Source: Acidobacteriota bacterium
GTDB lineage: Bacteria > Acidobacteriota > Blastocatellia > RBC074
NCBI GenBank assembly: GCA_016196035.1
Contig: JACPYM010000029.1
Coordinates: 186,001-250,000, forward strand
Length of the DNA: 64,000 nucleotides
Direction: 5' to 3'
Shown here: in pieces, positions 1 to 64,000 of the stretch
Layout: each line of letters begins with the position of its first letter
Position numbering within the stretch: the stretch's first letter is position 1
The notes under the pieces: model-generated
Database searches by the model: none
The model's input: only the letters and a program-made list of their open reading frames with translations
What the model was told of the DNA's origin: nothing
Program-made: the position numbers and the translations under genes

Positions 1-3000
1 GTGCTCGAAGAGATAGAGCAGCGCAACCCGCCGGTCGCGCCGGACGAAAGCGCCGAGGGCAAAGCCTTTTTGCGCTGGCTGGCCGACGATCATTTCACCT
101 TTCTGGGCTACCGCTGCTACGACCTGACCCAGGTCAACGGCGAAGATGCCTTGAGCATTGTGCCTGAATCCGGGTTGGGCATTTTGCGCGAACGCGAAGG
201 GCATGAGGTTTCCGGCCAACCTTCCATTTTGCCCGCCAATCAACGCGCGTTCGCCCGTTTGCCGCGTCTGGTGTTTGTGACCAAAGCCAATTCCAAGGCC
301 ACGGTGCATCGTTCGGCCTATCTTGATTACATCGGCGTCAAACGCTTCAACGAACGGGGCGAGGTGTGTGGCGAGCATCGGTTCTTGGGGCTGTTCACCT
401 CGACAGCCTATAGCGCCGAGCCGGAATTTATTCCGTACTTGCGCCGCAAAACGGCCAACGTCATCGCGCGTTCAGGCATTGCGCCCGGCAGTCACGCCGG
501 CAAGACCTTGCTCGACATCATCGAAAATTATCCGCGCGATGAGTTGTTCCAGATCGGCGAAATGGAGTTGCTCAAAACCGTCACGGCCATCGTGCATCTG
601 GGCGAACGCCAGCGCTTGCGTCTGTTTGTGCGGCGCGATCCGTTCGACCGGTTTATTTCCTGCCTGATCTATGCGCCGCGCGAAAATTACAACACCGATT
701 TGCGCCAGCATTGGCAGCGCATTTTGCAGCAGGCCTTCAATGGCACGGGCACCGATTACAACGCCTTGCTCTCGCAGCAATCCGTGCTGGTGCGCACGCT
801 GATCACGGTGCGCACGACGCCGGGGCTGATTCCCGACTACGACATCGCCGATCTCGAACGGCGCTTGATTTTGGCGGCACGCCGTTGGGAAGACGATTTG
901 CAGGATGCCTTGCGCGAGGCGCTGGGTGAAGCGCGCGGCGGCGCCTTGTTCCAGCGGTATCAACATGCTTTTCCGGCGGCGTATAGCGAAGATTTCGCCG
1001 CGCGCAGCGCCGTGCCCGACATTCAACGCGTCGAACGTTTGCTGGCGGGCGAACCGTTCAGTCTCTCGCTTTACCGTCCGCTCGAAGCCGCGCCCAACAC
1101 GCTGCGCTTCAAACTCGTGCACAAAGGCAAACCGGTCGCGCTCTCTGACAGCTTGCCGATGCTCGAATGCATGGGCTTGCGCGTGCTGGATGAGCGGCCC
1201 TACCACCTGTCGTTGGCAGGCGAAGAGACCGTCTGGATTCACGATTTCGGCCTGATGAGCCAGCGCGCCGATTTCGATTTGGAAATCGAGCAATTGCACG
1301 AAATCTTTGAGGACGCCTTTAGCCGCATCTTTCGCGGCGAGATCGAGCGCGATGATTTCAACCGCCTGGTCATCGCCGCGCGCCTGCCGGCAGAAGAGAT
1401 CGTGATCCTGCGTGCTTATGCCAAATACATGCGCCAGATCGGCTTCCCGCTCTCGCAAAGCTTTATCGAAGCCACGCTCGCCAACAACGCCGCGTTGGCT
1501 CAGCATTTGATTGCGCTCTTCAAACTACGCTTCGATCCGGCGCAAGCCGGCGCGTTCAGCGAAACAGCCGAGGGCGAATTGATCAAAGAGATTCGCGCGG
1601 CGCTCGAACATGTGCAAAACCTGAACGAAGACCGTGTGCTGCGCCAATACCTCAACCTGATTCGCGCCACCACGCGCACCAATTTCTGGCGCGTGGATGG
1701 TCTGCACGGGCCAGCGGGCAAACGCCGCAGCTTCCTCTCGTTCAAATTCGATCCGTCAAAAGTGCCGGGCCTGCCCGAACCGAAACCGATGTTCGAGATT
1801 TTCGTTTACTCGCCGCGTTTCGAGGGCGTGCATTTGCGCGGCGGCAAGGTGGCGCGCGGCGGTTTGCGCTGGTCGGATCGCCCCGAGGATTTCCGCACCG
1901 AAATTCTGGGCCTGGTCAAAGCGCAGATGGTCAAGAACACCGTCATCGTGCCCGTCGGTTCGAAAGGCGGCTTCGTGCTCAAACGTCCCATCTCGCCCGC
2001 TGATCGTGAAGCGTGGCTGAAAGAAGGCGTCGAGTGTTACAAAGATTATCTACGCGCCCTGCTCGATCTGACCGACAATCGCGTGCAAACCCAGATCGTG
2101 CCGCCCCCGCAGGTGCGCCGCCACGACCCCGATGACCCTTACCTGGTCGTCGCGGCGGACAAGGGCACCGCGACGTTTTCGGATTACGCCAACGCCATGA
2201 GCCGTGAGTATGGCTTCTGGCTGGACGATGCTTTTGCGTCGGGCGGCTCAGCTGGTTACGACCACAAAGGCATGGGCATCACCGCGCGCGGCGCTTGGGA
2301 ATCGGTCAAACGCCACTTCCGCGAATTGGGCGTGAACACGCAAACGACCGCTTTTACCGTCACCGGCATCGGTGATATGTCGGGCGACGTCTTCGGCAAC
2401 GGCATGCTCTTGTCGAAACACATTCGTTTGCTGGCGGCTTTCGATCATCGCCACATCTTCCTCGACCCCAATCCTGACGCAGCCCTGAGTTATGTCGAAC
2501 GCGAACGGCTCTTCAATCTGCCGCGCTCGTCGTGGGCCGATTACAACGCTGACTTGATTTCAGCAGGCGGTGGCATCTACCCGCGCACCGCCAAATCCAT
2601 CCCCCTTTCGCCTGAAGTCAAACAGGCGCTCGGCATTGAAGCAGATGAATTGACGCCGACCGAACTGGTCAACGCCATTCTCAAAGCGCCGGTGGATTTG
2701 CTCTACAACGGCGGCATCGGCACCTACGTCAAGTCTACGCGCGAAACGCACGCGCAGGCAGGCGACCGCGCCAACGATGCCGTGCGCGTCAACGGCAACG
2801 AATTGCGCTGCAAAGTCGTGGCCGAAGGCGGCAATCTCGGTTGCACGCAGTTGGGCCGCATCGAATACGCCTTGAATGGCGGGCGCATCAATACCGATGC
2901 GATTGATAACTCGGCGGGTGTCAGCACGTCCGACCACGAGGTCAACATCAAGATTCTGTTGGCGCTGGTCATGGCCGCAGGCGAGTTGACCGAAAAGCAA

Positions 3001-4245
3001 CGCAACGCTTTGCTGGCCGAGATGACTGACGAAGTTGCCGTGCACGTGTTGCGCGACAACTATTCGCAAACGCAATGGCTCTCGATTTCGGGCCGCCAGG
3101 CGTTCGCGCAACTCGACGCGCAACAGCGTTTCATCAGCTTTCTGGGCAAACAGGGCAGGCTTAATCGCAAGATCGAATTTCTGCCCAGCGACGAAGAACT
3201 GGCCGAACGCCGCGCCAAACAGCTTGGCCTGACCAGTCCCGAACGCGCGGTCTTGTTGGCCTACAGCAAGATTTGGTTGTTCGATGAATTGCTGGCCTCG
3301 CCGCTGCCCGATGATCCCTGGGTGGCGACGGCGTTGGAGCGTTACTTCCCGAAAGCCTTGCGCGAGCGTTATGCGGATTACATGCCCAAACATCCGCTGC
3401 GGCGCGAAATCATCGCCACGCACGTTACCAACAGTATGCTCAACCGCGTCGGCGGCACCTTTGTGCATCAGTTGATGGAAACGACCGGTTTCAGCCCGGC
3501 GGAAATCGTGCGCGCCTATTTGCTGGCGCGCGAAGTCTTTCGCGTGGTGCCGCTCTGGCTGGAAATTCAGGAACTCGACAATCAAGTCGCCGATGAAGTG
3601 CAAGCCGAACTCGTGACCGAAGTGGGCCGTGTGCTGATGCGCGCGACCGCCTGGTTCCTGCGTTCACGCCGCCTGGGCGAAGACATGGCCGCCAACATCG
3701 CTCACTTCGGCTTGGGCATCGAAGCCCTCGCCGATGTCTTGCTGAACGTGATTGACCCGGCGGAACGGGCGCAAATTGATGCGTTGGTCGCACGTTACAA
3801 AGAGTGCGGTGTGCCAGAAGCGCTGGCCATGCGCGTCGCTTGCCGTGCGCCGCTCTTTGCCACGCTCGACATCGTCGAAGTCGTGGGCAGCAGCCAGCAA
3901 CCAGTCGAACGCGTCGCGCGGGTCTATTTCGATCTGGCGACAAAACTCGAATTGCCCGCCTTACGCGAACAGATTGCGGCCCTGCCCGGCGATCAGCATT
4001 GGCAGGCGCTGGCGCGCGGCGCGATGCTGGAAGACCTGACCAGTTTGCAACGCACCATCACCGGCGAAGTGCTCAGTGGTTACGGCGCCGCCGCCGATCC
4101 TGCCGCCTTGGTGAATGCCTGGCAAACCAGCAATCAACGCGCGCTCGAACGCACCCAACAGTTGCTGGCGGAACTCAAGAACGCCTCGGCGATGGATGTT
4201 TCCATGCTGTCGGTGGCGTTGCGCGAGTTGCGGCATCTGGCCTGA
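1..4245 (+). CDS. NAD-specific glutamate dehydrogenase, large type (5' end outside window)
   Basis: Oxidises L-glutamate to 2-oxoglutarate with NAD+, feeding amino acid carbon into the TCA cycle; cytosolic. The 1414 visible residues match the large (about 1600 aa) bacterial GDH family. Seen in the catalytic half: VPVGSKGGFVLKRP (lysine region), LLYNGGIGTYVK, VVAEGGNLGCTQLGR and a NTDAIDNSAGVSTSDHEVN stretch, followed by a long helical C-terminal domain. The frame is open from base 1. The GTG there is probably not the true start, since roughly 200 N-terminal residues seem to be missing. The next gene begins 15 bases after the stop. The family assignment is strong; the 5' boundary is unknown. 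Confidence 0.93.
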   Translation: MLEEIEQRNPPVAPDESAEGKAFLRWLADDHFTFLGYRCYDLTQVNGEDALSIVPESGLGILREREGHEVSGQPSILPANQRAFARLPRLVFVTKANSKATVHRSAYLDYIGVKRFNERGEVCGEHRFLGLFTSTAYSAEPEFIPYLRRKTANVIARSGIAPGSHAGKTLLDIIENYPRDELFQIGEMELLKTVTAIVHLGERQRLRLFVRRDPFDRFISCLIYAPRENYNTDLRQHWQRILQQAFNGTGTDYNALLSQQSVLVRTLITVRTTPGLIPDYDIADLERRLILAARRWEDDLQDALREALGEARGGALFQRYQHAFPAAYSEDFAARSAVPDIQRVERLLAGEPFSLSLYRPLEAAPNTLRFKLVHKGKPVALSDSLPMLECMGLRVLDERPYHLSLAGEETVWIHDFGLMSQRADFDLEIEQLHEIFEDAFSRIFRGEIERDDFNRLVIAARLPAEEIVILRAYAKYMRQIGFPLSQSFIEATLANNAALAQHLIALFKLRFDPAQAGAFSETAEGELIKEIRAALEHVQNLNEDRVLRQYLNLIRATTRTNFWRVDGLHGPAGKRRSFLSFKFDPSKVPGLPEPKPMFEIFVYSPRFEGVHLRGGKVARGGLRWSDRPEDFRTEILGLVKAQMVKNTVIVPVGSKGGFVLKRPISPADREAWLKEGVECYKDYLRALLDLTDNRVQTQIVPPPQVRRHDPDDPYLVVAADKGTATFSDYANAMSREYGFWLDDAFASGGSAGYDHKGMGITARGAWESVKRHFRELGVNTQTTAFTVTGIGDMSGDVFGNGMLLSKHIRLLAAFDHRHIFLDPNPDAALSYVERERLFNLPRSSWADYNADLISAGGGIYPRTAKSIPLSPEVKQALGIEADELTPTELVNAILKAPVDLLYNGGIGTYVKSTRETHAQAGDRANDAVRVNGNELRCKVVAEGGNLGCTQLGRIEYALNGGRINTDAIDNSAGVSTSDHEVNIKILLALVMAAGELTEKQRNALLAEMTDEVAVHVLRDNYSQTQWLSISGRQAFAQLDAQQRFISFLGKQGRLNRKIEFLPSDEELAERRAKQLGLTSPERAVLLAYSKIWLFDELLASPLPDDPWVATALERYFPKALRERYADYMPKHPLRREIIATHVTNSMLNRVGGTFVHQLMETTGFSPAEIVRAYLLAREVFRVVPLWLEIQELDNQVADEVQAELVTEVGRVLMRATAWFLRSRRLGEDMAANIAHFGLGIEALADVLLNVIDPAERAQIDALVARYKECGVPEALAMRVACRAPLFATLDIVEVVGSSQQPVERVARVYFDLATKLELPALREQIAALPGDQHWQALARGAMLEDLTSLQRTITGEVLSGYGAAADPAALVNAWQTSNQRALERTQQLLAELKNASAMDVSMLSVALRELRHLA

Positions 4246-4259
4246 CAAGGGGCAACAAG

Positions 4260-5120
4260 ATGGCGCAAGCGCGCGAATACGACAACCTGCTCAAATATCT
4301 GGCCGAGCGCTATCCGGCTCCGCTGGCTTCGTGGTTGCTGGGCAAGCCCGTCACCAAGGTGCGGTTGCTCAAAAGCGAATTGTCGTTGCAACCCATCCGC
4401 GCCGATGCCGTGCATCTGCTCGAAATTGACGACGAGATTCTGCATCTCGAATTCGAGACTGATCCGAGCGATAGCGAGCCGCCATTGCCGTTGCGCCAGC
4501 TTGATTACTTCGTGCGCATTTATCGCCGCGAACGCAAACCCGTGCAGCAAGTCGTTATTGTGCTGGCTGAAACCAACGCGACGATCCCCGCTGAGTTTCG
4601 CGTTGGCGACACCTGGCACCGCTACCGCGTGGTGCGCATGTGGGAACAGGACGCCGCGCCGTTGCTGGCGCATCCGGGCTTGTGGCCGTTGGCGGTGCTG
4701 GCGCGCTCCGTTGAACGCGAAAGGTTGCTGGTAGAGATCGCTGACAAAGTGAGTACAATAGCGGACGAGAGCCAGCGCAATGAATTAACGGCGGCGGCTG
4801 GCATTCTGGCGGGCTTGCGGTTCGACCGGGAATTGGTTCATCACATTTTTCGGAGGGACATCATGATGCAATCTGTGATTTATCGCGAAATTTTGGAAGA
4901 AGGACAGCAGATTGGCGAACAACGCGGCCTGCAAATTGGCGAACAGCATGGCCGTGTGGCCATCATCCAGCGGCAATTGACGCGCCGGTTCGGCCCCCTG
5001 CCGACAGAAGTGGCAGCGCGATTATCAACGTTGTCATTGGCCGTACTCGACCAACTCGCGGATGCTTTGCTTGATTTCAAATCCGTAGACGATCTCAGGC
5101 ACTGGCTGACACAACACTAA
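4260..5120 (+). CDS. Rpn-like PD-(D/E)XK nuclease / putative transposase family protein with DUF4351 tail
   Basis: A 286 aa cytosolic protein. The N-terminal half has the Rpn/YhgA-like restriction-fold layout: an acidic strand pair (LLEIDDEILHLEFETD, about residues 56-71), then a conserved LRQLDYFVRIYRR helix and a VVIVLAE strand. The last 45 residues (RRFGPLPTEVAARLSTLS..LDQLADALLDF) match the DUF4351 module often found at the end of these proteins. The ATG at 4260 was chosen because homology begins at once and it follows the upstream stop closely. The frame is open further upstream but only as a shadow of the GDH gene. Rpn proteins are linked to recombination or defence; the role here is not shown. 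Confidence 0.8.
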   Translation: MAQAREYDNLLKYLAERYPAPLASWLLGKPVTKVRLLKSELSLQPIRADAVHLLEIDDEILHLEFETDPSDSEPPLPLRQLDYFVRIYRRERKPVQQVVIVLAETNATIPAEFRVGDTWHRYRVVRMWEQDAAPLLAHPGLWPLAVLARSVERERLLVEIADKVSTIADESQRNELTAAAGILAGLRFDRELVHHIFRRDIMMQSVIYREILEEGQQIGEQRGLQIGEQHGRVAIIQRQLTRRFGPLPTEVAARLSTLSLAVLDQLADALLDFKSVDDLRHWLTQH

Positions 5121-5162
5121 GCACGACCTATCAACCAGCAATCCAAAGGACAAGCACCACAC

Positions 5163-6644
5163 ATGCCCAACTACATTCTCGCCCTCGATCAAGGCACTAC
5201 TTCGTCGCGCGCCATCCTGTTCGATCACGCGGGCAGCATCGTGAGCGTCGCGCAACAGGAATTTCCGCAAATTTTCCCCCGCGCCGGCTGGGTCGAGCAC
5301 AACCCCGAAGACATCTGGCACTCGCAAATCAATTGCGCACGCCAGGTGTTGAAACAGGCTGACGCCAACGCCGAAGACGTCGCCGCCATCGGCATCACCA
5401 ACCAACGCGAAACAACAGTCGTCTGGAACCGCCAAACCGATCGAGCCATTCACAACGCCATCGTCTGGCAATGCCGCCGCACCGCCCCGATGTGCGACAA
5501 ACTTAAACAGGAAAAATTCGACCGCGTCATTCGCCGCAAAACCGGCTTGGTGACGGATGCTTACTTTTCCGGCACCAAGGTCGCGTGGCTGCTCGACAAC
5601 GTCAAAGGCGCGCGCCAACAGGCCAGCAAAGGTAACCTCGCCTTTGGCACGATTGATACTTGGCTGATCAATCGGCTGAGCAAAGGCCAAGCGCATGTCA
5701 CCGATGTCAGCAACGCCTCGCGCACACTGCTCTACGACATTCGCAAACAAGGCTGGGACAAAGAGATTCTAGACAAACTCAACATCCCCGCCTCGCTGCT
5801 GCCCACGGTGAAATCTTCGTCTGAAGTCTATGCCCAGACCGACCCCGAATTGCTCGGCGCTCCCATCCCGATTGCCGGTATCGCGGGCGACCAACAAGCC
5901 GCCCTCTTCGGCCAAGCCTGTTTCAAGCCGGGCATGATGAAAAACACTTATGGCACCGGCTGCTTCCTGCTGATGAATACCGGCACGAGCGCGAACGCCT
6001 CGAAAAACGGCCTGCTCACGACCATCGCCTGGCGCACGGGCGGCGCAACGCAATACGCGCTCGAAGGTTCGGTGTTTGTTGCGGGCGCGGCGGTGCAATG
6101 GCTGCGCGATGGCCTGGGGATCATCACCAATGCCGCTGACACCGAAGCGCTGGCGACGTCGGTCAGCGACAACCACGGCGTCTATTTCGTCCCAGCCTTT
6201 GTCGGCCTCGGCGCGCCGTATTGGGATCAGGACGCGCGCGGCGCGATTGTTGGTCTCACGCGCGGGGCTACGCGAGCGCACATCGCCCGCGCGGCGCTCG
6301 AAGCGATGGCCTACCAAACCCGCGATGTCGTCGAATGCATGCAAAAAGATTCCGGCATCAAGGCCAAAGAACTGCGCGTGGATGGCGGCGCAACCCGCAA
6401 CGACTTCCTCTGCCAATTCCAAGCCGACATCCTCGGCATTCCGGTCGTGCGTCCATTTGTAACCGAAACGACGGCGCTGGGCGCGGCCTATCTGGCAGGC
6501 TTGGCCGTTGGTTTCTGGAAGAACGAAAAGGAAATCGCCCAGCAATGGCAGGTCGAAAAACGCTTCGAGCCAAAGATGAAGAAGAGCGAGCGCGACCGCT
6601 TATACACAGGCTGGCAGGCGGCGGTGGCGCGTGCGCGCAGTTGA
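5163..6644 (+). CDS. glpK: Glycerol kinase
   Basis: Phosphorylates glycerol to sn-glycerol 3-phosphate with ATP in the cytosol. The 493 aa product has the usual family length and starts with the FGGY-kinase phosphate-loop motif ([17 protein letters not shown]). Other family landmarks are the [11 protein letters not shown] segment, [30 protein letters not shown] and [19 protein letters not shown]. It is complete and ends against a strong hairpin. No glpF or glpD neighbour is visible. A second, 84-codon copy of the 3' end occurs at 20404-20658. Confidence 0.97.
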
Positions 6645-6651
6645 TGCGATT

Positions 6652-6685
6652 GGCGGCAGTCTGTCGCGCCTGACAGACTGCCGCC
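6652..6685 (+). terminator. Hairpin after glpK
   Basis: A perfect 14-bp stem (GGCGGCAGTCTGTC / GACAGACTGCCGCC) with a 6-nt loop starts 8 bases after the glpK stop. No long T tract follows, so it may be a weak intrinsic terminator or an mRNA-stabilising stem. The stretch 6686-6902 has nothing else recognisable. Confidence 0.6.
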
Positions 6686-6902
6686 GGCTTGAAGTTCAGA
6701 AGAAATACTTCAACGCCAAATGCAGGCGGCGACCGGGCGCTTCGAGCAAACGCACCGGCAGACCGAAGTTAGCGCGATCGTGGTGCACCTCGATGGAAGC
6801 GCATCGGTCAACGGCTCGTTGTGCAGCGAGACCTGATCGGTCGCGCGCCCGGTCGGGAATGTGCGAGCCGGTCGCGGTGTTCCGGGCTGGTGGTGCTTCG
6901 AT

Positions 6903-7331
6903 TTAGTTTGTCAGCGCAGTCAGTTGGACTCGCATGAGGCCGCGCTCTTTGGTTGTCGCCCGCATGACCAACACGATTCGGCCATTGTCGAGCTTGACTC
7001 TGTACTGGAATTTGTATTCATCCCCACGGCTGCCGCAACTGTCCACACAGCGCCATTGAACTTTAGCGACGCGACCCTTAGGCTGCCACTGGATCGTGTG
7101 CTGCACCCAGCCCTGATCGTAGGCGGCGTTGTATTCCCAGTCCTGACTGCCTGCCGCGCCATTTGCGGAGAGGATGATGTCCTGAGTCTCCAAGTCCTGA
7201 GCCGCCGCTGAAACCGTCCCGGCAAGGACTGCGGTCATCTTTGCAACGTGACCGACAGTCGTGGGGTTTGCGGACGACAGCGTGACCACGAGAACGAATC
7301 CGATGGCAATTACCGAGATTCCTTTTGTCAT
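6903..7331 (-). CDS. Small exported protein of unknown function
   Basis: 142 aa, not recognised. The N-terminus is hydrophobic (about residues 5-20, with a second hydrophobic run to about 45 ending AAAQD), consistent with a signal peptide. The mature part is rich in beta-prone W/Y/V residues and has a C-V-D-S-C pair that could form a disulfide. The start is supported by AAAGGAGC about 7 bases upstream. It lies downstream of, and co-oriented with, the secreted metalloprotease gene (127-base gap), so co-expression is possible. Confidence 0.55.
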   Translation of the reverse strand: MTKGISVIAIGFVLVVTLSSANPTTVGHVAKMTAVLAGTVSAAAQDLETQDIILSANGAAGSQDWEYNAAYDQGWVQHTIQWQPKGRVAKVQWRCVDSCGSRGDEYKFQYRVKLDNGRIVLVMRATTKERGLMRVQLTALTN

Positions 7332-7458
7332 AAGTTTGCTCCTTTAGCGTTAGTGGGGGCGATTGCATTGGCGGTCGCCGTGCCCCCGTGCCGGTGACCG
7401 CTGCCTGAGAACGGCAGCTTGCCGCCTGTTCCCGTGAAACTGCCGAACCACGTGCCGC

Positions 7459-10416
7459 TCAAGTGCGCGGGCGCGGCACCTTGACGCGGACTTTCTGCAC
7501 GGAGGTCGCGCCGACGTTGTCACGACAGGTGATGGCAATGTCGTAAAAGCGCGGGCAATCGTGATCCGGTTCGGCGCGCAACAGCACCGTATGCCGATCC
7601 AGCACCACGGCATCATCGCCCGGCGGCCGCATGACTGCCGGATTGAGTTCTTCGCCGATGGTGACGGACAGGGAACACGCGGGCGGTGGCGGCTCGCAGT
7701 TGTCCGTGGCGACGTAATTCACCGTCACGCGCTTCAATTGGTCGTCGGGCGAGAGCAAGGGCTTGTCCACGGCGGCATTGCTGATGACGGGCGGCGGATT
7801 TGAAGCTTTTGTGCTGACTGTGGCGGAGTTGTTACTCGGATCGGGGTCTCCGACTGTCAATGACTCGACATGCGCTGTGTTACGAATGGTCGCCCCATCC
7901 ACCAAAGAGCAATTGGCATTCACTAACAGCGTTACCGTAGCCGTCGTGCCGACGGGCAGCGAGGCGAAAGTTACCCTGCTATTATTGCCCGCGCCCTCAC
8001 AGACGCCACCATTTGTAGCCTGGCAAGAGACGAAGTTAGTCGTTGTCTGCAGCACATCCGTCAGCACGACGTATGTTGCATCGGCTGGGCCTTGATTGGT
8101 TACGCGAATCGTGTAGGTCAGTCTGGTTGCCGGCCCTGTCACTACTGGATCAGGCATGCCTGCTTTCGTCAAAGTCAGGTCGGCGCCGACGATTTCAAAG
8201 TTATTATTCGAAATATCGAAGAAGATGTTGCCCACAGCTTCGACTTTGATGCGCGCTTGTGTGGTCAATCTGTTCGGGACGGTGATGGCCTGACTGCCGT
8301 CGTTCGGCGTGTTTTCAGCCAGCACGAAGGGAAAGGTTTGGCCACCGTCGGTCGAAAGCAGGATGTTGACGTTGCGGCAATTGACCGGCGCGTTGTTGGT
8401 GTTGGCGACACCCCAGGTCACGGTTTGCGTCGAGCCAACCGGCCAGAAGGCGGGAGTATTAGGTTCAGTGACAACAAAAGGCCCGCTCGTAGTCGTGATG
8501 TTCACCCGCATTTCATCAGTTGCAATGCCGCCTTGGTTGTCACGCGCTGTTACACGGAAACGCGCGTTGTCGCCGCTTCTGGCCCTGGTGGGTAGGGATT
8601 CGCCAACGAGAAAACCGGCAGCGTTTCTTACGGGCGGGACATTGAAGTCGTTGCCCTCCGGATCGTTCAGAATGTATTGCGGATCGGGAAAAGTGCGCGA
8701 GAGGCTATTAACCGGCGGACGCGAGCGAAAGATCGGGCGGGCACCGTCGTCATCATCCGGTGGCGAGGCCGCGCCCAGACTGTATTGCTCCCAGCAAAAA
8801 CTGGGTGTAACAACTACATCGCTGCCACCAGTATCAGGATCGCGATACTCCGCCACCGTCAGCGTGAAAGGCGTTTGCTGCGGAATCGTTTTGTCCAGTC
8901 CGGCATTGACAGTAGGCGGATGATTGCCACTCCGCATGATCGTGTGCGTGCAGGTGGTTCCAATGAAATCAATGATCTGCTCCAGACTTCTGGTATGGAA
9001 ATAATCATCTGAGTGTGGTTGCAAGTCGGCGCTGTTACAGATTCCCGCATAACTCATAATCGTTGAGCCACTGCCCGGCTCATAGGCTGCCCTTCCCCTG
9101 GCTGGCCTATCCGCTCCGGCGCGCCCGCCAACTGAGCAAGAGCCTGTTGTTGCTGCGCTGCCAGCCGCATTCCAAGTGTGATTGGCCCCAAATTGATGCC
9201 CCATCTCATGCGCGACAAAATCCACATCAAATGGATCACCGGTTGGGTCGCGGCGCGCGGTGAAAGCCGCGCCTTTCACCGCGCCACAAACTGTTCCTAT
9301 GTCACCGGCATTCCCGCCAGAGCCTGTGCCGAAGACATGCCCAATGTCGTAATTCTCGCTGCGGATAACACGGTCGAGAGTAGTCTGATTTTGTCGGCCC
9401 ATAACGGTGAGGTCGTCAGGATCGCTAGGCGCGTTAGTATCGGTGTCGTTGACGAGATTGCCATTGCCGTCCCGTCTATCGGGATATGGATCCGTCAGCG
9501 GGTCGGTGAAGATGATCGCATCGTTTCTCGTCAGCGTCAGGCTCACGCTGATTTCGTGTTCGAAAATGCCGTTCACGCGCGTCATCGTTCTCATCATCAT
9601 CGCAAAGACCCGATTGCGCGCTTGCGCATCAGTATCCCCGCTCTGGCGGAACACGTTCGTGTATTGCCCGGTTGCAGCCAACGCCAACCTGTAAATGTGC
9701 AGCGTGTCACCACTCACGACCTCGGCAGCGTTAATTCTGGTCGGCGCGGTGCGCTCAGCCAGGCTTCCGTTCGGCGTTCCGCAGCGAAATCCATCGTCGG
9801 CGGACGCATAATCCTGTTTGTTGTAGCTGATGTAATACTCACGCTCACCCGGCAGATAGGTGTCAACGTAGATCGCGCCGTGTGCGGAGAGTACCTGCGC
9901 GTGGAAACCTTCGGATGATATTCCGAACCGAGCAGTTGCTGTTGGATCGTCAAGCCCGCGCCCCCGGTAAGACTTGATCTCCGGATGCAGCGCCGCCAAA
10001 TCCGGCTCCATCATCGGCGCTTCCTCAATCCGAAAGCGCGCGAACGTCCCATCCGGCAGCGGCAACGTCATGATCGTCGCCGCCGTTTTGGCCGCGTCGG
10101 TGAATTCCATTGGCGCTTGCCGGAGCAGTTCTCCCAGCCGCTCCTGATTCAAACGCACGGTGCGGTAGGCGCGCAGCCTGCTTTGCTGCTCCGCTTGTGC
10201 AACGCGCCGTCCGGGTTGCGCGTTGACAATAGCGGCCTCCGCAACATCTTGCCAGAGGGCGTCCGGAGAACCGTCTTGCTCGGCGGCGGCCCGTGCGCTG
10301 GTGAACAGACCGAACCTTGAACCCGCCAGCAGGACAACGACAGCCAGACCGCACAGCAGCGCGGCCGTCCAGGTGGACTTGAGCAACTTCACGAGGTGTC
10401 TTCTTTGTTTGAGCAT
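7459..10416 (-). CDS. Secreted reprolysin-like zinc metalloprotease with DUF11-type repeat
   Basis: 985 aa. A signal/anchor segment (about residues 15-45, cleavage region SARAAAEQ) is followed by a propeptide-like region and a metzincin catalytic domain. The zinc motif HEMGHQFGANH lies near residues 401-411, with the downstream methionine-turn region IMSYAGICN. Ig/PKD-like segments follow, and then a DUF11-type surface repeat (about 742-869: DLTLTKAG..., TVTLLVNANC...). A proline-rich C-terminus ends in RPRT. It probably degrades extracellular protein. The ATG has GGAGAAG upstream. The metzincin family is secure; the substrate is unknown. Confidence 0.88.
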   Translation of the reverse strand: MLKQRRHLVKLLKSTWTAALLCGLAVVVLLAGSRFGLFTSARAAAEQDGSPDALWQDVAEAAIVNAQPGRRVAQAEQQSRLRAYRTVRLNQERLGELLRQAPMEFTDAAKTAATIMTLPLPDGTFARFRIEEAPMMEPDLAALHPEIKSYRGRGLDDPTATARFGISSEGFHAQVLSAHGAIYVDTYLPGEREYYISYNKQDYASADDGFRCGTPNGSLAERTAPTRINAAEVVSGDTLHIYRLALAATGQYTNVFRQSGDTDAQARNRVFAMMMRTMTRVNGIFEHEISVSLTLTRNDAIIFTDPLTDPYPDRRDGNGNLVNDTDTNAPSDPDDLTVMGRQNQTTLDRVIRSENYDIGHVFGTGSGGNAGDIGTVCGAVKGAAFTARRDPTGDPFDVDFVAHEMGHQFGANHTWNAAGSAATTGSCSVGGRAGADRPARGRAAYEPGSGSTIMSYAGICNSADLQPHSDDYFHTRSLEQIIDFIGTTCTHTIMRSGNHPPTVNAGLDKTIPQQTPFTLTVAEYRDPDTGGSDVVVTPSFCWEQYSLGAASPPDDDDGARPIFRSRPPVNSLSRTFPDPQYILNDPEGNDFNVPPVRNAAGFLVGESLPTRARSGDNARFRVTARDNQGGIATDEMRVNITTTSGPFVVTEPNTPAFWPVGSTQTVTWGVANTNNAPVNCRNVNILLSTDGGQTFPFVLAENTPNDGSQAITVPNRLTTQARIKVEAVGNIFFDISNNNFEIVGADLTLTKAGMPDPVVTGPATRLTYTIRVTNQGPADATYVVLTDVLQTTTNFVSCQATNGGVCEGAGNNSRVTFASLPVGTTATVTLLVNANCSLVDGATIRNTAHVESLTVGDPDPSNNSATVSTKASNPPPVISNAAVDKPLLSPDDQLKRVTVNYVATDNCEPPPPACSLSVTIGEELNPAVMRPPGDDAVVLDRHTVLLRAEPDHDCPRFYDIAITCRDNVGATSVQKVRVKVPRPRT

Positions 10417-10779
10417 GATCTTCTCCGCATTGGATGGGCGCGGTTTGTGCGGCGGCCAACCGGTGTCGTCGCGCCCGGTTCACGACCCCGGTCTTGCAAG
10501 TGGACATAGCTCCGCCCACCCGAGGCGCGCGGCCATACCGGTTGCGAATTTTGGTGAAAAACGAGCTGGGCCTGCCGTACCGTCCGGCCCCTGGCGGGCA
10601 CGCGGCCCGTGTTCCGCCGCTTGCAATTCAGAGTGTCGGCTGGCGGCGGGTAATTTCAGGGGCGGGAGAATTTTTTGCGGCGGCGAAAAAGAAAAGAGGG
10701 GGGCGATTGTGCCTCCCTCAAAAGCTTGTTGTTTGTGCCCAATGAAAATGAAGGCCAGTAACCCAGGCCTTCGCGCCTG
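10417..10779. other. Intergenic stretch between metalloprotease and small gene
   Basis: No gene seen on either strand. It must hold the promoter of the metalloprotease gene (minus strand). Near 10752-10772 a short inverted repeat (AAGGCC / GGCCTT, 9-nt spacer) could terminate the upstream minus-strand gene that ends at 10780. Confidence 0.4.
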
Positions 10780-11103
10780 TCACGAAATCCCGAAATGTTT
10801 TTTCAGTGCGTTGATTACGTCATCACTGGTGAAGTCAACTCCTGAACTTTGCTTCATGTCTTCGGCAATTTGCTGAATAGCCCAGGGGCAGACTTTACCC
10901 TTATGTTCCGGATCACATTCGTTCAGAAGAAAGACGGAGCGCGCTTGCGCCACGTCTAATTGGCCGACCGTGGCGATGGCGTGGTAGAAGCCTCTGAAAT
11001 GCTCGCGATCAGCAGGAATGCGTTGCATGGCGGTGCCAAATGTCGCGCCGTTTTTATACAGCGCGATTATTTTTTCTTCTTGCTCTTGCGTTGCCTGTGG
11101 CAT
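10780..11103 (-). CDS. Small conserved-looking cytosolic protein, unknown function
   Basis: 107 aa with no signal peptide, not recognised. It is largely helical, with a Cys pair in NECDPEHKGKVCPW (middle of the protein) and a C-terminal VDFTSDDVINALKKHFGIS helix. The ATG at 11103 was preferred over a longer upstream extension because AAGGAGAT lies about 8 bases before it and the extension looks non-coding. It is the last gene of the same-strand series CHAT-TPR, sigma, anti-sigma, but with a 140-base gap before it. Confidence 0.55.
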   Translation of the reverse strand: MPQATQEQEEKIIALYKNGATFGTAMQRIPADREHFRGFYHAIATVGQLDVAQARSVFLLNECDPEHKGKVCPWAIQQIAEDMKQSSGVDFTSDDVINALKKHFGIS

Positions 11104-11243
11104 AGACGATCTCCTTGTGTTGTTACTGCAAGGTTGATATTGGCGCAGACGTTCGACCAAGCCGAATGCCCAGCACCCGAATGAGTAGCAGGCGCGTACC
11201 TGCCATTTGCGATTACGCATCTCCCAGGATCGAAACCGTAGTT

Positions 11244-12158
11244 TCACTTGAATATCGCTCTAAATGAATAGCCAGCCACTGGCGAACTTGCGCTTTGACC
11301 ACCTTGGCTTTCGCCAAACAGCAGCAATAAATAATCCGCGCGCTTTAGCCGCCGTGCCGGAATGCGCACACGCACTTCCGTCACGCCGGTGGCAGCGGCG
11401 CGCGCTTTCAAGCCACGCGTTGTCAAAACTGTCACGCCCTCCGTTTGCAGCACTGCGCGGTAGCTTTGTGAATCGGCGCTGACCAGTTGCAACGTCAATT
11501 CCGCCGCCGTGGCCGCCGTCGGCAATTGCAACGTCGGCAGCGCTTGACCACCGCCGCGCGGCAAGCCGGGCGCGAGCGTGATGGTGGCGAGCAGCGCCGG
11601 ACGCGGCGATGGCACGACACGCGGCGGCGCGGTCGGCGTGACGCTTGGCAACAACAGTGCGGGCGTGGGGCTCCGCGTCAGTTGGGGCGTGGGGCTGGCG
11701 CGGTGCGCGAATTGATCCGGCGCGGGCGCGCGGTTGCGCCACAGCCACCATAGGCCCGCCGACAGCACGCACAACAACAGCAGCGCCCAAGCCAGACGCG
11801 GCGTCAAAAAGAGCGTTTGCCACCAAGCGGTGGTTTGGCGCGGCACCTCGGCAACGCGCGCCATAGGCGGTGCGGCCAGTTGGCGTTCAAACGCGGCGGC
11901 CAGTTCAACGCGTTCGTGGCGCACCGCTGTGGTCAGGTAATGTTGCTCGAAGCGGGCGCGCCGTGCGGTTGACAGGCCTTGCTGCAAATACAACTCGATC
12001 AATTCGTCTTCCAGGGCGAAGACTTGCTCGGCGAGGTCTTCGTCTTGAAAGACCTGTGCTTCGAACTGCTCGCTTTCCGCCGCCGTCAGTTCGCCGAGAA
12101 AGTACGCGAAGACGCGCTCAGAGTCGGGTGGCGGGATTGGATCGGTTGTGCGATTCAT
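11244..12158 (-). CDS. Anti-sigma-factor-like single-pass membrane protein
   Basis: 304 aa. The N-terminal about 90 residues resemble the cytosolic helical sigma-binding region of anti-sigma factors (FAYFLGELTAAESEQFE..., a typical anti-sigma N-terminus). A transmembrane helix follows (about 118-137, WALLLLCVLSAGLWWLW), then a Pro/Thr/Ser-rich linker and a beta-rich extracytoplasmic domain. No clear zinc-finger Cys/His set is visible. The gene starts 62 bases after the sigma factor stop on the same strand, which is the usual sigma/anti-sigma arrangement. Function is inferred from architecture and position. Confidence 0.7.
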   Translation of the reverse strand: MNRTTDPIPPPDSERVFAYFLGELTAAESEQFEAQVFQDEDLAEQVFALEDELIELYLQQGLSTARRARFEQHYLTTAVRHERVELAAAFERQLAAPPMARVAEVPRQTTAWWQTLFLTPRLAWALLLLCVLSAGLWWLWRNRAPAPDQFAHRASPTPQLTRSPTPALLLPSVTPTAPPRVVPSPRPALLATITLAPGLPRGGGQALPTLQLPTAATAAELTLQLVSADSQSYRAVLQTEGVTVLTTRGLKARAAATGVTEVRVRIPARRLKRADYLLLLFGESQGGQSASSPVAGYSFRAIFK

Positions 12159-12219
12159 TCGTTGATAAGTGACGCCCGGGGGGGCGAAATTTCATGAAAA
12201 TCTAGTGAAGCCTGCGTCG

Positions 12220-12837
12220 TTACTCCGCCGGGCAGGTGCGCACACAGTGCCGCAGCTTTTTGCGCAGCCGGTGCGCGCGCAACCGCAGCGTGTTGAGCGT
12301 GGCCTGCAACTCCAGCGCTAGCAATTCGCGCAGCCGCGCCCGTTCGTCCACGTTCGCGCCCGCGTAATAACGCAGCAGAAAGCTGCGCTCCGTTTCCGGC
12401 AGGCGTGCAAAGCACAGTTTCAGCAAACGGTCTTTGCTGTCGTCCGGCGGCAGCGGCGGGGTGAACGCGCGCCGGAATTTGTCCAGGCGAAACTGCGCGC
12501 GCTGGTCTTCTTTGCCGAGCAAGCGCGCGACGCCAAAGGCATAGCTGGCGACATCCTGCACCACTGCGCCGTCCGCCAGTTTGGCGGCGGTGATGTCCAG
12601 CGCGCGGTCGGCGGCCTCATCCGGCGCGGAATGCCCGATCAGGCGAAAATGATTGAGCAGTTTGCGGCGCAGCCGGTTGTATTCAGCGCCCGCCGTTTCG
12701 CGGTCGCCGCCCAGGCGGTCGAGCAATTGATTGAGTTCTTCTTGCTTCAAGTCTTGTCCGTACAGTACCGCGCGCGTGAGCAAGCGGAGACTCCGCCGTT
12801 GAATCAGCAAGCCGCAGTTGACGCGCCGCTTGCTCAC
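12220..12837 (-). CDS. RNA polymerase sigma factor, ECF-like (start altered by repeat)
   Basis: About 205 aa as an open frame. From LNQLLDRLGGDRETAGAEY it matches the short sigma factors common in acidobacteria. The C-terminal region (LPETERSFLLRYYAG..., then a helix-turn-helix ending LRLRAHRLRKKLRHCV) fits sigma region 4. The first 26 or so codons are encoded by a palindromic repeat (12761-12852), so the ATG at 12837 may be an acquired start. A TTG within DLKQEEL would be the natural alternative. It lies between the CHAT-TPR gene (upstream) and the anti-sigma gene (downstream). It probably controls its own cluster. Confidence 0.72.
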   Translation of the reverse strand: MSKRRVNCGLLIQRRSLRLLTRAVLYGQDLKQEELNQLLDRLGGDRETAGAEYNRLRRKLLNHFRLIGHSAPDEAADRALDITAAKLADGAVVQDVASYAFGVARLLGKEDQRAQFRLDKFRRAFTPPLPPDDSKDRLLKLCFARLPETERSFLLRYYAGANVDERARLRELLALELQATLNTLRLRAHRLRKKLRHCVRTCPAE

Positions 12838-12852
12838 GCGCGCGGTACTGTA
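12761..12852. repeat. Palindromic repeat family B, copy 1
   Basis: Inverted arms 12761-12787 and 12826-12852 share the core GTACCGCGCGCGTGAGCAAG(CGG), with a 38-nt loop. The same arms occur at 46554-46649 and 47569-47667. It overlaps the 5' end of the sigma factor gene and ends 16 bases before the CHAT-TPR stop. Confidence 0.9.
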
Positions 12853-12868
12853 TCAGCACGGCGCGCAT

Positions 12869-15800
12869 TTAGCGCCACTCGCCATAGAGCGCAAAGGCGC
12901 TCCAATAATAAGGGGATTGCGCCGGACGTTGCCGCCAGAGCGCCAGTTGCGCCTGGCGCAAGGCCGCCGCCGGGGACAGTTTCTGTTGCAACATGCCGCG
13001 ATAAAACTGCTCCATCAATTGGCGCGTCGCCGTGTCGTCCACGGCCCAAAGGCTCGCCACCACGCGCTGCGCGCCGCTGTAAAGAAAGCCGCGCGTCAGG
13101 CCGATGACGCCTTCGCCCTTAACGGTTTGGCCGCGCGCGGTCTGGCAGGCGCTCAAGACCACCAACTCAGCGGCGAGGTCGAGGTTGTAAACATCGTGCA
13201 ATTGCAGAAAGCCCGCGCGCGGCGAACCGTCCGGGTTGACCAGCGAGAGCACGATGCCCGATAGCACCGGATGTTCGTCATTCACCAGTGCGTGCGTGGC
13301 GAAGTGGATGATGCGGTACTGCTTGAGTTTGGGATCGAGGGCGGCGGCACGGTTGGCTGCGAAATCGCGGGCGATCAACGCCCTGCCGCGCGGGACAAGG
13401 GCTGCAATCGCCTCCAACTCGCCGCGCGAATTTTGCAGCCGGGGCAGGGCGATCTCTTCGCGCAACCAACTGGCGGCGGGCACGGAGCGCGTGAGTTGCG
13501 CGGCGAGGTCGAGTTTGGCCGTGGGGCGAATCGTTTTTGGCGTGTTGCCACGCGAGGCCACGCGGAAATCATCCGCTGCAAAAACCGGGTCGGCAAAGAC
13601 CGCGACCGTTTGGGGGGCGGGTGCACGTCGTTCCCGCCGCTGCACAGCCAGCACCGAAGCGGAAGGCAGGTAGGCGATTTCATGCTGCGCGATCAATGGT
13701 TGCGGCGTGGCGGTTGGCGTTGTCACAGGTTGCGGCAACGCGCTGAAAGAAACGGCGTGCAACGCGCCGTCGGGCACGATCACGAGCCGTTGCCCGTTGA
13801 GCGTGGCGGCCAGTGGGCCTAACAACATTTGGCTCAGGCGCGCCGCCGCCGGCCAATAAAGGGTTTCCGCTGCTTTGATCCGTGCGGCACGTTGGGCAAA
13901 GGTTTCGCCGGGGCGTGGCTGGGGCGCGGTCAACAGTTCGTGAACCTCGTCCGCCGCCGTCTCGATTTCGGCGCGTCCGGGCAAGACGTGGCTTTGCAAA
14001 CCGTCGCGCGAAACCACCCACAGATAGCTGCGTTCGGGGCCGAGCGCGTATTGCAACAGCAGCGTTTGCGGATCGAGCAACGTTTGCATCTCGGCCAGTT
14101 GCAAGGGCTGTGGTTGAGTCAACGCGGCATAACGCGGATGCTGGCGCAATTGCGCTTGCGCGTCCTCGTATTCCACTGTCACTTGCCGAATCTCTGTTTC
14201 CAGACTGGTCAGTTGTTCGGCTGGGGCTTGATTACCCTTAAGCCGCAGCAAACGATCCGTCTTGCCCACGATCAGCGCGCGCAAGGCTTGCAGGCGGGCG
14301 AGCAGTTCCGGTGGCGCGCCGCGTTGCACCTCGGCGCGCGCTTCGGTCAGCAATTCCAGCAGCGAACGGGCGCGGGCGCGCTCGTTCGTCTGCAAGGCCA
14401 GCCGGTCGTCGCCAGCGTCGGGACGCAGCGCGTGTTCTTGCATCAACAGGTCAATGTAAGTCGTGAAGTAATCCTGCTTGCGGGCAAAGAACAGCGCGCG
14501 CTCGTTCAGACTGCCCACCTTCGTGCGCAAGCCTTCGGTGAGCTTGAGCGATTCTTCCAGATGCGCACGGGCCGCTGCCGTGTCGCCCAGCGCGCGCTCA
14601 ACGCGGGCCAAAAAGTGCAAGACCTCCGCTTCGGCATCCCGCTCTGCGGCGGCGTGAAAGAGCGCGAGCGAGGCGCGCAACGATTCGCGCGCCTTGGGCG
14701 GATCGGTCTGCGCAAACAACTCGCCGAGCTTTTTGAGAATGGTCGCTTCGACAAAGCGGTAACTGGTTTCGCGCGCCAATTGCAACGCTGCTTCATAACT
14801 CGCCAGCGCTTCCGCGCGGCGGCCCGCGAAGTTGTGCACATAGCCGAGATTGGTCAGCGTCATCGCCTGGCTTTGCTTGTCGGCAAGCTGGCGGCGTAGC
14901 GTCAGCGCTTCGTTTAGATAGCGCAACGCCTGCGTTTCCTCGCGCCGCGCGATGAAAACCTCGCCGATGTTGTTGAGCACGCGCGCTTCCAGGCCGGCCA
15001 GTTGGGTGGTTTTGGGCGTGGCGGCGCGGACGCGCGTCAGGGCTTGTTGCTGATACTCCAAGGCCTGCGCCGGATCGCCCAATTCAAAAAAGAGCAGGCC
15101 CAGCGTGTTGAGTGCAAACGGCTCGCTGCTGCGGTCGCCCGCCGTGCGCCAGAGATCGAGCGCCTGTTGCGAGAGATCGAGTCCCGCCTGCCATTCGCCC
15201 AGCAAAAAATGAATCGCGCTGAGATTGTTGAGCGTGCGTGCCTGGCCGTTCAGGTCGCCGAGCGCACGCCAGAGCGGCAGAGCTTGCTGGTAATACTCCC
15301 GGCTTTCGGGCAACTCGCCCAAATCCGCGTGCGAAACGCCCAGGTTGTTGACCGCGCGCGCTTCGCCGTATTGATCGTTGAAAGAACGCCAGACCGGCAC
15401 GGCTTGCCGGTACCAGTCAATGGATTGCCGCCGCGCGCCCAGAAAATAAGTCACCAGCCCCAATTCCGTCAGGGTCATCGCCTCGCCTTCGGGGTCGCCC
15501 GCCGCGCGATAAAGCTGCAACGCGGCCAGATACTTTTCCGGCGCCTGCGCGCGCGTCTCGACTGTTTGCGCCAGCGCGAAGGCCGTGGAGAACACTGTCT
15601 GGGCTTCGACCAGCTGGCGCGCGCGCGGGCTGGCGGGCCGGGCGGTGGTGAGTTGCGCGGTATAACGGCCCTGCGGCGCGCCTTCGATGGCTTCGATTTG
15701 CAGGATGTATTCGGTGTCAGCATCGCTGACAAGGTGGATGGATTTCGGGCCGTACATCCAGTTGGCGCGGTCGCCGCTGGCTACGTGCGCACCTGTTTGC

Positions 15801-16027
15801 GTCAGAACCGCCGCCGTCAGCCGCACGCCTTTTTGCAGTACCACGACGTGCAGGTATTGCCCCGCCAACCCCACGAACGCGTACCGATGCGTTTCGCCGG
15901 CCTGCAACTCGCGTTCGACCGCTTGGCCGACGACAAGGGGCGCGGGCGTTTGCGCCGGTGCGCGCAGGCCAACCAACGCCGACAAAATGATGAGGGATGG
16001 AAGAACGAACAGCCGCATGGGGGACAT
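12869..16027 (-). CDS. CHAT-domain caspase-like protease with TPR repeats, exported
   Basis: 1052 aa. A signal peptide (MSPMRLFVLPSLIILSALVG...) precedes a beta-rich pre-domain (about 35-150), a long run of tetratricopeptide repeats (about 170-560, many A-L/N-N-L-G-x-x units) and a C-terminal CHAT domain. The catalytic His is in HFATHALVNDEHP (about residue 911) and the Cys in VVLSACQTARG (about 957), followed by GLTRGFLYSGA. CHAT proteins are caspase-fold proteases. The start at 16027 was chosen for its signal peptide; the frame extends upstream without signal. It is immediately upstream of the sigma and anti-sigma genes, as in other acidobacterial sigma/CHAT clusters, so the three may form one regulated unit. 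Confidence 0.9.
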   Translation of the reverse strand: MSPMRLFVLPSLIILSALVGLRAPAQTPAPLVVGQAVERELQAGETHRYAFVGLAGQYLHVVVLQKGVRLTAAVLTQTGAHVASGDRANWMYGPKSIHLVSDADTEYILQIEAIEGAPQGRYTAQLTTARPASPRARQLVEAQTVFSTAFALAQTVETRAQAPEKYLAALQLYRAAGDPEGEAMTLTELGLVTYFLGARRQSIDWYRQAVPVWRSFNDQYGEARAVNNLGVSHADLGELPESREYYQQALPLWRALGDLNGQARTLNNLSAIHFLLGEWQAGLDLSQQALDLWRTAGDRSSEPFALNTLGLLFFELGDPAQALEYQQQALTRVRAATPKTTQLAGLEARVLNNIGEVFIARREETQALRYLNEALTLRRQLADKQSQAMTLTNLGYVHNFAGRRAEALASYEAALQLARETSYRFVEATILKKLGELFAQTDPPKARESLRASLALFHAAAERDAEAEVLHFLARVERALGDTAAARAHLEESLKLTEGLRTKVGSLNERALFFARKQDYFTTYIDLLMQEHALRPDAGDDRLALQTNERARARSLLELLTEARAEVQRGAPPELLARLQALRALIVGKTDRLLRLKGNQAPAEQLTSLETEIRQVTVEYEDAQAQLRQHPRYAALTQPQPLQLAEMQTLLDPQTLLLQYALGPERSYLWVVSRDGLQSHVLPGRAEIETAADEVHELLTAPQPRPGETFAQRAARIKAAETLYWPAAARLSQMLLGPLAATLNGQRLVIVPDGALHAVSFSALPQPVTTPTATPQPLIAQHEIAYLPSASVLAVQRRERRAPAPQTVAVFADPVFAADDFRVASRGNTPKTIRPTAKLDLAAQLTRSVPAASWLREEIALPRLQNSRGELEAIAALVPRGRALIARDFAANRAAALDPKLKQYRIIHFATHALVNDEHPVLSGIVLSLVNPDGSPRAGFLQLHDVYNLDLAAELVVLSACQTARGQTVKGEGVIGLTRGFLYSGAQRVVASLWAVDDTATRQLMEQFYRGMLQQKLSPAAALRQAQLALWRQRPAQSPYYWSAFALYGEWR

Positions 16028-16161
16028 ATTTGATTGCGTGAAAATAAGCTTAGCGTAAGTAAAACGAAAGCCCTGGCGCGCTGGTTGGTTGAATAGCACG
16101 CGCCAACTTCGGCTGTAAAGTGCTGGGAGAAATAGGCTGCGAAAACGCCAGCCGGCTTGAC

Positions 16162-16611
16162 TCAAACGTTCGCCAAGCCGGGCGCTAGATGTGCGGGTGG
16201 TACGTGTTCTGTCAGCCAAACCCCATTCGCCGAAAGATAAAACGCATAACCGGCTTGGTGCATGAGCGCCGTCTTGACGGTCAGCGCTGCGGGCTGGCCG
16301 CGGCGTTGGCCGACGCGCCAGGCTGTTTCGACATCGGCGGAAAGGTGAACGTTATGGCGCGCGCTTTCAAGCAAGCCTTGCTTGTAGATGGGCGCGAGGA
16401 AGCGCGTGGCGGTGCCGTGATAGAGCAGTTCCGGCGGCATGGCAGGCGCATGGCCCAATTCGATTTCGACTGAATGGCCCTGATTGACGCGGATGCGTGT
16501 ATCGTCTTCGCTGAAGCTCCTCCAGCGCCACATGCAACGCCGGGCATGCGCGCTCTGCACTACTTCCTGCCCCTCCTTGCCGGGCGATTTGCGGGTGAAC
16601 TGGTCGCACAT
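16162..16611 (-). pseudogene. RNA 2'-phosphotransferase (KptA/Tpt1), N-terminally truncated
   Basis: From SEDDTRIRVNQGHSVEIELG onward the frame matches the catalytic half of KptA, which removes a 2'-phosphate from RNA using NAD+. LLYHGTATRFL, VHLSADVETAWRVGQRRG and FYLSANGVWLTEHVPP are all present. The N-terminal winged-helix lobe (about 60-70 residues, normally preceding FSEDGTRIR) is absent. The 30 or so upstream residues (MCDQFTRKSPGKEG...) do not match it, and a palindrome sits just upstream at 16651-16700. It is probably a broken gene, although a short functional protein cannot be excluded. Confidence 0.75.
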
Positions 16612-16650
16612 CGTGACGATTTAGAAGTAACACTTGCGCGAATACTTGAC

Positions 16651-16700
16651 CGCCAACCAGCCCGGAGCGCAATTCCCAAAGCGTTCCGGGCTGGTTGGCG
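16651..16700. repeat. 20-bp-arm palindrome upstream of kptA fragment
   Basis: Arms CGCCAACCAGCCCGGAGCGC and GCGTTCCGGGCTGGTTGGCG (one mismatch) with a 10-nt loop. It resembles a REP-type hairpin rather than a terminator, since no T tract follows on either side. It lies at the broken 5' side of the kptA fragment. The rest of 16701-16977 has no gene and should hold the promoter of the metal-uptake block. Confidence 0.75.
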
Positions 16701-16977
16701 TTAGACCGCGCTGCTACGAATTCCCACTCATTGACCGAATCAGCCATTGAACTGCCGCTTTCGACCATTCATTTAAATCCTAACGCCGCCAGCAGCCCAC
16801 GTCGCTATAGTGCCAAATTGGGGCAGTCTGGCGGTGCGAATAAGCGCTTAACCATCCCCAAGGAATCAAGCAGGATTTGAATTCGGTCTGTGAGGAGGGA
16901 TTTTCATAAGGCGAGACCGAGTTGTGATGTCGTTAAGTTACGTCAAGTCGGCTGCTCAAAGGCTGAGGAGTTGTCTC

Positions 16978-18342
16978 ATGAAAAAGATTGCTTTGCTGTT
17001 TGCGCTCGTTCTCTTTGCTGTTACTGCCTATGCTCAGGATGCATCCACTGCACAAGACAAGAAGGACGTACCTGTAGCCGCTAGTTCCGCCCAAAGCGAT
17101 CGCGATGCACGTGTCGAGGCGCTTGAGAAGCAGTTACGCTCCCTCGTCGAAGAAGTGACGGTTTTGCGTGGTGAGTTGCGGGAACTACGGAAGGCGAACT
17201 TGTCTGCGCCGACGGCAGTTGCGGGCAAGCCTGTAACCGTTTCGAACCCGGAGCCAGCCGTGCCACCGGTAGCCGCAGCGTCACCAAGTCCTGAGGTCGC
17301 TGCGCCAGCTCCACAGGCTACGCAAACACCAACAACCTTCGGCGGCGCTAGTTCCAACGCTAAGCTCCTCAATCCTGACATCAGTCTGATCGGTGACTTT
17401 ATCGGCACGGCGGGCCGCAACAGGGTCGCTCACTCGCGTTCGCTCGAACTTCACGAGTCCGAATTGGGCATCCAGGCCATCATTGATCCTTATGCTCGTG
17501 CTGATGTGTTCATCTCGTTCGGTGAGGAGGGCGTGGAAGTGGAAGAAGGTTACCTGACATTTACCTCTCTTCCGGCTGGTCTGCTGCTGAAAGTCGGCAA
17601 GATGCGCGCCGAGTTCGGAAAGGTGAACGCCATCCACAACCATGCGCTCTCATTCATTGACCGGCCTCTGGTGACCAACAATCTCGTGGGTGGCGAGGAT
17701 GGCATTGACGATGCGGGGTTCTCTCTGTCGCGCTTCCTGAAGGGGCCGAAGGACTGGTTTCTGCAAGGCACCGCCCAGGTCTTTCGCGGCGATTCTTCCA
17801 ATGTCTTCACGGCCAACCGCCGTCAGGATGTCAGCGTTGTCGGCCACGTGCGGGCCTACAAAGACTTGACTGATTCGACGAACCTCGATCTGGGCGCATC
17901 GTATTCGCGCGGCCATAATGAACTCGGCTCGGGCTTCCTGACCAATCTCTACGGTGCGGACGCTACGCTTCGCTGGAAACCTCTGAGCCGCGCCATCTAC
18001 AATTCAGTTCTTTTCCGAAACGAGTTGGTCTGGAGTGTGCGCGATCAACTCTCTCTCAGCAATAGTTTTCAAACACAGCATGCCTTCGGCTTGTATTCTT
18101 CCGTTGACTATCGGGTGAACCGCCGCTGGACCGTGGGGGGCCGCTATGACCGCAGTGGCCACGCTACGGATGCACGGCTAACCGATACCGGCTTTTCGAC
18201 GATCCTGACTTACTGGCCGAGCGAGTTCAGCCAGATTCGCAGCCAGTACCGCTTCAGTCGTTATGGCCAAGGCGGCAATGCGAATGAACTGCTTTTCCAA
18301 TTCTTGTTCGTACTGGGCGCGCACGGCGCGCATCCATTCTAA
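16978..18342 (+). CDS. Outer-membrane beta-barrel protein linked to metal uptake
   Basis: 454 aa. A signal peptide (MKKIALLFALVLFAVTAYAQD) is followed by a short coiled coil (about 40-70, RVEALEKQLRSLVEEVTVLRGEL), an Ala/Pro-rich linker, and a beta-barrel-like region to the C-terminus ending FLFVLGAHGAHPF. The ATG at 16978 has a TGAGGAG ribosome site. It is followed after 19 bases by a metal-binding ABC protein, so it probably acts as the outer-membrane pore or receptor for the same metal. The coiled-coil plus barrel layout recalls phosphate-selective-porin-like proteins. The exact substrate is not visible. Confidence 0.75.
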   Translation: MKKIALLFALVLFAVTAYAQDASTAQDKKDVPVAASSAQSDRDARVEALEKQLRSLVEEVTVLRGELRELRKANLSAPTAVAGKPVTVSNPEPAVPPVAAASPSPEVAAPAPQATQTPTTFGGASSNAKLLNPDISLIGDFIGTAGRNRVAHSRSLELHESELGIQAIIDPYARADVFISFGEEGVEVEEGYLTFTSLPAGLLLKVGKMRAEFGKVNAIHNHALSFIDRPLVTNNLVGGEDGIDDAGFSLSRFLKGPKDWFLQGTAQVFRGDSSNVFTANRRQDVSVVGHVRAYKDLTDSTNLDLGASYSRGHNELGSGFLTNLYGADATLRWKPLSRAIYNSVLFRNELVWSVRDQLSLSNSFQTQHAFGLYSSVDYRVNRRWTVGGRYDRSGHATDARLTDTGFSTILTYWPSEFSQIRSQYRFSRYGQGGNANELLFQFLFVLGAHGAHPF

Positions 18343-18361
18343 GATGTCTCAAGGAGATCAT

Positions 18362-19312
18362 ATGTACACTCATAAGCTACAAACTCGAATGGCCGCTCTG
18401 GTTGCGGCGTGCGCGCTTTTTGCTGCGCTCATCCTGCCGGCGCCCTCGCGTGCCGCTGGCCCATTGCAAGTCATGACTGCCACCACTGACCTCGCCGCGC
18501 TGGCGCAAGAGATCGGCGGCGACAAGATCGCGGTCGAATCTATCGCCCGCGGCTACCAGGATCCGCACTTCGTCGAAGCCAAGCCCAGCTTTCTGCTGAA
18601 ACTTCGCAAGACCGATCTGCTGATGGTCGTTGGCCTCGAACTTGAGATCGGCTGGCTGCCGCCGCTTATCACGCAATCCACCAACCCGAAAATCCAGGTC
18701 GGCGCGCCCGGCTATTTCGATGCCTCACGCTTCGCCCAGATTTTAGAGATGCCCGCTGGCCAGGTGAGCCGCGCCGAAGGCGATGTTCACCCGCAAGGCA
18801 ACCCTCATTATTGGCTCGATCCGCAAAACGGTCTGCGCGTTGCCAAGGGGATTCAGGCCAAACTCAGCGAGATGCGCCCTGCTGATGCCGCCTATTTTGC
18901 ACAGCGCTACGCGGCCTTCGAGCAGCATCTCAAGCAAGCCGATCAGAAATGGCTTGAGATGATGAAGCCCTATGCCGGCCGCAAGATCGTCACGTACCAT
19001 CGCTCGTGGCCCAATTTCGTGAAGCATTTCAATCTCAACGTCATCGGCTATGTCGAGCCGCGCCCTGGCATACCGCCGAGTCCGCAGCACACCGTCGAAC
19101 TCATTAAGCAGATGAAGAACGAGAATGTGAAAGTCATCGCCGTCGAGCCTTACTTTGACCTGAAAACACCGAACGCGATCGCGCGCGACACCGGCGGCCA
19201 GGTCGTGGTATTGATTCCTTCGGTCGGCGGCGAAAAAGAAATCACCGATTACTTCAAGCTGTTCGACAACGACATCGCCAAATTGAAGCAGGCGCTTGAT
19301 GCGACGCGCTAA
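18362..19312 (+). CDS. Metal ABC transporter substrate-binding protein (ZnuA/cluster A-I type)
   Basis: 316 aa with signal peptide (to about residue 35, PAPSRAAG). It captures Zn2+ or Mn2+ in the periplasm and passes it to an ABC-3 permease. Likely metal ligands are the His in QDPHFVEAKPS, the His in GNPHYWLDPQNG, the His in TYHRSWPNFVKHF and an acidic residue in AVEPYFDLKTPNA. There is no His-rich loop of the kind typical for high-affinity ZnuA, so the metal is uncertain. The start at 18362 is set by AAGGAGATCAT. It forms an operon with the outer-membrane protein upstream and, after a 183-base gap, the permease. Confidence 0.9.
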   Translation: MYTHKLQTRMAALVAACALFAALILPAPSRAAGPLQVMTATTDLAALAQEIGGDKIAVESIARGYQDPHFVEAKPSFLLKLRKTDLLMVVGLELEIGWLPPLITQSTNPKIQVGAPGYFDASRFAQILEMPAGQVSRAEGDVHPQGNPHYWLDPQNGLRVAKGIQAKLSEMRPADAAYFAQRYAAFEQHLKQADQKWLEMMKPYAGRKIVTYHRSWPNFVKHFNLNVIGYVEPRPGIPPSPQHTVELIKQMKNENVKVIAVEPYFDLKTPNAIARDTGGQVVVLIPSVGGEKEITDYFKLFDNDIAKLKQALDATR

Positions 19313-19332
19313 ATCGAAACCCAAAACATTTA

Positions 19333-19441
19333 GACAGGATTGACCGGATTTTTCAGGATTGACAGAATTGATTTGAGAAAGCTACAGCGTATCCTCAACG
19401 GCCAATCCTGTTCATCCTGAAAAAATCATGTTGATCCTGTC
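19333..19441. repeat. Inverted repeat of the GACAGGATT / AATCCTGTC type
   Basis: The left part (19333-19369, starting GACAGGATTGACCGGATTTT) and right part (19403-19441, ending GTTGATCCTGTC) are inverted imperfect copies, built of iterated ...AGGATT units. This widespread bacterial intergenic repeat lies in the metal operon where an ATPase gene would often be. Confidence 0.75.
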
Positions 19442-19495
19442 GATTTCTTCTGTCCCAATGTTGCTTGTACTGATTTAGAAGCCGAGAACAACCGA

Positions 19496-20383
19496 ATGGA
19501 CATTTTACTCTTTTTACTCGCCCCTTTCGTCGCGAGCCTAATCCTGACTGGCATTCATGCCTACCTCGGCGTTCACGTCGTCGAGCGTGGTGTCATTTTC
19601 GTTGACCTCGCGCTCGCACAGATCGCCGCGCTGGGCGCCACCGTTGCCATCGTTGTTGGCATGGATCCGCATGGTGCCGGTGCCTACTGGGTCAGCCTCG
19701 CCTTCACTTTTCTAGGCGCCGCCATTTTCGCTTTTGCCCGCACCCATCGCGGTCGTATTCCACCGGAAGCCTTCATCGGCATTGCCTATGCTGTGGCCTC
19801 TGCCACTGCAATTTTATTGATGAGCAAAGCCACGCATGAAACCGAGCATCTCAAAGACATGCTCGTCGGGAATATTCTCGCGGTCTCCTGGCCCGAGGTT
19901 ACCAAAACCGCCATCCTTTACGGTGCGGTTGGCATTTTTCATTTCATCTTCCGCAAGAAATTCCTCCTGATTTCCCTGAATCATGACAAAGCGGAAGGGC
20001 TTGGCCTCAACGTCCGTTTCTGGGACTTCTTGTTCTATGCCTCCTTCGGCTTCGTCGTCACTTCTTCGGTGGCCATCGCCGGCGTGCTGCTCGTTTTCTG
20101 CTACCTCATCGTGCCGTCGGTCGGCGCGATGCTCTTTGCGGACCGCATCGGCCCGCGCCTGGCAATCGGCTGGACGATGGGCACGCTGGTTTCGGCGCTC
20201 GGTTGTTATCTCAGCGTGCAGATTGATACGCCCACCGGAGCCACAATCGTGGTGACGTTTGGCGCCGTTCTCGTGGTCATGTTCCTGGTCCACCTCATCG
20301 TTCATCATGGCCGAAATGGCAATTCGCTGACGGTATCTCACACTGCCCAAGAAGAGGTTCTTTCGACGAAACTGGAATTGTAA
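19496..20383 (+). CDS. Metal ABC transporter permease (ABC-3 / ZnuB family)
   Basis: 295 aa, inner-membrane. About 8 hydrophobic segments, with family landmarks GIHAYLGVHVVERGVIFVDLALAQIAALGA near the N-terminus, DMLVGNILAVSWPEV in the middle and a C-terminal LLVFCYLIVPSVGAMLFADR segment. It pairs with the binding protein upstream to import a divalent metal. No ABC ATPase gene lies in this block, so the energising subunit must be encoded elsewhere or the locus is incomplete. A glycerol kinase fragment starts 20 bases after the stop. Confidence 0.9.
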   Translation: MDILLFLLAPFVASLILTGIHAYLGVHVVERGVIFVDLALAQIAALGATVAIVVGMDPHGAGAYWVSLAFTFLGAAIFAFARTHRGRIPPEAFIGIAYAVASATAILLMSKATHETEHLKDMLVGNILAVSWPEVTKTAILYGAVGIFHFIFRKKFLLISLNHDKAEGLGLNVRFWDFLFYASFGFVVTSSVAIAGVLLVFCYLIVPSVGAMLFADRIGPRLAIGWTMGTLVSALGCYLSVQIDTPTGATIVVTFGAVLVVMFLVHLIVHHGRNGNSLTVSHTAQEEVLSTKLEL

Positions 20384-20403
20384 TTGCCAGCTAACTCATT
20401 TCG

Positions 20404-20658
20404 GGCACCCGCAACGACTTCCTCTGCCAACTTCAAGCCGACATTCTCGGCATCCCGGTCGTGCGACCCTTCGTAACCGAAACGACGGCGCTCGGCGCGG
20501 CTTATCTGGCGGGCTTGGCGGTCGGGTTCTGGAAGAACGAAAAGGAAATCGCCCAGCAATGGCAGGTTGAAAAACGCTTTGAGCCAAAGATGAAGAAGAA
20601 TGAGCGCGAGCGGCTGTACGAAGGTTGGCAGGTGGCAGTGGCGCGGGCACGGAGTTGA
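20404..20658 (+). pseudogene. 3'-terminal fragment of a second glycerol kinase gene
   Basis: 84 codons plus stop, colinear with the last 84 codons of glpK at 5163-6644 (from TRNDFLCQ to VARARS). Differences are mostly synonymous, plus substitutions such as [14 protein letters not shown] to [14 protein letters not shown]. There is no start region of its own; the frame begins abruptly after the permease gene. It is a relic of a paralogous or duplicated glpK whose 5' part was lost or replaced by the metal-uptake block. Confidence 0.9.
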
Positions 20659-20684
20659 GAGCCCATCAACTGAATAAACAGAAG

Positions 20685-20717
20685 AACCCCGCTGAAGGCA
20701 GAGCTTTCAGCGGGGTT
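20685..20717 (+). terminator. Hairpin after glpK fragment
   Basis: A 12-bp perfect stem (AACCCCGCTGAA / TTCAGCGGGGTT) with a 9-nt loop, followed by CGATTTAT. It is a plausible intrinsic terminator that now would end the metal-uptake transcript. Confidence 0.7.
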
Positions 20718-21341
20718 CGATTTATGGCTGGGACCCTGCGAATCCTGGCCATGCCAAATTGCCAAATTGCCAGATTAGCCAGAGCAGGGAAAGCCGAAAC
20801 TGATTTAACGAAACGCTGCCTCCCGCGTATCGCTCCCAGCCACAAAGATCATCGCCGTAAAAATCAGATTATGTCCCAGTGTCAGTTGCTCTGCGATAAG
20901 GGAAGCGCTGTTGGTAGTGGCGCAAAGAGGAGAGGTCTGGCCGCAGATGAACGCTGGAAAACGCGGATCAGTCCTGTTAGCCAATTGAATTGCTCGGCGT
21001 CGGTCGGCGTTGATCTGCGGCGTGGCTCTCTCCCCATTGACCCACTACCATGTCAGCCACAGCCACCGCTGCCGCCAGACTAGACAAACTCGAGCTAAGT
21101 TTTGCTGCTCTGCGCTACACATACCAACGAAACAGTTCCGCCGCCAAAGCAAGGCCAGCGCAGCTTGAAGCGCTTTCGGCATTTTGCCGGTCTCCGGGAT
21201 GAATGGTTTGTGCTGTTGGGATAGCTTTGCGAACGCGGCGGATTATACCTGAGCAAAACGCTGCGAAGTAGTTTGCCGTTGCCGCGTCGTTGTTTCAGAA
21301 TACGCGGCGTTATCGTCACCCCAAATTGGATTTCAACGAAG
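20718..21341. other. Intergenic stretch with a GGCCGCAGATGAACGC-type repeat
   Basis: No gene is supported here. At about 20939-20971 the sequence GGCCGCAGATGAACGCTGG and the following bases resemble the repeat found again at 59291-59378. The promoter of the dioxygenase gene should lie at the right end. Confidence 0.5.
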
Positions 21342-22118
21342 ATGTTAAGTGAATTTGAAAAGCAGCAACTCGATGAAGCGGGCTTGCTGGTGCTCAACAA
21401 TTTTATGTCAGCGGAACGTTGTGCGGCTTTGCACCAGCGCCTGGCGGAAATCTTTGCCGCGCTCGGCGCACGCGCCGGAGCGGAGTTCAAACAGGAGCCG
21501 CAAACCGACCGGTTGGCCAATCTGGTCGAGCACGGCGAACTGTTTGAGCGCGCGATTGCCGAACCGAAAGTGCTGGCCGCCGTCGCGCACGTGCTGGGGC
21601 CGGACTTTAAGCTCAGCAGCCTGAATGCGCGTTCGCCGCGTCCGCAATCCGACTGGGTGCAGCCGTTGCATTGCGACACCGGCGCGTTGCCGGACGAGCG
21701 CGGCAACAAGGTTTGCAATGTGATCTGGTTCCTCGACGATTTCACCGGCGAAAACGGCGCGCCGCGTTTCGTCCCCGGTTCGCACCGTGCCGGGCGGTTG
21801 CCGCAAGACGTGCTGGCCGATGCCAGCGCGCCGCATCCTGATGAAGTGTTGGTTTTGGGCAAGGCGGGCACGCTGGCGGTGATGAACGCCCACATCTGGC
21901 ACGGCGGCACGGCGAATCGCACGGCCCAACCACGCCTGGCCATGCACAGCTTTTATTGCCGCCGCGATCAACCGCAACAGCAGTATCAGAAACGGTTGCT
22001 GAGCGGCGCCGCGCAGCAGCGGCTGACGCCGGAGTTGCGCCAATTGCTGGCGCTGGACGATCCCTTGAATGACGAGTTGAGTTCGCAAAGCAGCGGACGC
22101 AGCGGGTTTCTGCGCTAG
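21342..22118 (+). CDS. Phytanoyl-CoA dioxygenase family Fe(II)/2-oxoglutarate oxygenase
   Basis: 258 aa, cytosolic. It belongs to the PhyH family of non-haem iron oxygenases. The facial triad is visible: HxD in LHCDTG (about residues 109-111) and the distal His in [10 protein letters not shown] (about 187), followed by the Arg that would bind 2-oxoglutarate. An [10 protein letters not shown] segment is also typical. The ATG at 21342 begins just where homology starts; an in-frame extension upstream looks non-coding. The substrate is unknown. It is followed by a phosphotransferase gene after a repeat-filled gap. Confidence 0.88.
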
Positions 22119-22283
22119 CGTTCTGACTGCACTTGCGGTTCGTTGGCGGCGCGAACCAAGTGCCTGGAGTTCATCAGGCTGGCTGCGCGCGCTGTTGCGC
22201 GCCACACAAGCTGAAGCTTGAACTCCATGCATTTGTGTATTTGTGTATTCGTGCCGCCGCCCTTTTATTTCCCCAGGCGGGTC

Positions 22284-22393
22284 TAATACCCCGCAGCTTG
22301 CTGCGTAAAACCATCAAGTTCGTTGGCGGATGGGAATTCGCCAGCGAATTAAGGTTTCTGATCCGCCTGATACCCCGCAGCTTGCTGCGGGGA
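22284..22393. repeat. Two copies of a CCCCGCAGCTTGCTGCGGGG hairpin repeat
   Basis: TAATACCCCGCAGCTTGCTG at 22284 and ATACCCCGCAGCTTGCTGCG at 22370 are direct copies; the second is a complete perfect hairpin. An AATTCGC/GCGAATT palindrome lies between them. REP-like; they fill most of the 308-base gap between 22119 and 22426. Confidence 0.8.
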
Positions 22394-22426
22394 AAATTCA
22401 TTTCCGGTCAACCAAACAGCGAAGAC

Positions 22427-23512
22427 ATGCCGACAACCGACACCGCACCCATTCGACCCGGCGAACAACTCAACTGGCAAGCGCTGGAAAGTTACCTGCG
22501 CGTCCATCTGCCGCGGCAATTGGCGGGCGTAGCGTTTGCGCCGGATGCCGCGCTAATCGTTGAGCAATTTCCCGGCGGCCATTCCAATCTGACCTATTGC
22601 GTGCAATTCGGCAATCACGAATTCGTCATGCGCCGTCCGCCGTTCGGCCCCGTCGCGCCGACGGCGCACGATATGCCGCGCGAGTTTCGGTTGCTGGCAG
22701 CGATTCATCCGGTTTTCAATTTAGCGCCGCGACCGTATCTGCTGTGCGAAGACACCAGCGTGATCGGCGCGCCGTTTTATCTAATGGAGCGGCGGCGCGG
22801 GCTGATTGTGCGGCACAGCATTCCGCCGGAAATTGGCGCTGATCTGACCTTGCGGCGGCAGATCAGCGAGGGGCTGGTGGATACGCTGGCGGCGCTGCAC
22901 GCGGTAGACATCGCCGCGCATGGCTTAGACAAATTGGGCAAGCCGGCTGGCTTCGTCAAACGCCAGGTCGAAGGCTGGGCCGCACGTTGGGAGCGTTCCA
23001 AAACGACCGACTTGCCGGAAATGACCGCGCTGGCCGAATGGTTGCGCGAACACTTACCGGCGGAACCGGCGCGGCACACGCTGGTGCACAACGATTTCAA
23101 ACTCGACAACGTGATGCTCGATCCGCGTGAACCGGCGCGCGTCATCGCCGTGCTCGATTGGGAAATGTGCACCGTGGGCGATCCGCTGGTAGATTTGGGT
23201 TTGCTGCTGTGTTACTGGCCGCAACCGGGCGATCCGCCGGTGTTGACCGGTTCGCTCAGCCCGGTGACCATGCAACCCGGCTGGTATTTGCGCGATGAAC
23301 TCGTGGCGCGTTATGCCGCCAAGACCGGCTGCGCGCTCGCGGGAATTGATTACTATTACATTCTGGCGCTCTTCAAACTGGCGGTCGTGTTACAGCAGAT
23401 TTACTACCGCTATCACGTCGGCCAGACGCAGGACGAACGCTTCCAGGATTTCGATCAGCGCGTGGCGGCGCTGGTCATGACCGGTTACGAACGGATGCGG
23501 AAACAGACGTGA
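22427..23512 (+). CDS. APH-family phosphotransferase, ACAD10/11 N-terminal type
   Basis: 361 aa. It has a kinase-like fold with [14 protein letters not shown] as the catalytic loop (HxD...N, about residues 219-232) and [20 protein letters not shown] as the metal-binding Asp region. The N-terminal [13 protein letters not shown] is the nucleotide loop of the family. Close relatives resemble the aminoglycoside-phosphotransferase-like domain of human ACAD10/11, which acts on hydroxyacyl-CoA in fatty acid breakdown; that role is inferred. The start ATG lies just after the REP-like repeat. The next gene overlaps its stop (TGATG). Confidence 0.85.
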
Positions 23513-23991
23513 TGCAGCGGGACGCAGCAGAACAAGCACAGCCAAATGCCGAGACGACGGTCGCCACGAAATTGCTGCGCGCGGTCATCGCCAAAGCCTT
23601 TCTCGAAATTCTCTTTATCTGCGTCATCGCCACACTGGCGGCCTTCAAAAACTACAGCCCGCTGCTGCGCGGCGCGATTGACGCCGCCGACCAAACACGC
23701 ATAAGCGGCTGGGCGCACGATCCGCTAACACCCGACCAGTCGTTGGATGTCCAGCTTTTCATTGACGACCAATTCATCGCGACGCAACGCGCTCATCAAC
23801 GCCGCGACGATTTGGTGCGCGCTGGCGCGACGACGCTGCCAAATCACGGCTTCCGGTTTGAATTGACGTCCGTCAAGCTGGCTGAAGGGCGGCACGCGGC
23901 GCAGGTCTATGCCGTGCGGATGGCCGCTGGGGTGAACAAAATGCTGTTGCCGTTGGCAAAACAGCCAGTTGTATTTGAAGTTCAGCGCTAA
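23512..23991 (+). CDS. Membrane-anchored protein of unknown function
   Basis: 159 aa. One hydrophobic segment near residues 28-46 (FLEILFICVIATLAAF) is followed by an extracytoplasmic beta-rich domain with ISGWAHDPLTPDQSLDVQLFIDD and a C-terminal VVFEVQR strand. That pattern recalls small beta-sandwich domains that carry a D-x-x-L-D-V-x-L-x-I-D-D motif. It overlaps the phosphotransferase stop codon and is therefore probably translated from the same mRNA. No named function. Confidence 0.6.
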   Translation: MQRDAAEQAQPNAETTVATKLLRAVIAKAFLEILFICVIATLAAFKNYSPLLRGAIDAADQTRISGWAHDPLTPDQSLDVQLFIDDQFIATQRAHQRRDDLVRAGATTLPNHGFRFELTSVKLAEGRHAAQVYAVRMAAGVNKMLLPLAKQPVVFEVQR

Positions 23992-24177
23992 GGTGGACTT
24001 TTCCCGCTTTTCCCCGGAAATAATCAGCCCGCCTGCTTGCCGCCATCCGTAGCCGGTAGTAGCATACCGGCGGTTTTCAACGGCCAGCTTTCAGTGGAAG
24101 CGCCGCGCGGTTTAACAGACAAGCTCGACGATCAACCAATGTAAAAACAACGTTCAATTCGGACTGAGGGAAACGGC

Positions 24178-26769
<2,592 letters not shown>

Positions 26770-26772
26770 ACA

Positions 26773-28125
26773 GTGGCATTGCTGGAAGAATTGCGCGAGC
26801 GCATCAACCTGCGCCTCGACGAAAGCTACGTCGGGATCAGCGAAGTGGTGGGCGAACTCGCGCCGGAAGATTTGGTCGAATTGCTCAATCAACTCACGCT
26901 GATCGAAGCCGCCAGCGTCGTGATGATGCTGCCTGTGCCGCGCATCATCGAATTACTCGATCAACCGACGATGACGCGCCGCGCCGCCATCCTCGAACGC
27001 CTCGACCCCAAACGCGCCGCCCAGGTCATCGAAGGTCTCGCCGCCGACGAAAGCACCGACATCGTCAAACAGATGGGCTTGCACGAGCGCCGCCGTGTGC
27101 TGAGCCAGGTCAAAAGCGCCACACGCACCGAACTGGAACACCTGCTGCAATACCCCGACCATACGGCGGGCGGCATCATGACGACCGAGTTTGTGCATCT
27201 GGCACCCGACATGACTGTGGGCGAGGCGCTCAAACACATTCGTTCGGTCGCGCGCGAAAAAGAATCCATCTATGCCTGTTATGTGCTGGATGACAATGCG
27301 CGGCTGCTCGGCGCGGTCTCGCTGCGCGATCTGGTGATGGGCGAGATTGACCAGCGCATCACGACTGTGATGCGCCGCAAACCTGTCACGGTTGAGGCGC
27401 TGGAAGATCAAGAATCGGTCGCCAAGAAAATCGCCAAATACAATCTGCTGGCCGTGCCCGTGCTCGAAAGCGACGGCCACGTCGTTGGCTTCGTCACCGT
27501 GGACGATGTGGTGGACGTGCTGATCGAGGAGCAGACTGAAGACGTCTTGCGCATGGCCGGTATCGAACCGGGGGCGCTCGACAAACCCTATTTCGACAAT
27601 CCCGTCTGGCGCGTGGTGCGCAAACGCATCGGCTGGCTATTACTGCTGTTTGTGGCGGAAACCTTCACCGGCACAGTGTTACGCCATTACGAAGGCCAAT
27701 TAGCAGCACAGGTGGCACTCTCGTTTTTCATCCCGCTGCTGATTGGCACCGGCGGCAATACCGGGGCACAGACTGTGACGACGATCATTCGCAGTTTGGC
27801 GTTAGGCGAAATTCGTTTGAAAGACGCGCTGCGTGTTTTTACGCGCGAATTGAGTACAGGAACCATCATTGGCGTTTTGCTCGGCATAATTGCATTTGGC
27901 CGTGCGTTGCTGTGGGGCACGACAATGCCGCTGGCTTTGACGGTGGCTATCACTGTGCTGGTTATTTGTGCTTGGTCAACGACGGTTGGATCGCTGATTC
28001 CGATTGTGGCTGAACGCCTCGGGATTGACCCGGCGGTGCTCTCGGCACCGTTGATCACCACGCTGGTGGATGCGACCGGCCTGATTATCTATTTCACCAT
28101 TGCCAAATTTATTTTGAACCTGTGA
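26773..28125 (+). CDS. mgtE: Magnesium transporter MgtE
   Basis: 450 aa inner-membrane Mg2+ channel. It has an N-terminal helical MgtE_N domain (about 1-130), two CBS domains (about 135-255, with [11 protein letters not shown] and [23 protein letters not shown]) and five transmembrane helices (about 285-450). The conserved segment [19 protein letters not shown] lies near the pore. It starts with GTG, 3 bases after the kinase gene. A relic of another mgtE 3' end follows at 28185-28280. Confidence 0.95.
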
Positions 28126-28184
28126 GCGTTATGAAACGGCTGTAATTTGCTTCGATTGCCGCGCATCATTTTGGCGTAGACTAG

Positions 28185-28280
28185 GCGGTGCTTTCGGCGC
28201 CCATGATCTCGACGCTGGTGGATGCGACGGGGCTGTTGATTTATTTGACCATTGCGAAATTGATACTGGATCAGATTTGA
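28185..28280 (+). pseudogene. 3'-terminal fragment of a second mgtE gene
   Basis: 31 codons plus stop that read [20 protein letters not shown] and then [11 protein letters not shown]. They align with the last residues of MgtE ([20 protein letters not shown]...) with conservative differences. Nothing upstream of AVLS continues the frame. It lies 60 bases after the intact mgtE stop, which suggests a collapsed tandem duplication. Confidence 0.85.
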
Positions 28281-28418
28281 ACGCCGCCTTTGTGACACTT
28301 GCCACTGCAAATGATGAATGCGTGGAAGTGCCACAAGTGAAATGGCAGGCGCGCCGCTGTCGGCGTAAGTTCGCATCTCCCGCAAACCGCTCAACGGGTA
28401 TCACCGAGGAGGTACGGA

Positions 28419-28952
28419 ATGAAAAGTCTGAGAATATGTCTGGCACTGGCCTTATGGTTCCATTCGATTGCCCCTGGCTTTGCGCAGGCCGCGCGCGAGG
28501 TTGATGTCTTCGCCGCCGAAATCTATCTGCCGCGCGGCGAAAAGATCGAAAAGCAAAAAGTCCGGCTGCATTTTTTGCCGGAGCGGCTGCTGATCAAGAA
28601 CGAGCACGGCGAAGACCTCAAAAGCCTGGCTTACGCCGACCTTAAAGCGGCGGATTATGCTTACGGCAAGCAGCCACGTTGGAAGGAAGGTATGGCTTTG
28701 ACGGCGACAGGCTTGTTACTGGGTTCGAGTTTAGCTGTACTTGCCGTGACGCCGCTCCTGCCGTTGGTGGCGATTATTGGCGGCATCAAACTGGCAAAGT
28801 CCAAGGGCCGCAGCCATTGGCTGACCGTCCGGACAGCGGATGATTACGCGGTCTTGCGGCTGAACAAGCAAAGCCAACGACTGGTCATTGCGGCGTTTGA
28901 AATGCACAGTCAGGTGAAGGTTGAAATTCTGCCGGACAAAGAGCAGAAATGA
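28419..28952 (+). CDS. Exported/membrane protein of unknown function
   Basis: 177 aa. A signal peptide (MKSLRICLALALWFHSIAPGFAQA) precedes a beta-rich region, a hydrophobic segment (about 92-123, MALTATGLLLGSSLAVLAVTPLLPLVAIIGGIKL) and a C-terminal beta region ending VKVEILPDKEQK. The start has a strong GAGGAGG ribosome site. A di-haem peroxidase gene follows 21 bases downstream. The two may be co-transcribed, but no functional link is evident. Confidence 0.65.
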   Translation: MKSLRICLALALWFHSIAPGFAQAAREVDVFAAEIYLPRGEKIEKQKVRLHFLPERLLIKNEHGEDLKSLAYADLKAADYAYGKQPRWKEGMALTATGLLLGSSLAVLAVTPLLPLVAIIGGIKLAKSKGRSHWLTVRTADDYAVLRLNKQSQRLVIAAFEMHSQVKVEILPDKEQK

Positions 28953-28973
28953 CGGTTTCTTGAACGGAGGGCT

Positions 28974-30137
28974 ATGCAAACAACATCTTCTCGGTTGATT
29001 CAGGTTTTGTTCGTGGCTGTTTTTTTAGCGGCTGCGAGTTGGTTGTTTGGCATGAGCCTCACGCAACAGGCCGCCGCCCAGGAACGCCTCGTGCAAACCA
29101 CTGTCCCATTAGGTTTGCCCACCGACACTTGGGAATACTATGTCCCGCGCCACAACCCGCTGACGCCCGAAAAGATCGAACTGGGCCGCCAACTCTTTTT
29201 TGACCAGCGTCTGTCAGCCGACGGCACCGTCGCCTGCGCCAGTTGCCACAAACCCGAACTCGCCTTCGCCGATGGCAAGGCCGTGGCCGAAGGCATCGCG
29301 GGCCGCCGTGGGCCGCGCAATTCGCCCAGCGTGCTCAACGTGATTTATAACAACAGCAATTTCTGGGATGGCCGCAGCGAGACGCTGGAAGAGCAGGCAA
29401 TTCAACCGCTCATTAATCCGCTGGAGATGGGCGAGCAGACCCACGCGGCCATCGTGGCGCGCTTGCAGCGGCTGCCCGAATACGTCAGCGCCTTTCAAAC
29501 CGTCTTTCGCGGCGCCCTCACCATCGAACGTATCGGCCAGGCGCTCGCTGCTTATGAACGCACGCTGGTTTCAGGCGCGGCGCCGATTGATCATTATTTG
29601 GCGGGCGACACCAATGCCCTGGATGAGGCTGCCAAACGCGGCCTTGCGCTCTTTCGCGGCAAGGCGCGCTGTTCGCGTTGCCACGCATTTAGTGAGCAAC
29701 GGGCGTTCTTTTCCAACTTTGATTACGTGAATACGGGCGTGGCCACCAACCATTCCAACTTTGAAAAGATGACGCGTGCGCTTTACGAAGCGGCGGAAGG
29801 GCCGGAGATGAAAACGCTGGTGGATAAGCTCAGCCAGGAAGAGGGCGGCCACGAATTGGGCCGTATCACGATCACCTATAACATTCTCGACCTCGGCGCG
29901 TTCCGCATACCTAGCCTGCGCAATGTAGCTTTGACTGCGCCCTACTTTCACGATGGCAGCGCCGCGACGCTGGCTGATGTTGTGCGCTTTTACAACGCGG
30001 GCGGCAAAGACAATCTCAACCGCGAGTGGGACCTGCATCCGTTGGGGCTGACCGAAGAAGAGCAAATTGATCTGATTGCTTTTCTACATTCCCTCACAGG
30101 CAAAATCCCGGATGCTGGCAAGCTGGCCGCAAAATAA
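28974..30137 (+). CDS. Di-haem cytochrome c peroxidase (CCP/MauG family)
   Basis: 387 aa, periplasmic. It has a signal anchor (about 12-36, ending QQAAAQ), a first haem-binding motif CASCH (about residue 86) and a second CSRCH (about 232). A C-terminal region carries AFRIPSLRNVALTAPYFHDGS, characteristic of the family. It reduces H2O2 using cytochrome c electrons, or in MauG-type members modifies a partner. No partner substrate gene is adjacent, so peroxide reduction is the default reading. The ATG is preceded by GGAGGGCT. Confidence 0.9.
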   Translation: MQTTSSRLIQVLFVAVFLAAASWLFGMSLTQQAAAQERLVQTTVPLGLPTDTWEYYVPRHNPLTPEKIELGRQLFFDQRLSADGTVACASCHKPELAFADGKAVAEGIAGRRGPRNSPSVLNVIYNNSNFWDGRSETLEEQAIQPLINPLEMGEQTHAAIVARLQRLPEYVSAFQTVFRGALTIERIGQALAAYERTLVSGAAPIDHYLAGDTNALDEAAKRGLALFRGKARCSRCHAFSEQRAFFSNFDYVNTGVATNHSNFEKMTRALYEAAEGPEMKTLVDKLSQEEGGHELGRITITYNILDLGAFRIPSLRNVALTAPYFHDGSAATLADVVRFYNAGGKDNLNREWDLHPLGLTEEEQIDLIAFLHSLTGKIPDAGKLAAK

Positions 30138-30226
30138 AAACCGCGGGGGAAGAATGGAACGGGGGAAAGCCTTAAAGATTTTCCCCGTGTCTCCTGCTCT
30201 CCCGTGGCCCTGTGTTTGGTTAAAGG

Positions 30227-30727
30227 CTAAAACTGCAACCCGCGCAATTCGACTAGCAAATCCTTCACTTGACCCTCCGACACATTGCCAGGCCCGTCAA
30301 TTTTGACGCTGACCTTGATGGATTCGCCGGGTTTCAACGGCTCCGTGCGCACGCGCGGAATCGGTACGCTAATGCTTTCTTTAATGACCTTATCGTCCAG
30401 ACCAATCATCCGTCCGATCAACTCAAGGCCGGTCAGTGTGCGGTCGCCGCGATTGGTGACGCGTGTTCTAATTTCGTATTGCATCATCCCGATCATATTG
30501 GGGTGAACGATCTTATCAATCACTTCGATCTCGATCTTGCTTTTGTAGTGCTCGAATTCGGCTGACCCGGCCCACACTCCGTTCGGCAAAGGCGGTTTCA
30601 TGTCGCCCTTGGACCCGGCGATGTAAAAGACTCCCACAATCAACGTAATCGCCACCAGCCCCAGCGCGCCGACGATCAAATTGCCGCGCTTGTTGTCTTC
30701 CGCATCCACAGGTTTCGCTTCAAACAT
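30227..30727 (-). CDS. Single-pass membrane protein with beta-sandwich-like domain
   Basis: 166 aa. A transmembrane helix (about 18-38, LIVGALGLVAITLIVGVFYIA) is followed by an extracytoplasmic beta-rich domain (RTRVTNRGDRTLTGLELIGR..., EPLKPGESIKVSVKIDGP) that looks like the FxLYD/DUF2393-type folds used by small anchored proteins. The fold suggestion comes from residue patterning only. It is on the opposite strand to the peroxidase (convergent). Confidence 0.6.
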   Translation of the reverse strand: MFEAKPVDAEDNKRGNLIVGALGLVAITLIVGVFYIAGSKGDMKPPLPNGVWAGSAEFEHYKSKIEIEVIDKIVHPNMIGMMQYEIRTRVTNRGDRTLTGLELIGRMIGLDDKVIKESISVPIPRVRTEPLKPGESIKVSVKIDGPGNVSEGQVKDLLVELRGLQF

Positions 30728-30854
30728 AAACTGTTCCTTTCGTTTTCAACCTTGACGGGAGAAAACAGAGATGACGGAACAGACGGAAATAACGGAACAA
30801 ACAGAAACCAGCCTTGTCAGAACGCTTCCGTCTGTCCGGTAATCTCTCCTGGGC

Positions 30855-30985
30855 TTTGCACAAAAAGTCCCGTTTGCACAAAAAGTCGAGTGATTGCGTA
30901 GAAGCGCGCGCAAATCCAAATGACTTATCGCCGCTTTTTTTCAACCTGCACAAAAAGTCCGTCATTTTTAGAGGTTTTTGTGCAA
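30855..30985. repeat. Three direct TGCACAAAAAGTC repeats plus one inverted partial copy
   Basis: TGCACAAAAAGTC occurs at about 30857, 30875 and 30948, and the inverted TTTTTGTGCAAAG at about 30973-30985 inside the 3' end of the pmbA gene. The 240-base gap 30728-30967 otherwise shows no gene. Confidence 0.65.
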
Positions 30986-32251
30986 AGCCTTCAACATCTC
31001 GCGGAAGTTGCCTGCAATCGTTACCTCTTCGACGGGGAAGGTCAACTGGCCGCCTTCGATCCACTGGCCCGAAGCGCCGCGCGAATAATCGCCGTTGACG
31101 GGGTTGAACCCGAAGCCGATCAGCTCCGTCACATAAAACCCTTGCTTGACCGACGCGATAATCTCGTTCGGCGCATAGACCCCCGGCACGATGTAAAAGT
31201 TCCCCGTGCCCACGCTCGGCGCGCCCGACAAACCGCGCGCCGCATTGCCCGTAGATTTCAGGTTTAGTTTGCGCGCCGTGTAACTGTTCAGCAAATAGCT
31301 TTGCAACACGCCGTTTTCGACCACCACGGTCTTGCGTGTCGCCAGCCCTTCGCCATCGAAAGGCCGCGAACCCAGCGCGCCCGGTAGCGTCCCGTCATCA
31401 ATGATCGTCAAGCCGCTGGCGGCAATCTCTTCGCCCAGCTTGCCGACGAAAAGCGATGAGCGCCGGAAGATCGCCTCGCCCGTAATCGTCTGGAAGAACT
31501 CGCCCAGCAACTCTTCGGCGGCGTCGGCGGAAAAAATAATCGGGACTTCCTGTGTAGCCACCTTGCGCCCACCCAGCTTGCGCAACGCGCGCCGCGCCGC
31601 TTCCTGACCGATGGTCTCGGCGTCATCCAATTTGGCAAAGCTACGCGCGCGGTCGCCCCAATAGCCGATTTGCATTTGGTCGCCGTCCTTGGCAATCGGC
31701 GCGACCGACACGCCGCACAGCGTGCCCTGATATTCGCCCGCAAAGCCGCCGCTTGTCGCCAGCAGCATGCGCGCCACCGTCGTCCCGCAACTCGCGCCTT
31801 GCGAATTGGCGATGCGCGCGTCGTACCCGCGCGCCGCCGCCTCCGCCGCCTTCGCCAATTCGATCTTGCGTTCGGTCTGCAGCGCGACGATGGCCTCGTC
31901 GTAAAGGCCCAAATCCGGCAACGCGCCGCTCGCCAATTCATCACGCGCGGGCAACACCGCCGCCTCGTCCACCGAAGTCAGCCGCGCCATTGCCACCGCC
32001 GTGTCAATCAATTCGTCCAACGCCGCCGCGCTCACATCCGAAGTCGAGCACGACGCCTGCCGCCCTTCGTAAAGCACGCGCAAGCCCAAGCCGCGCGACG
32101 CAGCCTCTTCCAGCTTTTCGACTTCGCCCAGGCGGACTTCGACCGAAAAGTCGGTGGTTTCGCTGGCGATAACTTCGGCCTCGGTCGCGCCGCGCTTTAG
32201 AGCTTTGGCGATGAGGTCGGAGAGCAGGTCTATGGTGATTTGTGTAGCCAT
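30968..32251 (-). CDS. pmbA: TldE/PmbA-type subunit of the TldD/TldE metalloprotease
   Basis: 427 aa, cytosolic. It resembles the non-catalytic PmbA/TldE partner of TldD; together they process small peptides (microcin B17, CcdA in Escherichia coli). Family features are GLGLRVLYEGRQASCSTSD near the N-terminus, EELLGEFFQTITGEA and GNAARGLSGAPSVGTGN late in the protein. There is no HExxxH zinc motif, as expected for the E subunit. The ATG at 32251 was chosen over an in-frame extension that runs into the REP region. The tldD partner is on the same strand 2.2 kb upstream, separated by foreign-looking DNA. Confidence 0.9.
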   Translation of the reverse strand: MATQITIDLLSDLIAKALKRGATEAEVIASETTDFSVEVRLGEVEKLEEAASRGLGLRVLYEGRQASCSTSDVSAAALDELIDTAVAMARLTSVDEAAVLPARDELASGALPDLGLYDEAIVALQTERKIELAKAAEAAARGYDARIANSQGASCGTTVARMLLATSGGFAGEYQGTLCGVSVAPIAKDGDQMQIGYWGDRARSFAKLDDAETIGQEAARRALRKLGGRKVATQEVPIIFSADAAEELLGEFFQTITGEAIFRRSSLFVGKLGEEIAASGLTIIDDGTLPGALGSRPFDGEGLATRKTVVVENGVLQSYLLNSYTARKLNLKSTGNAARGLSGAPSVGTGNFYIVPGVYAPNEIIASVKQGFYVTELIGFGFNPVNGDYSRGASGQWIEGGQLTFPVEEVTIAGNFREMLKALHKNL

Positions 32252-32307
32252 TCGGAAAGGTAAAAGGTGAAAAGAGAACCGTGAACATTCCGATGCCAGC
32301 CTGCGGA

Positions 32308-32501
32308 TGCAGGCGACAGCATAAAGCCCAGTGCGTGAGCGCTGGGTTAGCTCGTCATTGAGAACCGCAAGCCCACGAAGGTGGGCGGCAGACATTGCGC
32401 GCGATGGTCTGTCGCTCGCTCCGCGAGCTTGCGTAAATTTTGGGGCGCTCACCCAGGGTTTCGCGCTGCGCGCTGCACCCTGGGCTTTACGCTGCCGCCC
32501 G
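32308..32501. repeat. REP-like inverted pair with ...AAAGCCCA arms
   Basis: The left arm (about 32308-32329, GCAGGCGACAGCATAAAGCC) and right arm (about 32480-32501, revcomp GCGGGCGGCAGCGTAAAGCC) are inverted copies. Further GCGCTGGG / CCCAGGG stems lie between them. It fills the gap between pmbA and the DUF433 gene (32252-32519), where no gene is supported. Confidence 0.75.
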
Positions 32502-32519
32502 CATTCGCGGGCTGAGAGT

Positions 32520-32888
32520 TCAAGCGAACTTGGCGATGCCATTCGTTTGCCGTTCTGCCCAGCGCCGCATCAACCGTTCGCGGAACGCCACGCGGTCAGC
32601 CTGGTATTGCGGATCAGCCTCAAGCTGTTTTTGAAACGCGGCATCGGCTTCCTCCTGCTTTTGCAGGTACGCATCCAACTCGGCCCGATGGCTCAAGTAA
32701 TACGCCAGTACAGCATGAACCTGGCACAACGAAACCGCCGGGAAGCGATTGGTAATCTCTTCCGCCGAGGCACCTTGTTTGTAGTGATGCAGGATCGTGT
32801 CGAGCGGGACGCGCGTGCCGGTAACGCGGATCACGCCTTCGGGCGTTTGGGTGAGCGGTACTGTTTGAACTGCTTCGATTGCTGTCAT
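32520..32888 (-). CDS. DUF433 family protein (VapB45-type antitoxin-like)
   Basis: 122 aa. The helix-turn-helix-like DUF433 core is clear: RVTGTRVPLDTILHHYKQGASAEEI, then FPAVSLCQVHAVLAYYLSHRAELDAYL. The C-terminal third is a charged helix (QKQEEADAAFQKQLEADPQYQ...). DUF433 proteins often act as antitoxins to a PIN-like (DUF5615) toxin, but no such gene is adjacent here. The start has AGAGG about 10 bases upstream. It lies between the mCpol-like gene and pmbA, so it may be part of the insertion. Confidence 0.8.
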   Translation of the reverse strand: MTAIEAVQTVPLTQTPEGVIRVTGTRVPLDTILHHYKQGASAEEITNRFPAVSLCQVHAVLAYYLSHRAELDAYLQKQEEADAAFQKQLEADPQYQADRVAFRERLMRRWAERQTNGIAKFA

Positions 32889-32967
32889 AGCTTTTTACCT
32901 CTTCGCTTTCTCTTGGGGCAATGCGCTCGTTTAGTCTGCTGCTCTGCTGCTTAATGTAGGTAGGTCA

Positions 32968-34374
32968 CTACAAGATATTACCCTCGCTATTCAACCTGGA
33001 CTTCTCCAGTTTTTTCTTTTTCCACTCTTTCAAAACATGAAATAGCTCTTTGGGGTCAAGGGAGAGGAATTTTCCTTTGATGAGGCTTTGCAATAAGTAG
33101 GTAAGCAAAAACCAGCCAAATGTAAGCTTGAAAGCAAGTGGCTCCATCCGATTCCATCCTTCAGGTTGAGCAATAGACCAGCAGACCCACGCAAATACAG
33201 GAAGACTTATCAAGAAATAGGCTAATAACACCAATTGAGCAAAATTAGTTGCGAGCTTGTCTTCAAGCTGAGTGTGACTTCTCTCTAGTAAATTGAAAGT
33301 AGTAACTAGGCGATTATAGTTGCTCTCTGAAATGACAGAGGTTTCGCTTACAACGATTTTATTATTGGTGTAAGAGCTTTCTGCTAAGCAAGCATAGTCA
33401 TAAGTTTTGTTGTATGTCAGGTTATGAATCAATTCCTTATGGTCAAATGTACGCTCATTTGATAACTCAAAAGAGTAAATCGTGCTTACGTTCTTAAATC
33501 TCAAAATAGTATAGACGTCAACCAGATAGCTTTTAAGAAAAGCCGTCACGTCGAAGATATAAGCGAATGAGTCAATATCGTTTAGCAGGATAGATGTTTC
33601 TTTTTCTAGATCTTCGTACACGATAACTTTTGTGTCAGGAATGATTCTCTGTAAGTTTTTATATCTCAGACAATGTATAGGCTGAATTTCAATATCTAGC
33701 TCTTCCCACTGGCTGCCTTTTTTCTTCAGGTATTTACCGCTTACCAAGCTGCTTAATTGTTTGCTGATTAGTTCTTTTAACCTGCTTAGATCATCTTCTT
33801 TTGATTCAATTTTCCCTCGATCTTCTGTTATGTTTATCAGAACAACCTGGGTCAGGTTTTCATAGTATGCTATGCAATGAGCAATCACATTGATGTAGGG
33901 ATCAGGGAGGTCGGAGGTGGCAAAAATAAACAACTTGGTTTGCTTTGGACGAACGACCTGTGTCTCTTCTTTACTAGAAGACTTGATTGATCCCTTGCTT
34001 TGCTGCTTTGCATTCATGAGATTGTTGATTGCTTGTGGTACGTTATCGCCGACTCCGCAACTCATGGATAGCCCAGTATGTTTTGTAAAGATACTGGCTA
34101 TATTTTCTAGGAAATTATAGTCGTGCTTGTCAAAGTCATATTTAATTAAAACATCGTCCCCGCCGGCGATTATTAACTCGGCACCCGTGGTAGAGTTAAT
34201 AAGCGACTCTATTTGAAAAATCGCCAGTTTAATACTCTCTGACAAGTGTGTAGCTTCTTTAACTCTGCCATTGTTAAGCAAATTTTCTATTGAATTGCCT
34301 ATGTTATCTCCGTCAAAGAAAGCATATTTCACTGTCCCAACTTGTGTCTCAATATTTTGATTGGTAAATGACAT
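32968..34374 (-). CDS. mCpol-like nucleotide cyclase fused to a CARF-like region and two TM helices
   Basis: 468 aa. Residues about 15-130 form a Cas10/GGDEF-type palm: FFDGDNIG (D21, D23), then GGDD (71-74) and SCGVG....AINNLMNAKQQSKG. This fits minimal CRISPR polymerase (mCpol) cyclases better than diguanylate cyclases, which have GG(D/E)EF. Residues about 145-330 look Rossmann/CARF-like (LFIFATSDLPDPYINVIAHC..., IFDVTAFLKSYLVDVY...IYSFEL). Two transmembrane helices (about 379-400 and 413-431) and a Lys-rich tail end it. Base composition is about 36% GC (21/60 and 22/60 in two lines counted), far below neighbours, so it was probably transferred in. mCpol systems with two-TM effectors (Panoptes) act in phage defence; here all parts seem to be in one chain. 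The CARF assignment is by pattern only. Confidence 0.72.
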   Translation of the reverse strand: MSFTNQNIETQVGTVKYAFFDGDNIGNSIENLLNNGRVKEATHLSESIKLAIFQIESLINSTTGAELIIAGGDDVLIKYDFDKHDYNFLENIASIFTKHTGLSMSCGVGDNVPQAINNLMNAKQQSKGSIKSSSKEETQVVRPKQTKLFIFATSDLPDPYINVIAHCIAYYENLTQVVLINITEDRGKIESKEDDLSRLKELISKQLSSLVSGKYLKKKGSQWEELDIEIQPIHCLRYKNLQRIIPDTKVIVYEDLEKETSILLNDIDSFAYIFDVTAFLKSYLVDVYTILRFKNVSTIYSFELSNERTFDHKELIHNLTYNKTYDYACLAESSYTNNKIVVSETSVISESNYNRLVTTFNLLERSHTQLEDKLATNFAQLVLLAYFLISLPVFAWVCWSIAQPEGWNRMEPLAFKLTFGWFLLTYLLQSLIKGKFLSLDPKELFHVLKEWKKKKLEKSRLNSEGNIL

Positions 34375-34375
34375 G

Positions 34376-34393
34376 TCATGCTACACGTAACAT
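34376..34393 (-). CDS. Possible 5-codon leader reading frame before the mCpol-like gene
   Basis: ATG TTA CGT GTA GCA TGA, preceded at good spacing by GAAAGGAC. Its stop is one base before the mCpol ATG at 34374, which lacks a Shine-Dalgarno sequence of its own. Translation of the mCpol-like gene may thus be coupled to this minicistron. This is inference from spacing only. Confidence 0.35.
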   Translation of the reverse strand: MLRVA

Positions 34394-34434
34394 TTTGTCC
34401 TTTCCATACCACAAATAGCCTGTTTGGTGATAGC

Positions 34435-35871
34435 TCAACTACCCTTCGTCCCGCCCACCGTCATCTCTTCAATCTTAATCGTCGGCATCCCCACGCCCAC
34501 CGGCACCGATTGCCCGTCTTTGCCGCACGTCCCGATGCCTTCGTCCAGCGCCAGATCGTTGCCGACCGCCGAGACTTTGGTCAGCGCGACGGGGCCGTTG
34601 CCGATCAGCGTAGCGCCTTTGACCGGCGCGGTGACTTTGCCGTCTTCGATCAAGTAAGCCTCGCTCGCGCTGAACACGAATTTGCCGTTGGTGATGTCTA
34701 CTTGGCCGCCGCCGAATTGCACGGCGTAAAGGCCGCGTTTGACCGATTTGATGATGTCGGCGGGGTCGCTCTGGCCCGCGAGCATGTACGTGTTGGTCAT
34801 ACGCGGCATCGGCAGGTGGCGGTAACTTTCGCGGCGGCCATTGCCGGTGAGCGCCGCACCCGTTAGCCGCGCGCTGAGCTTGTCCTGCAAATACCCGCGC
34901 AGGATGCCGTTTTCGATCAGCACGGTTTGCGCGGTCGGATTGCCTTCGTCATCCACGTTGAGCGAGCCGCGCCGCCCCGGAACGCAGCCCTCATCCACGA
35001 CAGTGCAGAGCGGGCTGGCGACCTTTTGGCCGATCAGGCCGGAAAAGGCCGAGGTGCCTTTGCGGTTGAAATCGGCTTCCAGGCCGTGGCCGACGGCTTC
35101 GTGCAAGAGGATGCCGGGCCAGCCCGCGCCGAGCACGACTTCCATCGCCCCGGCGGGCGCTTCGACGGCTTCGAGCTGGACGATGGCCTGGCGCGCGGCT
35201 TCGGCGGCGAAATGTTCGGGCGTGAGTTGGTCGTGGAAGAACTCCAAGCCGTTGCGCCCGCCGCCGCCCGCGTAACCCGATTGCAAGTTCCCGTCGTCAT
35301 CCGCGATGCACAGCACATTCATACGCGTCAGCGGCTGCACGTCGCCGATCAGCGCGCCTTCGGACGTAGCGATCAGCATGACCTTGTACTTGTCCATAAA
35401 CATCGCCTGCACCTCGCGCACACGCGGATCGTGCGCGCGCGCCGCCTTGTCCGCGCGGTGCAACAATTCGATTTTGCGTTCGAGCGGCTCTTCGTTGGCC
35501 GGATGCGCGACGGGATAAAGATCGTGCTGCGGCTGGCTGGCCGATATGTTGACGGGGCCAACCTGCACGCCGCTCTCGGCGATATGCGCGGCGGTCAGCG
35601 CGGCCTTGCGGATGGCAGCGACTTCGATCTCGTCGCAGTAGGCAAAGCCGGTGCGCTCGCCACTGATAACGCGCACGCCGACGCCCTGTTCGACCGTGCG
35701 ATTGGCAGTCTTGATGATCTGCTCTTCGAGATTGAGCGCGTGGTTGATCGTGTATTCGAAATACAGATCGGCGTAATCACCACCTTTCGACATGGCCGTG
35801 GCGAGCAAGCTTTCGATGTCGGCGGTGGTGAGATTGAATCGGGAAGTGAAAAATTCAATTGGATTGGTCAT
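34435..35871 (-). CDS. tldD: TldD metalloprotease subunit
   Basis: 478 aa, cytosolic. It is the catalytic zinc subunit of the TldD/TldE protease. The motif HEAVGHGLEADFN (HExxxH, about residues 260-265) is present, together with GRRGSLNVDDEGNPTA, MRMTNTY-like PRMTNTYMLAG and a C-terminal GIGTCGKDGQSVPVGVGMP. The ATG at 35871 is preceded by GGAGAG inside the previous gene. A membrane protein gene ends 2 bases upstream, so they share a transcript. The pmbA partner lies downstream beyond the AT-rich insertion. Confidence 0.95.
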   Translation of the reverse strand: MTNPIEFFTSRFNLTTADIESLLATAMSKGGDYADLYFEYTINHALNLEEQIIKTANRTVEQGVGVRVISGERTGFAYCDEIEVAAIRKAALTAAHIAESGVQVGPVNISASQPQHDLYPVAHPANEEPLERKIELLHRADKAARAHDPRVREVQAMFMDKYKVMLIATSEGALIGDVQPLTRMNVLCIADDDGNLQSGYAGGGGRNGLEFFHDQLTPEHFAAEAARQAIVQLEAVEAPAGAMEVVLGAGWPGILLHEAVGHGLEADFNRKGTSAFSGLIGQKVASPLCTVVDEGCVPGRRGSLNVDDEGNPTAQTVLIENGILRGYLQDKLSARLTGAALTGNGRRESYRHLPMPRMTNTYMLAGQSDPADIIKSVKRGLYAVQFGGGQVDITNGKFVFSASEAYLIEDGKVTAPVKGATLIGNGPVALTKVSAVGNDLALDEGIGTCGKDGQSVPVGVGMPTIKIEEMTVGGTKGS

Positions 35872-35873
35872 AG

Positions 35874-36380
35874 CTAAATCAACTCTCCAAACACTGGGAA
35901 AGCATAGGACGTAAACCAGGCAAATAAGAGCCAATGAAAACCAAGGCTCAGTGGAAACGCAGGTTTGCGCCAGGCTTTCAGCCCAATCAAAGCAAGCGTT
36001 GCTATCAAACTAAAATTCAGGATTATCACAGCAACAGTGTGCACCCCGCCTTGATATTTCATCCCGTAAGACCAGTAAATTATGTTATGCAAAATGGAAA
36101 GCAAAGCGAGTAAGAAAAAGAGCATGAAACTGCGAGCCGGTATTTCAGGCTTTCCCAGAAAAGCATACGGATTCCATATCCACATCGCTAAAGCAGGAAT
36201 GGACAGGATAAAGAGTTTGGTTCCCAAGAAGCTGGGAATCAGCATTCCGACCAAGAAGAGCCAAAAGGGAAATGGGGCCCAGATGCGTGGCACGTTGGCA
36301 TTGATTGACTGCCAAGCGACAAGGCTGAGCGAAATACCAGCAAGCAAAGTTGTGAGAGTGAAAAAGTGTTTTTGAGACAT
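35874..36380 (-). CDS. Multi-pass membrane protein of unknown function
   Basis: 168 aa with about five hydrophobic helices (for example LTTLLAGISLSLVAWQ, FPFWLFLVGMLIPSFLG, FMLFFLLALLSILHNIIYW, VIILNFSLIATLALIGL) and little outside them. Not recognised. Base composition is more AT-rich than tldD. It ends 2 bases before the tldD start, implying coupled translation. Confidence 0.6.
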   Translation of the reverse strand: MSQKHFFTLTTLLAGISLSLVAWQSINANVPRIWAPFPFWLFLVGMLIPSFLGTKLFILSIPALAMWIWNPYAFLGKPEIPARSFMLFFLLALLSILHNIIYWSYGMKYQGGVHTVAVIILNFSLIATLALIGLKAWRKPAFPLSLGFHWLLFAWFTSYAFPVFGELI

Positions 36381-36437
36381 CCCACCTCCAGAACAACTGT
36401 CGCAATACTTGTCTTGTTAGTTAGCTTTGGGCGGCAA

Positions 36438-36653
36438 TCAGGCCACTGCCAACAAGGCTTTTTCAACGTCCTTCGACAGTTCAAGGGCAACGAAGCATTC
36501 CGCCGGATACAAATAATCTTCGCCCGATTCGTCAACGATTCTGAGCAAGCCGTCCGCTGCTACCGCTGTGTCTGGCAAGACCTGATAGAGCTTGCGCAGT
36601 TCCAAGTCTTCGCAACCATTCTTTTGCACACAAACGACAAAGTGTTTAGACAT
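36438..36653 (-). CDS. Small conserved-type protein (about 71 aa), unknown function
   Basis: Cytosolic, beginning MSKHFVVCVQKNGCEDLELRK and containing VDESGEDYLYPAECFVALELS. The sequence resembles a family of short proteins often encoded next to nuclease or toxin-like genes. It overlaps the end of the upstream Uma2 gene by 8 bases, so the two are almost certainly co-translated. It may be a partner of it; no function is known. Confidence 0.6.
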   Translation of the reverse strand: MSKHFVVCVQKNGCEDLELRKLYQVLPDTAVAADGLLRIVDESGEDYLYPAECFVALELSKDVEKALLAVA

Positions 36654-37197
36654 AAGCTGGTTGTTGAAACAATTCGCTAATGCGCAACCGGAAGCCGGGC
36701 AATAACGCCTCGCTCACCAACTCATCCTCTTCCCCCAACACCGTAATCGCTTTTGGCGAATCGTAAATGTGCACTTCGCGCAAGTCAGGTGACACTAACC
36801 AAGTTTGCCGCACGCCAGCGGTAAAACACTCGCGCAGCTTGCGGTTGACCTTCCCCCAGCTTTCGTTGGACGCGACAACTTCGACAGAGAGGTCAGGGGC
36901 GAGATGCCATTTCTCTTCGGTTTCGCCTTCGGGCGGCATGCGCGCGGCGGAAAGGAAAGAAACATCGGGCAAGCGTTCGTTCTGTCCGATTTGAAAGGTG
37001 GCGTCTGGGCCGTAGACACCGCCAAGCTGGTGCGCTTCGACATATCCACCCAAACGAATAATCAGGCGTGTGCCCACGCCGCTGTGTCTGGAACTACCCA
37101 TGTCTTTGGCCTCCCATTGTCCATCCACAAGTTCATAGATTTTGTCGGCGTCGTCGGCGAGTGCGATACCAGTGGCGATTTGCGTTGTCGGAGCCAT
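36646..37197 (-). CDS. Uma2 family (DUF820) PD-(D/E)XK nuclease-like protein
   Basis: 183 aa. The Uma2/DUF820 restriction-endonuclease fold is seen: YELVDGQW at the N-terminus, GPDATFQIGQNERLPDVSFLSAARMP with the catalytic-type Asp, then WHLAPDLSVEVVASNE (E-x-V) and the helix VNRKLRECFTAGVRQTWLVSP. The ATG at 37197 has AGGAGG 8 bases upstream, deciding against the longer frame. These proteins are abundant in cyanobacteria and acidobacteria and are often horizontally spread; the biological role is unclear. Confidence 0.85.
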   Translation of the reverse strand: MAPTTQIATGIALADDADKIYELVDGQWEAKDMGSSRHSGVGTRLIIRLGGYVEAHQLGGVYGPDATFQIGQNERLPDVSFLSAARMPPEGETEEKWHLAPDLSVEVVASNESWGKVNRKLRECFTAGVRQTWLVSPDLREVHIYDSPKAITVLGEEDELVSEALLPGFRLRISELFQQPAYV

Positions 37198-37260
37198 TGC
37201 ATTTCCTCCTGCTGAAAATTGATGCCGGTGGATTGTAGTTTTACCAGGGTGATGCGGCAA

Positions 37261-37787
37261 GCAGGCAATCTATCCGGGCTTGCTGTCAATGAGTTGGAAC
37301 TGACTGGCCTTTGCGGCTGCCAAGCAACGCCTGCTTTTGTCATTTTGGCCAAGCCGCATCCGAAAACTCCAATGGCATCTGAGAAATTGGAAACCTGGGT
37401 TTAACAAAGCCGTTGGTTTTAAGGCGCGTCTTCTTTTGACGAGTGCGGCCAGCGTGCTATCTACGTTGTGATTCGAGGTTGATACAGAAAAGAAACCCGC
37501 CAATTGTTACTGCCGAAAAGCCATAACGAAACAATTCAGAATTTGTTTGTTACAGCGCTGTTACGAAGTTACAACGTGGCATAACGGTTGCACCTTTGTA
37601 ACTCCGCATACGTACCAGAATATTTGAATTACCGTCACGTATGTTGATAACCGCGGCAACCATTGCCTCGTTTTCAATCGTTTCAGAAAACACAATCGCG
37701 AACCAAAACACTGGATGTGAACAACGGCCTTCACGGGCCGGCAGGTTGTCGTGTGTTCAATGACGCCCGCTAAAGGAGAAATGGAAT
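37261..37787. other. 527-base regulatory gap before the TonB-dependent receptor
   Basis: No gene is supported on either strand. The right end carries AAAGGAGAAATGGAAT before the receptor ATG. At 37543-37605 there are several TGTTAC / GTAAC-like motifs (TGTTACAGCGCTGTTACGAA, AGTTACAACG, TTTGTAACTC), which may form an operator. This is not tested. Confidence 0.4.
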
Positions 37788-40700
37788 ATGAAATCAATTA
37801 AACCCTGCTTGTTATTTGTTTGTTTGTTGTGCGCCACGCTCGCGGCTTTCGGCCAGGCGGTTTCGGTCAGCAATGTCGAGGGCACCGTGACCGATCAGAC
37901 CGGCGCGGTCGTGCCCAACGCCGTCGTGACCGTCACCAACGCCGGTACGGGCGCTAAACGCGAAGCCGCTGCCGATAGCAATGGCTATTACCGCGTCGCC
38001 GGATTGGCGCCGGGCCTGTATACGATCAGGATCGAGAGCAAAGGCTTTGCCACGCAGCTTTCCGAAAACGTGACGCTCAACGTGGGCACGACGCTCACGC
38101 TGAACGCGCAACTCAAACCGGCGGGCGCGACGGAAACCGTCATCGTCAACGCGGGTGATGTGGCGCTGGTCGAAACGACGCGCACCGAATTGGGCGGCGT
38201 CGTCAGCAACCGCGAAATCGAAAACCTGCCGCTCAACGGGCGCAGTCTGGCGGGCCTGGCGATTCTGGTGCCGGGCGCGCGGCCCGCGCAATCCTTCGAC
38301 CCGACCAAGAACCGCAGCGCGGCCTTTTCGGTCAATGGCGGCGGTGGACGCAACATCAACACCACCGTGGATGGCGGCGACAACAAAGACAACACCGTTG
38401 GCGGCATCGTCATGAATTTCTCGCTCGAAGGCGTGCAGGAATACAAGCTCGAAACGCAGCGTTTCTCCGCCGCCGCGGGCCGCAGCGAAGGCGCGGCGCT
38501 CAACGTCATCACCAAGAGCGGCACCAACGCCTTGCGCGGTTCGGCGTTTCTCTTTGCGCGCGACAAAGCCTTCAACGCGAACGATCACATCTCCGTCGTC
38601 AGCAAACGCGCGAAGCCCGATTACAGCCGCCAACAATTCGGCGGCAGCCTGGGCGGGCCGGTCAAACAAGATCGTTTGTTCTTTTTCGGCGTCTACGAAC
38701 GGACGCGCGAAGAGGCGGCCTTCAACGTCAGCCAGACCGTGGTGGACGAATTGACCATCGCCAAGGTCGCCGGGGCCAAACCGATTCAGACCGTGCCGAC
38801 GCCCTTCCGCGACAACCTCTGGCAGGTGCGCCTCGACGGCAAACTCAACGACAAACACACGGCCTTTTTGAAATGGGCGCAACAGACCAACAGTGCGCTC
38901 AACGACCAGGCCAACATCACCGACGAATCGAGCGGCAACTTCACGCGGAATCATTTGTACCAGAGCACGCTCGGCTTCAATTCGACGCTGACGCCGGCGC
39001 TGGTCAATCAATTCGTCTTCGCCTATCAGTATTGGAACAACATCATTGACTCAAACACCTTCGCGCCGTATCTGATCTTCCCCGGCGCGGGCGTGACCTT
39101 CGGCACCAATCCCAACATTCCGCAAGGCTCGGTGCAACGCAAGTTCCAATTCAAGGACGACCTGTTCTGGACGCGCGGCCAACACGGATTCAAATTCGGC
39201 GGTGATTACACGGCCATTCCCAAACTGGGCGGCTTCTTCCGCACACCGCCGACGCCCAACCTGACCTTCCTCGACAATCCGTCGGTGATCACGACCGACA
39301 AGACGAAATATCCGCAAGGCTTCGCCACGCCCGGCGCGGTCTCGACACTGGTTTACACGTCGGGCGATCCGGCCTTTGATTATCACGACACCGCGATGAT
39401 CTCGGCGTATGTGCAGGATGATTGGAAAGTCCGGCCCCGACTGACGCTGAATCTGGGTGTGCGCTACGACCTCGATCACAACTTCATTCCAGCGCTGCCG
39501 AACAACCGCACCTACCTGTTGCTGAAACAGATCAATCACGTGGCGGCGAGCCGCTTGCCCGGCGATGACACCAACAATTTCTCGCCGCGTTTCGGGTTTG
39601 CCTGGGACATCGGCGGCGATGCCAAAAATGTCGTGCGCGGCGGCTATGGCATTTACTACGGGCAAGTCTTCCAGAACATCCCGCTCTTCGCCCAGCAACA
39701 GGCCAACGCGACGGTGTTCGCTTCGACCACGCTGACCAGTTCCGGCACCACGCCGCAAACCAACACCGATCCGTTCCTGAAGACCTTCCGTTATGGCGTA
39801 GACACGATCGCCATTCCACCCGCCGCCACGACGCTGGCGAACGGTGCGTCGGGCCGCCTCATCAGCCCCGATGCGGTGATGCCCTATACTCAGCAATTCA
39901 ACGTCGGCTACAGCCGCCAACTCAGCCGCGATTACGCGGTCGAAGTGGATTACGTCCACATCCTCGGCTTGCACGAATACATGCGGCGGCGCTTGAACCC
40001 GCGCGTGCCGGGCAACACGGTCAAGGACATCAACGGCGCGAATGTGGCGAACGCGCGGTTGCTGGCGGCGAATTTCGTGAGCGCCGGTTTGCCCGCCGCG
40101 CGGTTGGGCGACATCATTTACGAAGATTCCATCGGGCGTTCGCACTACGACGGCTTGAACGTTCAACTGCGCAAACGCTTCACGAACCATCTCACTTTCC
40201 AAACGTCATACGTGCTTTCGCGCGGCATCGCCTATGGCGGCGCGAACAACACGGGCGCGGCGGCGGGCTTCGGCGGTCTGGTGCAGGATCAGAACGACAT
40301 CTTCAACAAGGACGAACTGGGGCCGACCTCGACCGATGAACGGCACCGTTTTGTCTTTTCGGGTGTACTGGATTTGCCGTGGGGGTTGCAGGTTTCGCCG
40401 ATTTTGCAGGCCGCTTCGCCGCGCGCCTACACGATCATTCAGGGCACTGACCGCAACGGCGACGGCGTCACCAACGACCGTTGGCTCGATCCGGCGACCA
40501 ACCAGATCACCAAACGCGGCGCGTTCCGTGGCGGTTTCGACATCCAACAGGTCACTGACCCGGCGACGGGCAAGACGGAAATCGTAGCGGGTGACGCAGT
40601 CTCGGCGCGCACTTTCACGCTGGATATGCGCGTCTCGAAATACGTCAAGTTTAGCGACCGGATGAAACTTGGTTTGTTCTTCGAGGCCTTCAACCTGACC

Positions 40701-40880
40701 AATCACGTCAATTTCGGCGACGGCTTCCAGGGCAACGCGCGCACGGTCAGCACGAGCGGCAAACCGCTGGTGCGCACTGTCACCGGCTATCTGGGCAACC
40801 GCACGGCCAGCATTCCGCCCGCACAAGGGGGCGCGGGCAGTCCGTTCCAGGCGCAGTTTGGGGCGCGCTTCACGTTCTAA
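37788..40880 (+). CDS. TonB-dependent receptor with carboxypeptidase-regulatory-like N-domain
   Basis: 1030 aa outer-membrane protein. A signal peptide (to about residue 22, LAAFGQ) is followed by a carboxypeptidase-regulatory-like beta sandwich (about 27-110, VEGTVTDQTGAVVPNAVVTVTN), a plug domain (about 118-240, REIENLPLNGRSLAGLAILVPGARP) and a long beta-barrel ending in QFGARFTF. This is the large acidobacterial receptor type thought to import oligosaccharides or polymers. There is no neighbouring hydrolase or transporter that would name the substrate. The adjacent converging gene is a winged-helix/TPR regulator. Confidence 0.93.
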   Translation: MKSIKPCLLFVCLLCATLAAFGQAVSVSNVEGTVTDQTGAVVPNAVVTVTNAGTGAKREAAADSNGYYRVAGLAPGLYTIRIESKGFATQLSENVTLNVGTTLTLNAQLKPAGATETVIVNAGDVALVETTRTELGGVVSNREIENLPLNGRSLAGLAILVPGARPAQSFDPTKNRSAAFSVNGGGGRNINTTVDGGDNKDNTVGGIVMNFSLEGVQEYKLETQRFSAAAGRSEGAALNVITKSGTNALRGSAFLFARDKAFNANDHISVVSKRAKPDYSRQQFGGSLGGPVKQDRLFFFGVYERTREEAAFNVSQTVVDELTIAKVAGAKPIQTVPTPFRDNLWQVRLDGKLNDKHTAFLKWAQQTNSALNDQANITDESSGNFTRNHLYQSTLGFNSTLTPALVNQFVFAYQYWNNIIDSNTFAPYLIFPGAGVTFGTNPNIPQGSVQRKFQFKDDLFWTRGQHGFKFGGDYTAIPKLGGFFRTPPTPNLTFLDNPSVITTDKTKYPQGFATPGAVSTLVYTSGDPAFDYHDTAMISAYVQDDWKVRPRLTLNLGVRYDLDHNFIPALPNNRTYLLLKQINHVAASRLPGDDTNNFSPRFGFAWDIGGDAKNVVRGGYGIYYGQVFQNIPLFAQQQANATVFASTTLTSSGTTPQTNTDPFLKTFRYGVDTIAIPPAATTLANGASGRLISPDAVMPYTQQFNVGYSRQLSRDYAVEVDYVHILGLHEYMRRRLNPRVPGNTVKDINGANVANARLLAANFVSAGLPAARLGDIIYEDSIGRSHYDGLNVQLRKRFTNHLTFQTSYVLSRGIAYGGANNTGAAAGFGGLVQDQNDIFNKDELGPTSTDERHRFVFSGVLDLPWGLQVSPILQAASPRAYTIIQGTDRNGDGVTNDRWLDPATNQITKRGAFRGGFDIQQVTDPATGKTEIVAGDAVSARTFTLDMRVSKYVKFSDRMKLGLFFEAFNLTNHVNFGDGFQGNARTVSTSGKPLVRTVTGYLGNRTASIPPAQGGAGSPFQAQFGARFTF

Positions 40881-40900
40881 AGAAGGTCAGCACAAACGCA

Positions 40901-40951
40901 AAACCCAAAGGCGGCACTTGTTTCAAACAGACAGGCGCCGCCTTTGGGTTT
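40901..40951. terminator. Bidirectional hairpin terminator
   Basis: A 15-bp perfect stem (AAACCCAAAGGCGGC / GCCGCCTTTGGGTTT) sits between two convergent genes. It has A/T-rich flanks on both sides, so it can end transcripts from both strands. Confidence 0.85.
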
Positions 40952-40984
40952 GTTTCGAGAGAGATTGGTTGTTGACGCCTGTGC

Positions 40985-42436
40985 TCAAGGCGTATGCCCG
41001 ACGCGGCGCAACAAATCGTTAAAGCTGTGCTCGGCCCGCAATCCATCAAATTTCGGCTCAACTTTCAACCACAACGCCAGCCAGCCGCTGCGGTCTTCAT
41101 ACGCTTTTTCGAGCCAGGCCAGCGCCTGCTCATGCTCTCCAAGTCCAGCGTAAATCGTCGCGACATCGTAGGGCGAGACGTATTTGTGCTTGGCAATCTC
41201 CTGCAATTCGGCCAGCACCTTTTGCGCTTCGGCGCGCTGACCCGCTGCGGCGTAAGCGTGTCCGAGCGAGGCCAGGATTTGCGGGCTGTCGTTCAAGCGC
41301 TGAGCCTGCTGCAACTCGACCAGGGCTTCGGCAAATTTGCCCTGTTGCTCATAAGCCCAGCCGAGCAGCAAGTGTGGCCAGTATGATCTTGGCTCCACGC
41401 CCAACGCGCGCCGGTATTGTTCGATGGCCTGTTCCGGCTGGCGCGCAAAGTAAAACGCCAGCCCCAGTTGCCACAGGCTGAATTCATCCAGCGGATTGGC
41501 GTCCGCCGCGTGTTTCATCTCGGCTTGCGCTTCGGCCAGGCGGCCCACCGCGATCAAATGCCAGCCGTAAAGTTGATGCGCGGGCTGATAGTCGGGAGCG
41601 AGTGCAATCGCGCGCTTGAATTCACGTTCGGCACCCACCCAATCCCATTCGTACTGCGTCTTGATGACGCCCAGGGTAACGTGCGCCGGGGCGAACGCCT
41701 CGTCACATTGCAAGGCCTGCGCGTTAGCCGCCTGCGCTTTGGGCATGGCTGCGCGCGGGGCAAGGTGCAGGTCTGAAAGGAACAGCCAGCCGACCGCGAG
41801 GCCGTCATAAGCGGACGCCGAGCGCGGGGCCAGGGCGATGGCGCGCTGATAGTATTCGAGGCCTTGTCTGATCTCGGCTTCCGTCCAGCGGCTGATGTAG
41901 AAATTGCCTTTGAACTCAAGCTGTTCGACATCGGCGCGCGGCGCCGGTTTGTAGCGCCAATAAATGCCAGCGCTGAGGAGCGTCAGCGCCAGAAAACCGA
42001 AGACGACCAAGAAGAGCTCGGGACGTTGGCGCAACCTGAGTCGGGCGGGGGCCAATGCAGCCGCAGGCGCGGTAGGCACAAGCGGCTGAACGGCGGCATC
42101 CGCGTTATGCAGGACTTTCACCACAGCGACAAAGCGATAGCCGCGCTTCGGGATGGTTTCGATGAACTTCTGCCCTTGTTCGCCTTCACCGAGCGTCTTA
42201 CGCAGCCGCGAGATGTTGTCGGCCAGATTGTTCTCTTCGACAAAGCTGTCGGGCCAGACAGTTTTCAGCAATGTTTCTTTTTCCAGCAAATGGCCGGGCT
42301 GGGCGACCAGCGCCAGCAACAGGTCGAATGTTTTTGGCGCGAGCGGGATGGCCTCGCCCGCGCGCAGCAGCAAGCGTTCGGCTGCGTCCAGCCGGAAAGA
42401 GCCGAATTCGTATAACTGCTTGTGTTGCGTTTCCAT
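40985..42436 (-). CDS. Winged-helix (OmpR/CadC-type) membrane regulator with TPR repeats
   Basis: 483 aa. The N-terminal Trans_reg_C winged helix (about 8-105) contains PLAPKTFDLLLALVAQPGHLLEKETLLKTVWPDSFVEENNL and the recognition region FIETIPKRGYRFVAVV. A transmembrane helix (about 139-160) is followed by periplasmic TPRs to the end (about 190-480). CadC-like proteins read an external state and bind DNA directly. The ATG at 42436 begins the homology; the upstream extension to 42643 is non-coding-like. It may control the convergent receptor gene or the divergent membrane genes. Confidence 0.88.
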   Translation of the reverse strand: METQHKQLYEFGSFRLDAAERLLLRAGEAIPLAPKTFDLLLALVAQPGHLLEKETLLKTVWPDSFVEENNLADNISRLRKTLGEGEQGQKFIETIPKRGYRFVAVVKVLHNADAAVQPLVPTAPAAALAPARLRLRQRPELFLVVFGFLALTLLSAGIYWRYKPAPRADVEQLEFKGNFYISRWTEAEIRQGLEYYQRAIALAPRSASAYDGLAVGWLFLSDLHLAPRAAMPKAQAANAQALQCDEAFAPAHVTLGVIKTQYEWDWVGAEREFKRAIALAPDYQPAHQLYGWHLIAVGRLAEAQAEMKHAADANPLDEFSLWQLGLAFYFARQPEQAIEQYRRALGVEPRSYWPHLLLGWAYEQQGKFAEALVELQQAQRLNDSPQILASLGHAYAAAGQRAEAQKVLAELQEIAKHKYVSPYDVATIYAGLGEHEQALAWLEKAYEDRSGWLALWLKVEPKFDGLRAEHSFNDLLRRVGHTP

Positions 42437-42635
42437 CAGACGTTCCGAGAAGTTTCCTAGAATTTTCCGAGCGAAAAACCAGACGTGGCTGAAGACAGAT
42501 TGCCCCCGCGCGCCTATCATCCGCCGTGCCATGCGCCGCTGAACGCATTCTATGGTTGGGTGGCGGCGCGCGGCAATGCGGGCAACTCGTAGCGAAGGGC
42601 CGCGTGAGCCTGCGCCACCTTCATGGAGAACCTTG

Positions 42636-42878
42636 ATGAACATCGAACAAATACGCGACGCGCTTCTTTATTGCACGGTCATGAACTTCGCGCTGCTGGC
42701 GCTGTGGGGGCTGCTCTGCCTGCTGCCGCGCGAGTGGATGTATCGGGCGGCGGGCCGCATTTTCCGCTGCACCGCTGCACAGTTCGACACCGTCAACTAT
42801 GCAGGCATTGTCTTCTACAAAATCGGCGTCCTGCTCTTCAATCTGATTCCCTATCTGGCCTTGCGCTTCGTGCGATGA
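42636..42878 (+). CDS. Small two-helix membrane protein (DUF6868-like)
   Basis: 80 aa with two hydrophobic helices (about 12-30, VMNFALLALWGLLCLLP, and about 58-77, GIVFYKIGVLLFNLIPYLAL) joined by REWMYRAAGRIFRCTAAQFDTVNY, a pattern seen in small conserved inner-membrane proteins. It starts at 42636 (MNIEQI). Its TGA overlaps the ATG of the next gene (ATGA), so the two are translationally coupled. Confidence 0.75.
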   Translation: MNIEQIRDALLYCTVMNFALLALWGLLCLLPREWMYRAAGRIFRCTAAQFDTVNYAGIVFYKIGVLLFNLIPYLALRFVR

Positions 42879-44074
42879 AAAGCGGCGACCTGTCAGATCA
42901 AATGAAGCCGGTGGCGGAACGCCTCGTGGCGCTCGACGCGTTGCGCGGCGCAGCTTTGTTCGGCGTCTTGCTGGTCAATCTGGAAGTCGGCTTCCGCGTC
43001 TCGCTCTTTCAACAAATGCTGACGCCGCACACGCACGCGGGCTGGGCCAATCGCGCGACTGACATCCTCATCGCCGGGGTCTTCGAGTTCAAAGCCTTCA
43101 CGCTCTTTGCGTTTTTGTTCGGTGTGGGCGTCGGCGTGCAAACCGAGCGCACTGCAACGCGCCAACATTCGCCCACACGCTTTCTAGCGCGGCGCTTTGG
43201 CGTATTGCTCGTCATCGGGCTTAGTCACATGCTGCTGCTTTGGAATGGCGACATCCTGACGCTGTATGCCGTTTGCGACCTGTTGTTGATTCCCGTTATC
43301 GCGTTGTCAGCGCGCGGGCTGGCGATGTTGGGGCTGGTGCTTATCGTGCTCGCGCCGTATTTGCCGTTTTTCAGCGCGCACTTTCCGGCGCAGGAAGCAT
43401 TGCGCGCGCACGCTGCCGTTGCCACGCGGGTTTACGCGACGGGCAGCTTCACCGAAATCATGGCGTTGCGCTGGCACGAGGCGGGGCGTTTCATCGCGCC
43501 GTTGCTGCTCGGTTCGTTGCCGCGCACCGTTGGGTTGATGATGTGCGGCCTTGCCGCCTGGCGCGGGGGCGTCTTGCCACAACCACTGCAACACCGCACA
43601 TTGCTCAAACGCACTCTCTGGCTCGCAGGTACCCTCGGCGCATTGATGACGACTTTGCAGCTTTGGGCAAACGAAACGGGCCGCGCACTGCCTGCCGCAT
43701 TCAGTTGGCTTTATCCGTATGATTTCGTCTTGCTGGCCGCAGCTTACGGGGCGGGCCTGTGGCTGTGGTTGAATCGCACCCCTTCAACTGCCGCGCGCTG
43801 GCTGGCGGCGGGGGGACGAATGGCGCTGAGCAATTACCTGGCGCAATCGGTGCTGTTCAGCCTGTTGTTTTACGGCTTCGGCCTGGGCTGGTTCGGCAAA
43901 CTGGGTTCGACAGTGACGGCGCTGCTGGGCGTGACCGTCTTCATCCTTCAACTCGCAGCCAGCGTGTGGTGGTTGCGGCGTTATCAGTTTGGCCCGGCGG
44001 AATGGCTCTGGCGTTCGTTGACGTATGGACAACGGCAACCATTCCACCGAGTTCCGTCATTCAACTCACTTTGA
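42875..44074 (+). CDS. DUF418 family inner-membrane protein
   Basis: 399 aa with about ten transmembrane segments. DUF418/YeiB hallmarks: RLVALDALRGAALFGVLLVN at the N-terminus, FLFGVGVGVQTER, and the C-terminal region GRMALSNYLAQSVLFSLLFYGFGLGWFG followed by a YQFGPAEWLWRSLTYGQ tail. Function is unknown; it is related to the acyltransferase-3-like membrane family. It starts within the stop of the small membrane gene and converges with the next gene, overlapping it by 9 bases. Confidence 0.88.
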   Translation: MKSGDLSDQMKPVAERLVALDALRGAALFGVLLVNLEVGFRVSLFQQMLTPHTHAGWANRATDILIAGVFEFKAFTLFAFLFGVGVGVQTERTATRQHSPTRFLARRFGVLLVIGLSHMLLLWNGDILTLYAVCDLLLIPVIALSARGLAMLGLVLIVLAPYLPFFSAHFPAQEALRAHAAVATRVYATGSFTEIMALRWHEAGRFIAPLLLGSLPRTVGLMMCGLAAWRGGVLPQPLQHRTLLKRTLWLAGTLGALMTTLQLWANETGRALPAAFSWLYPYDFVLLAAAYGAGLWLWLNRTPSTAARWLAAGGRMALSNYLAQSVLFSLLFYGFGLGWFGKLGSTVTALLGVTVFILQLAASVWWLRRYQFGPAEWLWRSLTYGQRQPFHRVPSFNSL

Positions 44075-46363
44075 ATTCGTGGTCATTGAAGAGCGGCGTC
44101 CAGTCGTCGTCGCCCAGTAATCCATCCACTGCTCACGAATCGCATTGGTGCGCTCGATCAGTTCCTTGCTCGGCGTCGCGCCGTGCTCAACGATGACGAC
44201 CATGCCGGTGTTGAATTTCTTTTGCGCATTTTCGACAGCGGGCAAACGCGGCCCTTCCGCCGCAATCACGTCTTGTATGGTCAGTTTCGTCCGGTCAGCT
44301 TTGAAGATCGGATGACCATTAGCATCGCGGCCTGCCGTCACCAGGTTTCGCAGGATGAAAAAGTCAGGCACTTCCGCTGGCGCGGCGAGACCCATCAAGT
44401 AAAGTTCGAGATACGACCAGCCCGTCGCGGGCACATAGTAATCGTCATCGAGTTGCGTATATGTGCCGTCAAAGTTGTCTTGCCACACGCCGCCGCCCAT
44501 CGCCGAGGCTTCGGTCGGGCGCTGATAAGGGAAGGCCACCGGCGCGTGCAGTCCGCGCGCCCAATGCGTCGGGCCAAGCGGGATGGTCTCGCCATTCACT
44601 TTGGCCGAAACAAAGGCAGACCAGCGATGGCCCATCTCGTGCCCGATCTGCGACATCGCGTAGTTATAGGGCGGCATCCTGCCATCGGTTGACTTGCGAC
44701 TGAGTTGATCCGTGTAAAAGGCCACGTTGTGATCGCTCGTATCCTTTGTGCCCGCTGGTGGGCGTTCCTGCCCTTGATTGGAGCCGATATAAACGGGCTG
44801 GACGAATTGCCATTGGAATCTGCCCGCACTGCAATAGGCATCCAAACCGCGCTGTGTTGCGCCAATGCCTGTCACCGCGCCGCCCGCCGGGCCGCCGCCC
44901 AAGGGGCCGGTGCTGGGCGTGCCCGCTTCCTGATTGTCTACGCGAAAGTCGGAGTAATAGGCCAGGAAATCAAATTTATCGCCCAGCGCTTTGATCACGG
45001 TGCAAGTCAAGTCACGCGGATTGGGTAAGGACAGGTAGTGAAACGATTCGTAGAGCGCTGTGAAAGGCCCGTCCTGCCGCTTGATTGTAGAGAGGTCTAC
45101 TTCTGGGCTGCGAATACCCGCGAGCGTTACCGTTTGAGGCGGCACTTGGTCAACGGGTGGAGCGCCCGGTGCCTGGGCCTCGGCGAAGATGGCGATTTGA
45201 TCTCCGGCTTTATACGTTGCGGGCAGCGTGCCTTGTAGTGTGAGCGTGTTGCCATTCACCTTCACACTCGCCGCGACGCCGGGGCCAGCGGCCAGATAAC
45301 GCGCTGTGCCGCCGCCACGTCCGCCGCCGCCGCGCCCGCCTGGGCCAAGGCCGCGAATTGTCCAAGCAACATCTGGATTGGACGTAAGCACTGGCTTGTG
45401 GCTATCAAAAGAAACGCGATACGTGAGACCCGCCAAGCCCGCCTCGCCCTCCGGCAACACCGGCCCGCGCGTTTCCAACGTGACTTTCAAAAAGAGTCCG
45501 TCAACGGCTGATACTTTCACACTTTTGATGTCGAGGTGCGCGGCGACCGCCGGATTCTCTTCAGCCTTGAGCACGGCGAGTTCTTTTTCTACGCCCGCGT
45601 TGACCAGCGGATAAAGGCCGACAATCGCATCACGCGCGGCGATGTCTTCGTAAGACAGTTCAATCGCGCCATCTTTCCATAGCACCGCTTGAAAGCGGTT
45701 CACGGTCGGCGTCCAAGTGAAATCCTGAATCCCGCCCACCGGTTCGGTCAGGCTCCAGGTAATGACCACGCGGTCGGCCAACTCTTTGACGTAGCGCGTG
45801 CCGGACATGCGCGGTTTGAAAAACACGCAAATCGCCGGTGTCGTATTGAGCAACGTGCGCGCCGCTTCCTGCAACTGCGCGAAGCGATCAATCGAAACGC
45901 CGCCGCCACGATTCGCTAATCCACCGGGGCCGCCCATACCGCTCGCATTTGGCGGCGCGCCAAAGCTAATTGATCCCGTCAGACCGACCGAAAGCGCCTC
46001 CCAACTTTTGCCGGAAAACGGAAAGGCGAAGTTGCGCAGCGTGATTTGCGGATTCGTGATAGCCGCGCCGAATTCCGCGTCCCACTTGAGCGCCACATTT
46101 TCCGCGCGATAACCCGTTCCCTCTGGCGTGAAGCGCAGCGTGCGCCGCCCCAGATCGAACATATTCGCCTTGCCCAGCGCGCCCTCATTCAACTCCATCA
46201 CGATCAAATCGCCCTGCGTGCGGATCGTGCCGATGGAGCGCCCCGGCTCTTGCCGTATCTGCGACTGTGCGGCGTTGTGATAAGGCAGCAGTCCGAACAC
46301 GGACAACAACGTTACCAGCACGCTGAGCAATCCGCTGGTTAAATAACCCCGGCGTTTTTTCAT
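44066..46363 (-). CDS. Secreted protein with HExxH metallopeptidase-like motif
   Basis: 765 aa. A signal peptide (about 1-32, ...LPYHNAAQSQ) is followed by beta-rich domains (about 35-440) and a C-terminal region with SQIGHEMGHRWSAFVSAKV (HExxH near residue 574), then HWARGLHAP and TEASAMGGGVWQDN. Whether zinc is bound is inferred from the motif. The third ligand could be the Glu in TEASAMGG or a later residue. A Gly-Arg-Gly-Gly low-complexity stretch occurs near residue 345. Not assigned to a named family. The start has AAGGAGATGTC upstream. Confidence 0.7.
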   Translation of the reverse strand: MKKRRGYLTSGLLSVLVTLLSVFGLLPYHNAAQSQIRQEPGRSIGTIRTQGDLIVMELNEGALGKANMFDLGRRTLRFTPEGTGYRAENVALKWDAEFGAAITNPQITLRNFAFPFSGKSWEALSVGLTGSISFGAPPNASGMGGPGGLANRGGGVSIDRFAQLQEAARTLLNTTPAICVFFKPRMSGTRYVKELADRVVITWSLTEPVGGIQDFTWTPTVNRFQAVLWKDGAIELSYEDIAARDAIVGLYPLVNAGVEKELAVLKAEENPAVAAHLDIKSVKVSAVDGLFLKVTLETRGPVLPEGEAGLAGLTYRVSFDSHKPVLTSNPDVAWTIRGLGPGGRGGGGRGGGTARYLAAGPGVAASVKVNGNTLTLQGTLPATYKAGDQIAIFAEAQAPGAPPVDQVPPQTVTLAGIRSPEVDLSTIKRQDGPFTALYESFHYLSLPNPRDLTCTVIKALGDKFDFLAYYSDFRVDNQEAGTPSTGPLGGGPAGGAVTGIGATQRGLDAYCSAGRFQWQFVQPVYIGSNQGQERPPAGTKDTSDHNVAFYTDQLSRKSTDGRMPPYNYAMSQIGHEMGHRWSAFVSAKVNGETIPLGPTHWARGLHAPVAFPYQRPTEASAMGGGVWQDNFDGTYTQLDDDYYVPATGWSYLELYLMGLAAPAEVPDFFILRNLVTAGRDANGHPIFKADRTKLTIQDVIAAEGPRLPAVENAQKKFNTGMVVIVEHGATPSKELIERTNAIREQWMDYWATTTGRRSSMTTNSK

Positions 46364-46553
46364 GACATCTCCTTCGCTTGGTTACATCCAGATGGGAACT
46401 TGCCGACAGCGCGGCCACACTGTGCACGCGCGCCGCGTCCCGCAAGCTGCTACAGTAAGACATCTATTGAGACCGTGCGTCTTGTATGCTTGTAAGTTGG
46501 CATGTACCGGCTTAGAGCGGTTTGCAATTGCGTTTACGGGAGCGCGTTGTGCT

Positions 46554-46649
46554 GGGACGGTACCGCGCGCGTGAGCAAGCGGGGCCTGTGCGATTCGACC
46601 AATGGCGTAAGCTTGACGCGCCGCTTGCTCACGCGCGCGGTACCGTCCC
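46554..46649. repeat. Palindromic repeat family B, copy 2
   Basis: Perfect 29-bp arms (46554-46582 and 46621-46649) with core GTACCGCGCGCGTGAGCAAG and a 38-nt loop. It lies in a 358-base gap (46364-46721) with no gene. Copies 2 and 3 bracket the next gene. Confidence 0.92.
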
Positions 46650-46721
46650 GCTGCGCGGCTTTTCCCATACACTGATGTGAAAACCGATCTAATTGGCTGA
46701 GGCGCGCTGCCACAGTTGCGG

Positions 46722-47534
46722 TTACGGTTGACGCGCGCCTTTGATGAAGACCGCCAGTCGCGCCGCAGACGCCAGCGCGGCTTGTCCGCAGGCTTCGGCT
46801 TCAACGCAGTGGCTGAGCTTGACCGTGGCCTGCGCTTGTTCCAGATAAACATTGCGCGGTGGGTCGTCGCGCGTGAACAGTCGGAAGCGCCCGCCATCGT
46901 AGCTGCGTTCCCAGCCGCGCAAATAGGCCAGCATCCCCGCGTCGGCTTGAGCGTCGTAGCGCAGTACAGCGCGTTTGCCATCGGCCAGTGCCAGCGTCTC
47001 AACCACTGTGTTGCCGCCTTCCGCGCGCAACATCACCAGTTGCTGGCCCGCCTCATCCACGGCGGCCAGCTTGAGAATGCCGGGAATGAGGAAGCGTAAT
47101 TGCAGTTTGCCGTTTTCGACCGGCACTGCGACAACGGTTTCCTCTTGCAGCGCCCACACCGTCTTGCCATCCGGCGACAGCAGCGGCGCGTGGTACGCCT
47201 CCGCGAAGGTCAGGCGGCGCGCCAAGCCCTGTTGCAAGTCGGTGACGAGCCAGATGTCGCCGCGCAGGCGGTCTTCTTCTTCCTCAGCGCCTTTCAAGGC
47301 ATCGGGCAGCACCGTCAAACCAAAAAAGCGCAACAACCGCAGCGTGAAGCTTTCGGGTGCGCGCGGCGCAGGCGTGGGAGTAGGCGTTGGCGTGGCTTTC
47401 ACCTGGGCAGATTTGGCAGGCGGATTGCCGTTTGGTTTTTTTGTCGCTGGTGTTTGCGCCCAAGGTGTGGCGGGTGCGGCAAGCAACAACGCGATCACCC
47501 AGAAACACCAGAAACATAAGATACGCATCACCAA
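46722..47534 (-). CDS. Exported beta-propeller-like protein of unknown function
   Basis: 270 aa. A signal peptide (...LLLAAPATPWAQ) is followed by a Thr-Pro linker (TPTPTPTPAPRAP) and a region with WD40/TolB-like blade patterns (GDIWLVTDLQQGLARRLTFAEAYHAPLLSPDGKTVWALQ). There are only enough for two or three blades. It is located directly downstream of, and co-oriented with, the WD40/caspase gene and is bracketed by family B palindromes, so its expression may be separate from that gene. Confidence 0.65.
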   Translation of the reverse strand: MVMRILCFWCFWVIALLLAAPATPWAQTPATKKPNGNPPAKSAQVKATPTPTPTPAPRAPESFTLRLLRFFGLTVLPDALKGAEEEEDRLRGDIWLVTDLQQGLARRLTFAEAYHAPLLSPDGKTVWALQEETVVAVPVENGKLQLRFLIPGILKLAAVDEAGQQLVMLRAEGGNTVVETLALADGKRAVLRYDAQADAGMLAYLRGWERSYDGGRFRLFTRDDPPRNVYLEQAQATVKLSHCVEAEACGQAALASAARLAVFIKGARQP

Positions 47535-47568
47535 TTCCTTTCACTTCGATACAGAAAAAACTACAGCG

Positions 47569-47667
47569 CAGAGACGGTACCGCGCGCGTCAGCAAGCGGT
47601 GCGTCAAATCAGGCGGATTGGTCTAACGTCAAGCCGCCGCTTGCTGACGCGCGCGGTACCGTCTCTG
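47569..47667. repeat. Palindromic repeat family B, copy 3
   Basis: Perfect 31-bp arms (47569-47599 and 47637-47667), core GTACCGCGCGCGTCAGCAAG. The T-C-A variant in this copy is matched by a compensating change in the other arm, so both arms changed together. Confidence 0.92.
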
Positions 47668-47699
47668 TGGCCGTCTCCATAACCCAACTGTAAACTGAG

Positions 47700-50651
47700 C
47701 TAACGTCTGGTCACGACATAAAGCGGGAACGTTTTGAAGCCCGGCGGCAATTCAAACGTCGCGTGTTGCCGGTTGTTGGTCAACGCCAGGACGCGCTGGG
47801 TGAGCCAGCTTCCCAGTTTGTCCACGTAAACCAACCCGCCGCCTGTGCTCACCTCCGGGTTTCCGTTCAAGCCTTCGAGCAAGGCCCAAGTGAAAGCGCC
47901 GTGGCCTTTGTCGCGCAGTTCCTCGGCCTTTTCGTCATTGGAGGAAGCCGCGAAAAAGACGACGCCTTTGTAGGTGCTTTTCAATTCCTTGAGCGCTTGG
48001 GTCAGCCCGCCGCCGCCTTTCTGTTTGCCGGTTCCCGAAGCGGCGGCGGCGCGGCAGGAATCAATAAAGAGAAACGGCTTGGTGCCATTGACCGCCGTCA
48101 ACCCGTCGAGCAGCGTGCTCCATTTCACGTCGAACAGTTCTGGCTCTTCGTTGGCATCGTGTTCGTGCGCGTAAAAGAAATAGTTCTGTTTGCCGTCCAA
48201 TCCGCCGTGCCCCGACAAATACAACATCACCACATCGCCTTGTTTGGTGTTTTCGCGCAACCAGCGCAGGCCGCGAATGATTTCGGTGCGTGTGGCCTGC
48301 TCGTTGGCGAGCACTTTGGTGTGGACTTGATTGAATAACTGACCTTGTTGCGCCTGAAAGCGCGCGGCGATTTCGGCGGCATCCTTGTCGGCGAAATCCA
48401 GCTTGAAGGCGGGCTGTTTGTAGCTGGCGATGCCGACCGCCAGCAGGACGAGGTTGGGTTTGTCCTCATCACTGCCTTTGCCGGTATACGTGACCTTGCG
48501 CAATTCGGGCAACGATTCAGCCTTGCCATTCGAGGCAATCACGGCCAGCGTATTCGCGCCCGTTTGCAAGCGCACCTGCATTTCGACCTGACTGCCGTTG
48601 AGCGCGGCCACCTGCGCGCCGTTAAGCAGCAGCTTCATTTCAGCGGGCGGCAACGCGACGGGCGAGGCGCGTTTGGCGACGGCCTTGATCGTCAGCATTT
48701 CGCTCGCGGTGACGCTCTCTTCACGTTCGGGCGCGGTGATGACGACCACCGGCGGCAGCAACGTCAGCACATCTGGCGTGCTGTTGTTGTTGTTGGCGGC
48801 AAAGCTGGCCCCGCGCTTTTCATTCGCCGTCTTGAGCGCGAGTTCCAGATTGCCGCGCGTGCGCAGGTATTCGTTGACGACATCGGGGCGATAGAACTGC
48901 TCTTTGAATTGTGAGGCGGGGAAATAGTCTGCGGCTTGGTCTATGCCGTGATTGACGTGCCAGCCGATGTAGCGGTCGCCGTTGAGGCTGGCGGTGTAAT
49001 AACCCTGTGGCGTCCAGGCGACCCATTCGTTGTCTTGCGCGACAAAGATTGAGAGCAGCGGTTTGACCTCCTTTTCTTTAGACTCCAAATCCCATAGTCG
49101 AATCGTCTGGTCAGCAGAGCCTGATACCAGTGTGCGATTGTCGGGCGAGACCGCCACTGCCCGAACATCACCAGTGTGACCAACGAATTCGCGCAGCTTT
49201 TTGCCCGTTTGCATTTCGTAAAGTGTAAGAAAGCCACTAGCGGCCCCGCTCACGACCTGTTGCCCGTCACGGGTGAAACTAAAACAGTGATGAACAAAAC
49301 CAGAGGACGAATTTCGAGAGATTGTGCGTTCGACCTTGCCATTGCGTAGAATTTGCAAATTTGGGTCTGAGTCGTTGATTGTCTTAAGTGAGTAAGAACC
49401 AGTGCTGACATTCGCGCGTGTAAAGGCCGTTTCATCCTGAGGAGTGCTGTCGAGGTTCACTTTATAGCCTGTGTTAGTCTGGAACACGATGCTGCGCTGT
49501 AAGGGCCTACGTTGATTAGCATCTTTATCATCATCATCATCATTCTCGTTACCGAAAGCAATGGACTGGCTATCGTGAGCAAAACCGACTGCAAAAACCC
49601 TTTGCCCTTTTCCTGCAAGCATATGGGCGATTTGGCCGTTCTCAGGATTCCAAAGGTAGATTGGGAAGTTAGCCCCCCCAGCAGTCGCCACCAGTTTACC
49701 ACTAGGTGAAAAAGTGGTAGCGCGGACGATATTGTCGTGTTTGCCAAATCCCGTCACAATCGCGCCAGAAGGAAAAGCCAGTACATAACAGTTATAGCTG
49801 GGACCTTCACCGAACCCGGAAAGCAGGCGGCTACCATCAGGACTAACTGAGATGCTGAGTACTTGTGCCCCTTGCTGAGATAGCTCCTTAATGAATTCAC
49901 CCGTATGTGCATCCCAAAGCAGAACTCTTTTATCACCACCAGAGAATAAGAAACGCCCATCCGGTGAAAAGGCGACGCTGCTAACGTGGTCACTGTGTTT
50001 GTTCTCCAGGTCTTTGATCAGCGTGCCGTGTGCCGCGTCCCAAAGCTTTAACGTATAGTCATAGCTACCAGTCGCGATCTGTTTGCCATCAGGTGAAAAT
50101 GCAACAGCGTAGATTTCTTTGGTATGTCCGCGTAACGGTGGGTATGCCTCTTTTATTGGGTTCGCAACGAGGTCCCATATACGCGCGGTGTGGTCGCCGC
50201 TACCAGAAACTAAATAACGTCCATCTGGCGAGAAGGCGAGCGCAAGGATAATGTTGTCATGCCCTTTAAGTAACGTACCAACGACTGCGCCTGTACGGAA
50301 GTTATGTAGCCGAATAGCGGAGGCATTCGCCCGGTCCCCTACAAGCAATCCGCCAACCGCCAAATATCGCTCATCCGGTGATAGTGCCATCGCATAAATT
50401 TTCCCTTCGATACCATCGCCGATTTCCCCTTGAATGGTGCGGGCCAGCCGCCCGGTTTCGACATCCCAGACACGAATTACTTTGTCTTCTCCGGCAGAGA
50501 TCAGATATTTGCCGTCGCGCGTGAAAATCACTTTCCAGATAGTGGATGTGTGGCCGCCAGTATTGAGCACCAGACGCGGGTCGTCGGCACGAGCGCAGAC
50601 GGCGGCGGCGAGCAGCAAGAGCCAGAAGGAATGAAGGGGGATGTGTTTCAT
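47700..50651 (-). CDS. WD40-repeat protein with C-terminal caspase-like (peptidase C14) domain
   Basis: 983 aa. A signal peptide (MKHIPLHSFWLLLLAAAVCARA) is followed by about 12 WD40 blades (about 30-545; many SPDGRYLVSGSGDHTARIWD-type units), an Ig-like spacer (about 640-725) and a caspase fold. The dyad is His in MLYLSGHGG (about 812) and Cys in FIDSCRAA (about 863). An acidic D-rich run (NENDDDDDKDANQRR, about 369-383) is encoded by a trinucleotide repeat. The WD40 part (about 48.9-50.6 kb) is slightly more AT-rich than the caspase part. Such proteins resemble bacterial metacaspases; whether exported activity has a role in lysis or signalling is unknown. Confidence 0.92.
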   Translation of the reverse strand: MKHIPLHSFWLLLLAAAVCARADDPRLVLNTGGHTSTIWKVIFTRDGKYLISAGEDKVIRVWDVETGRLARTIQGEIGDGIEGKIYAMALSPDERYLAVGGLLVGDRANASAIRLHNFRTGAVVGTLLKGHDNIILALAFSPDGRYLVSGSGDHTARIWDLVANPIKEAYPPLRGHTKEIYAVAFSPDGKQIATGSYDYTLKLWDAAHGTLIKDLENKHSDHVSSVAFSPDGRFLFSGGDKRVLLWDAHTGEFIKELSQQGAQVLSISVSPDGSRLLSGFGEGPSYNCYVLAFPSGAIVTGFGKHDNIVRATTFSPSGKLVATAGGANFPIYLWNPENGQIAHMLAGKGQRVFAVGFAHDSQSIAFGNENDDDDDKDANQRRPLQRSIVFQTNTGYKVNLDSTPQDETAFTRANVSTGSYSLKTINDSDPNLQILRNGKVERTISRNSSSGFVHHCFSFTRDGQQVVSGAASGFLTLYEMQTGKKLREFVGHTGDVRAVAVSPDNRTLVSGSADQTIRLWDLESKEKEVKPLLSIFVAQDNEWVAWTPQGYYTASLNGDRYIGWHVNHGIDQAADYFPASQFKEQFYRPDVVNEYLRTRGNLELALKTANEKRGASFAANNNNSTPDVLTLLPPVVVITAPEREESVTASEMLTIKAVAKRASPVALPPAEMKLLLNGAQVAALNGSQVEMQVRLQTGANTLAVIASNGKAESLPELRKVTYTGKGSDEDKPNLVLLAVGIASYKQPAFKLDFADKDAAEIAARFQAQQGQLFNQVHTKVLANEQATRTEIIRGLRWLRENTKQGDVVMLYLSGHGGLDGKQNYFFYAHEHDANEEPELFDVKWSTLLDGLTAVNGTKPFLFIDSCRAAAASGTGKQKGGGGLTQALKELKSTYKGVVFFAASSNDEKAEELRDKGHGAFTWALLEGLNGNPEVSTGGGLVYVDKLGSWLTQRVLALTNNRQHATFELPPGFKTFPLYVVTRR

Positions 50652-50683
50652 CGGGTTTTACCTCACACAAAAATTGCGAAGCC

Positions 50684-50891
50684 TTTGGAGTGCGGCGGCT
50701 CGACGCCGCTTTGTTATACCACTCGCGCAGCCCAGCCGCTGGCGGTCACCAACTGCTTCCGCTTCTCTCGTTCGCTGGTGCAGAGCGGGAAGCCTCGTTC
50801 GCTGGTGCAGAGCGGGAAGCCTCGTTGTTCGGCCAAACGGCGCCATCACGAAGCGGCGTAACAAAGCGGCGTCGAGCCGCCGCACTCCAAA
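50684..50891. repeat. REPIN-like pair left of the RAYT (family A)
   Basis: The unit TTTGGAGTGCGGCGGCTCGA and its continuation (CGCCGCTTTGTTA) is at 50684-50717, and its inverted copy at 50859-50891. The GGAG tetranucleotide before a GCGGCG/CGCCGC hairpin is the hallmark of REPs served by RAYT transposases. Between the arms a 27-bp tandem duplicate lies at about 50768-50820 (TTCGCTGGTGCAGAGCGGGA...). Confidence 0.88.
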
Positions 50892-50989
50892 AGAGCCGCC
50901 GCACTCCAAAAGAGCCGCCGCACTTCAAAAGAGCCGCCGCACTCCAAAAGAGCCGCCGCACTTCAAAAGAGCCGCCGCACTTCAAAAGA
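50876..50989. repeat. Six tandem 19-bp repeats at the RAYT 3' side
   Basis: GCCGCCGCACTCCAAAAGA occurs six times head-to-tail (50876, 50895, 50914, 50933, 50952, 50971); copies 3, 5 and 6 have T instead of the second C in ACTCC. The unit is the outer end of the family A REP, amplified in tandem. There are no spacers, so this is not a CRISPR. Confidence 0.95.
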
Positions 50990-51006
50990 GGAGGTGCGCA
51001 CCAAAG

Positions 51007-51555
51007 TTAAAAGTCATCTAGCACTTTTACGGCATCTGTTTTGAAACTGTAAATCGTCCGCACCATGGCTGGTGTCGCCGTGCGCTCGAACCAGGCAGCG
51101 GAACCCCAACGGTATTGATTGGCGATGGGAACCAAGCCGTGTTTGACCGGGTTCTGATGCACATAATTCAAGCGCGCCAGATACGATTTCTCGAACGTCA
51201 GTTTCGTATCCCAATAGTTGAACCAGACGACACGGCCCGGTTTGTTGACCAGCTTGTTTAATTCGCGCGCCGTTTCAGAGTGCAAATGGTCTACCAGGTT
51301 TTTCAAGTTCTGCGCGCCGGCTGCGCTGCGGGCGACAAAGTGATAATGGTTGCTGAAGACCGCCCAAGCCTCCAATTGCCAGCCTTTTTCTTTGGCTAGG
51401 GTCAGCAGTGAGCTTTCCAGCAAATCCAACGCTGCCGGCGTTTTGAATAAATGCTGTTTGTAAATCGTCGTCCCTGTAAGCATAAACACTCCGTCTGACC
51501 CCAACCGGTGCAACGGCGCATGCGGCCAATCTTTGCTGGGTTGTAGCTCTTCCAT
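51007..51555 (-). CDS. REP-associated tyrosine transposase (RAYT, Y1/IS200-like)
   Basis: 182 aa. It has a single-domain HUH nuclease of the Y1 family: the His pair is in AWAVFSNHYHFVAR (HxH, about residues 70-72) and the catalytic Tyr in ARLNYVHQNPVKHGLV (about 131). RAYTs nick REP hairpins and are thought to mobilise REPINs. The gene is flanked on both sides by matching GGAG-type REPs, and its ribosome site (AAAGGGG) is provided by the edge of the right REP. The length is close to the normal RAYT size and the gene looks intact. Confidence 0.9.
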   Translation of the reverse strand: MEELQPSKDWPHAPLHRLGSDGVFMLTGTTIYKQHLFKTPAALDLLESSLLTLAKEKGWQLEAWAVFSNHYHFVARSAAGAQNLKNLVDHLHSETARELNKLVNKPGRVVWFNYWDTKLTFEKSYLARLNYVHQNPVKHGLVPIANQYRWGSAAWFERTATPAMVRTIYSFKTDAVKVLDDF

Positions 51556-51567
51556 TTGGATGTCCCC

Positions 51568-51761
51568 TTTGGAGTGCGGCGGCCCGACGCTGCTTTGTTA
51601 GGCCACTTGATTTTTACGAACCACGATTGTTGGCGGAACCTCCCGCGTGCCAGCCATGCGCATTTGCGGTGAGGTCAGACAGCCGGAAGCAAGGCTGGTT
51701 TTCCCATTCGCTCAATCGCTAAGTGGAGTGACAAGGCGTCGTCGAGCCGCCGCACTCCAAA
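51568..51761. repeat. REPIN-like pair right of the RAYT (family A)
   Basis: TTTGGAGTGCGGCGGCCCGA at 51568-51600 and an inverted, slightly degenerate copy at 51731-51761 (ACAAGGCGTCGTCGAGCCGC...). Together with 50684-50891 these form two REP pairs around the transposase. Confidence 0.85.
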
Positions 51762-51764
51762 GAG

Positions 51765-52670
51765 TTACGGCACCACGCACGGCCCGGCAGGCAGGAGGTG
51801 CGCTAGTGCGTCGTAGCGAATGATCTGGGTTTTCTTTACGTCTTTTTGTGGACGGGTGACCAGCTTGCGCTGGATGACTGGCGTGTCGCCGCACGGGTCA
51901 GCACCGCGCACCAGCCATGTCACACCCTCTTTGCCTTCCCAAACCAGCCAGGCTTCCTGCCCGTCTTTCAACGTTTCGACGCCGCCCAGATCGGCGACTT
52001 TGGGCAGCGATTTGTCTACGATAAGCACGCCGTAATTGACCGGCAGCAACAGAAACTGGATGGCAACCAAGAGGCCGAGCAACAAACATCCCGCCCGCGA
52101 CCACGCGGTTTGCGCGGCCAGACGGCGCGCCGCCAAGCACAGGCTGCCCGTCAACAGCAGGCCCGCCGTGAGCACGGTGAAATAGAACGCCGCCTTGTTG
52201 GCATCGAACAGCACCTCGCGCAAGCCCTGCGCCGCGGGCACGCAATCGGCCAGCAACAGATTGTGCAACGCGAAACAGTGGCGCATGAGGACTTGAATCA
52301 ATAGCACGGCAATCACGACGCCCAGCCACGCCAGCCGCCCCGGTTGCGCCCACCACGCGGCTACGCGCCCGCCCTGCGTGCGTAACCACGCCACGCGCCC
52401 CAGCAGCCATCCCAGCAAGAGAAACGGCAGACTCACGAGCACGACGTTGGGCAGCAGCGAGGCGAAGAAGATTAGAAAGCGCGCGCCGGTGAACACATAC
52501 CGTTCATCAAGCACACTCAAATCCGTCCCTACGCCGAGCGTGGTCAGATGAAAGCGCAAGGCCAGATAACCGGCGGCATAGAGCGCAAAACTGCCGAGCG
52601 TGGCGTAACCAGCCCAACCGCTCGACAACTCTTTCAGCTTGGCGGTCAACTCGTCGTAGGTATTCGTCAT
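51765..52670 (-). CDS. Polytopic membrane protein of unknown function
   Basis: 301 aa with about five transmembrane segments (about 22-42, 60-85, 105-125, 155-178, 190-210) and a C-terminal soluble domain of about 85 residues that contains a C..C pair (GADPCGDTP...PAGPCVVP). Not recognised. The ATG at 52670 was preferred because the upstream frame looks non-coding. The stop is 3 bases from the right REP copy, so the element inserted almost into the gene end. Confidence 0.6.
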   Translation of the reverse strand: MTNTYDELTAKLKELSSGWAGYATLGSFALYAAGYLALRFHLTTLGVGTDLSVLDERYVFTGARFLIFFASLLPNVVLVSLPFLLLGWLLGRVAWLRTQGGRVAAWWAQPGRLAWLGVVIAVLLIQVLMRHCFALHNLLLADCVPAAQGLREVLFDANKAAFYFTVLTAGLLLTGSLCLAARRLAAQTAWSRAGCLLLGLLVAIQFLLLPVNYGVLIVDKSLPKVADLGGVETLKDGQEAWLVWEGKEGVTWLVRGADPCGDTPVIQRKLVTRPQKDVKKTQIIRYDALAHLLPAGPCVVP

Positions 52671-52761
52671 AGCAACTCTTGAGGCATTGCTGGGGCCAGG
52701 GAACAGACTACCGAGAGCGAGCCAAAGATTAGTGCGCGTCCGGTAAAATCGCAATGCTTGG

Positions 52762-53010
52762 GACTGAAGCGGGTGCGTCAAAGTTTTGCACAGGCGGAAA
52801 CGAACGTTTCAGCGCGCGTAGCGCAACCTGCCGAGGTTGCGCGGTGTCGCAGCTACGGCCGCGTAGCGCAACCTGCCGAGGGTGCGCGGTGTCCAAGCTA
52901 CGGCCAAGGCTTCACTTGCGACACCGCGCAACCTCGGCAGGTTGCGCTACGCGCACCGCAGCCGCCCGGCTTGCCTTTGTGCAAAACTTTGACGCACACC
53001 CGACTGAAGC
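52762..53010. mobile_element. MITE-like element with 20-bp terminal inverted repeats and 9-bp direct repeats
   Basis: Termini GTGCGTCAAAGTTTTGCACA at 52773-52792 and its inverse at 52978-52997. The 9-bp sequence GACTGAAGC occurs immediately outside both (52762-52770 and 53002-53010), as expected for a target-site duplication. Inside are two direct copies (52816-52860 and 52861-52905) and one inverted copy (52917-52954) of a GCGTAGCGCAACCTGCCGAG-type hairpin unit. No coding capacity. Lies between hutU and the membrane-protein gene. Confidence 0.85.
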
Positions 53011-53020
53011 TGGTTTAAGG

Positions 53021-54673
53021 CTAGCGCATCGGAATCTTCAGCCCATGCTCCTGCGCTTCTTCAATCGCCTTCTCATAGCCCGCGTCTACGTGCCGAATGA
53101 TGCCCATGCCCGGATCGGTCGTCAGCACACGCCGCAAGCGCTTTGCCGCATCGTCTGTGCCATCCGCCACGACGACCATCCCTGCGTGCAGCGAGTAGCC
53201 GATGCCCACGCCACCGCCGTTGTGCACCGAGACCCACGAAGCGCCCGCCGCCGTGTTCACCAGCGCATTCAAAATCGGCCAGTCGGCGACGGCGTCCGAA
53301 CTGTCCAACATTCCTTCCGTCTCGCGGTAGGGCGAAGCCACCGAGCCGGAATCCAAATGATCGCGGCCAATCACGATGGGGGCTTCGAGTTCGCCCTTGC
53401 GCACGAGGTCGTTCAAGGCTTCGCCAAACGTCGCGCGGTCGCCGTAACCGAGCCAGCAAACGCGCGCGGGCAAACCTTGAAAATGGATGCGTTCGCGCGC
53501 CAGCTTCATCCAGCGTTCCAAGATTGGATCGTCGGGGAAGATTTCCAGCGCCAGATCGTCGGTGCGGCGAATGTCGGCGGGGTTGCCTGAGAGCGCGACC
53601 CAGCGGAACGGCCCGCGCCCTTCACAAAAGAGCGGGCGGATGTATTCGGGCACGAAGCCGGGAATCTCAAACGCATCCGTTACGCCCTGTTTCACCGCCT
53701 GCGCGCGGATGTTGTTGCCGTAATCGAAAGTCACTGCGCCCAGCCGTTTCAATTCGAGCATCGCCTGAACGTGCGCGGCCATCGCGGCCATTGAATGCTT
53801 GACATATTCGCTTGGATTGTCGCGCCGCAACATCAACGCTTCATCCAGTGTCATCCCATTCGGCACATAGCCATTCAACGCATCGTGCGCGCTGGTCTGA
53901 TCGGTCAGCACGTCGGGCACGATGTTGCGCCTGACCATCTCTGGCAGCACGTCGGCGCAATTGCCGACGAGGCCGACTGAAAGGGCGCGGCCTTGTTGCC
54001 GGGCTTCATTCAATAGCCGCAACGCATCGTCGAGGTTGTAACTGAGCGCGTCGCAATAGCCGGTGGCGATGCGTTTCTCGATGCGCGTGGGGTCAACGTC
54101 AATGCCCAGGAAGCACGCGCCGTTCATCGTTGCGGCCAGCGGTTGCGCGCCACCCATCCCGCCGATGCCGCCTGAGACGACGAGCTTGCCGTTCAGCGAA
54201 CCGCCGAAATGTTTGACGCCGACTGCGGCGAAGGTTTCAAACGTGCCTTGCACGATGCCTTGCGAGCCGATGTAAATCCACGAACCGGCGGTCATCTGGC
54301 CGTACATCATCAGGCCGAGTTTATCCAGACGATGAAACTCGTCCCAGTTCGACCACTGACCGACCAGATTGGAATTGGCGATCAGCACGCGCGGCGCGTC
54401 TTCGTGCGTGCGGAAGATGCCGACCGGCTTGCCCGATTGCACCAGCAGCGTCTCGTCGTTTTCCAGCGCTTGCAGCGAACGGACGAGGGCGTTAAACGCG
54501 GGCCAGTTGCGCGCGGCCTTGCCGGTACCGCCATAAACGACCAGGTCATCGGGGCGCTCGGCGACTTCGGGGTCGAGGTTGTTCATCAGCATTCTGAGCG
54601 CAGCTTCCTGCACCCAGCCTTTGCAACTCAGTTGTGTGCCGCGCGCGGCGCGAATCGGATTTCGTTGATTCAT
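53021..54673 (-). CDS. hutU: Urocanate hydratase
   Basis: 550 aa, cytosolic. It converts urocanate to imidazolone propionate with tightly bound NAD+, the second step of histidine breakdown. Seen: the N-terminal [32 protein letters not shown], the [13 protein letters not shown] dinucleotide motif, and late [19 protein letters not shown] plus [13 protein letters not shown]. The length equals the family norm. The start has AGAAAGG about 8 bases upstream. hutH lies 3 kb further on the same strand; other genes lie between. Confidence 0.97.
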
Positions 54674-54754
54674 CGTGATGCCTTTCTTCGTGGTGTTGAC
54701 AGCTTCGTGCTAAATTCTCGTTGGCTCATCACCAACAATCAATGGAGAAAAACT

Positions 54755-55810
54755 ATGACGAAAAAATGGCGCGTCGCCATTCTAGGGCTGGGGCATTGGT
54801 ATTCGGCTTACAACTTGGTGCGGGCGTTGCGCGAATACGACAAAGCAGAACTGGTCGCGGTCGCGTGGCACAACGCTACGCAATTGGCGGAATTCAGCAC
54901 GACGTTTGGCGTGCGCGGTTACGCCGATTACGAAACGTTGCTTGCGCGCGAAGAGCTTGACCTGGTGCATCTCGCCGCGCCCGTCGCCGAGTTGCCTGCG
55001 TTGACCATCATGGCAGCGCGCGCAGGCAAGCACCTTGTGCTGGGCAAGCCGATGGCCATGACGCTGGCGCAGGCCGATGAAATGGTCGCTGCCGTTGCGC
55101 AAGCGGGCGTCAAGTGCGTTGCCTTTCAAGGCCTCAAGCGGCTGCAATCAGCCAAACTGAAAGCGCGCATTGAAGCTGGCGAAATCGGCGACATCCTTGT
55201 GATGCACCAAACCGCGCGCTGGTCTATCGCCGAAGACTGGTACCGCTCCGGTCAGCCCGGCTGGTTCGTTGACCCGGCGCAAGTGCCGGGCGGCGCGTTT
55301 ATTGACGAAGGCATTTATTGGATGGACTTCCTGCGCTGGCTGGCCGGCAGCGAAATCGTGCAAGTTGAAGCGAAGATGGCGAACCTCGTTCATCGCGCGT
55401 TGGCGGTCGAAGACTGGGGCATGGCGACGTTCACCTTTGCGAATGGCATCGTGGCTACGCTCGAAGCCGCGTGGACGATCAACGCACCACACGCGACTGG
55501 GCCTTCGCCCAAACGGAACGCAGTGTTGCGCACCGAAATCATCGGCACACGCGGCGAAATTATCGAAGACAGCTTGCGCTCGCCGAGCCGGGCCGTGCTT
55601 GCTGCAGGCGCGGCCAATTGGGTTTACGAACGCGAGTCGGCTGAAATCTTAAGCGCGCCCGCGCCTTTTCCGCTGGATCATTTGATCGAATGCGTCGAAC
55701 GCGATTTGCCGTCACCGGCTTCGATTGAAGAAGCGCGGGCGTCCTTGCGCGTGGCGTTGGCTGCGTATGAGGCGGCGCGTGAGGGGCGATCTGTGCGGCT
55801 TTCGGACTGA
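54755..55810 (+). CDS. Gfo/Idh/MocA family NAD(P)-dependent oxidoreductase
   Basis: 351 aa. It has an N-terminal Rossmann fold (WRVAILGLGHWYSAYNLVRAL, glycine motif GLGHWY) and the GKHLVLGKPMAMTLAQADEMVA segment, equivalent to the EKP motif (here GKP). A C-terminal alpha/beta domain contains the conserved GGAFIDEGIYWMDFLRWLAG His-free substrate loop. Usually acts on sugars, inositols or biliverdin; the substrate is not shown. It starts at 54755 (TGGAGAAAAACT upstream). It is oriented opposite to hutU. DUF1080 proteins, seen as a relic at 57.4 kb, commonly neighbour this family. Confidence 0.88.
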   Translation: MTKKWRVAILGLGHWYSAYNLVRALREYDKAELVAVAWHNATQLAEFSTTFGVRGYADYETLLAREELDLVHLAAPVAELPALTIMAARAGKHLVLGKPMAMTLAQADEMVAAVAQAGVKCVAFQGLKRLQSAKLKARIEAGEIGDILVMHQTARWSIAEDWYRSGQPGWFVDPAQVPGGAFIDEGIYWMDFLRWLAGSEIVQVEAKMANLVHRALAVEDWGMATFTFANGIVATLEAAWTINAPHATGPSPKRNAVLRTEIIGTRGEIIEDSLRSPSRAVLAAGAANWVYERESAEILSAPAPFPLDHLIECVERDLPSPASIEEARASLRVALAAYEAAREGRSVRLSD

Positions 55811-55833
55811 ACCCGAAGTAGAGGAGTACAAGT

Positions 55834-56376
55834 TCATTTCTTTTCCGCATGGAACATCCAGCGTATGCCGAATTTGTCATTCAGCGCTCCGTAAAGCCCG
55901 TAAGGTTGATCGCTGAGAGGGTCAGTTACGTCAGCGCCCTCTGAGAGCTTGCGAAAGAGGATAGTGGTATCGCTTGGTGTTCCTCCGCTAAGGTAAAGAC
56001 AGAGGGTGTTCCCCTTTACCGGAGTTTGAGCAGGACGAAGCCAATCAGATGCCGAAATATCAACCAGCGGACTCTTGAGCCTGGCATTGAGCACTCTGGC
56101 GTGCAGGGAAGCAGGAAAAACAGCCTTCATCGGTGATTCACCAACTGTCGTAAGCGTCAACTCACCGCCAAAGACGGAGCGATAGAAATCCATGGCCTGC
56201 TTGCAATTGCCATCGAACAGTATGTAAGACGATAGCTGCATGGTTGAACCTTTCTCTTCTTTCAAAGTTGTATTCTGCTGCGACGTGGCGCTGCGGGGGG
56301 AATTGAGCGAGGCGCGCGGCGAAGCGCCGAAATCCATCAAAACGCCGATGACCAACAAAGTGATACGAAGATGCAT
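55834..56376 (-). CDS. VOC/PhnB-like glyoxalase-fold protein
   Basis: The core (from MQLSSYILFDGNCKQAMDFYRSVFG, 135 aa) is a PhnB-type VOC protein with TLTTVGESP, TLCLYLSGGTPSDTTILFRKLSEGADV and PLSDQPYGLYGALNDKFGIRWMF. Two starts have ribosome sites: 56376 (AGGAGG), which adds a signal-like N-terminus MHLRITLLVIGVLMDFG, and 56241 (AGAAAGG), which gives the cytosolic core. The inner one fits the family better. It is the third gene of the ArsR-SRPBCC-VOC operon, a group used widely in small stress-response or environmental sensing loci; its chemistry is unknown. Confidence 0.85.
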   Translation of the reverse strand: MHLRITLLVIGVLMDFGASPRASLNSPRSATSQQNTTLKEEKGSTMQLSSYILFDGNCKQAMDFYRSVFGGELTLTTVGESPMKAVFPASLHARVLNARLKSPLVDISASDWLRPAQTPVKGNTLCLYLSGGTPSDTTILFRKLSEGADVTDPLSDQPYGLYGALNDKFGIRWMFHAEKK

Positions 56377-56429
56377 TTAGACCTCCTGAAGTAAATACCG
56401 CAAGTGATAAAGACCGCGCGCTTGCTCCC

Positions 56430-56918
56430 TTACCCTTTGGCTAAGAGATCGTCTAACTGACTGTGCGCGACGGTGAGCGCTGGTTGCATGCCCGCCTTGA
56501 CCATGCCATCTCGCGCCGCCACTGAGCGGCAAATAGTTTGAATCGTGACTTTGGTTCGATCACCCGGCAATCCTTCAAACGAAGCGAATTCCAAAACGAC
56601 GTGACCGCGTTCGGGCAGGCCTTCAAATTCCGAAGTCTTGACGATGCGTTCCGGGGCGGTGACTTCGTGATAGACGCCGTTGAAACCAAATTGCATACCG
56701 TTGGCGTGCGTATGCGTGTGGTGATATGAACCGCCCGTCCGGCAATCCAGCACGTCAATCACCATGTTCAGCTCTTTGGGTAAGAGCCATTGCGCGAGCA
56801 ACGCCGGATCAGTGAAAGCGTTGAACACCATTTCCCGTGGCGCCTCGAACTCGCGGATGATGAAGAACTCTTGCTTACCTGGTTCCGCTTTGATTTCTGT
56901 CGTATTTTTCCTGGTCAT
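56430..56918 (-). CDS. SRPBCC family protein (AHSA1-like)
   Basis: 162 aa, cytosolic START/Bet v1-like fold. Typical pieces: FIIREFEAPREMVFNAFTDPALLAQWL, then the beta-strand region YHEVTAPERIVKTSEFEGLPERGHVVLEF and the C-terminal helix MQPALTVAHSQLDDLLA. The ATG at 56918 overlaps the stop of the ArsR gene by 4 bases (ATGA), so the two are coupled. This ArsR-SRPBCC pairing is common and usually self-regulated. Confidence 0.88.
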   Translation of the reverse strand: MTRKNTTEIKAEPGKQEFFIIREFEAPREMVFNAFTDPALLAQWLLPKELNMVIDVLDCRTGGSYHHTHTHANGMQFGFNGVYHEVTAPERIVKTSEFEGLPERGHVVLEFASFEGLPGDRTKVTIQTICRSVAARDGMVKAGMQPALTVAHSQLDDLLAKG

Positions 56919-57247
56919 TTCGCTTTCTTCTGCTTGGCTGCTTTCATGTCGCTCAATAACGTGTCCAGCTTGTCGAATCGGTTCTCCCATATTTTACGGA
57001 AGCCCGCTAACCAGTCCTGCACTTCATCCAGCGCTGCGGGCTGAACAAAACAATATCGTTCTCGCCCCTGTTGCCGCATCTCGACCAAGCCGCACTCGGT
57101 GAGAATTCTGATGTGCTTGGAGATGGCTTGTCGGCTCGTATGAAAGCTGTCCGCCACGCCATTCAGCGTCAACGCCTGCTGAGCAATCAAACTAATGATT
57201 TCCCGCCGGGTCGGGTCTGCAATCGCCTGGAACACATCTCTTCTCAT
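56915..57247 (-). CDS. ArsR/SmtB-type winged-helix repressor
   Basis: 110 aa. N-terminal DVFQAIADPTRREIISLIAQ, the recognition region FHTSRQAISKHIRILTECGLVEMR and the wing QQGRERYCFVQ are all present. No CxC metal site is visible, so it probably belongs to the non-metal ArsR group that controls SRPBCC genes. The ATG at 57247 precedes the conserved start of the domain. The 28-bp palindrome at 57255-57317 lies directly upstream and is a natural operator candidate. Confidence 0.92.
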   Translation of the reverse strand: MRRDVFQAIADPTRREIISLIAQQALTLNGVADSFHTSRQAISKHIRILTECGLVEMRQQGRERYCFVQPAALDEVQDWLAGFRKIWENRFDKLDTLLSDMKAAKQKKAK

Positions 57248-57254
57248 AAAAACA

Positions 57255-57317
57255 TTATCTCTTGCGCAACTGAACGGTTGCACTATAAATGCAACCGTTC
57301 AGTTGCGCAAGAGATAA
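57255..57317. promoter_or_regulatory. Perfect 28-bp palindrome upstream of the ArsR gene
   Basis: TTATCTCTTGCGCAACTGAA and the next eight bases (CGGTTGCA; 57255-57282) are repeated exactly inverted at 57290-57317, separated by CTATAAA. Each arm itself contains a GCAACCGTTCAGTTGC-type half-operator. It is probably the ArsR operator region duplicated in inverted form. Confidence 0.85.
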
Positions 57318-57329
57318 TTTTGAAATTGT

Positions 57330-57503
57330 GTTGTTCTTGCCAACACCCCATTCGCCGTCGAGAACTTTCCAGTGGCCGTTGTCGCCTTCGGGAAGCTTCC
57401 AGCCGGTTAGATCGCGGCCATTGAAGAGCAAGACGAAGCCGGGCGGCGCTTGCCGAGCGTGCAACGTGGGCAACAGGCTCAGACTCGTCAGACAGAACAA
57501 CAA
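57330..57503 (-). pseudogene. N-terminal fragment of a DUF1080 (3-keto-disaccharide hydrolase-like) protein
   Basis: The frame reads a signal-like MLFCLTSLSLLPTLHA, then GFVLLFNGRDLTGWKLPEGD and WKVLDGEWGVG, the typical start of DUF1080 concanavalin-like proteins. Homology stops near the edge of the 57255-57317 palindrome and the frame then reads through unrelated repeat sequence. About 150 or more C-terminal residues are missing. Confidence 0.8.
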
Positions 57504-57537
57504 GATTGGCTTGTGCCTGATGAAGCTCCCGGGAAAT

Positions 57538-57659
57538 CTGGGTACGCAGCGCTTTCAGCGTGCAGGCCTGTCATGAGGCGTATTGAGACTGAAAGGAAAT
57601 TCCTTTGGTTTGAATTGGTCTTACGCCACGTCTGCACGCTGGAAGCGCTGCGTACCCAG
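57538..57659. repeat. Palindromic element with about 29-bp arms (CTGGGTACGCAGCGCTTTCA...)
   Basis: The left arm 57538-57567 and right arm 57631-57659 are inverted copies with two or three mismatches. A smaller AAAGGAAATTCCTTT palindrome lies in the centre. It sits between the DUF1080 fragment and the end of hutH, 7 bases from the hutH stop. REPIN/MITE-like; no coding capacity. Confidence 0.85.
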
Positions 57660-57665
57660 GGTTTG

Positions 57666-59156
57666 TTATTTCAACTCTTTGACCAAATGCGTGAGTGATT
57701 CGATATAGCCTGACAACTGCATGTCAACCGTCAGTGCGGGCACGTGCTCACGCACGCGCGCATAAACTTCTTGCAGTTGTGGCCCTGGCTTGAGTGGTTG
57801 CAAAAATTCCAGCCCCTGTGCCGCGCACAATAGCTCTATTGCCAGAATAATCTCAACGTGGCGGACGATCTGCGCAAACTTTAGCGCCGCCGTCATGCCC
57901 ATCGAAACATGGTCTTCCTTATTCGCCGAGGTCGGCAGCGTGAAGACCGACGCCGGATGCGCCAGTACATTGTTTTCGGCGATCAATGAAGCCGCCGTGA
58001 CTTGCGCGATCATCAGGCCGGAGTTGGTGCCGGGGTGCGGCGAGAGAAACGCGGGCAAGCCGGAAAGCTGCGGATTGACCAGCCGTTCGACGCGCCGTTC
58101 AGAAATCGTCGCCAGGTCGGCGATGGCGATGGCCGCGTAATCGTAAGCTAGCGCAACTGGTTCGCCGTGAAAGTTGCCGCCGCTGAGGACTTCGCCCGTT
58201 TCAACAAAGACCAGCGGGTTGTCGGTGGCGCTGTTGATTTCGATCTCGACGATGCCGCGCACGTGGGCGAGCGCGTCACGCACCGCGCCGTGCACTTGCG
58301 GCATGCAACGCAAGGCATAAGCATCTTGCACGCGCGGGTCTACGGCCTTGTCACGATGGGATTCGCGGATTTCGCTGTCGGCGAGCAATTCGCGCAAGCG
58401 CGTGGCGCTGGCGGCCTGGCCGCTATGCGGGCGCACGGCGTGAATCCGTTCGTCAAAGGCCACTGGTGTCCCGCGCAAAGCTTCGAGCGTCAGCGCGCCG
58501 ATCACATCGGCGGCTTCGGCCAAACGCAAGGCGTCGTAAAGCGCCAAGCCGCCCACCGCCGTCATTGCCTGTGTGCCATTGAGCAGCGCCAGGCCTTCTT
58601 TCGCCTCCAGCACGAGCGGCGCGATGCCCGCGCGTTGCAAGGCTACGCCGCCGGGCCGCCGTTCGCCCTGATAAAAGGCTTCGCCCTCGCCAATCGTGAC
58701 CAGCGCCAGATGCGCGAGCGGCGCCAGATCGCCCGAAGCGCCGACCGAACCGCGCGAGGGAATCACCGGATGCACGCCCGCGTTCAGCATTGCCAGCAGC
58801 GTTTCGATCACGATGGGACGGCAACCCGAATAACCTTTGGCGAGCACGTTGGCGCGGTGCAAGAGCATGGCGCGCACGGCGCGTTCGTCGAGCGGTTCGC
58901 CCACGCCGCAGGCATGCGAGCGCACGAGGTTGAGCTGCAATTGCTGCAATTCAGCGGCGGGGATGGTGACTTCGGAAAGCGCGCCGAAGCCGGTGTTAAT
59001 ACCGTAAGCGACTTCGCCGCGCGCGATGATGGCTTCGACAAACTGGCGCGCCTGTTCAACGCGGTGGCGGGCGCGGGCGGCGAGCGTAGCCGCTGCGCCG
59101 TCGGCGACCGCTGCGGTTTGGGCCAGGGTGAGCGAGTTGCCGTCGAGTTCAAGCAT
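57666..59156 (-). CDS. hutH: Histidine ammonia-lyase
   Basis: 496 aa, cytosolic. It eliminates ammonia from histidine to give urocanate. The Ala-Ser-Gly triad that forms the MIO cofactor is seen in [18 protein letters not shown]. Other family segments are [62 protein letters not shown] and the late [13 protein letters not shown]-equivalent ([14 protein letters not shown]). The length is typical. It is followed at 3 kb by hutU on the same strand; hutI and hutG are not in the window. Confidence 0.97.
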
Positions 59157-59290
59157 TTGATTGATGACCTTTCTGAGTTTCCGAATGGGCTATTCATAGT
59201 TCATTGGCTGGCGCGTCGCAATGCGCGGAAGGTGACGTGTCTGCGCGTATGATCATTAGGTCAAACCGGATGAATAGCGGCCAGTACATT

Positions 59291-59378
59291 TGGCCGCAGA
59301 TGAACGCAGAAAGACGCTGATCTAATCTGATGATTAACCGTATTCATCTGCGTTTGTCTGCGTTTATCCGCGGCTGGT
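59291..59378. repeat. GGCCGCAGATGAACGC / inverted TCTGCGTTTATCCGCGG repeat
   Basis: The left arm (GGCCGCAGATGAACGCAGAA) and right arm (ATTCATCTGCGTTTGTCTGC and CGTTTATCCGCGG) form an imperfect inverted pair of iterated TCTGCGTTT units. A related partial copy occurs near 20939-20971. It occupies much of the 342-base gap 59157-59498, which has no gene. Confidence 0.75.
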
Positions 59379-59498
59379 CAACCTGCCGGCAAAGATTCTG
59401 ATTGAGCCGCAGCGCCCTTGTGTAGTATGCATGGCGCGCATTCCCGCCTGCTTGAACAATCCGGTTTGGACAATTTGCTTGCCTGTATGGAGGATCTG

Positions 59499-60815
59499 AT
59501 GGTGAACGCGGTGTTAGTGAAGAATGAGGGACGGATCAACAGTCTGTTGAATGCCGAACGTGTGCGCGGCTGGTCCGGTGTCGTGTTGGTGGTGTATCTG
59601 GCGCTGCTGCTGGTTTCGTTTGCGACGGCGGTGCGGAATGAGGGGCAGACGATTTTTGGCACGACGTTGGGCGCTGATTTTCCAGCGTTTTATGTGGCAG
59701 GCAAGATCGTCAACCAACAAGGCGCGGCGCAGCTTTACAACCGCGACCTACAGGGCGTGCTCTATCACAAACTGTTTCCCCACGAAGAGCCTGAGGCGTT
59801 GTTGCCTTATCTGAACGCCCCTTTCTTTGCGTTGCCGTTTCCATTGCTGGCGCGTTTGCCTTATGCCTGGGCGTATCTGTGCTGGTCACTCATTACGCTG
59901 GGATTGTATCTGGCGGGCTTCACCCTGTTGTGGCGCGAGTTGGAAGGCTTGCCAGTCACGGCGTATCGCACCGCGCTGATCCTGGCTTTGTCATTTATGC
60001 CCTTCCTGGTCGAATGCGTGGCGGGCGGGCAGACCTCGGCATTTGGTTTTTTTGCCGTGGCGCTGGCTATCGTGCTGGAACGGCGCGGGCATTGGTTTTG
60101 GAGCGGTGTGGCGTTGGCGCTGTTGCTTTACAAGCCCACGTTGCTGGTGTTGCTTGGCCCCATGATCTTGTTGACGAGGCGCTGGCGCACGCTGGCCGGC
60201 ATGGCAGCGGGCGTCGCGGGATTGCTGGCGCTTTCGGCGCTGACCTTGAGTCTGGACGTGACGCTCGGCTGGTTCAGAACGCTGCTGGGCTTTGCGCAAC
60301 TTTCGACCAGCGGCACGTCGGGCGAGGCTTCGGGGTTGCGGATTTGGAAATATGTTGACGTGAACGCCTTCGCGCGCGCCTTCTGGGGTGGCAATGCACT
60401 GCTGCGCTGGTTGACGGTGGGTGTGGCGGTCGCAGCGTTCTTGCCCATGTTGGTGCGGGCTTGGTGGCCGCGTGGCGACCGCAGCAGCGAAAACAGGGAA
60501 GCCGATTGGGCGTTGGCGATTGCCTGGACGCCAGTGCTGAATTTGTATCTGGGCGTCTATGACGTGACCTTGATCGTGGTCAGCGCGGTGTTGCTGGCGG
60601 CTTGGCAATGGCGGCAAGGCGGTTTGCGCGTGGAAGCGAAAGTTTTGTTCCTGCTGCTTTACGTGACGCCGTGGTTGGCGCAGCCGGTGGCGAAAGCGAC
60701 GGGGTTGCAATTGTTGACCGTCGTGCTGGCCGCGTTTGGGCTGTATGTATTGCGTTGGCGGCAGGCGGAGCAGGAAGGCAGGGCAACCGTGCAATTGGAG
60801 TTTGAGCCGGTTTGA
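59499..60815 (+). CDS. GT87-like (DUF2029) polytopic glycosyltransferase family protein
   Basis: 438 aa, inner membrane, with about 11 hydrophobic segments. Typical GT87/DUF2029 features: an extracytoplasmic Asp motif in TTLGADFPAFYVAGKIV (D in GADF), FPHEEPEALLPYLNAPFFALPF and GQTSAFGFFAVALAIVLERRGHWFWSGVALALLLYKP. Relatives transfer mannose from polyprenyl-phosphate mannose. The ATG at 59499 has GGAGG 6 bases upstream; an in-frame upstream extension is less likely. No cell-wall gene cluster is adjacent. Confidence 0.85.
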   Translation: MVNAVLVKNEGRINSLLNAERVRGWSGVVLVVYLALLLVSFATAVRNEGQTIFGTTLGADFPAFYVAGKIVNQQGAAQLYNRDLQGVLYHKLFPHEEPEALLPYLNAPFFALPFPLLARLPYAWAYLCWSLITLGLYLAGFTLLWRELEGLPVTAYRTALILALSFMPFLVECVAGGQTSAFGFFAVALAIVLERRGHWFWSGVALALLLYKPTLLVLLGPMILLTRRWRTLAGMAAGVAGLLALSALTLSLDVTLGWFRTLLGFAQLSTSGTSGEASGLRIWKYVDVNAFARAFWGGNALLRWLTVGVAVAAFLPMLVRAWWPRGDRSSENREADWALAIAWTPVLNLYLGVYDVTLIVVSAVLLAAWQWRQGGLRVEAKVLFLLLYVTPWLAQPVAKATGLQLLTVVLAAFGLYVLRWRQAEQEGRATVQLEFEPV

Positions 60816-60847
60816 TCTTTTGTGAATGCTGGCGCTGTGCTGTGCAC

Positions 60848-61090
60848 GGTCTTCAAGCGATTCTCAGCATCGTAGCTGAAACGCGCTGGGCCGCTGCTGG
60901 GCGTGAATGTATCGCGCGTCTGATTGCCCGCCGCGTCATATTCAAGCGCGCCGCTCTGTCCGCCCGGTATGCCCAGTCGGTTGTTCGTTGTGGAGGCCGC
61001 ATAGACCAGATTGTTGATGGCGCTGGTCGGCGTCGTTGTGCCGCCCGCTGAAGTCAGTGCCCAATCGAACCAGTTGAAGTTGCCGCCGTT
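60848..61090 (-). pseudogene. Displaced Rhs core fragment
   Basis: About 80 codons of a second Rhs copy, colinear with 62770-63030 of the main Rhs gene (the end of the carbohydrate-binding region NWFDWALT..., TTPTSAINNLVYA, and the first YD units SGALEYDAAGNQTRDTF). Identity is high but with substitutions and short differences. It begins about 6 bases after the candidate immunity gene stop and has no start or C-terminus. Confidence 0.85.
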
Positions 61091-61095
61091 GTGCC

Positions 61096-61554
61096 CTATC
61101 GCTTATATGCGATGACTACCATACGAGTCTCCTCAGCTTGTAGAGGGTGAAAGTTGATGTAGTAAACCTGTTTGATTTGCTTTCCTGCCTGCGCAGATCT
61201 GATGTTGTTTGAGTCAAATGGTTTCTTGTCAACTCCGATGACCCACTCCCCTCCAAACTTTGAGAGATAAACTGATTCAAAGAGAAGGTCATATTTGCCG
61301 AAAGTGAAACGCACGCTCACTTTCTCATTGTTCTGAATTTGAGCAGGCACGATGAAGCTATCATCGGAAACATCCAACTCGGTCTTTTCGCCGACAGCGT
61401 AAATGACAATTTTCGGCTGCCTTGGCCCTCTTACTAGCTTACCGTCAATCTCAAACCTGAACTTTACAATCCTGGCTTGTGCGTTGGTTTGAATTGGTAA
61501 AACTGCAATCAAGCAAACGAGAAAGGCTTGAAACAAACTCATTTTGAACATCAT
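61096..61554 (-). CDS. Exported protein, candidate immunity to the Rhs C-terminal domain
   Basis: 152 aa. A signal peptide (MMFKMSLFQAFLVCLIAVLPIQTNAQ) is followed by a beta-rich domain (VKFRFEIDGKLVRGPRQPKIVIYAVGEKTELDV..., VRFTFGKYDLLFESVYLSKFGGEWVIGVD). No named family. Its start overlaps the Rhs stop by 4 bases (61551-61554), and it is AT-rich like the Rhs C-terminal region. That position, directly after a polymorphic-toxin domain, is where immunity genes sit. The signal peptide suggests it acts in the periplasm. Function is inferred. Confidence 0.6.
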   Translation of the reverse strand: MMFKMSLFQAFLVCLIAVLPIQTNAQARIVKFRFEIDGKLVRGPRQPKIVIYAVGEKTELDVSDDSFIVPAQIQNNEKVSVRFTFGKYDLLFESVYLSKFGGEWVIGVDKKPFDSNNIRSAQAGKQIKQVYYINFHPLQAEETRMVVIAYKR

Positions 61555-63285
61555 TTTTTCCCCAATTTCAAAAATTGATTTAGCGGAAAAGTCCCTCTTT
61601 GACCGGAGTTGTTGTAAAAGTAGACCGTCTTATCTCTGGCCCCAACGACAATGTTATTTGTAGTTGCATTGCCAATGTCTACTGAAGATGGGGGCTGATT
61701 AAAGTTGTAAGTTGTTGTTGTGCCACCAATGACACCCGGTCCCGGCCCAATAACAACTTCGCCTTTGGGATGGATATGAAATGTTCCTTGAAGGTTAACG
61801 ATTCGCCCAGCATCTGCCGAATTTGCGGGATCACCAGTTTTGATAGTAGCGGTAGAATCTTTTTGAGGATTGGACACCGAGCCAGCTTTTGCGGGCACAA
61901 CTGCCTGATTGCCACTTGCATCAAGTCCCCATTGGCCACCTTCTTCATGAAATCCGCCCTGTGTGTCGTCAGTGGTTTTACTGTTGCCTCGCTGAACCGC
62001 AGTGCCGATTGCGTCTCTAACGGCAGCATCTGGGGCTTCAATGTAATCTGAAGAGCTTACCGAACTGACTGGAGTATTGCCTTTGGTTTTCTCAATCTGC
62101 TTTGCTGTTTTATCGTTGGTGACAATGTAGGCCTTTCCATCATCAATACCGTCTGTTCCGATCTTTTTACCATTTTGGTTGTAGAAGTCACCAGCAAGCA
62201 TTCCGGTAGGGTCAGAAAAACGAAGCGGGTTGTTGTAAGAGTAAGAATATCTGTTCCAACTTTGTGGCCTGATGGCAGATGCAGAAGCCATTAGCGGATC
62301 AACGCCCGTGAACCGTCCTTGTACGCTGGCGCAATACCGCGCTTGTGCAAAATCTAAACCCGTTTCCGTGTCTCGCTCATACGCCCCAAACCGTTGCCGG
62401 ATCGCACTCACCGCATACCCGCTCCCCGCATTCCCCCGCACCCCCACATTCGCCCCCAACTCTTCTCCACACGGCAAGTAATCGTGCCGCGTCACCGCAT
62501 TCCACGCCCCACTGGCCGCAAGCTCCAGCCGCGTCGAACCCAACTGATCCGGCATCAACCACGTCACGGTGCTGCCTGCCGCCGTCACCAGCAATTGCCC
62601 GTTGCGATAGCCGTACTCCTTCTGCGGACTGCTTGCCGCGCCGCTCGCCGCATACTCCGCCAGCAACTCGCCGCCGATGCCATACGCTTGCCACGTTTCG
62701 ACGCTATTCGCCAGCCGTTTTACGCGCTTGCCATCGCCGTCGTAAGTGTACGTGGCATAGGTAAAGTTCTGCGTGTCGTTCATTACCGTCTTCAAGCGAT
62801 TCTCGGCGTCATAGCTGAAACGCGCGACGCCGCTTTGCGTGAAAGTGTCGCGCGTCTGATTGCCCGCCGCGTCATATTCGAGCGCGCCGCTCTGCCCGGC
62901 AGGCACACCAAGCCGGTTGTTGGTCGCCGACACCGCATAAACCAGATTGTTGATCGCACTGGTTGGCGTCGTCGTGCCGCCCGCTGTGGTCAGCGCCCAA
63001 TCAAACCAGTTGAAATTGCCGCCGCCGATGTCAAACACCACTTTCATCACGTGCTGGCCTTTGCTCAACGTGATATTGGGTGTGCTGATGGTGGTGAAGA
63101 CCGTCCAGCCGCCCGTGTTGGGCACGGCCACGGTGCCGGTCTTGTTGACGCCGTCTATCTCGACGTGGAAGGTCGCGCCGTTTTGCGCCGAAGCCAGCCG
63201 CGTTGACAGCGTATAGGTGCCGGTCGTCGTGACGTTGAGCGTGTATTTCAGCCATTCACCGTTGTTCGTCCAACCGACGTTGTGC
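61551..63285 (-). CDS. Rhs/YD-repeat protein, C-terminal part with JAB-like toxin domain (frame-shifted)
   Basis: Continues the gene whose upstream part is in another frame (63248-64000). In order: the second half of a CBM6-like domain (VGWTNNGEWLKYTLNV...), YD repeats (EYDAAGNQTRDTF, FSYDAENRLKTV, YTYDGDGKRVKRL), the Rhs hallmark end RYYASVQGRFTGVDPL-type (here RYCASVQGRFTGVDPLMAS) and a variable C-terminus of about 215 residues. That C-terminus has GGFHEEGGQWG, FHIHPKGE and PPSSVDIGNA...VYFYN, an E/HxHP/SxxD pattern of JAB/MPN metalloproteases. It is AT-rich relative to the core. The GC of the core matches its surroundings. Confidence 0.85.
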
Positions 63286-64000
63286 CGCCATCGTTCGTCT
63301 CGATGTCCACGCCTTCGCTGGGACGGTATTGGCCACCGTTGTTGCTGGTGTCGGCATCGCTGTAACCAACGCCCTGCCCACCCCAATCGAAATCTTCTGC
63401 TTCGACGCGGCCCGGCGCTTGGCGGACGGCGTAATTGTAGGGCGTCGAATTGCTCGCGCCGCCAAAGGTTTGGCTGGCATCCAGCGTGCGGTTGCCAAAA
63501 CGGTCGTACAGATAGGCCTGTAGCATAGGAACAGCGGGCGTTTGCGTGGCGCTGCCATAACTTTGCTCGACGATTTGCGTGATGCGATTTAGCGCGTCGT
63601 AGCTGTAGTAGTCAATCGCCGCTGCCCACGCCGTGGCGGGTGTGGCGCTCAAGGGAACGAACGTATCCATGCGCCAGACGTTGCCGTTGTTGTTCGTGCC
63701 GCCGTCGCCGATGGTGTAGTTGGTGTTGTAATACAACTGCGTCGAGCCGCGATCTTGCGAACCCATCGTCCAACTGCCGCTGCTGTTGCCGTCGTTGATG
63801 GTGTTGCTGTCGCTGCCGACCCGCATATCAAAAAGCTGCAAGCGGTTGTTGTAATGCCGCCGGTGATAAAGCGGTGTGGTGGTACCGAACCGCTCTTTGG
63901 TCAACTGGCCCGCCGCGGTGTAGCTGATGCCGGTGGCGTAATTGCGCGACACGCCATCGCCCAGCGTGCCCATCGCGCTGCTGGCGCGTCCGGCGGTGTC
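63248..64000 (-). CDS. Rhs/YD-repeat protein, upstream part (runs off window; frame shift near 63284)
   Basis: Open to the window edge, so the 5' end lies outside. It contains YD-type units (ISYTAAGQLTKERFG, AAIDYYSYDALNRITQIVEQ, MLQAYLYDRFGNRTLDASQ) and the first half of a CBM6-like domain (RVEAEDFDWGGQGVGYSDAD, GGQYRPSEGVDIETNDGG). The frame then leaves the domain and stops at 63248. Adding a single base after DGG would restore DGGHNVGW and join it to the downstream part. This may be a genuine mutation or a base-calling error. Confidence 0.82.
   Translation of the reverse strand, partial: DTAGRASSAMGTLGDGVSRNYATGISYTAAGQLTKERFGTTTPLYHRRHYNNRLQLFDMRVGSDSNTINDGNSSGSWTMGSQDRGSTQLYYNTNYTIGDGGTNNNGNVWRMDTFVPLSATPATAWAAAIDYYSYDALNRITQIVEQSYGSATQTPAVPMLQAYLYDRFGNRTLDASQTFGGASNSTPYNYAVRQAPGRVEAEDFDWGGQGVGYSDADTSNNGGQYRPSEGVDIETNDGGTTSVGRTTVNG

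Follow-up and report, generated by a model that had tools for sequence, protein, structure and literature searches.

Within the 64,000-nucleotide stretch of acidobacterial DNA that we analysed (the window), an intact open reading frame on the minus strand (51007–51555) encodes a 182-residue RAYT transposase, a call made from the reading frame, family models and a structure match. A REPIN lies on each side of the gene (left, 50684–50891; right, 51568–51761), and a tandem array of 19-bp half-REPs on the minus strand (50874–50990; 6.2 copies with 96% matches by TRF) reaches from the left REPIN toward the gene. A promoter scan across the unit found none. The presumed ribosome site, AAAGGGG (51564–51570, minus strand), was located by eye and lies half inside the REPIN end and half outside; the first-pass annotation had credited this site to the right REP, which does supply the AAA, but the G run (51564–51567) sits just beyond the TTTGGAG end. 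On the minus strand to either side are genes for a 983-residue WD40-repeat protein (47700–50651), whose end looks caspase-like by eye, and for urocanase (53021–54673). A clear ortholog of the neighbour at 51765–52781, which might have revealed a site empty of the RAYT unit, was sought in 10 relatives and none was found. By eye, an 11-bp repeat, AGGAGGTGCGC, occurs both in the gap between the gene and the array (50989–50999) and beyond the right REPIN (51793–51803), and a 45-bp tandem duplication (93% matches) lies at 52815–52905.

Several lines of evidence confirm the earlier identification of the protein as an HUH transposase of the RAYT type. It passes the curated NCBIfam RAYT model NF047646 (83.3 bits; cut-off 80), matches Pfam Y1_Tnp weakly (24.3 bits; cut-off 23) and fails the IS200 model (17.7 bits; cut-off 55). 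The one PDB entry that its sequence matches is the E. coli REP transposase 4er8, and a fold search with an AlphaFold2 model built from 44 family members (pLDDT 87.6) again placed 4er8 first (E 7e-9), followed by the TnpA proteins of ISDra2 and IS608. The HUH motif N69-H70-Y71-H72-F73 (51337–51351, minus strand) is invariant at its first four residues across 44 aligned homologs, as are the catalytic tyrosine Y131 (51163–51165, minus strand) and N135 of the motif YVHQNP, which align with Y115 and N119 of E. coli TnpA-REP; a single tyrosine in a Y---NP motif is the mark of class 2. The gene is single-copy in its own genome, where the remaining Y1 proteins are at most 31% identical to it.

The two inverted REP pairs reported to flank the gene were both recovered by an inverted-repeat search (50684–50723/50852–50891, 93% complementary; 51567–51608/51721–51762, 83% complementary), and each pair constitutes a whole REPIN. 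On the left, the REP at 50684–50716 (plus strand) and the inverted REP at 50859–50891 (minus strand) carry an exact 30-mer in both arms, and the spacer contains a 27-bp tandem repeat (50767–50826). On the right, both the REP that starts at 51568 (plus strand) and the inverted REP that ends at 51761 (minus strand) have diverged, with 2 and 3 mismatches to the 30-mer, and the two REPINs are merely 66% identical to one another. The REP hairpin at this locus is GCGGCG-GCTCGA-CGCCGC. Allowing up to 2 mismatches, GGAGTGCGGCGGC occurs 13 times in the window, compared with 5.6 ± 2.1 in shuffled sequence (0 of 100 shuffles reach 13), and its six exact copies in the window are all at the RAYT locus.

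The array had been described as a REP end repeated six times. The 19-bp periodicity stands, but the repeated unit is a half-REP, consisting of a head and a single stem arm without a complete hairpin, and the head reads GGAG in three of the six units and GAAG in the other three. Because a GAG directly follows the REP and the REP loop carries another GAG one unit back, the array fits slippage, and replication slippage between the loop GAG and the GAG just beyond the REP is its most likely origin.

Had the REP motif occurred at this locus only, or beside transposases of another family, the RAYT reading would have been undermined. A count across the genome from which the window comes (9.6 Mb in 139 contigs), with the reversed pattern as control, gave 108 copies of TTTGGAGTGC (11 reversed), 20 of GGAGTGCGGCGGC (3 reversed) and 20 of the 30-nt REP at up to 3 mismatches (0 reversed), and 40 of the 61 REP loci examined form inverted pairs, so that the genome holds at least 40. 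The REPINs are thus a dispersed population. TGGAGTGC is absent from the flanks of all 13 other Y1-transposase loci of the genome. Twenty-five pairs make up subfamily A, 19 of them measuring 101–102 bp, with the hairpin GCG-N-GCGGC-ACAG-GCCGC-CGC, in which the bulged base N is free. The 15 other pairs include a group of 145–149 bp that carries the RAYT-locus hairpin. By eye, several REPINs appear to begin right behind a stop codon. A degenerate GAAGCCTGTGCTTATTTC, also noted by eye, lies farther out, upstream of type-2 arms (e.g. L195, L204, L208, L229 and L231), and is frequently found just past an apparent stop codon; an element with such an outlying GAAGCCTGTGCTTATTTC may formerly have been longer.

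Many of the REPs carry a further structure on their outer side. GNA-looped mini-hairpins (GGC-GNA-GCC or GACGC-GNA-GCGTC) stand directly 5' of 54 of 95 heads in this genome (0.6 in shuffled sequence), and forms with GNA or GNNA loops stand at 74 of 194 heads in clade II of the RAYT tree (1.5 shuffled), as against 0 of 63 in clade I elsewhere and 1 of 24 in three sister genomes; copies inside one genome are related, so that these counts are not of independent events. At the RAYT locus of the window there is just a short form, GCGAAGC (50676–50682, plus strand), which by itself is not predicted to fold. Hairpins of the d(GCGAAGC) type are exceptionally stable. We sought a description of a mini-hairpin 5' of REP heads in the literature and found none.

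It is possible, though we doubt it, that the mini-hairpins, which lie outside the REPINs, are insertion targets rather than parts of the element. The sequences flanking TTTGGAG are unrelated in sister genomes, subfamily A cores are oriented at random with respect to their outer arms (mean identity 0.640 direct and 0.641 inverted), and in one near-identical pair of REPINs (L185 and L207) the core is inverted between the outer arms, all as insertion into a target would have it. Against this, all 20 genomic copies of GACGCGCAGCGTC (0 in the reversed control) are followed by TTTGGA, which leaves no empty targets and links the mini-hairpin to the element here. A search with an empty-site pattern gave three matches, one of them adjacent, and the adjacent one resembles ordinary coding sequence by eye. 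The idea that the outer arms are free, pre-existing targets was rejected, as empty sites of the 13-mer were sought and none was found.

How individual REPINs change can be read in part from subfamily A. In 22 of 23 REPINs the two arms share their bulge base (permutation mean 9.05); for the inner 12 nt of REPINs no arm-to-arm concordance was found. Across the subfamily (L182–L241 and L309) this base varies from one REPIN to the next yet agrees between arms. L185 (G000:C6:106045-106145) and L207 (G000:C58:26584-26684), the near-identical pair, share 100 of their 101 positions although their flanks are unrelated, and their cores have opposite orientations relative to the outer mini-hairpins. In L196 and L233 the outer arms match over 14 and 13 nt, a little further than the conserved mini-hairpin extends, which would suit copying from one arm to its partner. 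A simple reading is that template switching within the quasi-palindrome would correct one arm from its partner and flip the centre; alternatively, the REPIN entered a composite site either way round. Part of the agreement between arms also comes from common descent of REPIN types. REPINs were likely mobile in the past, and the near-identity of L185 and L207 amid unrelated surroundings makes current activity plausible. The first-pass annotation had called the unit complete and apparently active; it is an authentic unit, and the word active draws on the intact reading frame together with this one REPIN pair.

A scan for homologs, using one genome per species, retained 80 loci at 52–69% identity from Acidobacteria, Verrucomicrobia, Planctomycetes, Armatimonadota, Hydrogenedentes and others. 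Most are adjoined by REPs of one design (T-GGA[G/C]-T-GC, stem, GC, TTT), in many cases only tens of bases from each end of the gene; the association in cis is thus kept across several phyla. The head TGGA[G/C]T, the GC foot and the CTTT tail are conserved, the head, foot and tail partly because the search pattern demanded them, and the stem differs through compensatory changes: among 63 distinct hairpins 93% of interior stem cells are paired, and double changes number 74 compared with 14.7 ± 4.8 after shuffling (0 of 500), although related sequences are not independent. Over 81 rows, the window's own among them, 57 loci have mostly GGAG heads, 18 mostly GGAC and 6 are undecided; the GGAC group is mostly verrucomicrobial (L107–L109, L113–L115, L119, L121, L126, L144, L153, L155 and others). 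The RAYT tree falls into two clades and requires 12 changes of phylum (minimum 5; 23.8 shuffled), which is consistent with some transfer between phyla, although mis-binned contigs and paralogues may also account for such changes. More distant RAYTs at L176 (G000:C70), L168 (G007) and L169 (G003), at about 30% identity, have in common a different flanking repeat, GAGTTCCGCCTTTAGGCGGT, which is a second REP family within the same bacterial family.

Among 147 genomes of the class, sorted by hand on REP counts, 13 of the 14 that carry a close RAYT are REP-rich compared with 14 of 133 others (p 2e-10); by genus the figures are 5 of 6 and 9 of 44 (p 0.005). The link is not one-to-one: a close RAYT is missing from 14 REP-rich genomes, and TTTGGAGTGC is not abundant in G005, which carries one. 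One could argue that the RAYT is genuine but that another agent, or a RAYT since lost, moves or maintains the dispersed repeats, the copies at the locus being secondary insertions. The REP-rich genomes without a close RAYT would agree with this, as would subfamily A, which with 25 pairs is commoner than the gene-side type; a RAYT with A-type REPs was sought in the assembly and not found. We nonetheless consider this explanation unlikely: most of the 80 homologs, in different phyla, have REPs of this one design next to them, frequently close to both gene ends, and chance insertion would not be expected to produce that. That the locus is a conventional IS200/IS605 insertion sequence, with MITE-like relics left by chance from its terminal hairpins, is more improbable still, for although IS200/IS605 TnpA belongs to the same fold superfamily and 9 canonical Y1_Tnp genes (78–112 bits) occur elsewhere in the genome, the protein falls far short of the IS200 cut-off and has Y---NP rather than Y---Q, and its gene has a single close copy in this genome and is flanked by inverted REPINs rather than by one LE and one RE.

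We are therefore confident that the locus is a REPtron, in which a low-copy, IS200/IS605-derived HUH/Y1 transposase sits between two REPINs of the repeat family that it serves, and the flanking hairpin repeats are probably its recognition target. By analogy with E. coli TnpA-REP, the RAYT would bind a REP as a folded single strand, comprising the hairpin and the tag 5' of its foot, would cut beside it by means of Y131 with the aid of H70, H72 and N135, and would rejoin strands so that inverted REP pairs spread; cleavage and mobility are thus attributed to the RAYT by inference from its relative.

What sets this REPtron apart is its presumed guide. The GGAG tetranucleotide had been taken as typical of RAYT substrates, an assumption that does not hold: published REP heads read GT[AG]G (PMC2817692, PMC6006769), a head that marks canonical REPs and is absent from subclass 2.6 and class 3 (PMC6006769), whereas the head here is GGA[G/C]T. 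The class 3 TnpA-Y1 5' foot is CnGA (PMC6006769), and CGTC repeats have no tie to transposases (PMC3733652). No GGAG-headed REP is named in the main texts consulted. Residues W94, Q95, E100, H101 and R104 of E. coli TnpA-REP have been discussed for guide recognition (PMC6006769), and in our alignment they correspond to W111, F112, D116, T117 and T120 of a presumed guide-reading strand, W111–T120 (WFNYWDTKLT; 51196–51225, minus strand). The tryptophan is kept and the residues at the other positions are changed, with Q95, H101 and R104 replaced by F, T and T; T117 and T120 are nearly invariant in the family, which has F, H or Y at position 112. The head and the residues presumed to read it thus differ in concert, which is correlation and not proof, and we class the locus as a variant REPtron with another guide; GGA[G/C] would then act as guide in place of GT[AG]G. 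Two further candidates were rejected. W or R at position 115 segregates with GGAG and GGAC (0.65), yet 15 GGAG rows have R and ancestry confounds the comparison, and the idea that TTTGGAG is as a rule immediately preceded by a CT cleavage site was dropped, since a C stands before most copies in this genome but the base varies freely in sister genomes. Tentatively, and with the odds rather against it, we propose a cross-phylum RAYT family whose guide code GGA[G/C] may be read by a W[FH]N-x-x-[ED]T-x-L-T surface, rather than GTAG by WQ...R, and whose substrate in one clade and this genome may be a double hairpin (GNA/GNNA mini-hairpin, guide, REP hairpin).

Comparison with known systems brings out what the unit shares with described groups and where it departs from them. 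It has the HUH/Y1 fold, the Y---NP motif and the flanking REPs with hairpin and 5' tag of E. coli TnpA-REP (4er8; GTAG REPs, subclass 2.2, PMC6006769), but differs in its tag (GGA[G/C] instead of GTAG), its HUH motif (NHYH instead of DHLH; PMC6006769) and its F/T/T in place of Q95/H101/R104. The eight cyanobacterial proteins of subclass 2.8 (PMC6006769) have in common with it NHYH, a tryptophan followed by an aromatic residue or H (WF here, W[YH] there) and a P/H-rich N-terminal extension (here WPHAPxH), whereas their YIHYNP and GT[AG]G REPs contrast with YVHQN[PA] and GGA[G/C] in the RAYT family described here, a contrast taken from the published description of the subclass. As in Pseudomonas fluorescens SBW25 (PMC3116915), where tandem REP arrangements are also known, inverted REP doublets are dispersed and accompanied by a cognate RAYT; SBW25 has hundreds of copies, and here there are tens, with a different head and outer mini-hairpins. 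Class 3 TnpA-Y1 proteins of Planctomycetes and Acidobacteria (PMC6006769) come from overlapping phyla and likewise accompany high-copy hairpins, but carry Y----Q and NHVH.

The type of selfish DNA is therefore a known one, and what is new is a recognition tag and presumed reading residues unlike those of the textbook REP/RAYT system. The prevailing view is that RAYTs recognise a short tag next to a DNA hairpin, and in one RAYT that has been tested a change of tag changed the cleavage site (PMC8266576). A large natural family with another tag, whose fourth base is G or C, with other residues at the presumed reading surface and with stems that are swapped but remain paired provides a data set for this code. 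The GNA mini-hairpin is a candidate additional structural element of REPs, and the biology of REPs and REPINs, until now mainly that of Proteobacteria, is extended to Acidobacteria, Verrucomicrobia and Planctomycetes.
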